This document shows, piece by piece, positions 1 through 43,516 of a stretch of 43,516 nt of DNA. Position 1 is the first letter of the stretch. Each line of letters opens with the position of its first letter. Source of the stretch: Komagataeibacter sp. FXV3 (GTDB lineage Bacteria > Pseudomonadota > Alphaproteobacteria > Acetobacterales > Acetobacteraceae). The notes below the pieces were generated by a model that saw nothing but the letters and a program-made list of their open reading frames with translations, searched no databases and had not been told where the DNA came from. The translations under genes and the position numbers were made by a program. Location of the stretch: NCBI RefSeq assembly GCF_015155755.1, contig NZ_VWPI01000164.1:1-43516 (forward strand). The letters run 5' to 3'.

Positions 1-64
1 GTCCAGTTTCCTGTTCCTTCAGGATCCCTATGATCTGCTCTTCCGTAAAGCGACTGCGTTTCAT
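1..64 (-). CDS. IS3-family transposase OrfA, N-terminal part (partial at window edge)
   Basis: Twenty-one codons are visible, from the ATG at 64 down to the window start. The peptide MKRSRFTEEQIIGILKEQE is the helix-turn-helix start of IS3-family OrfA proteins, which bind the element's ends. Only the start is present, so whether OrfB and the frameshift region follow cannot be seen. A related but frameshifted sequence lies at 896-1105, from a different element copy. Confidence 0.7.
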   Translation of the reverse strand, partial: MKRSRFTEEQIIGILKEQETG

Positions 65-119
65 CCGTCCGTATCCTTCTCGATCGGACTCTACTTTAAA
101 ATGGGCACATTTTCGGGGG
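1..119 (-). mobile_element. IS3-family insertion sequence, terminal part only (continues beyond window start)
   Basis: On the minus strand an ATG at 64-62 opens a frame reading MKRSRFTEEQIIGILKEQE, the characteristic N-terminus of IS3-family OrfA transposases, with the gene running off the window edge. The element's end is inferred near 119 because the neighbouring integrase reading frame loses family resemblance there. The outward terminal sequence begins TGCCCCCCGAAAATG on the minus strand. The second terminus is outside the window, so intactness cannot be judged. Confidence 0.75.
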
Positions 120-321
120 GCACGTCAGCAGTCCACGGGCTGCCATGCTGACCAATCGTGTAACGCCGTAGCCTTCCGCCAGAGCGGTAGTGAATGACAT
201 AGACCTTGCGGCCCGATGGCCAGACCCGGACCGCAAAGGCCGGGATGCTGTCATCCCACAGGAAATAATCTTTTGCTTCGGGCGTCGCCGCCGTGACGGT
301 TTTCTTGTTGAGCCGGGCCAT
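118..321 (-). pseudogene. Truncated tyrosine integrase (N-terminal arm-binding domain only)
   Basis: From the ATG at 321 the minus strand reads MARLNKKTVTAATPEAKDYF and continues through FAVRVWPSGRKVYVIHYR and RRYTIGQHGSPWTAD. This is the N-terminal DNA-arm-binding domain (DUF4102 type) of phage- and island-type tyrosine recombinases. Resemblance stops after WTAD, where the IS3 end begins, and the frame closes at 91 after unrelated residues. The core-binding and catalytic domains with the Arg-His-Arg-Tyr residues are absent, so the gene is dead. An upstream ATG at 345 adds eight residues and is less likely. It lies about 170 bp from the tRNA 3' fragment at 497-541, as expected of an island integrase beside its attachment site. 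Confidence 0.8.
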
Positions 322-496
322 TCTCGCCTCCGCCGCAGGAAACACATAGGAAACAGATGAGAGCGCAACCGAGCGTAGTCGGTGAACAAATGACGTATCC
401 CGACGGGGCTATTTTTCAAGGAAAAACAAAGGGTTTTCGTTGTCTGGCGCTATTCTGTCGGCACAGGCGCTGGCCAGCGTAGGCTAAAAAATCTTT

Positions 497-541
497 CTCA
501 TAACCTGAAGGCCGCAGGTTCAAATCCTGCCCCCGCAACCA
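497..541 (+). repeat. 3' half of initiator tRNA-fMet (CAT), attachment-site-like fragment
   Basis: The sequence runs from the anticodon loop CTCATAA through the 3' anticodon stem, variable loop, T-arm (GCAGG TTCAAAT CCTGC) to the acceptor strand CCCCGCA-ACCA. This matches the 3' half of a bacterial initiator tRNA with a CAT anticodon. The 5' half is missing: no TGCGGGG-like strand or D-arm occurs in the preceding 80 bases, and the 5' anticodon-stem strand does not pair. A tRNA 3' fragment next to a truncated integrase and followed by a terminator is the usual scar of an integrative element. Confidence 0.85.
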
Positions 542-553
542 GTCGACATATAG

Positions 554-590
554 AAAACCCCGCTAAACCAATCGGTTGGCGGGGTTTTTC
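554..590 (+). terminator. Rho-independent terminator behind the tRNA fragment
   Basis: AAAACCCCGC at 554-563 pairs with GCGGGGTTTT at 579-588 around a loop of about 15 bases, followed by further T and C residues. It is the strongest canonical terminator in the window. It sits where the terminator of an intact initiator tRNA gene would be, consistent with the fragment being the chromosomal side of an integration site. Confidence 0.75.
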
Positions 591-644
591 TTTGGCTGCA
601 TGGCGGGGTGAAAATAAATATCAACCAAATCAATGACCTAATTT

Positions 645-681
645 CGCAGGTTCAAATCGGAGCGGCCGAGCCGCAACCAAC
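645..681 (+). repeat. Degenerate second copy of the tRNA 3'-end motif
   Basis: CGCAGGTTCAAATC recurs exactly as in the tRNA fragment, followed by 12 unrelated bases instead of 6, then CCGCAACCA. It looks like an old, disrupted attachment-site copy. It cannot fold as a T-arm because the closing strand is changed. Chance is possible but unlikely for two matching blocks in the same order about 130 bp from the first copy. Confidence 0.5.
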
Positions 682-866
682 TGCGATATGCACCGAGTTC
701 GCTAGGAAGAGGTAAGACTCGGCGCGAGCTACGTCTGTTGCGAAATAAGCTCGGGTGGAGCAGGGCTCCGGGTTGCACGGACCGGCAACCAGTTCAGTAC
801 CATAAATTATTATAAAACAATGATTTATACAGGTCTTTGTTGGCCTTGACCTGCCATGGAGGATAG

Positions 867-894
867 AGTCTGTCTATTATTGATAGGACAGACT
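867..894 (+). repeat. Inverted repeat abutting the IS3 OrfA remnant
   Basis: AGTCTGTC-TAT at 867-877 pairs with ATA-G-GACAGACT at 883-894 with one bulged G. It ends one base before the OrfA-like ATG at 896. The preceding stretch 682-866 has no gene I can support. The hairpin may belong to the end of the decayed element or hide its ribosome-binding region. Confidence 0.4.
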
Positions 895-895
895 G

Positions 896-1105
896 ATGAA
901 GCGTAGCCGTTTCAGCACAGAGCAGATCATTGGCATCCTGAACGAACAGGACGCCGGACGCCGGATGTGTGTCGGCGTCATGGCCTCAGCGAAGAGACAT
1001 TTCACAAAAGGAGGGCCAAATATGGCGGGCTGAAGGTATCTGAGGCCAAGCGACTGAAGGCGTTTGGAGGGCAAAACGAGCGGCTCAGCCGTTCTTTGTC
1101 TGCCG
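896..1105 (+). pseudogene. IS3-family transposase OrfA remnant, frameshifted
   Basis: The frame from 896 reads MKRSRFSTEQIIGILNEQDAG and then leaves the family pattern. The continuation RRHGLSEETFHKRRAKYGGL and SEAKRLKAFGGQNERL appears in another frame from about 967. Together they reproduce an IS3-family OrfA (helix-turn-helix then leucine-rich coiled coil), so at least one frameshift has disabled it. It differs in sequence from the OrfA at the window start, so it is a separate insertion. No OrfB homology is recognisable downstream; 1106-1486 holds nothing I can identify. Confidence 0.75.
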
Positions 1106-1486
1106 ACCGTCGGTGCCTATCTCTTTATTGGCAGTCTCCTCTGCGCTTACGGTATATCTGCGACCGTCTCCTCCTGTCGGTTTTTCAGTCGAGATTCATG
1201 GGTTTCCAAGGCTGGCCATAGACTGATGGCATCGTTCTTGGCCGACTCTAATCGATCCCGGTTCGATGGGTTCCGAGTGGAAACGGCTGTTGTTGCGAAT
1301 TCTACTACCGTTTCCTGAGTCGCCGATCAGTCGACGACGTATAATATTCATTCAGCGGGGCATTTCCCAAAAAATATCATCGTTACAGCCGCGGGATATC
1401 GCAATACAGCGAAAATGCGTCGTCGATTCGTCTCTGAAGCAGCCCGGTTGCACGGCAGCGCAAGGTGCGCAAAAGATAATGGCTGA

Positions 1487-1510
1487 AGCCTGACGGGGGG
1501 CAGTCAGGCT
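1487..1510 (+). repeat. 8-bp inverted repeat upstream of the nuclease-helicase module
   Basis: AGCCTGAC at 1487-1494 pairs exactly with GTCAGGCT at 1503-1510 around an 8-base G-rich loop. No T-tract follows, so it is not a clear terminator. It could be an element end or an operator. The rest of 1511-1749 contains no supported gene; open frames starting at 1527 and 1546 lack family resemblance before 1750. Confidence 0.4.
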
Positions 1511-1749
1511 GCCATAGGAGTGATGGATGGGGATGTTGAGATCCGGTGGCGAGCGCAGACAAGGCCCGATCTCCTTCGGGACAGGCCGGTTGTGTAACCG
1601 CGAGGAGATCTTACTTGATCACCTCGGTACGACGTATGTGCCCATTCCATCGACTGTCCTCCGGGGTGGCGTATTCTTCTCATCTAATCCAACTGGCGCT
1701 TTCGACGGTCCAGCTGCCTCCTTCTTTGGAGAGTGGTAGGCAAAAGGCA

Positions 1750-2712
1750 ATGTCTCTACATACCGCTCCGCCCCCGATGGCCGCGCTCCAAGCGTGGTTG
1801 AAGGCTTTGGGGTCGATTGAAAACGAGGGTAACTACGGGCACCTGCTGCTGGAGCAGGTTGGGGTGTGTGACGACGCGCTAGCGGCGGCGCTGCGGCCGT
1901 ATTTCGAATCAGCGCATCTTGATGCACGTGAATATTTCCATCGACAGCTGGGTATCGATCTTCACCCGGATGGAGGCCGCGCTGCGGAAGTCTGTTACCC
2001 CAACTGCCTGCCGGAGACTGCTAAGCGCGGGCTTTTCGGAGAGGTTATGGCCGGGCTTGTAACCGAGGCATATCAAAGTGAATTTGTCGGTAGTCACCAA
2101 TGGATCGTACCAATTTTCCTTTTCCGTAATCATGACGACGTGGAGAATTATCTCTGGGCACTGAAAGCCGATCCGGGCCGGGCACGCGAGATTTACGGGC
2201 GGCATGGCACCGACTTCGTCGGCATTTCGCTCGATGCCGCAGGAGAAGTGGCGCGGATGATCGTAGGCGAGTGTAAATGGCGTCGAAACTTGACGGAATC
2301 GGCCGTCGCTTCGCTTCTGTATGGGCCTAAAGTCGAGAATGAGGAGACCGGAGAGCTGGAGCGGGATGGCAAGGGTATTTGGTACGAGATCAATCGCGAC
2401 TCGCCGATTCCCTGGGGCCTACGACAGCTTCAGAGATTGCTAGAGTTGAAGGACCCCGAGGGCTATGCCTCCGCGATATACTCGATTGATCGCGCGGTGC
2501 TCGGCGACGGCGCAAAACCTGAGCGAACCGACATGGTGCTGATCGTCGGCAATGGTGCGAAACGTCGAGACGAGGGCGATTGCCTGATAGGGTGGGAGGA
2601 ATTGCCGGTAGACTACACGGCTGGTTATGCCTTGCAGGTAGTCGAGGTGATTTTGAAAGGTGGCGAAGAGCTGATCGCGAAGCTGTATTCGTCACTTTGG
2701 AGAGGCACATAA
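1750..2712 (+). CDS. HamA-like PD-(D/E)XK nuclease-type protein of a Hachiman-like defence module
   Basis: A 320-residue cytosolic protein, probably the effector nuclease of a two-gene anti-phage module. The start at 1750 (MSLHTAPPPM) is chosen because the 68 codons before it show no protein-like composition. Candidate catalytic residues follow the PD-(D/E)XK order seen in DUF1837/HamA proteins: E98 in FGEVMAGL, D155 in GTDFVGI, and E174-x-K176 in VGECKW followed by a polar helix. The C-terminal part, including RTDMVLIVGNG and YTAGYALQVVEVIL, looks like a conserved family core. There is no signal peptide or membrane segment. Its stop overlaps the helicase start (TAATG), implying translational coupling. 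Known: in Hachiman, HamA is a nuclease held in check by a helicase partner. Inferred: the same division of labour here. AbpA-type proteins are an alternative family label. Confidence 0.65.
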   Translation: MSLHTAPPPMAALQAWLKALGSIENEGNYGHLLLEQVGVCDDALAAALRPYFESAHLDAREYFHRQLGIDLHPDGGRAAEVCYPNCLPETAKRGLFGEVMAGLVTEAYQSEFVGSHQWIVPIFLFRNHDDVENYLWALKADPGRAREIYGRHGTDFVGISLDAAGEVARMIVGECKWRRNLTESAVASLLYGPKVENEETGELERDGKGIWYEINRDSPIPWGLRQLQRLLELKDPEGYASAIYSIDRAVLGDGAKPERTDMVLIVGNGAKRRDEGDCLIGWEELPVDYTAGYALQVVEVILKGGEELIAKLYSSLWRGT

Positions 2713-5700
2713 TGCCCGCGCGCGATGCGGATCGGTTGGCATTGGCGGAAGGGGTGCGCCAGTCGCTCGGCATAGAGAACGAGCTCACTCGACCACAGGC
2801 GCGTGCTTACGTGCGCTGCCTGCAGACTACTTGGCAGGTTCCGACCATCGTGTGGGGCGAGCGCGAGTCTGCCCAGCAACTGAGCGACGCGCGTCGCCTC
2901 CTGCATTCCGCTCATATTTTCCGATCGATAGAGGGACCGGGGTCAACCCGCGCGGTCGATTGCTTCCGCCGAACTGGCGAGATTCTCGAATGGCTGTCGC
3001 GAGCCGGCGACAATATTCGCAGCATTGTCCCTATAGAGTTGCTGGCGGCTGCGGCCTATCAACTTGGCGGGCTACCAGCGATGGCGACTGGTCTGCTCGA
3101 TCAAGTAGAGTCCGAACACGAGGGTGTGCTACTCTATGCCGCGTTTCTGCAGGCTAATTTCGACCTCGTTTTGCGGCGCGCGATGCTGTTCTGGCGTGCC
3201 AACGGAGATCTCACGACGCGCAATGCTAGCCAACTGCTGCTTGATGCGATGGCAAGCGAAGATCCCGACCGTGGCGTCTCCTGGGGGTTCACAGTCGAAC
3301 TGATTCGGTGCTTGGGGCTAGTGGCAGATTGTCTGCGGCGCGGCGACGATGGGCGACTGAAAATAGCGATGGCGAAGCTCCAGGCGCTCGACGGGATGGC
3401 GGCGCGCACATTCAGCGATGATGCCGCGCTGGTCGTTGGCTTACTGCGTCAGGTGGCGGAGGGGTTCGTTGCCGCGAGCATCTACAAACCGCTACGCGCG
3501 CTCGCAGAGATTCGGCCCGAACGTACGAGCCTACTCTTGTCATATGCGCGCGACCAGTTCAGCCGCGGCCGCGGGATACTGTGGACATCCCAGATTTACG
3601 GGCTCGACCGATTGCTGCGCGAGGCATCCTTTGCCCTCTGCACGCCAACGGGCTCAGGCAAGACGTTGGTCGCCAATATGGCGGTGATCAAGGAACTACT
3701 GCTGCGCGAGCATGATACTCCGCTCAGCCCGCTTGCCCTCTACATTGTTCCCTCGCGTGCTCTTGCCGGCGAGGTTGAGGCAAAATTAAACGCGGAACTC
3801 GGCGGCGAAGTCATCGTCACCGGCCTCTATGGCGGCGCAGACTGGGGCATCACGGACTATTGGCTGACCAGTGAGCGCCCAGTTGTGCTGATCGTCACCG
3901 TCGAGAAGGCAGAGGCGCTCTTACGCTACCTCGGTGCGTTACTGACCGCGCGGCTCGCTTTGCTCATCATCGACGAAGCACATCAGGTTGTGCCTGGAGC
4001 GAGCGAGGAAGTCAGAGTCAGCTTTTCCGATCATAACAATAGGTCGATCCGTCTCGAGATGCTCGTGTCGCGTATCCTATCGCAGCGCCCCGACGTCGTG
4101 CGGATTGCGCTAACGGCAGTCGCTGGCGGCGCATCAGGCCCGGTCGCCAGATGGATCGAGGGCCGTGCCGAAGCGCAGGCGATCGGGGTCCGCTATCGCA
4201 GCACCCGGCAGGTTATCGGTGTTCTGGAGGCGACTCCCGGTGCCCCAGGCCGCATTCTGCTCGACCTCATGAATGGGCGGCGGCTCTATCTGCGCGGCAA
4301 AGAAGACCCGGTCTATCTGCCGCTGCGTTACCAGCCGATGCCGCAACTCAAGGCAACGTGGCGTAACAGCCTGAACCGGTTCAACTGCCTCAATGTGTTA
4401 TGGAACGCGCTTCACCTCGCAGAGGAGAATCAACGGATCCTGATCTCGGTCGCGCAAGAGCCTGAGAAGACGATGCGCTGGTTTAAAGAAGCGCTCGAAC
4501 TCGACACGTGGCAGGCTCTAGTCAGATTTCTGCAGCCTGAGGGTGATCTGCGGGCACGGTACGAGGAAGCCTGCGCCGCGTGCCATGATTATTGCGGACC
4601 GGACTCGTTCGAGTTGTTTCTGCTTGAACGCGGTATCGCGACGAGCCATGGGCAGATGCCGCAGCGCCTGCGCCGGCTCATGGTCGAGATGATCGACAAG
4701 AAGATCTGTCCAATCACTGTCGCAACCGCCACGCTGACGGAGGGTGTCAATCTTCCATTCGATCTGATCTTTCTGACCTCCCTCAAGCGCCGGTCCTGGG
4801 ATGCGGCGAAGGAAGAGTCGATCGTGAAGCGCTTGTCGACATCCGAGTTTCGCAATTTGGCGGGCCGCGCTGGCCGACCGGGCGCGGCCCGTGGGATCGA
4901 GGGTATGACGCTGGTCGCGTTGCCGAAAGCAATCTCCGCTACGGGAAATGGGCAGTTGCAGACACAGCGTCGTCAGATGCGCGAGCGCGCGGAAGATTAC
5001 GACACTTTGCGAAGGCAATTGTTGATCGAGCAACAGGATGCTGACGTGGTAGATAGTCCGCTGGCTCTGCTGCTTGACTGCATCTGGACACAGGCTAACC
5101 GTTTGCTGGGAATCCGGCCGGACGACTTTCTGGACTGGCTGGAAAAGACAGCGCCAGGCGACGTGAGTGACGATGCGGGCACCGGTTCGACCGACAGCCA
5201 CGCGAGGCTGGCTGACGTCATGGATGAACTCGACGGCGTAGTTCTGACGGCGCTCGAAGAGGTAGTCCTCATCGAACAAGCTGACATGACGCCCGCCCGA
5301 GCCGAAGCAGCGTTACGGGCGCTGTGGGCGACGACCTTCACGGCGGTATCAGCCGCGCGAGCAGCGTTGCTTGAAGCCGCCTTCATCCGGCGCGGTGTTG
5401 GCATGATTGAGACGATCTACCCCGATCCAGCCGAGCGTCGACGGCTCTATCAGTACGGTTTCACACCGTTGATTGGTCGGCGGTTCGATGCCGTGGCATC
5501 GAAGATCCGGAGCTTGATCGTAGCGGCCGGGAACTATGGCGACCTTGGGGCAGTGGCCCGGATTGATGTTTTTGAGAATATTGGGACACTCCTTCAGGGC
5601 GATCGGGGCTTCGGATTTCGTGTCCGAGCAACGGATGGCGATCACGCTATCCTCGCTAACTGGCCTCGTCTGCTCGGCTGGTGGATGCACGAGCCTGGTG

Positions 5701-6350
5701 CGCCGGGCCCCGATCCAAAGGATCTGCGCGCATGGCAGCGCTTCGTGGCTGACAATCTCGAGTTTCGCCTGGGCGTAGCAATTGGCGCGGTGGTGGCGGG
5801 AGCCTGGTCGGAGGGCGTGCCAGATGCCACGACTTTGCCCAGTCTCGCCGAATGGAAAGCGACTACTCGTTTACCCTGGTTCGGGTTTTGGGCTCGGGAG
5901 CTCCTACGCTGGGGAACGCATGATCCGTTTGTGGCATTCTGTTTGGCACAGGGACTCGCGCACACCCGAAAGGCGGCGATGGCGCGCCGCGCCGAGTTCG
6001 ATGCGTGGCTGGATGGTGAGATCGGTAATCCTGAGGCGGAGGACCGGATCGACCCGCAGTATTTCGGCAGGTGGCAGAAGAGCCTGCCGCGGCAGGAGCG
6101 ATCAGCGGCCATGGCGGACGAAACCCAGGTGCGATTGACTGGTACCGACGGCGGTCGCGAGCGTTATCCAGTCATTCCGATCGCGCGCGGCCAGGCTACG
6201 GAGTGGCTGGACCCCGCAGGGTTTCAACTTGCGGTATCCGTCGACCCCAACCGGGGCCGCGTAAATCGCTGGCGTAGCGACTACGAACTGCATGTGTCTG
6301 AGGGACGGGCATCGGTCAACCGCGTGTTCCGTCCGGGTAGACGCCCTTAG
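2712..6350 (+). CDS. HamB-like Ski2-type superfamily 2 helicase (defence module)
   Basis: A 1212-residue SF2 helicase. The ATG at 2712 overlaps the previous stop by one base; an in-frame extension to 2580 lies inside the upstream gene and is rejected. Motif I is TPTGSGKT (311-318). Motif II is DEAH (421-424) within LLIIDEAHQV. Motif III-like TAVAGG follows RIAL, motif V is ATATLTEGVNLP (671-682), and motif VI is NLAGRAGRPG (from 715). The wording of V and VI is typical of Ski2/Hel308-like helicases, as in HamB. About 300 residues precede motif I and about 490 follow motif VI; neither flank contains a domain I can name. Expected role: sensing or unwinding abnormal DNA and controlling the partner nuclease. 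DISARM, Zorya or restriction helicases are less likely because no methylase or membrane partner is present. Confidence 0.75.
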   Translation: MPARDADRLALAEGVRQSLGIENELTRPQARAYVRCLQTTWQVPTIVWGERESAQQLSDARRLLHSAHIFRSIEGPGSTRAVDCFRRTGEILEWLSRAGDNIRSIVPIELLAAAAYQLGGLPAMATGLLDQVESEHEGVLLYAAFLQANFDLVLRRAMLFWRANGDLTTRNASQLLLDAMASEDPDRGVSWGFTVELIRCLGLVADCLRRGDDGRLKIAMAKLQALDGMAARTFSDDAALVVGLLRQVAEGFVAASIYKPLRALAEIRPERTSLLLSYARDQFSRGRGILWTSQIYGLDRLLREASFALCTPTGSGKTLVANMAVIKELLLREHDTPLSPLALYIVPSRALAGEVEAKLNAELGGEVIVTGLYGGADWGITDYWLTSERPVVLIVTVEKAEALLRYLGALLTARLALLIIDEAHQVVPGASEEVRVSFSDHNNRSIRLEMLVSRILSQRPDVVRIALTAVAGGASGPVARWIEGRAEAQAIGVRYRSTRQVIGVLEATPGAPGRILLDLMNGRRLYLRGKEDPVYLPLRYQPMPQLKATWRNSLNRFNCLNVLWNALHLAEENQRILISVAQEPEKTMRWFKEALELDTWQALVRFLQPEGDLRARYEEACAACHDYCGPDSFELFLLERGIATSHGQMPQRLRRLMVEMIDKKICPITVATATLTEGVNLPFDLIFLTSLKRRSWDAAKEESIVKRLSTSEFRNLAGRAGRPGAARGIEGMTLVALPKAISATGNGQLQTQRRQMRERAEDYDTLRRQLLIEQQDADVVDSPLALLLDCIWTQANRLLGIRPDDFLDWLEKTAPGDVSDDAGTGSTDSHARLADVMDELDGVVLTALEEVVLIEQADMTPARAEAALRALWATTFTAVSAARAALLEAAFIRRGVGMIETIYPDPAERRRLYQYGFTPLIGRRFDAVASKIRSLIVAAGNYGDLGAVARIDVFENIGTLLQGDRGFGFRVRATDGDHAILANWPRLLGWWMHEPGAPGPDPKDLRAWQRFVADNLEFRLGVAIGAVVAGAWSEGVPDATTLPSLAEWKATTRLPWFGFWARELLRWGTHDPFVAFCLAQGLAHTRKAAMARRAEFDAWLDGEIGNPEAEDRIDPQYFGRWQKSLPRQERSAAMADETQVRLTGTDGGRERYPVIPIARGQATEWLDPAGFQLAVSVDPNRGRVNRWRSDYELHVSEGRASVNRVFRPGRRP

Positions 6351-6551
6351 CGCGTCTCTCCTAGGGGGTGCCCCCGGTACAGCCGCTGCCCACTTTGAGG
6401 GTGCCGCTACGGCAAAAGCATCCGGAAATTCCTTTGATTTTTTCCGGTCGAACGGCGCTTGTCTTTCGAAATAGCTTCGGAAAATCCTTGGCCTGCTGCC
6501 GGTTTCGTGGACACGAAGATAAGATCGTGACCAAGGAACTGAAAATTGGGT
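6351..6551. other. Gap after the helicase; probable end of a decayed IS3 element
   Basis: No gene is supported here. A short G5-TG-C5 palindrome lies at 6364-6375 just after the helicase stop, too tight-looped to call a terminator. The stretch from about 6505 leads directly into an OrfA-like start and probably includes the left end of that IS. Confidence 0.4.
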
Positions 6552-6655
6552 ATGACGAAGCGGAAGTTCAGCCGTGAGTTCAAGATCGAGGCCGTATGGG
6601 GCTGGTGACGGATCGGCGCGTGGCGGTGGCGCCGGCTGCGCGGCTAGGAACCCGA
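6552..6655 (+). pseudogene. IS3-family transposase OrfA remnant (second subgroup), frameshifted
   Basis: The frame from 6552 reads [16 protein letters not shown] and hits a stop. Shifting frame restores [14 protein letters not shown], together matching the [28 protein letters not shown] start of IS3-family OrfA proteins. It is therefore a frameshifted and truncated remnant of a different IS3 subgroup from those near the window start. It ends where cupin-like sequence begins, so it probably marks an insertion or deletion joint. Confidence 0.65.
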
Positions 6656-6660
6656 ACTGC

Positions 6661-6933
6661 CTGACACAGCCATCCGCTTGGCAGACCTTGATCGTCACGG
6701 CTGGATGCGGCTGGGTACAGTGCGAAGGCGGCCCGATTGAGGAAATCCATCCTGGCGATACTGTCTGATTCATACCCGGCGAAAAGCACTGGCATGGCGC
6801 GACAGCGACCACGGCGATGAGCCACATCGTCATCCAGGAAAAGCCGAGCGGTTCTCTGGTCGACTGGTTGGAGTCAGTATGGCACCTGAGCATTCTCTCG
6901 CTTTGTTTTGATTTGATCTGGCCTAGTGGGTAA
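6661..6933 (+). pseudogene. Cupin-domain protein, C-terminal fragment with in-frame stop
   Basis: The frame reads [28 protein letters not shown], then TGA at 6766-6768, then [17 protein letters not shown] and SHIVIQEK. This is the C-terminal half of a small metal-binding cupin; the PGEKHWHGA segment carries the second cupin motif with its metal-binding histidines. The family usually has Trp where the TGA lies, a simple nonsense change. The N-terminal half is missing, replaced by the IS3 remnant. Such cupins often accompany oxidoreductases or carboxymuconolactone decarboxylases in detoxification islands, but no partner survives here. Confidence 0.7.
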
Positions 6934-7037
6934 CGATTCCGATTGGATGCATTCGCGCGCCCTGACAGGATCGGCGTATCAAGCGACGAGGCGAGGTATC
7001 TCGCGGTCTACCAATCGCAAGTATCGTTGGTTGTCTT

Positions 7038-7049
7038 CCCCCGCAACCA
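7038..7049 (+). repeat. 12-bp direct copy of the tRNA-fMet 3' terminus (candidate distal att)
   Basis: CCCCCGCAACCA is identical to positions 530-541 at the end of the tRNA fragment, in the same orientation. Together the two copies bracket the nuclease-helicase module and its flanking debris. No T-arm precedes this copy. A hairpin with a GTAA loop follows 28 bases later, as a terminator does after the first copy. The rest of 6934-7184 holds no supported gene. Confidence 0.5.
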
Positions 7050-7076
7050 TATCTTATACAATATCATCAATATGCT

Positions 7077-7105
7077 AAGCCGTCCGTAAGGGCGGCTTTC
7101 TGCGT
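7077..7105 (+). terminator. Rho-independent terminator-like hairpin
   Basis: AAGCCGTCC at 7077-7085 pairs with GGGCGGCTT at 7090-7098 (nine pairs, one T-G wobble) around a GTAA tetraloop and is followed by TCTGCGTTTG. The stem is strong, the U-tract weak. It may terminate transcription arriving from the left or have belonged to a tRNA gene at the candidate att copy. Confidence 0.55.
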
Positions 7106-7184
7106 TTGAAATGCCCGCGCAGGAAACACAACTGTTTTATGTAACCTGTGACGATATTCTAAATGTCACGTGTGATGGAACCGG

Positions 7185-7545
7185 TGGAGTCGTGTGCGAT
7201 GGTCAGGGCCGACCTGTCCGGCTTCCTCTGACTGCCGGACAGGTCAGCGCCTTCAAGGGTATAGACGTGCTTCTGGCAGATCTCCTCGAGGGAACAGAAG
7301 AATTTGTCGGGGACAGAGGCTATGACAGCAACCGGATCCGGTTACTGATTGCAAAACGCAATATCACAGCTTGTGTTCCTCAAAAGAAAAACCGGAAATC
7401 AAAGCCGCCTTACAACTGGCACCTGTATAAAAAGCGCCACCTCATCGAAAACATGTTCGCAAAACTAAAAGACTGGCGACATGTTGCGACCAGATATGAT
7501 CGCTGCGTCCATACATTTATATCCGCAATCCCTTTAAGAACCGTA
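7185..7545 (+). pseudogene. IS5-family (IS427-like) transposase fragment
   Basis: Within an open frame at 7111-7677, the internal part reads VVCDGQGRPVRLPLTAGQVS, then GDRGYDSNRIR, KKRHLIENMFAKLKDWRHVA and TRYDRCVHTFISAI. This is the C-terminal DDE region of IS5-family transposases. It includes the D of GDRGYDS and the E of LIENMF, the last catalytic acidic residue. The N-terminal part with the first D is absent. Residues before about 7185 and after about 7545 do not fit the family, so both ends are truncated or rearranged and the element cannot move by itself. Confidence 0.8.
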
Positions 7546-7712
7546 ACTGAACTGTTCCCCAGACTCGTACCTGCCCCGATTGTCTCCTTCCGCATGCGGC
7601 TTTTGGAGACAGCCCAGATCTTCAACAGAGAATTAATATTGCATGTTGATCAGAAGTTACTTTTGATTGCCGATTGACAATGAACGTCTGACGAAGGTGC
7701 GCGGCATCGGCT

Positions 7713-8852
7713 TCAGGAGTGTTTTTTCGATACCTTGTCAATAAAGGCACGCAGGTCGGCCAACATCAGGTCCGGCTCTTCCAGAGCAGCGAAATGGCCG
7801 CCTCTGGTCATGTTTGTCCAGTGTACGATATTGTAGGTCTTCTCCGCAAACGAGCGTGGCGTTGGCAGGAACACGGGATCTGGAAACGCCGCGACACCGG
7901 TCGGCACACCTATGTGCGTGCCGGCAGGAAACCGATCCGAACCTTCCAGGCGCCTGCCGAGGTAGATCCATGTCGCCGTGACGACTGCCGAAGGTGCAAT
8001 ATAAAGCATGATGTTGGTAATAAGTTCATCCTCCGAGAACCTGCTCCAGATATCCGGACTGCCATCGGAGAATGTCGGGAGGTCCGCCCACTTACCAAAT
8101 TTTTCAAGTATCCATCCAGCCGTACCGACCACGCTATTGGCCATAGCAACGCCCAATGTCTGCGGGCGTGTTGACTGCTCGTGACTGTAGCCGGTCTCCC
8201 GGTCGAGGATCGCGGCACGGCGGGAGAACAGATCCTTTTCCTCAAGGGTTGTCGGGATCGTGTCATCGGCGAAGACGCTCATCGTGTTGACGTGGATGCC
8301 GAACAGCGCTGCGGGTTGTGTACAGGCCATCCAGCTTGCAATGTGTGCGCCCCAGTCGCCACCCTGAACGACATAGCGCGCCTGACCGAACAGACGAACC
8401 ATCAGTCCGTGCATAAGTTCGGCTGCCCGGCGCGGGCCTATGACACCGGTAATCGGATTGGAAAAGGCAAAGCCGGGGAGCGAGGGTACGACAACATCCT
8501 GTCCGTCTGCAGCCAAGGGATGCAGTAAACGCTCAAATTCAAGATACGAGCCTGGCCAGCCGTGGAGAAGAAGCACGGGTGGCTTGGAACCGTTACCTTT
8601 TATATGAACGAAGTGGAGATGCTCACCTTCGATATCGGTCGTAAAGTTGGGCAATTCGTTAAGGCGCTGTTCGACTGCACGCCAGTCATAGCGATTTTTC
8701 CAATAGGTGATGAGGCGCTTCAGGTCATCGATCCCGACGCCCGCTGACCAGCCGCCCGCATCCGGAAGCTGGCTCCCGTCATAGGCTTCGATATTGGCCC
8801 TGATCGTAGCGAGCCGTTCGTCAGGTATGGCGATTGTATAGGGCGAGATCAT
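7713..8852 (-). CDS. Epoxide hydrolase, alpha/beta-hydrolase fold with EHN domain
   Basis: A 379-residue soluble enzyme expected to open epoxides to diols through an Asp-ester intermediate. The N-terminus (PYTIAIPDERLATIRANI, residues 4-21, then W35 and W51-Y55) is the EHN domain. The oxyanion-hole motif HGWPG is at 97-101, the nucleophile D166 sits in GGDWGAH, and the general base H353 in RGGHFAALEEP. The start at 8852 has GGAG six bases upstream and matches the usual family N-terminus; an in-frame ATG at 8891 adds 13 residues and is an alternative. It is monocistronic, with IS5 debris behind its stop and a 500-bp gap before the next gene. The natural substrate cannot be told; detoxification of xenobiotic or lipid epoxides is the usual proposal. 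Confidence 0.85.
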   Translation of the reverse strand: MISPYTIAIPDERLATIRANIEAYDGSQLPDAGGWSAGVGIDDLKRLITYWKNRYDWRAVEQRLNELPNFTTDIEGEHLHFVHIKGNGSKPPVLLLHGWPGSYLEFERLLHPLAADGQDVVVPSLPGFAFSNPITGVIGPRRAAELMHGLMVRLFGQARYVVQGGDWGAHIASWMACTQPAALFGIHVNTMSVFADDTIPTTLEEKDLFSRRAAILDRETGYSHEQSTRPQTLGVAMANSVVGTAGWILEKFGKWADLPTFSDGSPDIWSRFSEDELITNIMLYIAPSAVVTATWIYLGRRLEGSDRFPAGTHIGVPTGVAAFPDPVFLPTPRSFAEKTYNIVHWTNMTRGGHFAALEEPDLMLADLRAFIDKVSKKHS

Positions 8853-8891
8853 GATCTTCTCCGCGTAGGGCGTCGCCTCATGACTTTCCAA

Positions 8892-9391
8892 ATTGGTTAT
8901 GTTGATGAAGCGTTACACTTTAACTACGCGCGTTCGGCATGGTTCATGAACTCCGCAGCACAGTCCGGTCCGTCACTTGCGCAGGCATCTGGCAGCGACG
9001 GAGCGAACCGCGCAGAAAGGTATGGGTAGCCGCACTTGAACGGTTTGGGGTGCGTGCGGATATTGGCGGACCATTCTCGGTCTGCTGTATGGGGCGTTTT
9101 TTTACGGATACATGGATCCAGCAGATTGTGGATCAGATGGTCCTGTAAATGGTGTCGTATTTTCGTGCGTAGGCCTTTTCCATTGTTGATACTGGCGGAT
9201 AGGCAAGTCTGTCGATGGACGGGATCATCAGGTGGTCCCCCTTATCCGGGGCGCATCAAGCCATGCTGGCTTTTTCCGGAACGTAAACATCATGACTGGA
9301 TAGGGAATGAACCGCATATGGCGTGGCTTGTCGTTCTGGCAGCGCATGCTAGCGTCTGTCTGAACCGGATATTGCAGGGACAAACGGAATA
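8892..9391. other. 500-bp intergenic region, no gene recognised
   Basis: It lies between divergent starts (epoxide hydrolase on minus, symporter on plus). Short open frames at 8939-9148 and 9036-9392 show no family resemblance. It presumably carries both promoters. I see no strong palindrome or terminator. Confidence 0.5.
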
Positions 9392-10717
9392 ATGGAAAGC
9401 AGTCATACTCTGCTCCTGAAGGAAAAGATGGCCTATGGCTGTGGTGATGCTGCCTCCAACATGATGTGGGGCATGACGTCGTCCTATCTGATGTATTACT
9501 ACACGGATATCTATGACCTGCCGCTTGTGGCCGTATCATGGATTCTGCTGGTAGCCCGTGTTGTTGATGCCTTCTGTGATCCAGCCATCGGCTACATTGT
9601 TGACCGCATGGGCGGCCTGACCGTGCCGCGCCTGATCCGAACGCTTGCCATACCCTTCGGAATAACGGGGTTCCTGTGCTTTCTGGCCCTGCCACTTTCG
9701 CCCACCGGGAAAGTCCTGTGGGCGGGGCTGACCTATATCGTATTCGGTGCGATCTATTCCTGTATCAACACACCCTATGGTGCACTGGCGGTTATGATAA
9801 GCCGATCCGCCACAGAGCGTGTTGGCCTGAACGCGTTCCGTATGATGGGCTGCCAGGCCGGATCTCTGCTCGTGGCATTGCTGACCATTCCCGCCATTAC
9901 CTGGTTGGGTGGGGGCGAAAGTGCGGCGCAGCACCGGTATGGCATGGCGGTGTATGTGCTGGGACTGTCGGTTCTTGGTTGTTTTTTATGGCTCTGCGTG
10001 GCGCGTGGCTGCACCGTGCGGCATCCGCCAGTTCCCGTCCGGCAGGGGCTGATAGTCACGTTGCGTCATCTTTCTGGAAACCGGCAATGGGTGCTTAGTA
10101 ACCTTCTTGCATTCTTTTATTTCGTGGGACAGGCGGCACTGTTCGGATTTGCGCTGTATTACGCCCGCATCGTCCTTGGCGGAACGGAGCAACTGGGTGC
10201 AAATATCATTACCTTCATCACCGTCCTGCTGTTTGCGGGTGTGCCGGCGTGCCTTCCGCTTACCCGATATGTGGGGACTGTTCGCAGCGGTATTCTGTGC
10301 CTGATTGTACAAGGCATGGCCTATCTGGCGATGGCCGTGGCGGGTGCGTCCATGACCGGTTTTTTCCTTTCAGTCGGTCTTTTGGCTCTGGCGCAGGGAG
10401 TAATGTCCCCGCTGTATTACACTCTGCTGGCACACGCCGTGGATGATGGTGATCCACTGACGTCGACCGGATCAGCGGGATTGGCGTATTCGATCAATAC
10501 ATGGGTCACGAAACTGGCGATGGGCCTGACCGGCTTCGTTCTGGCGCAGTTCCTGTCACAGGGACATTATGTTGAGGCGGGAACTACGCAACCACCGGAA
10601 CTGTCTGCGTGGATTACGGCCGGATTTGTCTGGTTGCCGCTGGGGGCGGTCTGTATGCAGGCGCTATGCCTTCTGGCATGGCCGCGACAGGGGCCAGGTA
10701 TTCTGGGGACAAGGTAA
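9392..10717 (+). CDS. GPH-family sugar:cation symporter (MFS fold)
   Basis: A 441-residue inner-membrane protein with about twelve hydrophobic segments. The N-terminus EKMAYGCGDAASNMMWGM followed by YLMYYYTDIY is diagnostic of the glycoside-pentoside-hexuronide family (MelB, XynP, YicJ relatives). The loop DPAIGYIVDRM matches the conserved Asp-containing region after the second helix that serves cation coupling. Such proteins import glycosides, pentosides or uronides with H+ or Na+. No glycosidase or kinase lies next to it, so the substrate is unknown. It is flanked by a 500-bp gap and by IS5 debris and may be a stand-alone unit. Length is close to the family norm and no frame defect is seen. 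Confidence 0.85.
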   Translation: MESSHTLLLKEKMAYGCGDAASNMMWGMTSSYLMYYYTDIYDLPLVAVSWILLVARVVDAFCDPAIGYIVDRMGGLTVPRLIRTLAIPFGITGFLCFLALPLSPTGKVLWAGLTYIVFGAIYSCINTPYGALAVMISRSATERVGLNAFRMMGCQAGSLLVALLTIPAITWLGGGESAAQHRYGMAVYVLGLSVLGCFLWLCVARGCTVRHPPVPVRQGLIVTLRHLSGNRQWVLSNLLAFFYFVGQAALFGFALYYARIVLGGTEQLGANIITFITVLLFAGVPACLPLTRYVGTVRSGILCLIVQGMAYLAMAVAGASMTGFFLSVGLLALAQGVMSPLYYTLLAHAVDDGDPLTSTGSAGLAYSINTWVTKLAMGLTGFVLAQFLSQGHYVEAGTTQPPELSAWITAGFVWLPLGAVCMQALCLLAWPRQGPGILGTR

Positions 10718-10849
10718 TCAGCTACGCAAAGGCTGCGCCGGATTCCAGAACCTTCCTGCATAATTCACGGTCGCGCGGATGATTGGCTGCAAGGAGCTAA
10801 ACGCCGGGGCCAATCTGTGTGCCATCACTGATCCTGATTGAAGGCACGT

Positions 10850-10965
10850 CCAAACAGCTTCGGCGCCGATCTGAGCGACAGGGGCGCGTAATATGTTGCT
10901 GTCATAGGCTTTACAGCCGCCCTTTTCTGCCCCGTGAGCAGAGCCTGTGCCTGTAAGGGTCCGTT
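10850..10965 (-). pseudogene. IS5-family transposase DDE fragment (minus strand)
   Basis: The minus strand reads GCKAYDSNILRAPVAQIGAEAV at 10918-10853, the region around the middle catalytic Asp of IS5 transposases (usual form DKAYDSN-LR-IAEIGAEAVIPSN), here with Asp replaced by Cys. A preceding stretch ALLTGQK in another frame (near 10930-10965) also fits. Nothing on either side extends the homology. It is a short orphan piece, opposite in strand to the neighbouring remnant at 11046-11597. Confidence 0.6.
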
Positions 10966-11045
10966 TGGAAATTTGATGTGATAGGTTTTCAAGAAGGTTG
11001 CTGCGTAATTCAAACGCAGGCTGTAGATGCCAGCACAACAAGCCC

Positions 11046-11597
11046 GTATGGCCAACATTACATGCAAGACGAAACGCTATCCCTTTGATCTGACCGATGA
11101 GGAATACAAGCGCATAGCGCCCCGATGCCGCATGCGAACCGGCGTGGACGGAAGCGGGCAACTGATTTTCGTGAGACCATCAATGCGCTGCGCTATCCTG
11201 TCTGCTCAGGATGCGGCTGGGAAACGCCGTCAGTTCATTTTGGTCCATGGCAGACCACCGTTTCACAGGCTAATGCGCCGTTTCCTGTTCCAGACCATCC
11301 ATGGTGTCTGTCTGATGCTCGATCATGAAATCGCAGGCTGCGAGACCAGTCCTTACGGTGGTGGCATCGACAGTCGGGACATCAAGGCGCCCCATGCAAA
11401 GGAACGCGTTTATGATGTCGGCTGAGATTTCGGATAATACGGAAGGATAGATGATCCTGGATACCATCCGCAAACGCTGGCGTGGGGTAGCGCCTGTTCG
11501 CAGATGGGGCCTAAGGCCGCCTTTCTCGAATTCACGGTCGAGACCATCCGGTGCTTCGATACGGCAAAATGATTTGAAATCCTACCGCGTCAATAAA
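11046..11597 (+). pseudogene. IS5-family transposase, decayed by frameshifts and stops
   Basis: Pieces in three frames together reproduce one transposase. They are YPFDLTDEEYKRIAPRCRM (frame of 11027), RRGRKRATDFRETINALRYP and CGW-VHFGPWQT (frame of 11125), MRRFLFQTIHGVCLMLDHEI to DSRDIKAPHAKERVYDVG (frame of 11027 again), DTIRKRW (near 11460), and AAFLEFTVETIRCFDTAK, stop, FEILPR (about 11516-11595). The order matches DUF4096/IS5-type OrfA then OrfB, with the DDE core deleted between. At least two frameshifts and one nonsense codon are present. Flanking bases 10966-11045 and 11598-11744 probably include the element's ends but I cannot define inverted repeats. Confidence 0.75.
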
Positions 11598-11744
11598 TCC
11601 ACTGTGGCAGTTACTGATAAACCGCACGCATGAAAATATGTTCCCCGGACTGTCGCAGAGTGAGTAAATTGGACAGGTGAAAAAGCCGAGTGGCGATCAG
11701 GAAGTGATGATGCCACTCCTGCTTCGAATGCCACATCACACAGG

Positions 11745-12671
11745 TCACGCCAGTGGATATGGGCCGCATGGTGGGGCAAGCCTCTGCTGCCTTATGGCAG
11801 CCAGTCTGGTAACCGCACGTGGATAACCCCATTTGAACAGGCCGGACGCGATGATCACAGCAATGCCAACAAAGGTCCAGTTGTCCAGCAATTCGTGGAA
11901 TACATAAGAGCTGAACGCCACGGCCCACAGCATCTGGCTGTATTGCGGCAGGGCGATCGCGCTGGCGGTCGCACGCGTGGCGGCCATCATCATGAACAGT
12001 TGCCCAAGTGCTGCCAGGAAGCCATAGCCGAACAGGAACATCCAGATCGTGGCACCCTGCGGCCAGCTTGCATGGGCCACCATCAGCGCGCCGTTGCCCA
12101 GCAGGGGACCGCACAGGCTGGAACCGAATATGGACAGGCGGGGCGTATTTTTTCCTGCCAGCCTGTAGGCAATGACACCCACGGCATTCGCCATGGCCGC
12201 GATCAGCGCGCATAGATGCCCGAACTGTAACGCGCGCAGGCCGGGCCGTAGCACGATCAGCACCCCGACAAAGCCCACGATGACAGACAGCCAGTCCAGT
12301 GTGGAAACTTTTTCACGCAGCAGCACAACAGAAAGGACGGTCACGAAAAGTGGCATCAGGAAAATAAGCGAAAAGGCCTCCGGCATGGGCAGCAGCATGA
12401 AGGCTTCTACACTTGCCGCCGTGGCGACAAAGGTGGCGGCCGCCCGTAGCCCCCACATGACCGGCTGCCGGATCACGAACAGATCACGATAGGATTCGTT
12501 TTTTCCGCGTATGAAGGGGATCAGCAGCAGGCCAAAGATACCACCGGAAAACGCGACTTCAAACGGGTCAATCAGCCCTGCCAGCAGCTTGGAATAGGCG
12601 TCACTGATCGAAAATGCGGCATATGCCGCAAACGCCAGCATCATGCCCGCCGAAAGACCGGTATTCTTCAT
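11745..12671 (-). CDS. EamA-family transporter (drug/metabolite superfamily)
   Basis: A 308-residue inner-membrane protein with ten predicted hydrophobic helices in two EamA repeats (roughly residues 8-140 and 150-285). Telling stretches are AAYAAFSISDAYSKLL in helix 1, ASVEAFMLLPMPEAFSLIFL (proline-bearing helix of repeat 1), LDWLSVIVGFVGVLIVLRPG, and the second repeat ending WTFVGIAVIIASGLFKWG. EamA proteins usually export amino acids or small metabolites; the substrate is not predictable. It starts at the ATG at 12671 and stands alone on the minus strand. Its stop lies just beyond the IS5 debris, which leaves the coding sequence intact. Confidence 0.85.
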   Translation of the reverse strand: MKNTGLSAGMMLAFAAYAAFSISDAYSKLLAGLIDPFEVAFSGGIFGLLLIPFIRGKNESYRDLFVIRQPVMWGLRAAATFVATAASVEAFMLLPMPEAFSLIFLMPLFVTVLSVVLLREKVSTLDWLSVIVGFVGVLIVLRPGLRALQFGHLCALIAAMANAVGVIAYRLAGKNTPRLSIFGSSLCGPLLGNGALMVAHASWPQGATIWMFLFGYGFLAALGQLFMMMAATRATASAIALPQYSQMLWAVAFSSYVFHELLDNWTFVGIAVIIASGLFKWGYPRAVTRLAAIRQQRLAPPCGPYPLA

Positions 12672-12901
12672 CCTGACTGCTCACGAAAAAATTGTTCAGG
12701 CGCAGATATGGATCCAGGCGAGGAAAGACCAGCGCTTGTCGGTAAATCCAGTCATGCATTTTTTGCGTCGGATTTTATATGACGCGCCTATCTTTTTCAG
12801 GTAGCAGATTTGCCCCTGAAATCAGGGTACGCCCATGCTACGCCGTCAGCCATAAGAACGTTTTGGGGCTGACCTTATCAACGCTCTGCTGACATGGGTC
12901 G
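12672..12901. other. Intergenic region with two weak palindromes
   Basis: It separates the secreted hydrolase stop from the EamA start, both on the minus strand. GTCAGCC at 12847-12853 pairs with GGCTGAC at 12873-12879 but no T-tract follows on either strand. CCCTGA-AA-TCAGGG near 12814-12827 is a short palindrome that could be an operator for the EamA gene. No gene is supported. Confidence 0.35.
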
Positions 12902-13726
12902 TCAGGCATGGGCATCCAGCCATTGGCTGATCGCATCAATGACCTGATCTTCAATACCAAAGTAGCCATGTGGGGACAGGGAGCTACAATTCTTTTTCGA
13001 TCGGGTGTTTCCCCCTGCAACCATCAGCACATGCACGTCCCTGGAGGCCGTCATGGAGGCTGCGATCCGTTGGGCGGCCTGTGGTGGTGCGACGTCGCAT
13101 CGGTCAGCGCGATTGGCAACGACAAGAACAGGCGTGCGTATCCTTTGCGGGGCGGCAGTGAAAATCGTCTCCCTGCTGCCGCCCATCACTGAAACGGATT
13201 CCGTCAGTATGACACCGGCGATACTGTTGGCTGCGGCGTGCGCCGCGGCATTCACGGCCGCGATGCTGCCCTGGCTTGTGCCCAGCAGGAAAACGGGTTC
13301 TGGTCCCTGCCGGTGCGCGAAGGTGACGATGTCTTCGACAACGCGTGCATAGGTCGGAGAATTGCGGTGGCCCCTGAGATTGGCATGGTCAATCGTATCG
13401 GGAATAAGAACGGCGTATCCGTGGCTGTTCCACAGGCCGCGCGTGCGCACCACAAAATTGTCTCCGTGGTGGATGCGCCCGGTCTGTTCAAGGCCGATAT
13501 CCCCTGTCCCGCCGGGCAACATGATGATGATTCCCCGGCAGTTGGCCGGAGTGGAAAAAAGTAACCTTAACTGTTCACCGTCATTCAGGGGCAGGTTGAA
13601 GATCCGTTCGTTCTCGCCCCGGTCTGGGGGGATGGCTGGATGGGGACGGTCATGTGCGAACATTCCGGACGGCAGGCATATGAGCAAAGAGAGCGTTACG
13701 AGCAGGTTCCATGGGTATTTCCACAT
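12902..13726 (-). CDS. Secreted alpha/beta hydrolase of unknown substrate
   Basis: A 274-residue protein with an N-terminal signal peptide (hydrophobic LLVTLSLLICLPSGMFA, cleavage expected after FAHD or nearby), so it acts in the periplasm or outside the cell. The nucleophile elbow is GTSQGS with S151. A likely acid lies in VVANRADRCDV and the histidine in SPHGYFGIE near the C-terminus. An IIMLPGGTGDIGL segment forms the oxyanion region. The two cysteines, in DRCDV and KKNCSS, flank the acid and could form a disulfide. The family resembles dienelactone-hydrolase-like proteins, but the exact reaction cannot be read from sequence. No obvious operon partner is present. Confidence 0.75.
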   Translation of the reverse strand: MWKYPWNLLVTLSLLICLPSGMFAHDRPHPAIPPDRGENERIFNLPLNDGEQLRLLFSTPANCRGIIIMLPGGTGDIGLEQTGRIHHGDNFVVRTRGLWNSHGYAVLIPDTIDHANLRGHRNSPTYARVVEDIVTFAHRQGPEPVFLLGTSQGSIAAVNAAAHAAANSIAGVILTESVSVMGGSRETIFTAAPQRIRTPVLVVANRADRCDVAPPQAAQRIAASMTASRDVHVLMVAGGNTRSKKNCSSLSPHGYFGIEDQVIDAISQWLDAHA

Positions 13727-14472
13727 CGTATGGCCATGCTGCTCCGGTCGAGATGACGGATGGTCATTGTGGAAAGTTGCTGCAAGCTAATCAATATGGA
13801 TGCCCCCGCTGGCCCTTGCACACCAATATGATGGCCTGGCGCAATGAACTACCCTGATTTTGCCGTAGCAGGACGCTGTGTCCATCACGTCGCTTGGTCG
13901 GTTTACATGAATGGTGGTGGGTATTGATCCAGTTTCTTCTGTCTGTTCCGGTATGCAGCGCATGCGGAAAATATTTTATTCATATAAATAGTTACAGATA
14001 TTTTTTAAATATTATCGAGAGAGTAACAGATCTGAAATATTTAGTGATGGGAACTTTCCATCTCCGCATGATCGCCATGCACAGTTGTGCGGGTGATATG
14101 GGCGGATATGACCTGATGTGGTGAAAAATAAGGGAAAAATCATTTCTTTTCTTTCTTTTGTAAATATAGACCAGAAAGAAAAATATAATCAGAAGGGTGT
14201 GATAAATAATTATACTAAACTGAATAAATAACATATCACATTTTATTTATTTGTATTCATATTGCCCTATCTGCGATCGAAAGAGGTAGATATCTGACAT
14301 AAAAAGTAATCATTTTAGGGTTTGTAAAAATTCGCATAATAAATAGATCTGAAAATATTTATTCATGCGCAGTTATATAAAATACCTATAAAAATAATAA
14401 TGCATGAATTAAAAATAAATAATTAAAATAGTACTAAATACTACATCGTATGCTTCATCATGGAATAATGCC
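13727..14472. other. 745-bp gap, strongly A+T-rich in its second half
   Basis: No gene is supported. From about 13970 to 14460 the sequence is strongly A+T-rich, unlike the rest of the window; for example 47 of 60 bases in 14401-14460 are A or T. A 10-bp perfect inverted repeat (TTTTCTTTCT at 14147-14156, AGAAAGAAAA at 14173-14182) lies within it. It immediately precedes a c-di-GMP gene and is a likely site for a nucleoid protein and a complex promoter. I see no riboswitch fold that I can name. Confidence 0.55.
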
Positions 14473-16482
14473 GTGCTTCAATTGCTTGAAACGATAGTGG
14501 ACTCCAACATGCCCCTTCTGATTTCTGCCCTGATCGTCTGCATTGCAGGGTCATGGATCACGATGCGCATCATGGCGCGTATTGCTGCGACACCCGGGCG
14601 GCAAAACCATTCATGGTATCTGCAATGTGCGGCGGCTGGTGCGACCACCATATGGTGCACCCACTTTCTGGCTTTGCTGGCCTATATGCCCGGCGTGGCC
14701 GGGTTGCTGAACATTCCGTTCACGCTGTTTTCGTTTGCGATTGCGGCCGGGGGCGTGCTGGCGGCAACCGTTATCGCGACCACCAGCAAAAGCCGGATGG
14801 GACCGGCCATGGGGGGCATCGTACTGGGGCTGGCTATTGCTGGTATGCATTATTCAGGCATGTATGCAGTGGATTTTGGCGAACATATGGCATGGAGCGC
14901 GCCAACAATCGGCCTGTCCCTGCTGCTGGGCATGGCTTTTGGCACCCTGTCGCTTCAGTGCCTGTTGCGTAGCGGGAACCGGCATCGTGAACTTCTGGCG
15001 ACGGTCCTGTTTGTCGCGGCCATTGCCGGCCTGCATTTTGTCGGTGTATCCGCCATGCGCACGACCATGCTGTCTGCTGACCTGACGGCAGGTGGCAATA
15101 CCCCGGTTGTCCTTGGGGTTGCGCTGGCCATTACGACCCTTCTGCTTGTCGCCACGGGCGGGAACAGCTTTTCGATTGATGATGCGACGCGGGCGGAATC
15201 CTATGAACGCATGCGCCAGATGGCCCTGCACGACGCCCTGACGTCGCTGCCCAACCGTGTCAGCTTCAACGATCATCTGGACCAGGTGATCGAGGATGCC
15301 AAAAAGGACGCGACGCAGTTCGCGCTGATTGGCATTGACCTTAACAAATTCAAGGAAATCAATGATGTCAGGGGGCATGCCGCAGGGGACGCCGTTCTGG
15401 TCACCATTGCCAACCGATTTACCGAGATGCTGGGGAAAGGCGAATTCGTGGCCCGGCTGGGTGGTGATGAATTCGCGGCAGTCCATCTGACCAGCGACCC
15501 AGACGAACTGAATGCTTTTGTTGCCCGGATCGAGGAAGCCATCAACCTGCCCATCCCGATTGATGATTATGCCGTCACAACCGGCGGCAGCGTGGGGCTG
15601 GCGCTGTTCCCGAAGGATGCGACCGACAAGGAAACACTTGTGACACGCGCGGACCTTGCGATGTATCGCGCCAAGGCGGATCCGGTGCGGACGGTCGCGT
15701 ATTACGAACCCTCCATGGATGAAACGGTCCGTGAAGCGCGCGCGCTGGCGGCGGATCTCCGGACTGCAATGGAAAAGGGCGAACTGTCCCTGCATTATCA
15801 GGTACAGACGGCCATAGCGACGGGTGAGATCTTTGGCTACGAAGCCCTGCTGCGCTGGAACCACCCCGAACGTGGCGAGGTGCCCCCTGCGCAGTTCATT
15901 CCCGTGGCGGAAGAAAATGGCCTGATCATTCCCCTGGGGGAATGGGTGTTGCAGACCGCATGCGCACAGGCGGCCCACTGGGACCCTTCGTATAAGCTGG
16001 CGGTCAACCTGTCACCGGTGCAGTTCTTTCATCCTGACCTGTCACGGCTGGTTCAGGAAACACTGGAAAATACAGGTCTGCCCCCCGCGCGGCTGGAACT
16101 GGAATTAACGGAAACTTCAATTATTGATGACAAGCAACGTGCATTGGAAATCGTACGCAGGATCAAGGAACTGGGTGTTTCGATTGCACTGGATGATTTC
16201 GGGACGGGTTATTCATCCATCGATACGCTGCGGTCTTTCCCGTTCGACCGGATCAAGCTGGATGGCAGTTTCATGAAGGGGATCGAAACCAATTCGGATG
16301 CGGCCGCCATCGTCCGTTCCGTCCTGGCCCTTGGCCGCACCATGAATATTTCCGTGCTGGCGGAAGGGATTGAAACACCACGGCAGCTTGAAGTCCTGCG
16401 GGGCGAAGGCTGCGTGGCGGGGCAGGGTTTCCTGCTGGGACGTCCGGCGCGTGCCGAAGCACTGGGACTGCAACCTGCCTGA
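14473..16482 (+). CDS. MHYT-GGDEF-EAL membrane c-di-GMP cyclase/phosphodiesterase
   Basis: A 669-residue protein. The first ~235 residues form a seven-helix MHYT sensor with three motif copies, WCTHFLALLA, GMHYSGMYAV and GLHFVGVSAM, whose Met/His residues are proposed to bind metal and sense O2, CO or NO. GGDEF is intact at 330-334 and EAL at 457-459. Other EAL residues are present: NLSPVQFF, ELTET, DDFGTGYSS, IKLDGSF and AEGIE. The inhibitory I-site (RxxD five residues before GGDEF) is replaced by GKGE. Both activities are therefore possible; which dominates cannot be told. The start is GTG at 14473 because the first helix needs the residues before the ATG at 14509. It probably sits in one transcription unit with the next gene 75 bp on. 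Confidence 0.9.
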   Translation: MLQLLETIVDSNMPLLISALIVCIAGSWITMRIMARIAATPGRQNHSWYLQCAAAGATTIWCTHFLALLAYMPGVAGLLNIPFTLFSFAIAAGGVLAATVIATTSKSRMGPAMGGIVLGLAIAGMHYSGMYAVDFGEHMAWSAPTIGLSLLLGMAFGTLSLQCLLRSGNRHRELLATVLFVAAIAGLHFVGVSAMRTTMLSADLTAGGNTPVVLGVALAITTLLLVATGGNSFSIDDATRAESYERMRQMALHDALTSLPNRVSFNDHLDQVIEDAKKDATQFALIGIDLNKFKEINDVRGHAAGDAVLVTIANRFTEMLGKGEFVARLGGDEFAAVHLTSDPDELNAFVARIEEAINLPIPIDDYAVTTGGSVGLALFPKDATDKETLVTRADLAMYRAKADPVRTVAYYEPSMDETVREARALAADLRTAMEKGELSLHYQVQTAIATGEIFGYEALLRWNHPERGEVPPAQFIPVAEENGLIIPLGEWVLQTACAQAAHWDPSYKLAVNLSPVQFFHPDLSRLVQETLENTGLPPARLELELTETSIIDDKQRALEIVRRIKELGVSIALDDFGTGYSSIDTLRSFPFDRIKLDGSFMKGIETNSDAAAIVRSVLALGRTMNISVLAEGIETPRQLEVLRGEGCVAGQGFLLGRPARAEALGLQPA

Positions 16483-16557
16483 TCCACGATCCCGTTCTGC
16501 CGTCTTCCATGCAGACCAACGCACCGTGCCTGCCCAATTGTGAACTGGCCTATCATC

Positions 16558-18807
16558 ATGAATGAACTTCTTATTGCCCCACCGTCCCGCAAACCATCCC
16601 TGTCGGGGGTTGCGGCGCTGCGCCTGCTCCATGACGCGACCGAGGCCATTGTTGTCATCGATGAAAAAAATGATGTCATTTTTTTCAATACCGGCGCGGA
16701 AAAGCTGTGGAGTTATACGCAGGACGAGGTTCTTGGGCATAATGTCGGGATGCTGGTGCCGGATTTCGCCCGGCAGGGGCATGATGGCTACATCGCCCGT
16801 AACCGTGAGACGGATATCAACGCAATTGTCGGCACGTCGCGGGAAATCATATTCGAGAACAGGCATGGCGATTACATCACAGGTGAACTGACGCTGTCAG
16901 CAAGCCCGATCGGTCCAAAGGGTGAGAAATACTATCTGGCGTCCATCAAGGCCGTAACGGAAGAAAATCACCGCAAGAAGCTGCTGGATCTGCAGAATAC
17001 GGTCTTTCAGTCCCTTTCGACCGAAATGCAGATTCAGGATGTGGCTGATCTTGTCTGTCGCGAGGTTGAAAATTTCGTTCCCAATACGGTCGCCATTCTG
17101 GTCCTGATTGATGAAGAACATCGCCTGCGCGTTCTGTCTGGCCCCGGCCTGCCCCGACGTTATGCCGCGGCGCTGGAAAACGTGACCCTGTCCGATGCGG
17201 ACATCATGGCCCTGTCCAATGATCTGGATGAGGCCGCGACAGTTGTGTGGGACAGCTATAAATCCCTCGGGGTTTCGCTGGGCCTCCATCATTGCTGGGC
17301 ATCCGCCATCAAGGCAGGCAACGGGAAGATATCGGGAATATTTGCCCTGTTTTCACGCAACCTGAATAAAACCAGCGACTGGCCCCGGAAAGTCGTGGCA
17401 GGCTGCGTGCCGTTCTGCAGTGTGCTGATCGAACAGTACGATGCCCGGCACCATATCTCCCAACTGGCAAATTATGACCCCCTGACGGGTTTCCTCAACC
17501 GGACCGCCATTCACAAGGTCCTGAAAACCCAGGTGGGCAAGCCGGGCGATAACCATTTCGCGGTGCTGATGCTCAACCTGGACCGTTTCCGCGATATTAA
17601 CGATGCGCTAGGGCATGCCAACGGGGACGATTTCCTGAAAGCCGTGGCCATACGGATCAAAAGCCTGTGCCGTAGCCATTATATCCTCAGCCGGGCAGGC
17701 GGGGATGAGTTCGTCATTATCCTGCCTGATACCAAGGCCGCCAGTGCAACGGCATTCGCCGAAACGCTGATCCATGGCATGGAAGCACCCATCGAAATCG
17801 GGGGGAATTTCCTTGCGGCTTCGGTCAGTGTAGGGATCAGCATGTTTCCCGAAAATGGCCCGGACAGTGAGTCCCTGATCGGCCATGCCGAAGCCGCGAT
17901 GCGTCTTGCCAAGAAGGAAGCGCGGGGCACATTCCGCGTCGCGACACCGGAGGACCATACCGCGGCACAGGACCGTCTTGTCCTTGGGTCCGCCCTGCGT
18001 GAATCCCTGGCCAAGGGATTGCTGAACCTGCATTACCAGCCGCAGATTGAAGCGAAAACAGGGAGCCTGTATGGGGTGGAAGCCCTGTCGCGATGGCATC
18101 ATCCGCATTTGGGTAATATTTTCCCCTCACGCTTCATTGCGGTGGCGGAAGATACCGGGCAGATCGAGGCGATCGGTGCGTGGTGCCTGGAAGAAGCCTG
18201 CCGCCAGATTGTCGCATGGGATCATGATGGCGTCGTGATCCCGGCGGTATCGGTCAATCTGTCCGCAGGGCATTTCCGCAAGCGGCAGTTGCCTGAAATG
18301 ATTTCCAACCTGCTGACCCGGTTCGGTATCGCACCGACGCGACTGACGGTAGAAATAACCGAAAGCGTCATGATGGATGAAAACAAGGATACGATGGATG
18401 TGCTGCATGCCATCCGTAATCTGAATGTTGGCCTGTCCATGGATGATTTCGGAACAGGTTATTCATCCCTGTCGCGCCTGACCCGTCTGCCGCTGACGGA
18501 AATCAAGATTGATCGCAGCTTCATCATGAATCTGGAACATGATGCAAATGCGCAGGCCGTGACCACCGCTGTTATTGGCATCGGCAACCGTCTGGGCATG
18601 ACCGTTGTTACGGAAGGGGTTGAAACCGAAGCGCAGTATGAACTTCTGGAAAGCCTGCATTGTGATGTCATGCAGGGCTACCTGTTTGCAAAACCCATGG
18701 CGCCCAGGGATCTTGAAACGTGGTTCAGGCAACCACGCAAAATCATGCCAGCGATGCGCAAGATATCGGGTAAGAAACAGAATTCAGGTCAGGCCAAATC
18801 AAAATAA
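16558..18807 (+). CDS. PAS-GAF-GGDEF-EAL c-di-GMP cyclase/phosphodiesterase
   Basis: A 749-residue soluble protein with PAS (about 25-130, ending in the PAC-like GEKYYLASIKAVTEE), GAF (about 150-290), GGDEF (381-385, within RAGGDEFVIIL) and EAL (508-510, within VEALSRW). Downstream EAL residues NLSAGHF, EITES, MDDFGTGYSS, IKIDRSF, TEGVE and MQGYLF are all present. The I-site position reads RSHY, not RxxD. The domain order matches the DGC and PDEA proteins that tune cellulose synthase through c-di-GMP in Komagataeibacter, where the PAS can bind haem or flavin. Whether it is a known cdg-operon member cannot be decided. The ATG at 16558 is preferred over an in-frame GTG at 16540; both have weak ribosome-binding sites. 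Another two-domain protein directly upstream suggests a co-regulated pair. Confidence 0.9.
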   Translation: MNELLIAPPSRKPSLSGVAALRLLHDATEAIVVIDEKNDVIFFNTGAEKLWSYTQDEVLGHNVGMLVPDFARQGHDGYIARNRETDINAIVGTSREIIFENRHGDYITGELTLSASPIGPKGEKYYLASIKAVTEENHRKKLLDLQNTVFQSLSTEMQIQDVADLVCREVENFVPNTVAILVLIDEEHRLRVLSGPGLPRRYAAALENVTLSDADIMALSNDLDEAATVVWDSYKSLGVSLGLHHCWASAIKAGNGKISGIFALFSRNLNKTSDWPRKVVAGCVPFCSVLIEQYDARHHISQLANYDPLTGFLNRTAIHKVLKTQVGKPGDNHFAVLMLNLDRFRDINDALGHANGDDFLKAVAIRIKSLCRSHYILSRAGGDEFVIILPDTKAASATAFAETLIHGMEAPIEIGGNFLAASVSVGISMFPENGPDSESLIGHAEAAMRLAKKEARGTFRVATPEDHTAAQDRLVLGSALRESLAKGLLNLHYQPQIEAKTGSLYGVEALSRWHHPHLGNIFPSRFIAVAEDTGQIEAIGAWCLEEACRQIVAWDHDGVVIPAVSVNLSAGHFRKRQLPEMISNLLTRFGIAPTRLTVEITESVMMDENKDTMDVLHAIRNLNVGLSMDDFGTGYSSLSRLTRLPLTEIKIDRSFIMNLEHDANAQAVTTAVIGIGNRLGMTVVTEGVETEAQYELLESLHCDVMQGYLFAKPMAPRDLETWFRQPRKIMPAMRKISGKKQNSGQAKSK

Positions 18808-18860
18808 TAAACGTTTTCGGGCGCCGACTTTTTTAAAAAAGCTTCACCAAAAATTTTTAC
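18802..18860 (+). repeat. Interspersed palindromic repeat, copy A (internally deleted)
   Basis: It contains the family landmarks TTTTCGGGCGCCG, a T/A-rich palindrome TTTTTTAAAAAAGCTTCACC and CAAAAATTTTTA, in the order seen in copy D at 30039-30144, but lacks the middle AAAGGYGGCG...TCGAAGC segment. It follows the GGDEF-EAL stop directly and may help terminate it. Confidence 0.65.
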
Positions 18861-18895
18861 GACAGGGCGGGTTTTAGGGGGCAACTGATGCAGAT

Positions 18896-18924
18896 AGGGG
18901 AGCAGATATTTCATCTACTCCCCT
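18896..18924. terminator. Strong hairpin between convergent genes
   Basis: AGGGGAG at 18896-18902 pairs with CTCCCCT at 18918-18924. An inner AGAT/ATCT stem and a five-base loop complete a nearly perfect 12-step hairpin with one mismatch. It lies between the GGDEF-EAL stop and the Hint-protein stop, so it may end transcription both ways. It has no clear U-tract on either strand. Confidence 0.5.
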
Positions 18925-18947
18925 GATCGGCCTAAATCCATGCCTGT

Positions 18948-20750
18948 TCAGGCTGTAAGGCGTGGACTATCCGTTTCGACCGTGTCGTTTTCGACAACGG
19001 CATAGGGGCCACCTGCAAGAATCTCGATGCAGAGCAGACGCATGGCAGCGGTGGGGTAATGCGTACCCAGATGCAGGGATGACTGCCCATCCGTCCATCG
19101 GCACGGAACGTTGCGTGGCGCGTACCAGCCATCGTACCATCCTGCCGGTGCATTTTCCGCAAGATGGGTTGTGATGGTACGCGTGGCATTGCCCTCAAAC
19201 AGTTTGATGTCCTTGACCAGTACACCCAGTTGGCGACGATCATCCACATACGGACCGATTGTATCCGATGGGCGGGCAGTACGGGACATGATGCGCACGT
19301 CCTGCACGCCGGGGGGGATCATGAAAAAGACAAACCCGTTGGCTGCGCGTATCTGGTGGATGACGGCATTCGTTTCCGTCAGCAGGTAAAGTGCGGGATC
19401 GTCATTCAGGGCAGGAGTTTCGGATACATTATCCCGGCCCGCCGCAATTGCCCGTGCCTCGATCTGGCGGAAAAGGGGTTCAACAAAATCCTGACTGACG
19501 CCAAGGGGGGCTGCCGCATCCTGGGCCCAGTCACGGACCTTTCCGCCAATGCGGATGACATTTCCATCCTGCTGGAAGGCACGACGGTTGCCGGTATCAA
19601 GATAGCTTTCCGTCAGCATGCCGTCGGCCATGATGACAGAATGTTCTTCTGTTTCTATGTGATGGTAATCATAGGAACGGATCGCGTGGTCGTAGAAGAT
19701 CGACCGCCCGTTGACCAGCATGCGGGCGGGGATGAACCGGCCGTCAAAAAACAGGCAATGTTCAGCCGTTATCAGCATGTCCTTGCAGGGCACGCCATCG
19801 GCAATGGCGTTCTGCATGATCCGCACGGGGTACCCCGCTTCATCATCGGGCATGCCTGCACGGACATGTGCCCGTGCCCTGCCAGCCCATGTCACCCTGC
19901 GTGGGATCATCCGGCCGTCCACCAGCGCCAGGACTTCGTCATTTTCCCGGATGTCTTCCACCGCAACCGCACCGGATGGGGTGGAGATCATCGAACCCGG
20001 CAGGAAACAGACCAGAACGCCCGTATCGCCCGTGCTGTTGACGGGGGTGGTGCTGATATACAGATTCCCGTCGCTGGTTGACTGGAACAGGTTGTGCTGG
20101 GTCGCGTAATCGTAAAAATCACCCTGGACCTGAATGGTCTGGCCGGTGGTCGTGACGATATTGGTGCTGTCGCCGGACTGCGATACGGAAGCAATGGCGG
20201 TCGCATTCGGAATTTCTATGGTTGCGCCCGGCTGGTCAAACCCGGTGATGCTGGGGAATTCCAGAATGGATACATTGGACCCCGGTGTAATGACCAGTGT
20301 TCCACCACCCGTGCCGAAATTGACCGTTGACCCCCCCAGTGCGGCGATGGCATCGGCCCCCTGCACCTGGTTGATCATCAGGGTGCCACCATTCTCGATA
20401 TTATAGGTGGTGCCGGACAGGGCTGAAATGGCATCTTCGCCCGCCAGGGTGACGGTTCCCCCGTTTGCGGTAATCGTGGTGCCGGTCAGGGCGGATATAA
20501 GGGATCCGTCGGTGCCGGTCAGTGTTACATGCGCTCCGTCCTCGGATGTTACGGAATAGGGGTTTAGCGCACCGACCAGGGTCGGGGCAAAGGAGAGGGT
20601 CGCATTGACATCGCTTCCTTCGAATGTGGCAGTTGCGCCGCCTATACCTACGATTCCAATTAGCCATCCTGCTGGAGCAAGAATATAATCGCCGCTCTGA
20701 TCGACGGTATTTTCATATCCATAAAGAATATTTGTGTCTGACATTTTCAT
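18948..20750 (-). CDS. Hint-domain surface/secreted protein with N-terminal repeats
   Basis: A 600-residue protein. Residues about 85-155 hold three imperfect repeats of roughly 27 residues built on [ISA]-ALxG[TS]T...GGT (ISALTGTTITANGGT, ISALSGTTYNIENGGT, IAALGGSTVNFGTGGGT), a beta-rich, glycine/threonine-rich pattern of surface proteins. A Hint_2 (hedgehog/intein) domain begins at the nucleophile C248 in VCFLPGSMI and includes the TxxH-like TAEH in LITAEHCLFF, so self-cleavage or covalent transfer at C248 is plausible. About 200 C-terminal residues follow without a domain I can name. There is no classical signal peptide, so export may use a type I system, as for related proteins. The ATG at 20750 has AAGGA five bases upstream. 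It stands alone, convergent with the c-di-GMP pair; a role in the cell surface or biofilm is inference. Confidence 0.75.
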   Translation of the reverse strand: MKMSDTNILYGYENTVDQSGDYILAPAGWLIGIVGIGGATATFEGSDVNATLSFAPTLVGALNPYSVTSEDGAHVTLTGTDGSLISALTGTTITANGGTVTLAGEDAISALSGTTYNIENGGTLMINQVQGADAIAALGGSTVNFGTGGGTLVITPGSNVSILEFPSITGFDQPGATIEIPNATAIASVSQSGDSTNIVTTTGQTIQVQGDFYDYATQHNLFQSTSDGNLYISTTPVNSTGDTGVLVCFLPGSMISTPSGAVAVEDIRENDEVLALVDGRMIPRRVTWAGRARAHVRAGMPDDEAGYPVRIMQNAIADGVPCKDMLITAEHCLFFDGRFIPARMLVNGRSIFYDHAIRSYDYHHIETEEHSVIMADGMLTESYLDTGNRRAFQQDGNVIRIGGKVRDWAQDAAAPLGVSQDFVEPLFRQIEARAIAAGRDNVSETPALNDDPALYLLTETNAVIHQIRAANGFVFFMIPPGVQDVRIMSRTARPSDTIGPYVDDRRQLGVLVKDIKLFEGNATRTITTHLAENAPAGWYDGWYAPRNVPCRWTDGQSSLHLGTHYPTAAMRLLCIEILAGGPYAVVENDTVETDSPRLTA

Positions 20751-21010
20751 TTATCCTTTTTTATTTATATATTTGTTTTGAAATTACGATAACGGATTTT
20801 TATTTTAATAAGCAGCATGTCAGGCACCTTTTTTCTGGAATGGTTCAGGCAGGGAAGTTCATAAAATCCGAATTCGCAGTCTATTTTATAAAAATGATCA
20901 ATCCGTAAACGGACGACGTGGCATCGTGATGACGGAAACAGGCCGCCTGTCCGTGAAAACAGGGGAAGACCCTGCGTTGATATGTGCCGGTGGCGCCGGG
21001 TCCATGGCGT
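20751..21010. other. Intergenic region upstream of the Hint gene
   Basis: The part nearest the Hint start (20751-20810) is A+T-rich and should hold its promoter. A weak stem CCTGT/ACAGG occurs near 20946-20963, just after the regulator stop when read on the minus strand. No gene or strong terminator is visible. Confidence 0.35.
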
Positions 21011-21976
21011 TCAGGCGCGTGCGTCGGCCTGCGCCTGCTCCTGTTCCGCAATGGTACGGATCCTGCGGTGCAGGGTGGACCGGCTTATGCCCAGCATGCG
21101 CGCGGCGACCGCAACCTTGCCGCGTGCGCTGGCCAGTGCGGTATGGATGGCCATGGTCTGGGCTTCGCGCAATGGCGCGGTCGGAGCGGGGATGGCCGTA
21201 TCATCCAGCAGGCACATATTTACATCCTGCGTGGGGGGAAAGCCCATCTGCGCACGCGCGGCATGGGTCGCCCCCACTACGTGCCGGTCGCGGTCCAGTG
21301 CGACCAGCGGAACGGACGCCCCTGCCGCATTGCCCAGCAGCATGATGGCATGGCCACGATACCGGTCCATGAAACAGGCCTGTTCGATCTGCTGCGCCGC
21401 CTGCAGCAGGTTGGATGCAATCAGCACGCCCAGGCTGCCATCGGGCGTGGGATGGAACGAACTGGCATTGAGCGCGCCCGCCATCCGGCCCGATGCGTCA
21501 TAAACCGGCGTTGCAATCCCTGCCAGCCCATGCAGGCCACTGCGCCAGTGCTGGTTGCGGTGGACGCTTATGCTGCGTTGTTCAGCCAGGCACGTGCCGA
21601 TGCCGTTTGTCCCGGCATGACGTTCGTCCCATACCGCGCCGGGCCAGAAATGCCACCGGCGGCAACCACGTCGGAGGGGGCTGGCCGCCTGATGCGTCAG
21701 TACGATGCCATCCATGTCCGACAGCATGACGGTATAACCAACCGGGGCAAGCGCCGTGTGCAGCCGTTCCATTTCCGGCCCCGCAAAATACAGCAGCCGC
21801 CCCATGCGCAAACATGCCTGCCGCAGTTCCGCGCCCGACAGTACGTCGGGCAGGGTGGCCGCTGCGGGGTCAAGGCCGTACTCGTGCCGGCAACGCTGCC
21901 ATGAGGCTTCAAGCCCCGTCTGGAGCGTATCCATGGCCACAACGGCAGGACGCAGGAAGCTGGAACCATGCAGCAT
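21011..21976 (-). CDS. AcoR-like regulator lacking the AAA+ domain (GAF plus Fis-type HTH)
   Basis: A 321-residue transcription factor divergent from acoABC. Residues about 85-200 form a GAF-type sensor that includes VWDERHAGTNGIGTCLAE and HGLAGIATPVYDASGRMAG, the pattern of acetoin-catabolism regulator AcoR. The C-terminus (about 270-310) is a Fis-type helix-turn-helix, with AVAARMLGISRSTLHRRI. The sigma-54 AAA+ module (GAFTGA loop, Walker motifs) that normally separates them is entirely missing, with only about 70 residues between. The protein therefore should not open sigma-54 promoters and must act by another route at a sigma-70-type promoter. The reading frame is intact and the linker looks protein-like, so this is a domain architecture, not an obvious recent deletion. 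The palindrome at 22030-22049 is the likely binding site. Confidence 0.8.
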   Translation of the reverse strand: MLHGSSFLRPAVVAMDTLQTGLEASWQRCRHEYGLDPAAATLPDVLSGAELRQACLRMGRLLYFAGPEMERLHTALAPVGYTVMLSDMDGIVLTHQAASPLRRGCRRWHFWPGAVWDERHAGTNGIGTCLAEQRSISVHRNQHWRSGLHGLAGIATPVYDASGRMAGALNASSFHPTPDGSLGVLIASNLLQAAQQIEQACFMDRYRGHAIMLLGNAAGASVPLVALDRDRHVVGATHAARAQMGFPPTQDVNMCLLDDTAIPAPTAPLREAQTMAIHTALASARGKVAVAARMLGISRSTLHRRIRTIAEQEQAQADARA

Positions 21977-22029
21977 GCTGTTTCCTTGCGTTCAGTATTG
22001 CGGGGGGTGGCGGATAAACACCTGCCTGA

Positions 22030-22049
22030 GTGTCGCGGTTTCGCGACAC
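22030..22049. promoter_or_regulatory. Palindromic operator candidate upstream of acoA
   Basis: GTGTCGCG at 22030-22037 and CGCGACAC at 22042-22049 form a perfect 8-bp inverted repeat around GTTT. TGTCGC-type dyads are typical binding sites for Fis-type regulators such as AcoR. A further half-site-like GTACACGTCGCG follows at 22053-22064. It is about 145 bp from acoA and 53 bp from the regulator start, placed to control both. Confidence 0.65.
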
Positions 22050-22118
22050 TTCGTACACGTCGCGTCACATGGGCGTGAACGGGCCGTGGTGTGTCCTTGC
22101 CTGCAATGGCGCAATGCG

Positions 22119-22133
22119 TGTGTGCTGCACACA
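22119..22133. promoter_or_regulatory. Second dyad in the acoR-acoA intergenic region
   Basis: TGTGTGC-T-GCACACA is a perfect 7-bp inverted repeat 61 bp before acoA. It differs in sequence from the upstream dyad and could be bound by another factor or overlap the core promoter. I found no convincing -24/-12 sigma-54 promoter in the region, consistent with the regulator lacking the AAA+ domain. Confidence 0.4.
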
Positions 22134-22193
22134 GCCCGGCAGCATGCACAGGCGCAGTGCTGCGGGACCAGAAAAAAAACAGGGAAAATAACC

Positions 22194-23159
22194 ATGCAAA
22201 TAGCGCGTGAAACGCTGCTGCGCTCCTACCGGGCCATGCGGACCATCCGCATGTTCGAAGAGCGCCTGCATGTTGAATTCGCCACGGGGGAAATTCCCGG
22301 TTTCGTTCATCTGTACTGTGGCGAGGAAGCATCCGCCGTAGGCGTGTGCGCCAACCTGACGGATAACGACACCATAGCCAGCACCCATCGCGGCCATGGC
22401 CACTGCATTGCCAAGGGCGTGGGTGTGGCAGGCATGATGGCCGAAATCTATGGCCGCAGCACTGGCGTATGCCGTGGCAAGGGCGGGTCGATGCATATTG
22501 CCGATCTTGCCTGTGGCATGCTGGGGGCGAACGGGATCGTGGGCGGCGGCCCGCCGCTGATCTGCGGGGCGGCGCTGTCGCACAAGACCCTGCGTGACGG
22601 TGGGGTGGCCGTGGCGTTTTATGGCGATGGGGCGTCGAACGAGGGATCGACACTGGAAAGTCTCAACCTGGCTTCCGTATGGAACCTGCCTGCCGTGTTC
22701 GTGGTGGAAGATAATGGCTATGGCGAGGCCACTGCCGCGTCCTATGCCTGCGCCGGCACGCAGCAGGCACGGGCGGCGGGTTTTGGCATGCCCTATATCG
22801 AATGTGACGGGTCGGACTACTTTGCCGTCCATCAGGCCGCGGGTGAGGCGATTGCCCATGCGCGAGAAGGCAAGGGGCCGGTCATGCTGCATGTCCACCT
22901 GGCGCGCTGGTACGGACATTTTGAAGGGGACGCCATGACCTACCGCGCGGCGGATGAAGTGGCGATTGCCAAACGCGACCATGACTGTCTCAAGCTGTTC
23001 CGCACGCGCGTGACACAGGCTGGTCTGTTTGAGGGCAGCGAACTCGATGAGGTCGATGCCGCCGTCGCGGACGAAATCGAGGCCGCCGTGGTGCAGGCCA
23101 AGGACGACCCGCTGCCGCAATCCGCCGACCTGCTGGCGGATGTGTATGTCCGTTACTGA
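22194..23159 (+). CDS. acoA: Acetoin dehydrogenase E1 component, alpha subunit
   Basis: A 321-residue thiamine-diphosphate enzyme subunit. With AcoB it cleaves acetoin to acetaldehyde and transfers the acetyl group to the lipoyl arm of AcoC. The ThDP/Mg2+ motif is GDGASNEG at 144-151, followed by the typical NLASVWNLPAVFVVEDN. Upstream landmarks THRGHGHCIAKG and GKGGSMHIAD match the E1-alpha family. The start at 22194 has AGGGA nine bases upstream; an open extension to 21756 overlaps the divergent regulator and is rejected. It is first in the aco operon, but 194 bp containing repeat copy B separate it from acoB. Acetoin over pyruvate as substrate is judged from the AcoC fusion and the AcoR-like neighbour. 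Confidence 0.88.
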   Translation: MQIARETLLRSYRAMRTIRMFEERLHVEFATGEIPGFVHLYCGEEASAVGVCANLTDNDTIASTHRGHGHCIAKGVGVAGMMAEIYGRSTGVCRGKGGSMHIADLACGMLGANGIVGGGPPLICGAALSHKTLRDGGVAVAFYGDGASNEGSTLESLNLASVWNLPAVFVVEDNGYGEATAASYACAGTQQARAAGFGMPYIECDGSDYFAVHQAAGEAIAHAREGKGPVMLHVHLARWYGHFEGDAMTYRAADEVAIAKRDHDCLKLFRTRVTQAGLFEGSELDEVDAAVADEIEAAVVQAKDDPLPQSADLLADVYVRY

Positions 23160-23212
23160 CCCGTATCCCCGGGAGGCTGCCTGAAAAATCAGATCAGGAA
23201 ACACCCTGCAAC

Positions 23213-23309
23213 CATAAGAAAGTTTTTGGCAAAGATTTTTCCAGAAAGCTTGGAAAGACGCCGCCCGCCTGAAAAACGGCGGCGCCCGGAAACTTTTATT
23301 TCTTATCAC
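23213..23309 (-). repeat. Interspersed palindromic repeat, copy B, inside the aco operon
   Basis: The reverse complement runs GATAAGAAATAAAAGTTTCC, GGGCGCCGCC, a loop, GGCGGCGTC, then AAGCTTTCTGG and CAAAAACTTTCTTAT, matching copy D element by element. CGCCGCC at 23259-23265 and GGCGGCG at 23278-23284 form the central hairpin. It lies between acoA and acoB, so it may attenuate or stabilise the transcript. A short dyad AGGTTGTTTCCAAACAGCCT follows at 23311-23330, as a similar one does beside copy D. Confidence 0.7.
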
Positions 23310-23353
23310 CAGGTTGTTTCCAAACAGCCTCCAATGCATGGAAGAAATGAACC

Positions 23354-24382
23354 ATGAGCAAGAAAAGCTTTCGGCAGGCGATCAATGAAGCCCTGCGGCA
23401 GGAAATGCGCCGCGATCCCACCGTCATCCTGATGGGTGAAGATGTCGCGGGCGGCCGTGGCGGATCGGCTGGCGTAACGGACGCATGGGGCGGCGTGCTG
23501 GGCGTGACCAAGGGATTGCTGGAGGAATTTGGCGACACCCGCGTGCTGGATACCCCCATTACCGAGGCATCGTATATCGGGGCCGCCGCAGGTGCCGCCG
23601 TGACCGGACTGCGGCCGGTGGCGGAACTGATGTTTGTCGATTTCGTCGGCTGCTGTCTGGACCAGATCATGAACCAGGCGGCCAAGTTCCGGTACATGTT
23701 CGGCGGCAAGGCCCGCACCCCGCTGGTGATCCGTGCCATGTTCGGCGCGGGCTTCAATGCCGCCGCCCAGCACAGTCAGGCGCTGTACCCGCTGTTTACG
23801 CATATTCCCGGCCTGAAGGTGGTCATCCCGTCCTCACCCTACGAAGCCAAGGGCCTGCTGATTTCAGCCATTCGCGATGATGATCCCGTCATCTTCCTTG
23901 AAAACAAGGTGATGTATGATGAGGAGGAAGACGTGCCGGACGAACCCTATGCCATCCCGTTTGGCGAAGCCAACCTGACGCGGGAGGGACGCGATGTCAC
24001 CATCGTCGCCTTTGGCCGCATGGTCGGATTGGCCAACCAGGCGGCCGACCGGCTGGAAAAGAAGGGAATCAGTTGCACGGTCATTGACCCGCGCACGACG
24101 TCCCCACTTGATCGCGACACCATCCTGGAATGCGTAGCCGATACCGGGCGGCTGGTGATCGTTGATGAATCCAGCCCACGGTGCAACATGGCCACCGATA
24201 TCGCGGCCATTGTGGCTGAAGAGGCATTCGATACCCTGCGCGCACCCATCCGCCGCGTGGTGCCGCCGCATACGCCGGTTCCCTTCGCCACCGTTCTGGA
24301 AACGCTGTACCTGCCCAGCGTGGACAGGATCGAGGCCGCCGTGACCGCCACCATGGCCCATCGCGTAGTGGAGAAAGTCTGA
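23354..24382 (+). CDS. acoB: Acetoin dehydrogenase E1 component, beta subunit
   Basis: A 342-residue subunit of the ThDP-dependent E1 heterotetramer. The N-terminal pyrimidine-binding domain shows FRQAINEALRQEMRRDPTVI, LMGEDVAG and DTPITEASYIG. The C-terminal transketolase domain includes VTIVAFGRMVGLA and DPRTTSPLDRDTI. Length and order match AcoB/PdhB proteins. The ATG at 23354 has GGAAG about ten bases upstream. The stop is one base before the acoC start, so the two are translationally linked. The long interval to acoA is unusual for this operon and is filled by a palindromic repeat. Confidence 0.9.
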   Translation: MSKKSFRQAINEALRQEMRRDPTVILMGEDVAGGRGGSAGVTDAWGGVLGVTKGLLEEFGDTRVLDTPITEASYIGAAAGAAVTGLRPVAELMFVDFVGCCLDQIMNQAAKFRYMFGGKARTPLVIRAMFGAGFNAAAQHSQALYPLFTHIPGLKVVIPSSPYEAKGLLISAIRDDDPVIFLENKVMYDEEEDVPDEPYAIPFGEANLTREGRDVTIVAFGRMVGLANQAADRLEKKGISCTVIDPRTTSPLDRDTILECVADTGRLVIVDESSPRCNMATDIAAIVAEEAFDTLRAPIRRVVPPHTPVPFATVLETLYLPSVDRIEAAVTATMAHRVVEKV

Positions 24383-24383
24383 C

Positions 24384-25526
24384 ATGACCCATGACATAAC
24401 CCCCATCACCATGCCTAAATTCGGGCTGGCCATGACCGAAGGCAAGATTGCCGGGTGGATGGTCGAACCGGACACGGCCATCAAAACCGGTGACGAGCTG
24501 GTTGATATCGAAACCAGCAAGATCACCAATGCCTTTGAAAGCCCCGTAACCGGCACGCTGCGGCGACAGGTCGCAAGCAACGGGGAAATGCTGCCCGTGG
24601 GTGCGCTGATTGGCGTTGTGGCCGACCCGGCGGTGCCGGATACGGATATTGACGCCTTCATTACCCGCTTCCAGACTGAATTTGCGGCATCAGCCGATGC
24701 GCAGTCGGACAGTGCGCCGGCTGATGAACCGGTCATGATGACGGTGGGCGATCATACCCTGCGCGTGCATGAACGGGGGGAAGGCGATGGCACGCCCCTG
24801 CTGCTGATCCATGGGTTTGGCGGTGACCTGAAAAACTGGATGCTCAATCACGCAGCCCTTGCGCATGGGCGACGTGTCATTGCCTTTGACCTGCCGGGAC
24901 ATGGCGGATCATCAAAGGATGTCGGGCCGGGCACGCTGGCGTTCTTTGCCGATGTTACGGCGCAGCTTCTGGCGCAGCTTAAAATTGAACAGGCGCATGT
25001 CATGGGGCATTCGCTGGGTGGTGGTATTGCGCTGACACTGGCGCAGACTGTTCCGCAGAGCGTGGCCTCGCTGGTGCTGGTGGCGCCTGCCGGGCTTGGG
25101 CCGCAGATCAACATGACCTTCATCAACGGCTTTATCGAAGCCGATCGCGTGCGCGCGGTGCAGGACGTGCTGAAATACCTTGTGCATGACAAATCACTGA
25201 TCGGGCGGCGCATGTCAGATGACGTGCTGCGCTATAAACGGCTGGATGGAGTGCAGGCCGCACTGCGCACGGTGGCGGATGCCTGTTTCCCGGGCGGGCA
25301 TCAGGGCGATGACCTGCGTCCCGCGCTGGCGGCGGTGGATATTCCGGTAACCGTGATCTGGGGCCGGGAAGATGAAATCCTGCCCGCGACACAGGCCGAT
25401 GGCCTGTCCACGGCCGTTGAACGGCACATCCTGCCGGATATCGGGCATATGCCCCAGCTGGAAAGCGCAGCCAGAGTTAATGAAATGGTGGAGGAATTCA
25501 TGAAATCGAAAGTCGTCGCTACATAA
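24384..25526 (+). CDS. acoC: Acetoin dehydrogenase E2: lipoyl domain fused to alpha/beta hydrolase
   Basis: A 380-residue protein. The N-terminal lipoyl domain (about 5-80) carries the lipoylated K46 in IETSKITN. After an acidic, alanine-rich linker, an alpha/beta-hydrolase domain begins near residue 118 with HGFGGDLKNW, nucleophile S210 in GHSLGGG, acid D330 in GREDEIL and base H355 in IGHMPQ. This two-domain form is the AcoC type of acetoin complexes, in which the hydrolase fold replaces the usual CoA acetyltransferase domain. No peripheral subunit-binding domain for E3 is recognisable in the linker. No dihydrolipoyl dehydrogenase gene follows, so E3 must come from elsewhere. It is last in acoABC, with hairpin copy C of the repeat 45 bp after its stop. 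Confidence 0.88.
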   Translation: MTHDITPITMPKFGLAMTEGKIAGWMVEPDTAIKTGDELVDIETSKITNAFESPVTGTLRRQVASNGEMLPVGALIGVVADPAVPDTDIDAFITRFQTEFAASADAQSDSAPADEPVMMTVGDHTLRVHERGEGDGTPLLLIHGFGGDLKNWMLNHAALAHGRRVIAFDLPGHGGSSKDVGPGTLAFFADVTAQLLAQLKIEQAHVMGHSLGGGIALTLAQTVPQSVASLVLVAPAGLGPQINMTFINGFIEADRVRAVQDVLKYLVHDKSLIGRRMSDDVLRYKRLDGVQAALRTVADACFPGGHQGDDLRPALAAVDIPVTVIWGREDEILPATQADGLSTAVERHILPDIGHMPQLESAARVNEMVEEFMKSKVVAT

Positions 25527-25571
25527 AGGTAAAAACCTGAATACAGGCTGTATTCGTAGAATTTTCCCACT

Positions 25572-25620
25572 GATAAATAAAAGTTTCCGGGTGCCGCCTT
25601 TTTTCAAAAAGGCGGCATTC
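25572..25620 (+). repeat. Interspersed palindromic repeat, copy C (half copy), with terminator hairpin
   Basis: GATAAATAAAAGTTTCCGGG is followed by a perfect stem, TGCCGCCTTTTT at 25592-25603 with AAAAAGGCGGCA at 25606-25617. Only the first half of the family consensus is present. Its position 45 bp after acoC and its T-rich stem make it a plausible transcription terminator for the operon. Confidence 0.7.
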
Positions 25621-25927
25621 CCGTGTTTTACCTTAAGCGACCATGCCGAAAGCATTCTTATGGAATGCTGGATATTCCACTGGCAGGATTCAGGAATGGT
25701 TCTTTATGCACGGAACTGTTTCTAATTAATAACGATATCGAATACTGTCCCCCTTTCGCCTGTAATGTTTCGTATTGCGAAAAATTTTCTGTGACTGCAG
25801 GTCACCAGAAGGTGTGCCCCACGGACTTGCCATGCCACCCCCGATGTGTATTCACTTGGAGCATAACAAAGCGGCAAAGCAAGAACAGTCGGACTGGAAA
25901 ACCAGTTACGGCACGGGAATAATAATA
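25621..25927. other. Leader region of the xylulokinase unit
   Basis: No gene is supported. AGCATTC at 25651-25657 pairs exactly with GAATGCT at 25663-25669, a hairpin or operator without a T-tract. ACTGG/CCAGT flanks AAA near 25895-25907, close to the start codon. The region presumably contains the promoter for xylB and the following two genes. Confidence 0.4.
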
Positions 25928-27397
25928 ATGTTTGTCGGAATTGATCTGGGCACGTCCGCCCTCAAGGCCGTTCTGGTTGACGGCAACCAGCATGTCATAG
26001 GCAGTCATTCATATCCGTTGCGTGTCAGTTCGCCCCATCCGGGGTGGAACGAACAGGCACCACAGGACTGGTGGACGGCGCTGCTGGGTGCGATGGACGC
26101 GCTGGCCGCCGCCCATCCGGCCGAAATGGCGCAGGTTACGGGCATGGGCCTGTCCGGTCAGCAGCATGGCGCGGTCCTGCTGGGGCGGGATGGTGATGTG
26201 CTGCGCCCGTGCATCCTGTGGAATGACGTGCGCGCGGTGGCGCAATGCGCGGAATTTGAACGCAGGTTTCCCCAGAGTCGTGAAATATGCGGCAACATCG
26301 CCATGCCGGGCTTTACCGCGCCCAAGCTGCTGTGGGTGGCAGAACATGAACCGGGGGTCTTTGCCGCCACCCGCCATGTCCTGCTGCCCAAGGCATGGCT
26401 GCGTTACCGCATGACCGGCGACATGATCGAGGACATGTCGGATGCGGCGGGTTCGCTATGGCTGGATGTGGGGCGTCGCTGCTGGTCCGATGATGCGCTG
26501 GCGGCGACCGGCCTGCGGCGTGACAACATGCCGGCACTGGTGGAAGGCACGGCGCCCGCAGGTATTCTGGATTCAGCACTGGCCCGGCGCTGGGGCATGA
26601 ATGCGCGCCCGGTCATGGCGGGCGGTGCCGGTGATAACGCGGCGGGTGCCGTGGGGCTGGGCGCGGTCAGGGCAGGGTCGTCTTTCCTGTCGCTGGGGAC
26701 ATCGGGCGTGCTGTGGGTGACAACCGACCGGTTTCGGCCGCATCCACAGGGTGGGATCCATGCTTTCTGCCATGCCGTGCCCGATATGTGGCACCAGATG
26801 GGGGTGACACTGTCGGCTGCGTCTTCGCTGGCATGGTGGGCGCGTACGACCGGCATGGCGGAGCGCGACCTGCTGGCGGAACTGCCCGCGCATGTGACGC
26901 GGCCATCGCCTGTTGTTTTCCTGCCGTATCTGTCGGGTGAACGGACACCCTATAATGACGGGCGTATCCGCGGCATGTTTGCCGGCCTGTCCCATAACAC
27001 CACGCGCGCGGACATGACGCAGGCCGTGCTGGAAGGTGTCGCCTTTTCCTTCCGCGATGTGGTGGATGCGCTGGCGAATGCCGGTTCCATCGTGACACAG
27101 GCGGACGTGATCGGTGGCGGATCCAACAGCCGCACATGGGTTTCCATCCTGTCCAGCGTCACGGGTCTGTCGCTGCACCGACTGGCGCATGGGGAGCAGG
27201 GGGGCGCATTTGGCGCCGCCCGCCTGGCCCGCATTGCCGTGACGGGGGAGGCGGTGGAGGCCGTCTGCCTGCCACAGCAGCGCGAGGAAACACTGGATCC
27301 CGATCCCGAACTGGTCAGCGCCTATGCCGCGCCGCTGGCGTTTTACCGCAGGCTTTATCCTGCCCTTCGTTCCGCAATGGATGCGCAGCCCGCCTGA
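25928..27397 (+). CDS. xylB: Xylulokinase (FGGY family)
   Basis: A 489-residue cytosolic kinase that phosphorylates D-xylulose to xylulose 5-phosphate for the pentose phosphate pathway. The N-terminal phosphate-binding motif is GIDLGTSALKAV (4-15), the sugar-site motif SGQQHG (76-81), the catalytic base D236 in GGAGDNAAGA, and the C-terminal FGGY signature region is ADVIGGGSNSRTWVSI. The ATG at 25928 is used because the family begins with this phosphate motif; the open frame upstream to 25775 shows no homology. It probably forms a transcription unit with the secreted beta-propeller protein and the sugar porter downstream. A pentitol or pentose route (arabitol, xylitol, xylose) is likely, but no isomerase or polyol dehydrogenase is in the window. 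Confidence 0.9.
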   Translation: MFVGIDLGTSALKAVLVDGNQHVIGSHSYPLRVSSPHPGWNEQAPQDWWTALLGAMDALAAAHPAEMAQVTGMGLSGQQHGAVLLGRDGDVLRPCILWNDVRAVAQCAEFERRFPQSREICGNIAMPGFTAPKLLWVAEHEPGVFAATRHVLLPKAWLRYRMTGDMIEDMSDAAGSLWLDVGRRCWSDDALAATGLRRDNMPALVEGTAPAGILDSALARRWGMNARPVMAGGAGDNAAGAVGLGAVRAGSSFLSLGTSGVLWVTTDRFRPHPQGGIHAFCHAVPDMWHQMGVTLSAASSLAWWARTTGMAERDLLAELPAHVTRPSPVVFLPYLSGERTPYNDGRIRGMFAGLSHNTTRADMTQAVLEGVAFSFRDVVDALANAGSIVTQADVIGGGSNSRTWVSILSSVTGLSLHRLAHGEQGGAFGAARLARIAVTGEAVEAVCLPQQREETLDPDPELVSAYAAPLAFYRRLYPALRSAMDAQPA

Positions 27398-27506
27398 ACG
27401 GGCGCTGCGTCATGCTTGTGGCATGTCCCGACCGGGTAAAAGGCTGTTATAGCCTATAACGACCATGTCGCCCATATCGGGCATGAACAGGGGAACAGAG
27501 AGCGTT

Positions 27507-28634
27507 ATGAAAACAGGCCCATTCAACAGGACATTATATAGCGCATGTGCGGCCGCCGTGCTGGGACTTCTGCCCCCCGTAGGGGCGGTTGCCCGCGATA
27601 GTGTGGATCATGGGGCGGCCCCGTCGGGCAATATCAGCGTTGTCGCGCGCTTCTACGACATGCAGCCCTCGGGCATCGCAACCCTGCCTGACGGGCGCAT
27701 TGTACTGGCCTTCCCGCGCAGTGCCGCCGACCATAAGGGACCACGCCTGGGCGTGCTGCACAAAGGCAAGGCCATCCCCTTTCCCGATGAGGCAACGCAG
27801 GCGCATTTTGTCTCCCCCCTTGGCATGACGGTGGATGCAACCGGCCGGCTGTGGATCGTGGATGAAGGGATTGTTGCCGGACAGACAACGCCAGCCGCCC
27901 CGTCGCTGATCGGGCTGGATGGGCATACCGGGCAGATCGTGGCGACCATACCGCTGGGCGCTGGTGCCACGCGGTCCGACAGCCATGTCAATGACGTGCG
28001 TGTGGACATGACACATGGCGCGCAGGGCACGGCCTATATCAGTGATACCTCGCTTATGGATCATCCGGCGATCATCGTTGTCGATATTGCCACCGGGCAT
28101 GCGCGGCGTGTGCTGGAAAATGCCCCTTCGACCCGGGCGGAACCGGGCTTCGCCATGGAACTGGACGGGCAGATGCTGCGTTATGACATGGCGCACCCGG
28201 CCATGGGACAGGGGGGCATCGATGGTGTGACGCTGAGCACGGATTCAAGCCGCCTGTACTGGCAGCCCCTGTCCAGCCGCAGGCTTTACAGCGTGCCTAC
28301 GGCGCTGCTGGCCGACCCTGCCGTCAAGCCTGCGCAGCTGGAACGCGCCGTGCGTGACGAAGGGGAAGATTCCGTGGTTGATGGTATGGCCACCGGCCCG
28401 GACAATACCCTGTACCTGACGGACATCGAACGCCATGCGGTGCTACGCCGCACGGCGGACGGACATCTGTCCGTTGTCGCGCATGATCCGCGCCTGATCG
28501 CCCCCGATGGACTGACCCTGAATGACGGCGCCCTGTGGCTGACGGTCGGCCAGTGGGGACGACTGCCCGTGTTCCATGACGGTCACGACATGGAAGAGCG
28601 GCCATGGCTGGTGGTGCGCATTCCCCTGAAATAA
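27507..28634 (+). CDS. Secreted major-royal-jelly/yellow-type beta-propeller protein
   Basis: A 375-residue protein with a signal peptide (hydrophobic TLYSACAAAVLGLLPPVGAVA, cleavage near VARD), hence periplasmic. The body matches the MRJP/yellow family, a six-bladed propeller related to SMP-30 lactonases: FYDMQPSGIATLPDGRIVLA, PLGMTVDATGRLWIVDEG, HVNDVRVD, AYISDTSL, GIDGVTLSTDSSRLYWQPLS, VVDGMATGPDNTLYLTDIE and IAPDGLTLNDGALWL recur as blade motifs. Bacterial members are thought to be lactonases or binding proteins; the activity is unproven. The ATG at 27507 is preferred to 27465 because it begins a good signal peptide. In the xylB unit it lies 109 bp after xylB and 33 bp before the sugar porter. 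Acetic acid bacteria oxidise sugars to lactones in the periplasm, so a lactone-processing role is a reasonable inference. Confidence 0.8.
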   Translation: MKTGPFNRTLYSACAAAVLGLLPPVGAVARDSVDHGAAPSGNISVVARFYDMQPSGIATLPDGRIVLAFPRSAADHKGPRLGVLHKGKAIPFPDEATQAHFVSPLGMTVDATGRLWIVDEGIVAGQTTPAAPSLIGLDGHTGQIVATIPLGAGATRSDSHVNDVRVDMTHGAQGTAYISDTSLMDHPAIIVVDIATGHARRVLENAPSTRAEPGFAMELDGQMLRYDMAHPAMGQGGIDGVTLSTDSSRLYWQPLSSRRLYSVPTALLADPAVKPAQLERAVRDEGEDSVVDGMATGPDNTLYLTDIERHAVLRRTADGHLSVVAHDPRLIAPDGLTLNDGALWLTVGQWGRLPVFHDGHDMEERPWLVVRIPLK

Positions 28635-28667
28635 GCCTGAAGGGCAAGCTGGAAAGAACGCATAATA

Positions 28668-30035
28668 ATGGCGCATGACAGGCAGACCGCCCCTGGATCC
28701 GGCATCGTGAACCTGATTGCGGGGGTCGCCGCCACGGGCGGCCTTCTGTTCGGGTATGATACCGGCATCATTTCCGCAGCCCTGCTGCAGATCACCACCG
28801 ATTTTACCCTGGGCACACTGGGGCAGCAGATCGTGACATCCGCCATCGTTGCCGGGGCGCTGGGGGGCTGTCTTGTGGCGGCCCCGCTGTCGGACCGGCT
28901 GGGGCGGCGTTACATGATCATGTTTGCCGCCCTTGTATTCATTGTCGGCACGCTGGTTGCTTCCTTGTCGCCCGGGGTGGTGGTGCTGGTCTGCGCACGG
29001 TTCATACTCGGGCTGGCGGTGGGCATGTGTTCGCAGATCGTGCCGGTCTATATCGCGGAAATTGCCCCGCGTGAAAAACGCGGGCAGATGGTGGTCCTGT
29101 TCCAGCTTGCTGTTGTGTCGGGTATCCTTGTGTCCTTCATCGCGGGGTATCTGTGCCGCAATCAGTCATGGCGGCTGATGTTCGGGCTGGGCATCGTGCC
29201 GGCCGTCATCCTGTTTGTCGGCATGTCGGTCCTGCCACGCAGTCCACGCTGGCTGGCCATGAAGGGCAACCTGGAAGGTGCGTTCGAAGTGTTGCAGCGC
29301 CTGCGCAGCGACCCGCAGGCCGCGCGGACGGAACTGGATTCCATTGTCGCCATGCATGATGAACAGGCCCCATGGTCCGCGCTGTTGCAGCCATGGGTGC
29401 GCCCGGCAGTGATTGCATCGGTCGGGGTGGCGTTATTCTGCCAGATTACGGGCATCAATGCGGTGCTGTATTATGCTCCAACCATTTTCGCCGGCGTTGG
29501 TTTTGGACAGGCGTCCGCCCTGCTGACCTCGATTGCCATTGGGGTTGCCATGGTGCTGTCCACCGCGTTTGGCAGCTGGGCGGTGGATGCATGGGGGCGG
29601 CGCAGGCTGCTGCTGCGGCTTATTCCCGGTGCTGTTGTCTCCCTTATGGTGCTGGCAACAATGTTTGCCATCGGGTCAACCCATGGCGTCAATACATGGA
29701 TAACGGCAGCCGCGGTGGTCTGTTACGCCATATTCAATGTTGGCAGCCTGTCTGTCGCCATATGGCTGGTGGGGGCGGAGGTCTATCCCCTGTCGTGCCG
29801 TAGCAAAGGTATGAGCCTGGTGGCGGCAACGCACTGGACGGCGGACCTGCTGATTTCCCTGACCACGCTGTCACTGGTACAGGCGCTGGGGGCGGCGGGT
29901 ACGTTCTGGATGTATGCGGCAATCAACCTGGTCGCATTTGCATTTGTATGGCGTTATGTGCCCGAAACGCGCGGGCGGTCACTGGAAGAAATTGAAACGG
30001 CGCTTAAGGCGGGTACGTTTAATTCCCTGACCTGA
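28668..30035 (+). CDS. Sugar porter, MFS SP family (sugar:H+ symporter)
   Basis: A 455-residue, twelve-helix inner-membrane transporter. Family signatures are GGLLFGYDTGIISAAL in helix 1, SDRLGRRYMI after helix 2, ARFILGLAVGMCSQIVPVYI in helix 4, LPRSPRWLAMKG before the central loop, QITGINAVLYYAPTIF in helix 7, DAWGRRRLLLR and VPETRGRSLEEIE at the end. These place it with XylE, AraE and GalP. Being last in the unit with xylulokinase, it likely imports a pentose or pentitol. It begins 33 bp after the propeller gene and is followed 3 bp later by repeat copy D. The sequence appears intact. Confidence 0.88.
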   Translation: MAHDRQTAPGSGIVNLIAGVAATGGLLFGYDTGIISAALLQITTDFTLGTLGQQIVTSAIVAGALGGCLVAAPLSDRLGRRYMIMFAALVFIVGTLVASLSPGVVVLVCARFILGLAVGMCSQIVPVYIAEIAPREKRGQMVVLFQLAVVSGILVSFIAGYLCRNQSWRLMFGLGIVPAVILFVGMSVLPRSPRWLAMKGNLEGAFEVLQRLRSDPQAARTELDSIVAMHDEQAPWSALLQPWVRPAVIASVGVALFCQITGINAVLYYAPTIFAGVGFGQASALLTSIAIGVAMVLSTAFGSWAVDAWGRRRLLLRLIPGAVVSLMVLATMFAIGSTHGVNTWITAAAVVCYAIFNVGSLSVAIWLVGAEVYPLSCRSKGMSLVAATHWTADLLISLTTLSLVQALGAAGTFWMYAAINLVAFAFVWRYVPETRGRSLEEIETALKAGTFNSLT

Positions 30036-30038
30036 CCA

Positions 30039-30144
30039 GATAAATAAAAGTAAAAGTTTCTGGGCGCCGCCTTTTTTCAAAAAGGTGGCGTCTTGTCGAA
30101 GCTTTTTGAAAAAATCTTCACCAAAAACTTCTTTATGATTTTTT
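30039..30144 (+). repeat. Interspersed palindromic repeat, copy D (fullest copy)
   Basis: It begins GATAAATAAAAG, then AAAGTTTCTGGGCGCCGCC. The central stem CGCCGCCTTTTT (30065-30076) pairs with AAAAAGGTGGCG (30079-30090). A second A/T-rich dyad with GAAGCTTTTTGAAAAAATCTTC follows, then ACCAAAAACTTC-TTTATGATT. It directly follows the sugar-porter stop and may terminate it. A short dyad AGGCTGTTTCAAACAGTCT follows at 30162-30180, resembling the one beside copy B. Bases 30145-30247 otherwise contain nothing recognised. Confidence 0.75.
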
Positions 30145-30247
30145 CAGATGTCCCAGGGGACAGGCTGTTTCAAACAGTCTCTGATAACACGGGTATGGCG
30201 GGACAGTGAAACGTCCGCCATGCTCTGGTTATACAGGAAATGGATAT

Positions 30248-31636
30248 TCAGGGATGGAGATGTCCACGTGCTGGTTCCAGCATGGGCGCGCGCCGACGTG
30301 GCGTGGGGGCAAGCAGTGGCGTTTCGGGCGGCAGAAGGTGATGAAGGATCTTTTCCCCAATAGCGGTCTGCCATAGCCAAAGACTGTTGACCTGCCCGCG
30401 GAAACTGGTTTCGCCTCCCATCGCCCCGGTAGGGCGGAAACCCGATGCCAGACCCAGGCCAAACAGACCCGGAATTTCCTGTCCCGCCGCATTCAGGATA
30501 CCGCATTCCGGGCCGGTCAGGCAGCCATCGGGGGCATCTGTGGACAGGGCGATCGGGCGGTCATGCGCATCGATCATGGTGACGCGGCGGGGACGGTAGC
30601 CAAAACAGGCGATAACGGCATCGGCATTATCTATAATGGCCTGTACCTCCGCATGGTTGTCGTCCTTTATCTGCACATCGCGCAGGCGGGGTTCAGGCGG
30701 GGCGCCTGCAATGCCCATCAACTGCATGGCCAGGTCGCGCGAATCATAACGCAGGCCACCAAAACGGTACACAAACTGGCTGACCGGGCAGATATCATCT
30801 TCATGGAATTCCGTATATCCGTCCGCCACGGCTTCTTCCGCCGTACGGTAAAACAGCTTCAGGCGGGATTTGTGCAGCAGTGTCAGGTTGCCCGGTATGA
30901 TGCGGTCAGCCATGTCACGCATTATGACGCGTGCGACTGACAATGCGCTGCTGGCGCCGCCGATGACGGCAATCCTGGGATTGTCCTGTCCGGCCGTCAT
31001 GGCGCGTAATCTGGCGATGTCATCGGGGGAAAGCAGTTCGTCGGATTGCATGACCCTGCCTGCATGGCGGGGCAACAGGGGGCCTTCAGCCACCATTTCA
31101 TCATGAAGCCGCTGTTCGGGCTGGTGCGCGCCCATCGCCAGTACCACCTTGTTGGCAATGATGTGTTGCGTATGCGCCCCATCACTGGAGATGAGATAGC
31201 CCCGCCATCTGCCATCCACGTTCTGGTGCAGGCTTTTAAGCTGCCATCCGGTCAGGATCCGTGACGCGGGATGGGCGGTGATGAGGGTTGTCAGCACCTG
31301 TCCCACGATATCCAGAAAATCCGCCACGACACGTAGCGGCAATGGAAGCCGCCCATGGTTGCGTATCATTTCCACCATGGGGTGATGGGTCAGGCGTGCA
31401 AGTTCGGGCACCGGGTTATCGGTTATCGCATCGACGAATGTTTCGGCCGCGCTGTCGGAATTGATGACATATCGCCCCAGCATGCCCGAACCGATATGCG
31501 GCCCCTGTTCAACCAGTACAAGACCTTCATCCAGCAGGCGTGGCAGCTCGCCTATGCGTGATGCGGCAAGCAGGACGGCAATGGCGGCCGGGCCGCCACC
31601 GGCAATAAGGACGGGTGTTGCTGTATCTGTGGACAT
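30248..31636 (-). CDS. FAD/NAD(P)-binding oxidoreductase, possibly N-hydroxylating monooxygenase-like
   Basis: A 462-residue protein with an N-terminal FAD dinucleotide fold (IAGGGPAAIAVLLAAS, 11-26) and a second, NAD(P)-type fold near residue 220 (IAVIGGASSALSVARVI). The C-terminus has the FAD-closing region GLFGLGLASGFRPTG, seen in flavoprotein monooxygenases and pyridine-nucleotide oxidoreductases. The two-fold layout recalls ornithine/lysine N-hydroxylases and other class B monooxygenases, but I cannot assign a substrate. It lies 43 bp behind a DegT-type sugar aminotransferase on the same strand, so oxidation of an amino sugar or related product is a possible role (inference). Its ribosome-binding site is weak. 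No signal peptide is seen. Confidence 0.7.
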   Translation of the reverse strand: MSTDTATPVLIAGGGPAAIAVLLAASRIGELPRLLDEGLVLVEQGPHIGSGMLGRYVINSDSAAETFVDAITDNPVPELARLTHHPMVEMIRNHGRLPLPLRVVADFLDIVGQVLTTLITAHPASRILTGWQLKSLHQNVDGRWRGYLISSDGAHTQHIIANKVVLAMGAHQPEQRLHDEMVAEGPLLPRHAGRVMQSDELLSPDDIARLRAMTAGQDNPRIAVIGGASSALSVARVIMRDMADRIIPGNLTLLHKSRLKLFYRTAEEAVADGYTEFHEDDICPVSQFVYRFGGLRYDSRDLAMQLMGIAGAPPEPRLRDVQIKDDNHAEVQAIIDNADAVIACFGYRPRRVTMIDAHDRPIALSTDAPDGCLTGPECGILNAAGQEIPGLFGLGLASGFRPTGAMGGETSFRGQVNSLWLWQTAIGEKILHHLLPPETPLLAPTPRRRAPMLEPARGHLHP

Positions 31637-31679
31637 GGCTGCATGTATCCGTTTTCCATAGGTGATAAGGAACGGGGGC

Positions 31680-32828
31680 TTACATATCTGTGGCGTGGCA
31701 GGCGTTCAGCAGTTCCTGGCACACGTAACGTACCATTTCCGGCGTCATTTCATGCCATAACGGCAGGGACACAATGGAAGATGCAAGCGCGTCGGTTGCC
31801 TGCAGGTCGCCTGCCTTGCAATGGGCAACAAAATAACTCTGTTCATACAGATGGGGGGAAAAATAGGTCGATGTGCCGATCCGCTTTTCTTTCATGCGGG
31901 CAAGTATCGCATTACGGTGTGACGCATATCGTGGTGGCAGGCGCACCGGCAGGAACTGATAGGACATGCGTGCGCCACGCTGCCGCTGGAAGCCGAAACC
32001 GGGCAGAAGGTCGTAATACATCTGTTCTATGCGGCACTTCTTTTCAACCACACTTTCCAGATGGTCCAGTCCCGACAGGGCAAGCAGCGCCCCGATTTCA
32101 GGCAGCTTGGAATTGAGTCCGGGCATTGTGGCGTGGCGGATCTTGCCAAAGCCGAAATTGCCCATTGCACGCAGGGCTTCGATCATGTCGGGGTTGTTGG
32201 CGTAAATGAAACCGCCTTCCCCAATTCCCATTGTTTTTGTTGCGTGCAGGGAACATATGATGGCATGCGGTGAACCAGTGCCGAATCCTTGCCCCTGTGC
32301 GTTATGGGCCCCAAGGGATGCTGCCGCATCTATGACAACGGGAATGCCTGTCTGTTTTTCCAGTTGTGTATAATGATTGATATCGGTTGCATTCCCGAAC
32401 GTGGCATAGGGAAATATTGCTGCAATCTGTTCACCATATTCATGCAGTAATTCATTTTCCGCCGCATGGGACGCCATCCAGTCCGCGGGATCAATGTCAC
32501 AGAACAGTGGCATGAAACCCGCCCACAACACGGCATGCGCCGCCGCTGCGAAAGTAAAGGACGGCATCAGAACATAACGCGCGACACGGGTATCCTTGTG
32601 GCGTGTCGCGTATTTCAGTGCCATCATCAAGCCGATTGTGGCATTGCATACCGTGACGCACTGGCCCACGCCATTGAACATCTGTTCAACCAGGCGTTTT
32701 TCGAATTGCTGATTTATCGGACCGTAATTGGTGTAGATGCCGGAATTTTCCATTGCGATAATGCCATCGGCCAACTGGCTTATTTTCGGAATATTTGAAC
32801 GAATGAATGATATTTCCGTATGGGACAT
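31680..32828 (-). CDS. DegT/DnrJ/EryC1-family PLP sugar aminotransferase
   Basis: A 382-residue cytosolic enzyme. The PLP Schiff-base lysine is K198 in CSLHATKTMGIGEGG, and D167 in VVIDAAAS contacts the PLP nitrogen; both fit the family that aminates nucleotide-linked keto sugars. The N-terminal GIYTNYGPINQQFEKRL and NATIGLMMAL (cofactor phosphate region) also match. Such enzymes supply amino sugars for surface glycans. It appears to be the first gene of a two-gene unit with the FAD protein and is divergent from a GT-like gene. The precise sugar (3-amino or 4-amino) cannot be read from sequence. rmlC and rmlD nearby indicate that dTDP-sugar chemistry is available. Confidence 0.85.
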   Translation of the reverse strand: MSHTEISFIRSNIPKISQLADGIIAMENSGIYTNYGPINQQFEKRLVEQMFNGVGQCVTVCNATIGLMMALKYATRHKDTRVARYVLMPSFTFAAAAHAVLWAGFMPLFCDIDPADWMASHAAENELLHEYGEQIAAIFPYATFGNATDINHYTQLEKQTGIPVVIDAAASLGAHNAQGQGFGTGSPHAIICSLHATKTMGIGEGGFIYANNPDMIEALRAMGNFGFGKIRHATMPGLNSKLPEIGALLALSGLDHLESVVEKKCRIEQMYYDLLPGFGFQRQRGARMSYQFLPVRLPPRYASHRNAILARMKEKRIGTSTYFSPHLYEQSYFVAHCKAGDLQATDALASSIVSLPLWHEMTPEMVRYVCQELLNACHATDM

Positions 32829-33140
32829 TTCTGTATTCCGGTTTTATGAAACAGATGGCCTGATCATGATGTCTGGCGAGTAAAGGAAAATGGCGCATCG
32901 CATCAACCGTATAAGTTAAAAGCAGATAATTCGTGTACATTCAATTCAAATATAAATATATTATTTACCACACGTTTATGTGATTACTGTGTGTGGATGA
33001 AACATACGATATTTTAAAATAACGTTGAAAATTCATGCAATTTCATGATTGATGAATCGTTCCCATCTACACGACATATTCATGGAATAAGTAAAACGAT
33101 CTAATGTTATTTTGTTTTTGATGTAACCCAGTGACACGGG
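32829..33140. other. A+T-rich divergent promoter region
   Basis: This 312-bp gap separates divergent starts (DegT aminotransferase on minus, GT-like gene on plus). It is clearly A+T-rich, especially 32935-33020, unlike the flanking genes. I cannot point to a specific promoter or operator and see no gene. Confidence 0.45.
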
Positions 33141-34061
33141 ATGAGTGGCGTGATTGCGAAAAAAAAATGTGCGATTGTATTGAAGACCTATGCATGGGAC
33201 AGCTTCGTACAACTGCAGTTGCAACGGTTGCAGGTAACGTTTCCTGAAAACGATATTTTTATCTCTATTGATGAAACAAATGGTTTTACGGGAACCATTC
33301 CATATGAACGTGTGCTGCGCACATGTAATGCGGACATGCTGGCGTTAGGGTTTGCCAACCGGTTTGAAAAAGGCAGCCTGTTATGGTGGAACGCCGATTA
33401 CACCCATTATCAGGTGCAGTCCCGGATTCCGGATTATGATTACTACCTGTTCGTGGAATATGATGCCTGCATTGCCGGCAATGGCACCCGCCTGCTGGCT
33501 GACATGATCGCGGATGAGGCGGATTTCATATCCCATCCCATTGATGCGGGACCGGCATGGTACTGGCACCGCTTCCATACGGGTATTTACCCCGCAGGGC
33601 AGTTGCGGGCATCACTGAACTGCATTTCATTTTTTTCCCGTCGTGCCCTGACCCATCTGGCGCAACGGCGACGGGCAATGTCAGCCAATATGGATGAAAC
33701 GGGTTTCTGGCCGTTGGGGGAGGCCTTTGTCGCATCCGAAGTGGCGGCAGCGGACCTGACCTTCATTCCCCTGGCGCGGTATGGCGATGTTTCACGCTAT
33801 TCCTGGTTTCCGCCAATACTGTCAACGGATCTTGTGCTGCCACAAAGCGGGCATACTTTCCTTCACCCTGTGCTGGATCAGAAAAGGTATATTGCAAGCC
33901 TGCTGCGGCAGACGCATTTCGTGCGTCATTACTTTATGCGTGGCAGTGAGTTACGGCGCGAACTTGGCCGCTTTCCGGGTGCCGTATCACGGTGGCAGCT
34001 GTACCGTGCCGCCATGCTGCGTGCGACCGAACGGCTGCGGCAGATATGTGGCGCTCCGTAA
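33141..34061 (+). CDS. Putative glycosyltransferase-like protein, unclassified
   Basis: A 306-residue protein I cannot place in a named family. It opens with an alpha/beta pattern KKKCAIVLKTYAWDSFVQLQ and then NDIFISIDETNGF, like the nucleotide-binding start of GT-A enzymes. An acidic motif EYDAC at 106-110 after DYDYYLFV resembles a metal-binding DxD region. Later, SLNCISFFSRRALTHLAQRR and the acidic MDETGFWPLGEAFVASE recall the acceptor and catalytic half of GT-A proteins. It has no signal peptide or membrane helix. Single transcription unit: divergent from degT and convergent with rmlD, among exopolysaccharide genes. A role as a sugar transferase for the cell surface is inference from fold pattern and context. 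Confidence 0.55.
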   Translation: MSGVIAKKKCAIVLKTYAWDSFVQLQLQRLQVTFPENDIFISIDETNGFTGTIPYERVLRTCNADMLALGFANRFEKGSLLWWNADYTHYQVQSRIPDYDYYLFVEYDACIAGNGTRLLADMIADEADFISHPIDAGPAWYWHRFHTGIYPAGQLRASLNCISFFSRRALTHLAQRRRAMSANMDETGFWPLGEAFVASEVAAADLTFIPLARYGDVSRYSWFPPILSTDLVLPQSGHTFLHPVLDQKRYIASLLRQTHFVRHYFMRGSELRRELGRFPGAVSRWQLYRAAMLRATERLRQICGAP

Positions 34062-34069
34062 GGGTGGGT

Positions 34070-34954
34070 TCATGCCGGTTGTGACAGAAGTTTTTCCACA
34101 ACGCGCTCGACTTCAGGTTCCCACGGGCCGGGCGCACAACCAAACACCTGCCGCAGACGTGTGCAGTCAAGTCGCGCATCCGGCGGCCGCCGTGCGGGTG
34201 TGGGCCAGTCGGCGGTGGTAATGGCTTCCATGACGGGCTGCGGATTGCCCTGCCTGGCTGCGGCATTGACCGCCGTACACGCCAGATCGTACCAGCTTGC
34301 CTGACCCTGTCCGGTTGCATGGTAGATCCCGGCATAGTCCGGTTTCCATCCGGTATCACGGATCTGCCTTATGATATGCATGATGACATCCGCCAGTGCA
34401 TCCGCACTGGTCGGGTTGCCAATCTGATCACTGACAACCCGCAGGGTCGGCCGTTTGGTTGCCGCATCGACCATGGTGCGGACAAAGTTGCGGTTATAGG
34501 GCGAATAGACCCATGCCGTGCGCAGGATGATGCTGTCAGGTTGCGCCTGCAGCACCGCCTGTTCGCCATCCGCCTTGGTCCGTCCGTAGACCGATCGGGG
34601 ATCAACCGGATCGGTTTCCATGTAGGGACTGCCTTTATCCCCACTGAAAACATAATCGGTGGAAATATGGATCAGCGGAATATCCAGTTCGCGACATATC
34701 GCGGCAATGCGTGCGGGACCGGCATGATTGGCACGCTGTGCCCCCTCCACATCTGTTTCCGCGGCATCCACTGCGGTCCAGGCGGCGGCATTAACGACCA
34801 CGGACGGGTTATGCGCCCTGATGACGGCATCAATCGTATCGGGTTGGTCAAAGTCGAAATCCGGTCGCCCGACCCGTACCACACCGTCACGGGTGGATAA
34901 CGCCGTGGCAAGCTGGCCATGTCCCCCGGTTACCAGGATCGATTGCGTATGCAT
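34070..34954 (-). CDS. rfbD: dTDP-4-dehydrorhamnose reductase
   Basis: A 294-residue short-chain dehydrogenase that reduces dTDP-4-keto-L-rhamnose to dTDP-L-rhamnose with NADPH. The nucleotide motif is TGGHGQLATAL (9-19), AAWTAVDAAE follows, and the catalytic pair is in SVYGRTKADGE (YxxxK) after ISTDYVFSG. The ATG at 34954 is chosen; a GTG immediately before it is possible. It is last in the minus-strand polysaccharide operon, 119 bp after rmlC. rmlA and rmlB, needed upstream in the pathway, are not in the window. Confidence 0.92.
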   Translation of the reverse strand: MHTQSILVTGGHGQLATALSTRDGVVRVGRPDFDFDQPDTIDAVIRAHNPSVVVNAAAWTAVDAAETDVEGAQRANHAGPARIAAICRELDIPLIHISTDYVFSGDKGSPYMETDPVDPRSVYGRTKADGEQAVLQAQPDSIILRTAWVYSPYNRNFVRTMVDAATKRPTLRVVSDQIGNPTSADALADVIMHIIRQIRDTGWKPDYAGIYHATGQGQASWYDLACTAVNAAARQGNPQPVMEAITTADWPTPARRPPDARLDCTRLRQVFGCAPGPWEPEVERVVEKLLSQPA

Positions 34955-35073
34955 CACGTGCAGCTTCTTCTTTCATCTGAAACGGGAAGATCGGGCAGTT
35001 CCACGCCACTTCCGGAGATTGTTTGAAAATAAATCATTGATAAGAAATGATAAAACTTTTCAGGTGCTGTCTT

Positions 35074-35631
35074 TTATATATGAAACCAATCATCAACATT
35101 GGAGAAGGGAGAGGCTGCGGCATCCTTTTCCGACAGGATCGCGTCCTTTTCCGCAACAGGCCAGTCGATCGCCAGCAGCGGGTCATTCCAACGCACGGAC
35201 CGTTCGCACTCACGATCCCAGAAATCGGTGCATTTGTACTGCACCTCGGCATTTTCACTTAATGTGCAGAAGCCGTGCAGGAAGCCGGTCGGGATCCATA
35301 ACTGCGATCCGTTTTCCGCGGACAGGGTCGCGCCCACCCATTGACCAAAGGTGGGTGATCCCGCGCGGATATCCACGCCTACATCCCATATACTGCCGCG
35401 GGTGCAGCGGACCAGCTTGCCCTGCGCATGAGGGGCAAGCTGGCAATGCAGCCCGCGCACCACGCCGCGCTGGCATGACAGGCTGTGATTATCCTGCACG
35501 AAGGGGCCGGGAATGCCGATTTCCTTCATGCGGGCTGCGTTGAACGTTTCTGAAAAATAGCCGCGTTCATCGCCAAAACGCGGCGGGGTGAGCAGAATCA
35601 TGCCCGCAATGTTAAATGTCTGTATGTCCAT
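35074..35631 (-). CDS. rfbC: dTDP-4-dehydrorhamnose 3,5-epimerase
   Basis: A 185-residue cupin-fold enzyme that epimerises dTDP-4-keto-6-deoxyglucose at C3 and C5, just before the RmlD step. Signatures are PPRFGDERGYFSETFN, the catalytic-base histidine H62 in VVRGLHCQ, IWDVGVDIRAGSPTFGQW, and LWIPTGFLHGFCTLSE. The length is normal. The ATG at 35631 has AGGGA upstream. It follows the GH5 gene by 44 bp in the same operon. The interval to rmlD (34955-35073) is A+T-rich and may hold a minor promoter. Confidence 0.92.
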   Translation of the reverse strand: MDIQTFNIAGMILLTPPRFGDERGYFSETFNAARMKEIGIPGPFVQDNHSLSCQRGVVRGLHCQLAPHAQGKLVRCTRGSIWDVGVDIRAGSPTFGQWVGATLSAENGSQLWIPTGFLHGFCTLSENAEVQYKCTDFWDRECERSVRWNDPLLAIDWPVAEKDAILSEKDAAASPFSNVDDWFHI

Positions 35632-35675
35632 GGGATTCCCTGTTCTTCTGTCCGGGCGGTGCGGTCCTGTCCGCG

Positions 35676-36701
35676 TTATGGCTTGGCGTGGTTTAGGAAA
35701 GGCTTAATGGCCGTCATCTGCGGGCGGTCCTGGCCATGGTCGGGTTCAAGCGTAAACATGTAATTGCCCCATAGCGGCCCCGCCGCCCAATAGGTCCATC
35801 CATCCCACACATCCGCATTATCCCGCAGGTAGGACAGGATGGGGTCGAGCAGGGCAACGCATTCCGGCTGGCGGCTGACCCCGAATTCCCCCAGGAAGCC
35901 GTGTGCCTTGTGGGCATGTAGCCAGTCGGTGAAGGGCTTGAGGCGTGCAAGGGCCTGGTCTTGTGAAATACATGCCGGCTTGGTTCCCGACGCATCGGGA
36001 TCAAAATATTCATGCACTTCATAAACCAGACGGTTGGCAGGGTCGTGCAACTGTCCCAGCGCGTCACCATTCAGTTTCGGGAAACCCTGCGCGCTGTCCC
36101 AGCCAATGCCGGGCACAAGAATGGTATTATGGCTGCCTGCCTTGCGGATGGCGTCAATTGCGGCCTGCACCGAATTTTTCCATGCCTCGGCCGAATGCTG
36201 CTGCGGTTCGTTCATCAGGCCGAACAGGACATGCGGGTTATTGCCCAGTGCCTGTGCCAGCCGGGACCATAAATCGGCAAAGGCTGAATCCGGCACGCCA
36301 GCGGACCCGACTTCCTGCCCGCGGTAGCGCCCGTAATCATGGATATCCAGCACGGTTGTGGCATCCTTGCCCTGTGCATAGGCAATGAACTGCTGCACGC
36401 GCTGCAGTTCCCTTTCATCCAGCGGGCCATTCAGGGTCGGCTGAAGACGTTCCCATAATACCGACAGGCGGAATGTGTTCATGCCCTGCGCCGTAAAATA
36501 ATCCACCTCCGCAGGTTTGGGATAAAGGTAGTCATACCCGTAACGGCCCGGCAGCTTGGAGGAGGAATAGGCAGCCCCCGCAAGGTTTACGCCACGATAT
36601 GTCTGCGCAGCAGCATGCAGGGCAGGGGAAAGTGTCAGGGTCGCTGCGATCAGGCCGCCATACAGGCAGCGGCATAAGCGGGAAGAGGGAAATGATTTCA
36701 T
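35676..36701 (-). CDS. Secreted glycoside hydrolase family 5 (endoglucanase-like)
   Basis: A 341-residue exported enzyme. The signal peptide has hydrophobic GGLIAATLTLSPALHA and likely cleavage near HAAAQ. The (beta/alpha)8 barrel of GH5 shows RGVNLAGA, FRLSVLWERLQP, VLDIHDYGRY, the acid/base E165 in GLMNEPQQH, VYEVHEYFD, the nucleophile E270 in GFLGEFGVSR, and WDGWTYWAAGP. It should cleave beta-glucans or a beta-glucosidic bond in the polymer made by the same operon. The start overlaps the polymerase stop (ATGA at 36701-36698). A hydrolase in an exopolysaccharide operon may trim, release or clear mislocalised polymer, as seen with cellulases and alginate lyase in other systems. The substrate is not proved. 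Confidence 0.88.
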   Translation of the reverse strand: MKSFPSSRLCRCLYGGLIAATLTLSPALHAAAQTYRGVNLAGAAYSSSKLPGRYGYDYLYPKPAEVDYFTAQGMNTFRLSVLWERLQPTLNGPLDERELQRVQQFIAYAQGKDATTVLDIHDYGRYRGQEVGSAGVPDSAFADLWSRLAQALGNNPHVLFGLMNEPQQHSAEAWKNSVQAAIDAIRKAGSHNTILVPGIGWDSAQGFPKLNGDALGQLHDPANRLVYEVHEYFDPDASGTKPACISQDQALARLKPFTDWLHAHKAHGFLGEFGVSRQPECVALLDPILSYLRDNADVWDGWTYWAAGPLWGNYMFTLEPDHGQDRPQMTAIKPFLNHAKP

Positions 36702-38029
36702 GCGATATGCTCCGCTGCGGGCATAAGCCGGTTGAAACGGAATGATTTCGGACGTTCAGGCGCCTTTTCCCTGATTGCGGGTTCCGATGGCGCAACGACG
36801 CTGTTGGTCGTGCCATACAGGAACCACAGCAACGCCGCCGTCTTGATGGTAAAGACCGATGCGCCGATGCACAGGGATGTGGAAAAATAAAGCGAGATCA
36901 TCGCCTTCATCGATATGGCGGCTTCGGTCCGCGCCGGATGCAGGGTGAACAGCGCCAGCAGGAACAGCGTCAGCGGCAGGCCAAGGTTGTTGATGATATA
37001 GGCATAACCCGTATCGGCCGTGTACACCTGCGATGGCGCCATGGCGAACCATTGCGACAGGTTCCAGTAATCCAGCAGCCGACCGGAAAACAGCAGTCGG
37101 CCGGAAAAGTTGTCCCCGATGATGGAAGGCAGGATTCCGGGCATTTCGTGGTTGGCGCCCTGCAGCATCAGGCCCATCATCACCGTGACCGGCATGGCGA
37201 ACACCACGAAGCGTGAACGGTAAAGCGGCGTCACACGCAACAGGATCATGCCCAGCGCGCAGCCCGAGGCAAAGCGCGAATCCGCCAGCACGAAACACAG
37301 CGCGGACAGGAAGAACAGGAACGCATGCCGCAGCCGGGAGCCAAGGTTTGTACTGAGACACCATGCAAACCCGATGGCCGAGAAATTGCCCAGTGAATCC
37401 GGTTCCAGGAACAGAGACGACACACGGTGCGATCCGAATATGGACTGGAAAAACGTACGGGACGCGGCAGCCCCGCGGTTTCCGCTGATAAACAGGTTCG
37501 TATTGCTGTAATTGACCGTGCTGCTGCTGATGACGCCCTTGTTCACGTAATAGGTCCAGACATCGAATATGGTGCCGAACAGGTTGGTGAACAGCAGTTC
37601 GAAAAAGCCGACGAACATGATCATGGCCATCATCACCCACATGGTGCGCTCACCCGACCGCAGGGTGGATCGGGTGCCCAGCTGGTAAAAGACATACGCA
37701 ATGGCCAGGTCATGCAGGATCTTCATGTCCAGCCGGGGATTGATCAGCTTGGCCCCGATCTCGAAACAGATCATCACACCCGTAATGCGCACCACGGCAG
37801 GGGAAATCGTGTTGCGCACTTCGATAAACGCCAGAAAGATTATGGCCAGTTCGCACAGCACGATTTCCGAACTGCGGATCGTAATGACATGGCGTGTGTT
37901 AATGAAACACAGGACAAGGTTGAAGATTGCCCCGGCCACCACCAGCCACGATACGCCATCCGCCCGTGACAGGACGGGTGCGCTGGCCATGGACCGGTGG
38001 GGAAGGTGGGCATGCGCTGTGGCAGACAT
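36698..38029 (-). CDS. Wzy/GumE-like polysaccharide polymerase (membrane protein)
   Basis: A 443-residue inner-membrane protein with about a dozen hydrophobic segments, for example GVSWLVVAGAIFNLVLCFI near the start and GLPLTLFLLALFTLHP near the end. It has a large central loop (FRSIFG-like region to PDSLGNFSAIGFAWCLS, then LLFSGRLLDYWNLSQW). This topology fits O-antigen polymerases and the xanthan polymerase GumE, which join lipid-linked repeat units in the periplasm. Sequence signatures in the class are weak, so the call rests on topology and neighbours. The ATG at 38029 (MSATAHAHL) is selected because it lies 13 bp after the acyltransferase stop; the open frame upstream overlaps that gene. 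It overlaps the GH5 start by four bases. Confidence 0.7.
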   Translation of the reverse strand: MSATAHAHLPHRSMASAPVLSRADGVSWLVVAGAIFNLVLCFINTRHVITIRSSEIVLCELAIIFLAFIEVRNTISPAVVRITGVMICFEIGAKLINPRLDMKILHDLAIAYVFYQLGTRSTLRSGERTMWVMMAMIMFVGFFELLFTNLFGTIFDVWTYYVNKGVISSSTVNYSNTNLFISGNRGAAASRTFFQSIFGSHRVSSLFLEPDSLGNFSAIGFAWCLSTNLGSRLRHAFLFFLSALCFVLADSRFASGCALGMILLRVTPLYRSRFVVFAMPVTVMMGLMLQGANHEMPGILPSIIGDNFSGRLLFSGRLLDYWNLSQWFAMAPSQVYTADTGYAYIINNLGLPLTLFLLALFTLHPARTEAAISMKAMISLYFSTSLCIGASVFTIKTAALLWFLYGTTNSVVAPSEPAIREKAPERPKSFRFNRLMPAAEHIA

Positions 38030-38042
38030 GACTATTCCCGTA

Positions 38043-39221
38043 TCAGACGCGTGACGCATGGGTATCCGCACCCTGCCGTGGGGAAACCGGACGGACAGGG
38101 GACGGCTGGACAAGCAGCGCATTACCCAGCCGTCTGCCAAGGTTATGCAGGGGCAGTTCCAGTACATTATAGGTTATGGCCGCCAGTGCAGTGGTCAGCA
38201 CGACGGTCACGATCCCCAGTCCCGCCTGGGTGAGGGAGGGATGTGACAGCATGGCGGAGGTCCCCACGACATGGCCCATCATGCTGAACACCATCAGCAT
38301 GATGGGCAGGTGCAGCAGGTAAATGCCATAGGACAGTTCCCCAATGGCGATGACCGGCCTGCTGAGCAGCACGCGGTACTGCCGTCCCGATGCATACAGG
38401 TCACGGATCAGTATGAAGGCCGCGACAGTTTCAATCATGTCGGGGATACGTTCGGGCAGGCCGGATCCGGCAAGGGCATAACGGTCATACAGCAGCACGA
38501 CCAGCGCCAGCAGCGCATAAAGTCCGTGACGGGGGGAAAGTGTCGTCGGCAGCAGCGGAATCAGCGCGCCGGCACCAAAGGAGAGGGCAAAGACCGTACC
38601 CACCTCATGCGGCAGGGGCAGCAGGGCAATGGCCGCAAGGCCCACCAGGGTCACCACCCGCAGCCGTGGCGCGCGCACCAGCCAGAACAGGAACGGAAAG
38701 GCCACGGAATACATGAGTTCCACCCGCAGCGACCACATCGGCCCATTATAACGGGTGAAAACGCCCGCGACCGACATGACTGTGTTGCGGATGGATACGG
38801 GCGTCTGCAGATTACGCGACAGCCACCCGACAAAAACCCCGTCACCAACCCATCCGCGCGCAACAATCATGCTGGCAATGGCCAGCCCGATGGAAAACCA
38901 CAGCAGCGGATAGATCCTGAATACGCGCTTGATATAGAAACTGCCAACAATCCGGCCCGTCAGGCGCGTATATTTACGTAATGACAGCGACAGGACGCAT
39001 CCGCTGAGTACAAAGAACAGCACCACCGCCGCTTCCGCATTGAATGCGTAGGTCACGATGTCATGCACGGCCGCCTGCCCCCCCGTGCGTTGCGGGTTCT
39101 GGTACCGAAAAACCTGTATGGCATGCCCGAACAGCACCACAAGGCATGCAACGCCACGCAGGGATGTCAGCTGGTGCAGATAATTTCGTTCCGTTCCCGA
39201 AGTTTCTGTCACAGACGACAT
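38043..39221 (-). CDS. Acyltransferase family 3 (membrane O-acyltransferase)
   Basis: A 392-residue membrane protein that transfers acyl groups, usually acetyl, to sugars of a lipid-linked or nascent polymer. The N-terminal family signature is LTSLRGVACLVVLFGHAIQ, containing the RG and the conserved His of helix 1. SLRKYTRLTGRIVGSFYIKRVFRIYPLLW is the arginine-rich second signature, and LSYGIYLLHLPIM the C-terminal one. Ten or more hydrophobic helices follow. The ATG at 39221 has GGGGGA about eight bases upstream; an ATG at 39266 is an alternative. It is first in the minus-strand operon. In acetan and xanthan clusters similar proteins (GumF/GumG type) acetylate the repeat unit. Confidence 0.88.
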   Translation of the reverse strand: MSSVTETSGTERNYLHQLTSLRGVACLVVLFGHAIQVFRYQNPQRTGGQAAVHDIVTYAFNAEAAVVLFFVLSGCVLSLSLRKYTRLTGRIVGSFYIKRVFRIYPLLWFSIGLAIASMIVARGWVGDGVFVGWLSRNLQTPVSIRNTVMSVAGVFTRYNGPMWSLRVELMYSVAFPFLFWLVRAPRLRVVTLVGLAAIALLPLPHEVGTVFALSFGAGALIPLLPTTLSPRHGLYALLALVVLLYDRYALAGSGLPERIPDMIETVAAFILIRDLYASGRQYRVLLSRPVIAIGELSYGIYLLHLPIMLMVFSMMGHVVGTSAMLSHPSLTQAGLGIVTVVLTTALAAITYNVLELPLHNLGRRLGNALLVQPSPVRPVSPRQGADTHASRV

Positions 39222-39538
39222 CGTCGGTTCCCCCGGTGCATGAATGGCATGGCGTGATGAAGGCAATACAGTGATTCTGTTATGGCGTAATCAGCGTATC
39301 AGAATATAAATGTAGAAAACATGCAAAATGTGCCTACACAATTCTTTGTGCCGCCGCCTTTATCACGGCACGATCATGTCATGATCCTGCCGCAATCACA
39401 CTGTGGATTTGGCGCAACGCAAATGGGGTCGCGCGCTGGCCCGGCCATAATTGCAAGATCGATATGAACCCCAGGGGCCGCACGCCATGCGCATGCGGCC
39501 TGCCGCCACTGTGGCGCACGGCAGGAGACTATAGTTCC
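39222..39538. other. Divergent promoter region of the two exopolysaccharide operons
   Basis: This 317-bp region lies between the acyltransferase and GumK-like starts. A moderately A+T-rich core (39290-39350) probably contains the promoters; I do not see a convincing -35/-10 pair to name. An open frame from 39464 extends the GumK-like gene but begins with non-homologous residues. No terminator is seen. Confidence 0.45.
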
Positions 39539-40648
39539 ATGACGCGCTCCCTGTTTATTTCCGTCCATGATTTCAGGAGCTTGCGCAAGGCGAGTGTCCA
39601 TTTTATCGCAGCGGAGATGGCCCGCCGTGGCCCGACAGCCTTCCTGTCCATCGGGTTAAGTGCGCTGTCGCTGCGACGCGGTGATACGCGCGCCAGCCTT
39701 GCGGACCGCGCCAACCGGGTGGAAACGGTGGATGGCGTGGAATGCTATCTGTGGCGCATGAAATGGCATCCGTTCAACATGCGCCGTGCGGCGCTGGCCC
39801 CGGTGGAGCGGGGGCTGTTCTGGCTGTATCGCCAGATGCTGCCCGCCATTGCACGAAAATGGATACGGCGTGCCGATACTGTCTTTATTGAATCCGGCAT
39901 GGCACCGATATTTATTGCCGATGTCAGGAAACTTAATCCGTCGGCCCGCATTATTTACCTGATGTCCGACGATCTGGAAGTCGTAGGCTGTGCGGATACC
40001 ATCAAGAATGATTTTGTGCGAAATTTCGACATGATCGACACGGTGCGCATGCCTTCGCGCTATCTGCTTGACCGTCTGCCCCATGCGCGTTCGGCCGTTT
40101 TCGCACCGCATGGCATTGATCGTGGCATTGCCGAAAAAACCTATCCCAATCCCTATACACCCGGTCGGACCAGTTGCGTCTCGATCGGGTCAATGCTGTT
40201 TGACCGCAGCTTTTTCCAGATCGCGGCGTCACTGCGGCCGGACATTGATTTCCATATTATCGGTGCGGGCCGTGCGGCGGACGGGCTGGTGGCGGACAAT
40301 ATCATCATCCATCCCGAAATGGCGTTTGAACGTACGCTGTCCTATCTCCAGCACGCCAGTTTTGGCGTCGCACCCTATCGTGACGCCAATACGCCGCGTT
40401 ATCTGCTAGATACGTCACTCAAGCTGCGGCAGTTTGCGCTGTTTGGCATTCCCGCAGTCTGTCCCGATTTTGCACTGAACGATACGGCCGGGCGGTATGG
40501 GTACCGGCCGGGGGACGCACAATCCATCGGGCATGCGATTGATGCGGCGCTGCACGCATCGGACGTGATCGAGCTTGATGCCCATAGCTGGCCCGAAATC
40601 GTGCAGCGTATCCTGACCCCCGAAGCCTATCCCGACACGCATGTCTGA
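39539..40648 (+). CDS. GumK-like glucuronosyltransferase (GT70 type)
   Basis: A 369-residue peripheral membrane glycosyltransferase of GT-B fold. FISVHDFRSLRKASVHFIAAEMA is the typical GumK start. IYLMSDDLEVVG, FDMIDTVRMPSRYLLDRLP and FAPHGIDR mark the inter-domain part, and IGSMLFDRSFFQIAA with FGVAPYRDANTPRYLLDTSLKLRQFALFGIPAVCP the C-terminal donor-binding domain. GumK adds glucuronic acid to the lipid-linked oligosaccharide of xanthan; acetan has a similar glucuronosyl step. The ATG at 39539 has AGGAG about eleven bases upstream and begins the homologous region. It opens the plus-strand operon; the next gene is 45 bp on. Confidence 0.85.
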   Translation: MTRSLFISVHDFRSLRKASVHFIAAEMARRGPTAFLSIGLSALSLRRGDTRASLADRANRVETVDGVECYLWRMKWHPFNMRRAALAPVERGLFWLYRQMLPAIARKWIRRADTVFIESGMAPIFIADVRKLNPSARIIYLMSDDLEVVGCADTIKNDFVRNFDMIDTVRMPSRYLLDRLPHARSAVFAPHGIDRGIAEKTYPNPYTPGRTSCVSIGSMLFDRSFFQIAASLRPDIDFHIIGAGRAADGLVADNIIIHPEMAFERTLSYLQHASFGVAPYRDANTPRYLLDTSLKLRQFALFGIPAVCPDFALNDTAGRYGYRPGDAQSIGHAIDAALHASDVIELDAHSWPEIVQRILTPEAYPDTHV

Positions 40649-40693
40649 ATACAGGCCTGTCCCTGCGTAACGTATTAGGAAAGAGCGAATAAC

Positions 40694-41854
40694 ATGACTG
40701 AGGCAGGTGAGAACGGACCACGCATTTCGGTCGTCATGGCAACCTATAACGGGGCCACCCATATCCGCGAACAACTGGACAGCCTGGCGGCACAGACGTG
40801 CCTGCCGGCCGAACTGGTCGTGACGGATGATGGTTCGACCGATGCCACGCTGGACATCGTGGCCGATTTTGCCCGCACCGCGCCCTTTCCGGTGCAGATT
40901 CACCGCAATGCGAAACGCTTTGGCTACAAGGGCAATTTCATGCATGCGGTCAGCCTGAGTTCAGGCGACCTGATTTCCTTCTGCGATCAGGATGATTTCT
41001 GGAAAAGCGATAATCTGGAACGTGTGCGGCAGGCGTTCATGAACGACCCGGACGTGCTGATGGTCTTTCATAACGCGCATCTGGTGAATGAAGGGCGCGC
41101 GCCCATATCACCCTTTTACGCAACCCCGCCCGTTCCCCCCGTTTCGCGTCCGCTGACGTTGCAGCCATGGTGCTTTTCCTATGGCTTCATGCAGACATTC
41201 CGCGCGGACCTGAAGCCCGCCGGCGCCCTGTGGGCCCGCATGGGCGATCATTACAACCCGGGCAAGGAAATGGGGCATGACCTGTTCTTCTTCCTTGTCG
41301 CGTCCGGTGTCGGGACCATTGTCTATCTGGATGAAGAACTGACGGAATACCGGCTGCATGGTGGCAATACGGTGGGGTCGGGCAAGCGTACCAAACCGAC
41401 ATTCGTGGATCGCTGGCGTTACCGGCTGGAAGACCGGGCCGATACCTATCGCTACCTTGCCCGCATGACAGCACAGGACAGCAGGATGTTTGCCGATCTG
41501 GCCCAGACGCCATCATGGTCGGAAACCATGCGTAACCGTGCCCGCGTCGCCGCCGAGGCATGGCGCGGGCTGGAACCGCTTTATCTCCTGCGCGCCGAAG
41601 TCTGTTCGGGCACCCTGCCACGCCGTATCGCGGCCTTTGTGCAACTGGTGCGGGAAGGGGGATATAGCGAACGTTCGTTCTGGACCTTCGGCAATCGCGC
41701 CATGTACAAGGATTTCGCGCTGGGCGTCGTGCTTGCGCCACTGGTACGTCGGTTCGGCCGGGAATCATCGCGCACCGATCGCGCCTGCCACCGCGGGAGC
41801 GCCCATGACGTGCCTGTATCGCAGGTCGCCCCCGTGCAGGCCGTCGCGGCATGA
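40694..41854 (+). CDS. Glycosyltransferase family 2, probably rhamnosyltransferase-like
   Basis: A 386-residue GT-A enzyme. The nucleotide-binding segment is ISVVMATYNGATHIREQLDS followed by VVTDDGSTDATLD, and the metal-binding region is SFCDQDDFW (D98, D100, D101). Later, KEMGHDLFFFLVASG and EELTEYRLHGGNTVG match the acceptor part of rhamnosyltransferase-like GT2 proteins (RHGGNxxG motif). With rmlC and rmlD nearby, adding L-rhamnose to the side chain is a reasonable guess. Its stop overlaps the next start (ATGA at 41851-41854), so translation is coupled. Confidence 0.85.
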   Translation: MTEAGENGPRISVVMATYNGATHIREQLDSLAAQTCLPAELVVTDDGSTDATLDIVADFARTAPFPVQIHRNAKRFGYKGNFMHAVSLSSGDLISFCDQDDFWKSDNLERVRQAFMNDPDVLMVFHNAHLVNEGRAPISPFYATPPVPPVSRPLTLQPWCFSYGFMQTFRADLKPAGALWARMGDHYNPGKEMGHDLFFFLVASGVGTIVYLDEELTEYRLHGGNTVGSGKRTKPTFVDRWRYRLEDRADTYRYLARMTAQDSRMFADLAQTPSWSETMRNRARVAAEAWRGLEPLYLLRAEVCSGTLPRRIAAFVQLVREGGYSERSFWTFGNRAMYKDFALGVVLAPLVRRFGRESSRTDRACHRGSAHDVPVSQVAPVQAVAA

Positions 41855-43050
41855 AAATGCTGCCACAGGCAGGGACAGCCGTTCCCGGTGCATCCAGGCC
41901 CTGTGTTGCCATCTACCGAACGCAGATCCTGCCATGGTCGGAAACATTCGTGCGCGATCAGGCCCGTGCCCTGACGCGCTGGCGGCCGGTCCTGATCGGG
42001 GAACGTACGGTGGGCCAGCTGCCGCTGGATGGCATGGCCGTCCGGGCGTTGCATGACGGGCCGCCCACGTTGTTCCAGCGTCTGATTGGCATGGGATCGC
42101 GTTATCTGGAACGGCCGGTGTCGGGCATGATGAAACTGGCGCGTGCCGTAAGCCCCGCGCTGGTGCATGCCCATTTCGGTTTTGACGGGGTGGAGGCATG
42201 GCCCGTGGCGCGCGCGCTGCATGTGCCGTTACTGGTTACCCTGCACGGGTCGGACATCACCACGCATATGCACTGGTTTGCGTCAGGTGGGGGAGGGCGG
42301 CGATGGCGTGCCTATCCACGCAGGCTGAAACTGCTGGCCGCCCGGCCGCAGGTCAGTTTCGTGGCCGTATCCCATAGCATACGCGAGGCGGCATTGCGTG
42401 TGGGCCTGCCCGAACAGCGTATCCATGTCTGTCCCATCGGGATTGATGTCCATCGCTTCCACCCGACCGGCCAGCCGGTTGCCCGGCGGGCGCCGGTTAT
42501 CCTGTTTGCGGGCAGGCTGGTGGAAAAAAAGGGCTGCCGCTACCTGATTGAGGCCTTTCGCACCGTGCAGGCGCAATTGCCTGATGCACGACTGGTCATT
42601 GCCGGTGATGGCCCTGAACGCCCGATGCTGACCAGCCTTGCCGCGGGCATGGATGGCGTATCGTTTCACGGTCGGTATTCAGCTGCCGAAATGCAGCCGT
42701 TGCTGGCACAGGCGCGTGTTTTCTGCCTGCCCAGTGTCACTGCCGCCAATGGCGATGCGGAAGGCATGGGCCTGGTCGTGCTGGAAGCCCAGGCCTGTGG
42801 CGTCCCGGTCGTGACATCGGCACGGGGCGGGGCGACAGAAGGCATTATCAACGGCAAGACGGGCTTTGCGTTTGCCGAAGGGGATGTCACGACGCTGGCG
42901 GCCCGTCTGCTGGATGTGCTGCGTGATGATGATCTGGCTGCACACATGTCCGCCGCTGGCCCCGTTTTCGTGGCGCAGAAGCATGACGTCACCCGCTGGG
43001 CGACAACACTGGAAAACATTTACGACAGTATGACAGGACGCATCCCATGA
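41851..43050 (+). CDS. Glycosyltransferase family 4
   Basis: A 399-residue GT-B retaining glycosyltransferase. The N-terminal half has IYRTQILPWSETFVRDQARAL and LVHAHFGFDGVEAWPVARAL, then LLVTLHGSDITTHMHW. The C-terminal half shows FAGRLVEKKGCRYLIEAF, LVIAGDGPERPML, and the E-x7-E motif in EGMGLVVLEAQACGVPVV. This is the GT4 family (mannosyl-, glucosyl- and galactosyltransferases of exopolysaccharide assembly). The donor sugar cannot be read. It overlaps both neighbours by four bases (ATGA at each end), giving a tightly coupled operon. Confidence 0.88.
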   Translation: MKMLPQAGTAVPGASRPCVAIYRTQILPWSETFVRDQARALTRWRPVLIGERTVGQLPLDGMAVRALHDGPPTLFQRLIGMGSRYLERPVSGMMKLARAVSPALVHAHFGFDGVEAWPVARALHVPLLVTLHGSDITTHMHWFASGGGGRRWRAYPRRLKLLAARPQVSFVAVSHSIREAALRVGLPEQRIHVCPIGIDVHRFHPTGQPVARRAPVILFAGRLVEKKGCRYLIEAFRTVQAQLPDARLVIAGDGPERPMLTSLAAGMDGVSFHGRYSAAEMQPLLAQARVFCLPSVTAANGDAEGMGLVVLEAQACGVPVVTSARGGATEGIINGKTGFAFAEGDVTTLAARLLDVLRDDDLAAHMSAAGPVFVAQKHDVTRWATTLENIYDSMTGRIP

Positions 43051-43516
43051 ACGTCTCCATGTCCGTCAGCCTGGTCATTACCACCTATAATGCACAGGCT
43101 TTTATCATGCGCGCCGTCAGTTCCGCGCTGGAACAGACACATGCGCCGCTGGAAATCATCATAGTGGACGACTGTTCAACGGATGGTACGCCCGACCTGC
43201 TGAACAGGCTGGCGCGCGCGCATGGCAGTATCCGCGTCATGTCCACGCCGTATAATGGCGGGCCATCGGTTGCGCGCAATGTCGGGCTGGGGGCGGCACG
43301 GGGGGACTGGATCGCGTTTCTTGACGCGGATGACGCCTTTGCCCCTGATCGGCTGGAAGCACTGATGGCGCGCGCCGCCGTCGGGGATTGTGACGCTGTG
43401 GCGGATGATCTGGCCTATTATGACGCCATGGCGGGGCAGGTAACGGGCCGTGCGATGGGGGCGGGGCAGGTGCCGCGTACGCCCATTGGCCTGCGCGATT
43501 ACATTGCCCATAACCG
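43047..43516 (+). CDS. Glycosyltransferase family 2, N-terminal part (partial at window end)
   Basis: The frame opens with MNVSMSVSLVITTYNAQAF and continues EIIIVDDCSTDGTPDLL, GGPSVARNVGLGAARGDWIA and FLDADDAFAPDRL, the standard GT2 nucleotide and DxD motifs. The ATG at 43047 overlaps the GT4 stop by four bases (ATGA). The gene runs past the window edge at 43516 without a stop; about 156 residues are visible. It is the fourth glycosyltransferase of the operon. The substrate is unknown. Confidence 0.88.
   Translation, partial: MNVSMSVSLVITTYNAQAFIMRAVSSALEQTHAPLEIIIVDDCSTDGTPDLLNRLARAHGSIRVMSTPYNGGPSVARNVGLGAARGDWIAFLDADDAFAPDRLEALMARAAVGDCDAVADDLAYYDAMAGQVTGRAMGAGQVPRTPIGLRDYIAHN

Follow-up and report, generated by a model that had tools for sequence, protein, structure and literature searches.

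A probable divergent Hachiman HamA-HamB gene pair among mobile-element remnants in Komagataeibacter sp. FXV3

The window (the whole 43,516-nucleotide stretch of Komagataeibacter sp. FXV3 DNA analysed here) carries near its start two overlapping genes set among fragments of mobile elements, and the question raised by this locus is whether the pair is a working defense system and, if so, of which type. In Hachiman, a bacterial antivirus system, a helicase scans DNA and turns on a nuclease that shreds DNA. The homology of both genes, their catalytic residues, the conserved gene order and coupling, and purifying selection indicate that the pair is very probably a divergent Hachiman system acting by the Hachiman mechanism.

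The gene pair and its flanks

The pair and the sequence around it contain the following features, in window coordinates:

91..345, minus strand: integrase arm DNA-binding domain fragment (Pfam 24.2 bits, E 3.8e-5; cut-off 27)
542..7050, no strand assigned: stretch carrying the hamAB pair and near-identical in Gluconobacter morbifer (99.88% identity; recently transferred DNA)
967..1221, plus strand: transposase fragment (HTH_Tnp_1; Pfam scan)
1750..2712, plus strand: hamA-like gene, 320 aa, predicted PD-(D/E)XK effector nuclease
2712..6350, plus strand: hamB-like gene, 1212 aa, Ski2-like SF2 helicase and predicted DNA-damage sensor
2712..3566, plus strand: HamB residues 1-285, NAH-like N-terminal helical region (the HamA-binding region in ECOR31 HamB)
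7111..7677, plus strand: DDE (IS5-type) transposase remnant (Pfam scan and sequence comparison)
7713..8891, minus strand: epoxide hydrolase gene, full length, just past the DDE transposase remnant

The hamA stop codon TAA (2710-2712) and the hamB start codon ATG (2712-2714) have one base in common, giving TAATG. An open reading frame check returned exactly the coordinates, lengths and overlap given in an earlier, sequence-only reading of this DNA. That reading saw no other undamaged gene in the first 7 kb, which is fair for the 14 flanking ORFs scanned against Pfam, because fragments and remnants flank the pair and the epoxide hydrolase gene starts only at 7713. Ten other small flanking ORFs had no Pfam family or a weak, sub-threshold PIN match, the latter in the ORF at 6102-6893 (minus strand), which partly overlaps the end of hamB on the opposite strand. 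Scans for promoters and terminators yielded no more than shuffled sequence did. The DNA of the epoxide hydrolase gene (7713-8891, minus strand) is 89.6% identical to its counterpart on a Komagataeibacter oboediens plasmid.

Homology of the two proteins to HamA and HamB

The window HamB possesses the Ski2-like helicase core of Hachiman. Its motifs TPTGSGKT (311-318), DEAH (421-424), TLTEGVN (674-680) and GRAGRPG (718-724) are invariant at all positions except T676 in a 17-sequence alignment, confirming the complete motifs I, II, V and VI that had been read in the 1212-residue protein. The PADLOC HamB model (HamB1) matches residues 79-1035 at 5.1e-42. When the single protein was searched against the PDB, Hel308 (3.6e-15) ranked just above HamB 8vx9_B (3.6e-14). 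With the 17-sequence profile, 8vx9_B ranked first (E 3.8e-43, residues 59-1035), and Brr2-, Ski2- and Hel308-type helicases ranked below it with their best stretches in the helicase core; among the 31 PDB chains listed, only 8vx9_B has a best stretch that extends N-terminal of this core. HamB D421 falls on ECOR31 D431 in the alignment to 8vx9_B.

The N-terminal region was also compared separately. A profile of HamB residues 1-285 (18 sequences) placed HamB top among 177,635 PDB sequences (E 0.012; next match, 0.17), and hhalign matched the region to three ECOR31-type HamBs at 96.6% probability (E 5.9e-10, 211 columns), which themselves match residues 4-298 of the solved HamB at 3.3e-97. The NAH domain of ECOR31 HamB binds HamA, and close Ski2 relatives are described in PMC12278908 as lacking NAH. 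By homology, the window HamB has this domain, and its binding of HamA is putative. The 18 family members group as a single clade (100/100) in a tree built from 26 HamBs; branches outside the family are long, and the tree serves only for the coherence of the family and the placement of a fusion protein from Calothrix.

HamA residues E98, D155, E174 and K176, exactly those picked out by the sequence-only reading, are present in the window protein and invariant in all 21 aligned family members, and G97-E98, G153-x-D155 and E174-x-K176 are invariant across 8 family members aligned with 3 ECOR31-type HamAs. The best PDB match of the HamA family profile is HamA 8vx9_A, at an E value (0.16) that alone is not significant; the alignment places D155 on ECOR31 D119 and E174-x-K176 on E138-x-K140. 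The ECOR31 HamA E138A,K140A protein is the published nuclease-deficient mutant (PMC12278908), and D155, E174 and K176 conform to the HamA catalytic D ... GExK motif named in PMC12799240. The HamA of the pair is a predicted PD-(D/E)XK nuclease.

The HamA likeness proposed in the sequence-only reading was borne out by PADLOC and hhalign profile comparisons, while Pfam PF08878 (HamA/DUF1837) was silent. PADLOC models PDLC00159 and PDLC00155 match 19/21 (best, 4e-5) and 16/21 (best, 9.1e-6) family members, respectively, with a limit of E 1; the window HamA by itself gave an E value of 0.064 against PADLOC HamA, short of significance. PF08878 matched none of the 21 family members at E values up to 1, and a PF08878 search of the window's own genome recovered nothing, hamA included, whereas two ECOR31-type HamAs exceed its cut-off of 25 with 60.3 and 34.5 bits. 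The 21-member HamA profile aligned by hhalign to three ECOR31-type HamAs at 97% probability (E 1.2e-10, score 78.0, 250 columns), and this three-protein set matches the solved ECOR31 HamA at 1.5e-89. In controls, 60 column shuffles of the set reached at most 21.8 (mean, 14.6), the reversed set scored 19.4, and scores of 12.1 to 19.1 came from five proteins with other nuclease annotations, one of which was a cut fragment. Without its three divergent members the family scored 61.3, and these three alone scored 48.5; comparisons with single ECOR31-type proteins gave 67.5 and 41.7. Six other PF08878 members, not of the ECOR31 type, were not significantly similar to the HamA family (hhalign E 0.21), and hhalign of these six against the ECOR31-type set itself gave a probability of only 53% over 89 columns. 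A single-sequence PDB search with HamA returned only chance matches to proteasome subunits. Homology of HamA to Hachiman was therefore found by sensitive profile comparison and not at the Pfam cut-off.

HamA/HamB, named by the sequence-only reading as the closest architecture, is also the closest here, and its suggestion that the proteins could be a distinct subtype is supported. ECOR31 Hachiman HamAB (PDB 8VX9; PMC12278908) has the same hamA-hamB order and GE...GxD...ExK pattern, and an NAH-like domain, a Ski2-like core and DExH, V and VI motifs are common to both systems. Nevertheless, the window HamA is only 20-23% identical to the three ECOR31-type HamAs, and the PADLOC HamB model gives the window HamB 142 bits versus 1508 bits for one ECOR31-type HamB. 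Judged by eye, about 16 extra residues (~131-146) lie inside the window HamA segment matching ECOR31 HamA 102-117, which is reported as an extended loop that contacts HamB and through which HamA docks onto it (PMC12278908). A second insertion (~192-212, also by eye) immediately precedes the part aligned with ECOR31 HamA 159-199, reported in the same paper to be another HamB interface region, and is absent from the three divergent family members.

Other helicase-nuclease systems differ from the pair in gene content or order. Hachiman type II, described in PMC8565338 as hamABC with a DUF3223 HamC, shares hamA and hamB with the window pair and was provisionally rejected, as no HamC was seen: Pfam found no DUF3223 in the 14 flanking ORFs, and the DUF3223 model had no match in the window's genome, although the 14 control genomes gave it no match either. 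The 15 annotated plasmid neighbourhoods also list no DUF3223, in a gene table that is incomplete. Hna resembles the pair in combining an SF2 helicase, a PD-(D/E)XK nuclease and abortive infection, but it is one protein with the helicase first and the nuclease last (PMC13381803). It was rejected because this is the opposite order to the window pair, whose nuclease gene leads and whose helicase is HamB-type; the Calothrix fusion, unlike Hna, also has the nuclease first. AbpAB likewise joins a Ski2-like helicase to a HamA-like partner, and AbpA is described in PMC12278908 as an inactive HamA domain with an N-terminal Cap4-like nuclease; the window HamA, unlike AbpA, has intact catalytic residues and no extra recognised domain. 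Elsewhere, L052:2742-6699 and L053:3427-7493 encode HamB-like helicases, each with a small upstream protein. In hhalign comparisons with the HamA family, the L052 protein scored 23.8 (E 0.016), just above shuffles, and the L053 protein 18.3 (E 0.1), within shuffles; both are possibly other divergent HamA types.

Distribution, transfer and integrity of the branch

The HamAB branch is rare. Matches at E values up to 1e-5 were found in 24 of 72,556 plasmid records, 23 with alphaproteobacterial genus names and 1 with that of a cyanobacterium (Calothrix). HamA was found in 1/289 genomes of the host's class by single-protein search, and in 2/398 genomes of its phylum and 4/299 of its taxonomic family by profile search, the window's genome being counted each time. 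A phage origin was rejected: neither protein was matched in 50,697 phage records (E up to 0.01 for HamA and 1e-5 for HamB), only two viral contigs had a match, a viral scan with Leisingera HamA had none, and no PHROG was found for HamA at E values up to 0.01.

The 26 loci examined include 16 of the 24 plasmid matches; the other 8, a Nitrobacter match and a weak match (G984) fall outside this set. In each of the 25 two-gene loci, hamA is immediately followed on the same strand by a hamB that is either whole or fragmented; the remaining locus is a fusion. Eighteen pairs appear intact by annotation or open frames, the fusion is open, six loci are disrupted (L003, L009, L015, L020, L057 and L058), and one (L059) is cut by a contig end. 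In L057, from a genome of the same genus, only the second half of hamA remains and the adjacent hamB is intact; in the other disrupted copies, hamB carries internal deletions, a broken frame or an IS. These copies suggest that the system is often lost. Toxin-antitoxin, abortive-infection or nuclease genes occur in 12 of 15 annotated plasmid neighbourhoods, a count that has no matched control neighbourhoods beside it; L009, L010 and L011 have no such genes, and L013 is unannotated.

Over 6.5 kb, window positions 542-7050 share 99.88% identity with L002:1-6510, where a Gluconobacter morbifer contig begins. The 8 differing positions comprise 7 substitutions and one single-base indel; four substitutions lie in hamB, none lies in hamA, and the indel is outside both genes. 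The G. morbifer sequence adjoining the shared stretch has only 66-81% identity matches in the window's genome, and the pair therefore moved recently between these bacteria. Pieces of window positions 1-9000 match Komagataeibacter, Acetobacter and Gluconobacter plasmids, the most-matched plasmid genera being Azospirillum, Rhizobium and Ensifer. Between the window pair and five relatives, dN is 0.10-0.31 and dS is saturated or >1.3; hamA and hamB are therefore under purifying selection, in line with the selection for function suggested by the sequence-only reading, although this speaks for the family and says little on the very recent past of the window copy.

These data bear on two other explanations of the locus. 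The pair could be a Hel308/Ski2-type repair or plasmid-maintenance helicase with an unrelated, recruited nuclease rather than Hachiman, as the HamB core also matches Hel308 and Brr2, with Hel308 just above HamB in the single-protein PDB search, HamA is missed by PF08878 and relatives occur on 24 plasmid records. This is very unlikely, since the N-terminal region matches HamB while the other listed PDB matches have their best stretches only in the helicase core, and since the similarity of HamA to the ECOR31 type runs the full length of the protein in a comparison backed by controls. A second alternative, that the hamAB copy of the window has lost its function and persists as a remnant among mobile-element debris, is somewhat less improbable, but still quite unlikely: integrase and transposase fragments flank it and 6/26 loci are disrupted, yet both reading frames run open over their full length and no motif is missing, the G. 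morbifer copy has four hamB substitutions with no indel in either gene and no change in hamA, and the family combines low dN with saturated dS.

Predicted mode of action and implications

As a divergent Hachiman system, the pair would work by steps known from ECOR31, from which complex formation, damage sensing, DNA degradation and abortive infection are extrapolated. HamB, a Ski2/Hel308-like DNA helicase, would keep HamA bound by way of the N-terminal helical domain of the helicase. Damage or phage replication intermediates would supply a free single-stranded DNA end; once this enters the helicase, ATP hydrolysis would shift the N-terminal domain so that HamA is freed or activated. HamA, as a PD-(D/E)XK DNase with residues E98, D155, E174 and K176, would degrade both phage and host DNA, and the infection would be aborted.

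Calothrix sp. PCC 6303 plasmid pCAL6303.01 (L010:8965-13668) encodes HamA and HamB as one 1567-aa chain, with GE, GxD and ExK in HamA, an ~45-residue linker and a full HamB in which the helicase motifs are intact. The fusion groups with two-gene family members in the HamB tree (99/97). No further HamA-HamB fusion was found in 366 genomes of the host's class or in the plasmid collection, and the listings from literature searches, which covered few subscription papers, contained no mention of such a fusion or of this branch. In PMC12278908 (Tuck et al.), the separate HamA and HamB subunits are said to be possibly linked to abortive infection, and cis versus trans cleavage is a stated open question.

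The fusion suggests a variant of Hachiman in which the nuclease acts in cis, while bound to HamB, and is not released. An open chain with its catalytic and helicase motifs intact that groups with two-gene members is consistent with this variant, but only a single fusion was seen, the chain might undergo post-translational cleavage, and ATP-dependent disassembly of ECOR31 HamAB is reported (PMC12278908); overall, the variant appears unlikely. A broader and equally speculative proposal, to which we would give only a little credence, is that this branch, unlike the ECOR31 model, needs no release of HamA: a tethered nuclease would cut in cis, with the Calothrix protein as the extreme of such tethering and the docking insertions of two-gene members serving to keep HamA bound.

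Within the Hachiman reading, the divergence of this branch also affects how it is annotated. Its HamA is labelled 'hypothetical protein' in 10 of the 24 plasmid records and 'aminotransferase' in 9, a name for which no support was seen. As HamA is missed by Pfam, the window copy is sub-significant in PADLOC and the plasmid records carry such labels, annotation can miss the system or show a lone helicase. The branch extends the sequence diversity of HamA and offers comparison partners for the HamA-HamB interface, and the Calothrix fusion makes the question of cis or trans cleavage, as posed in PMC12278908, directly testable.
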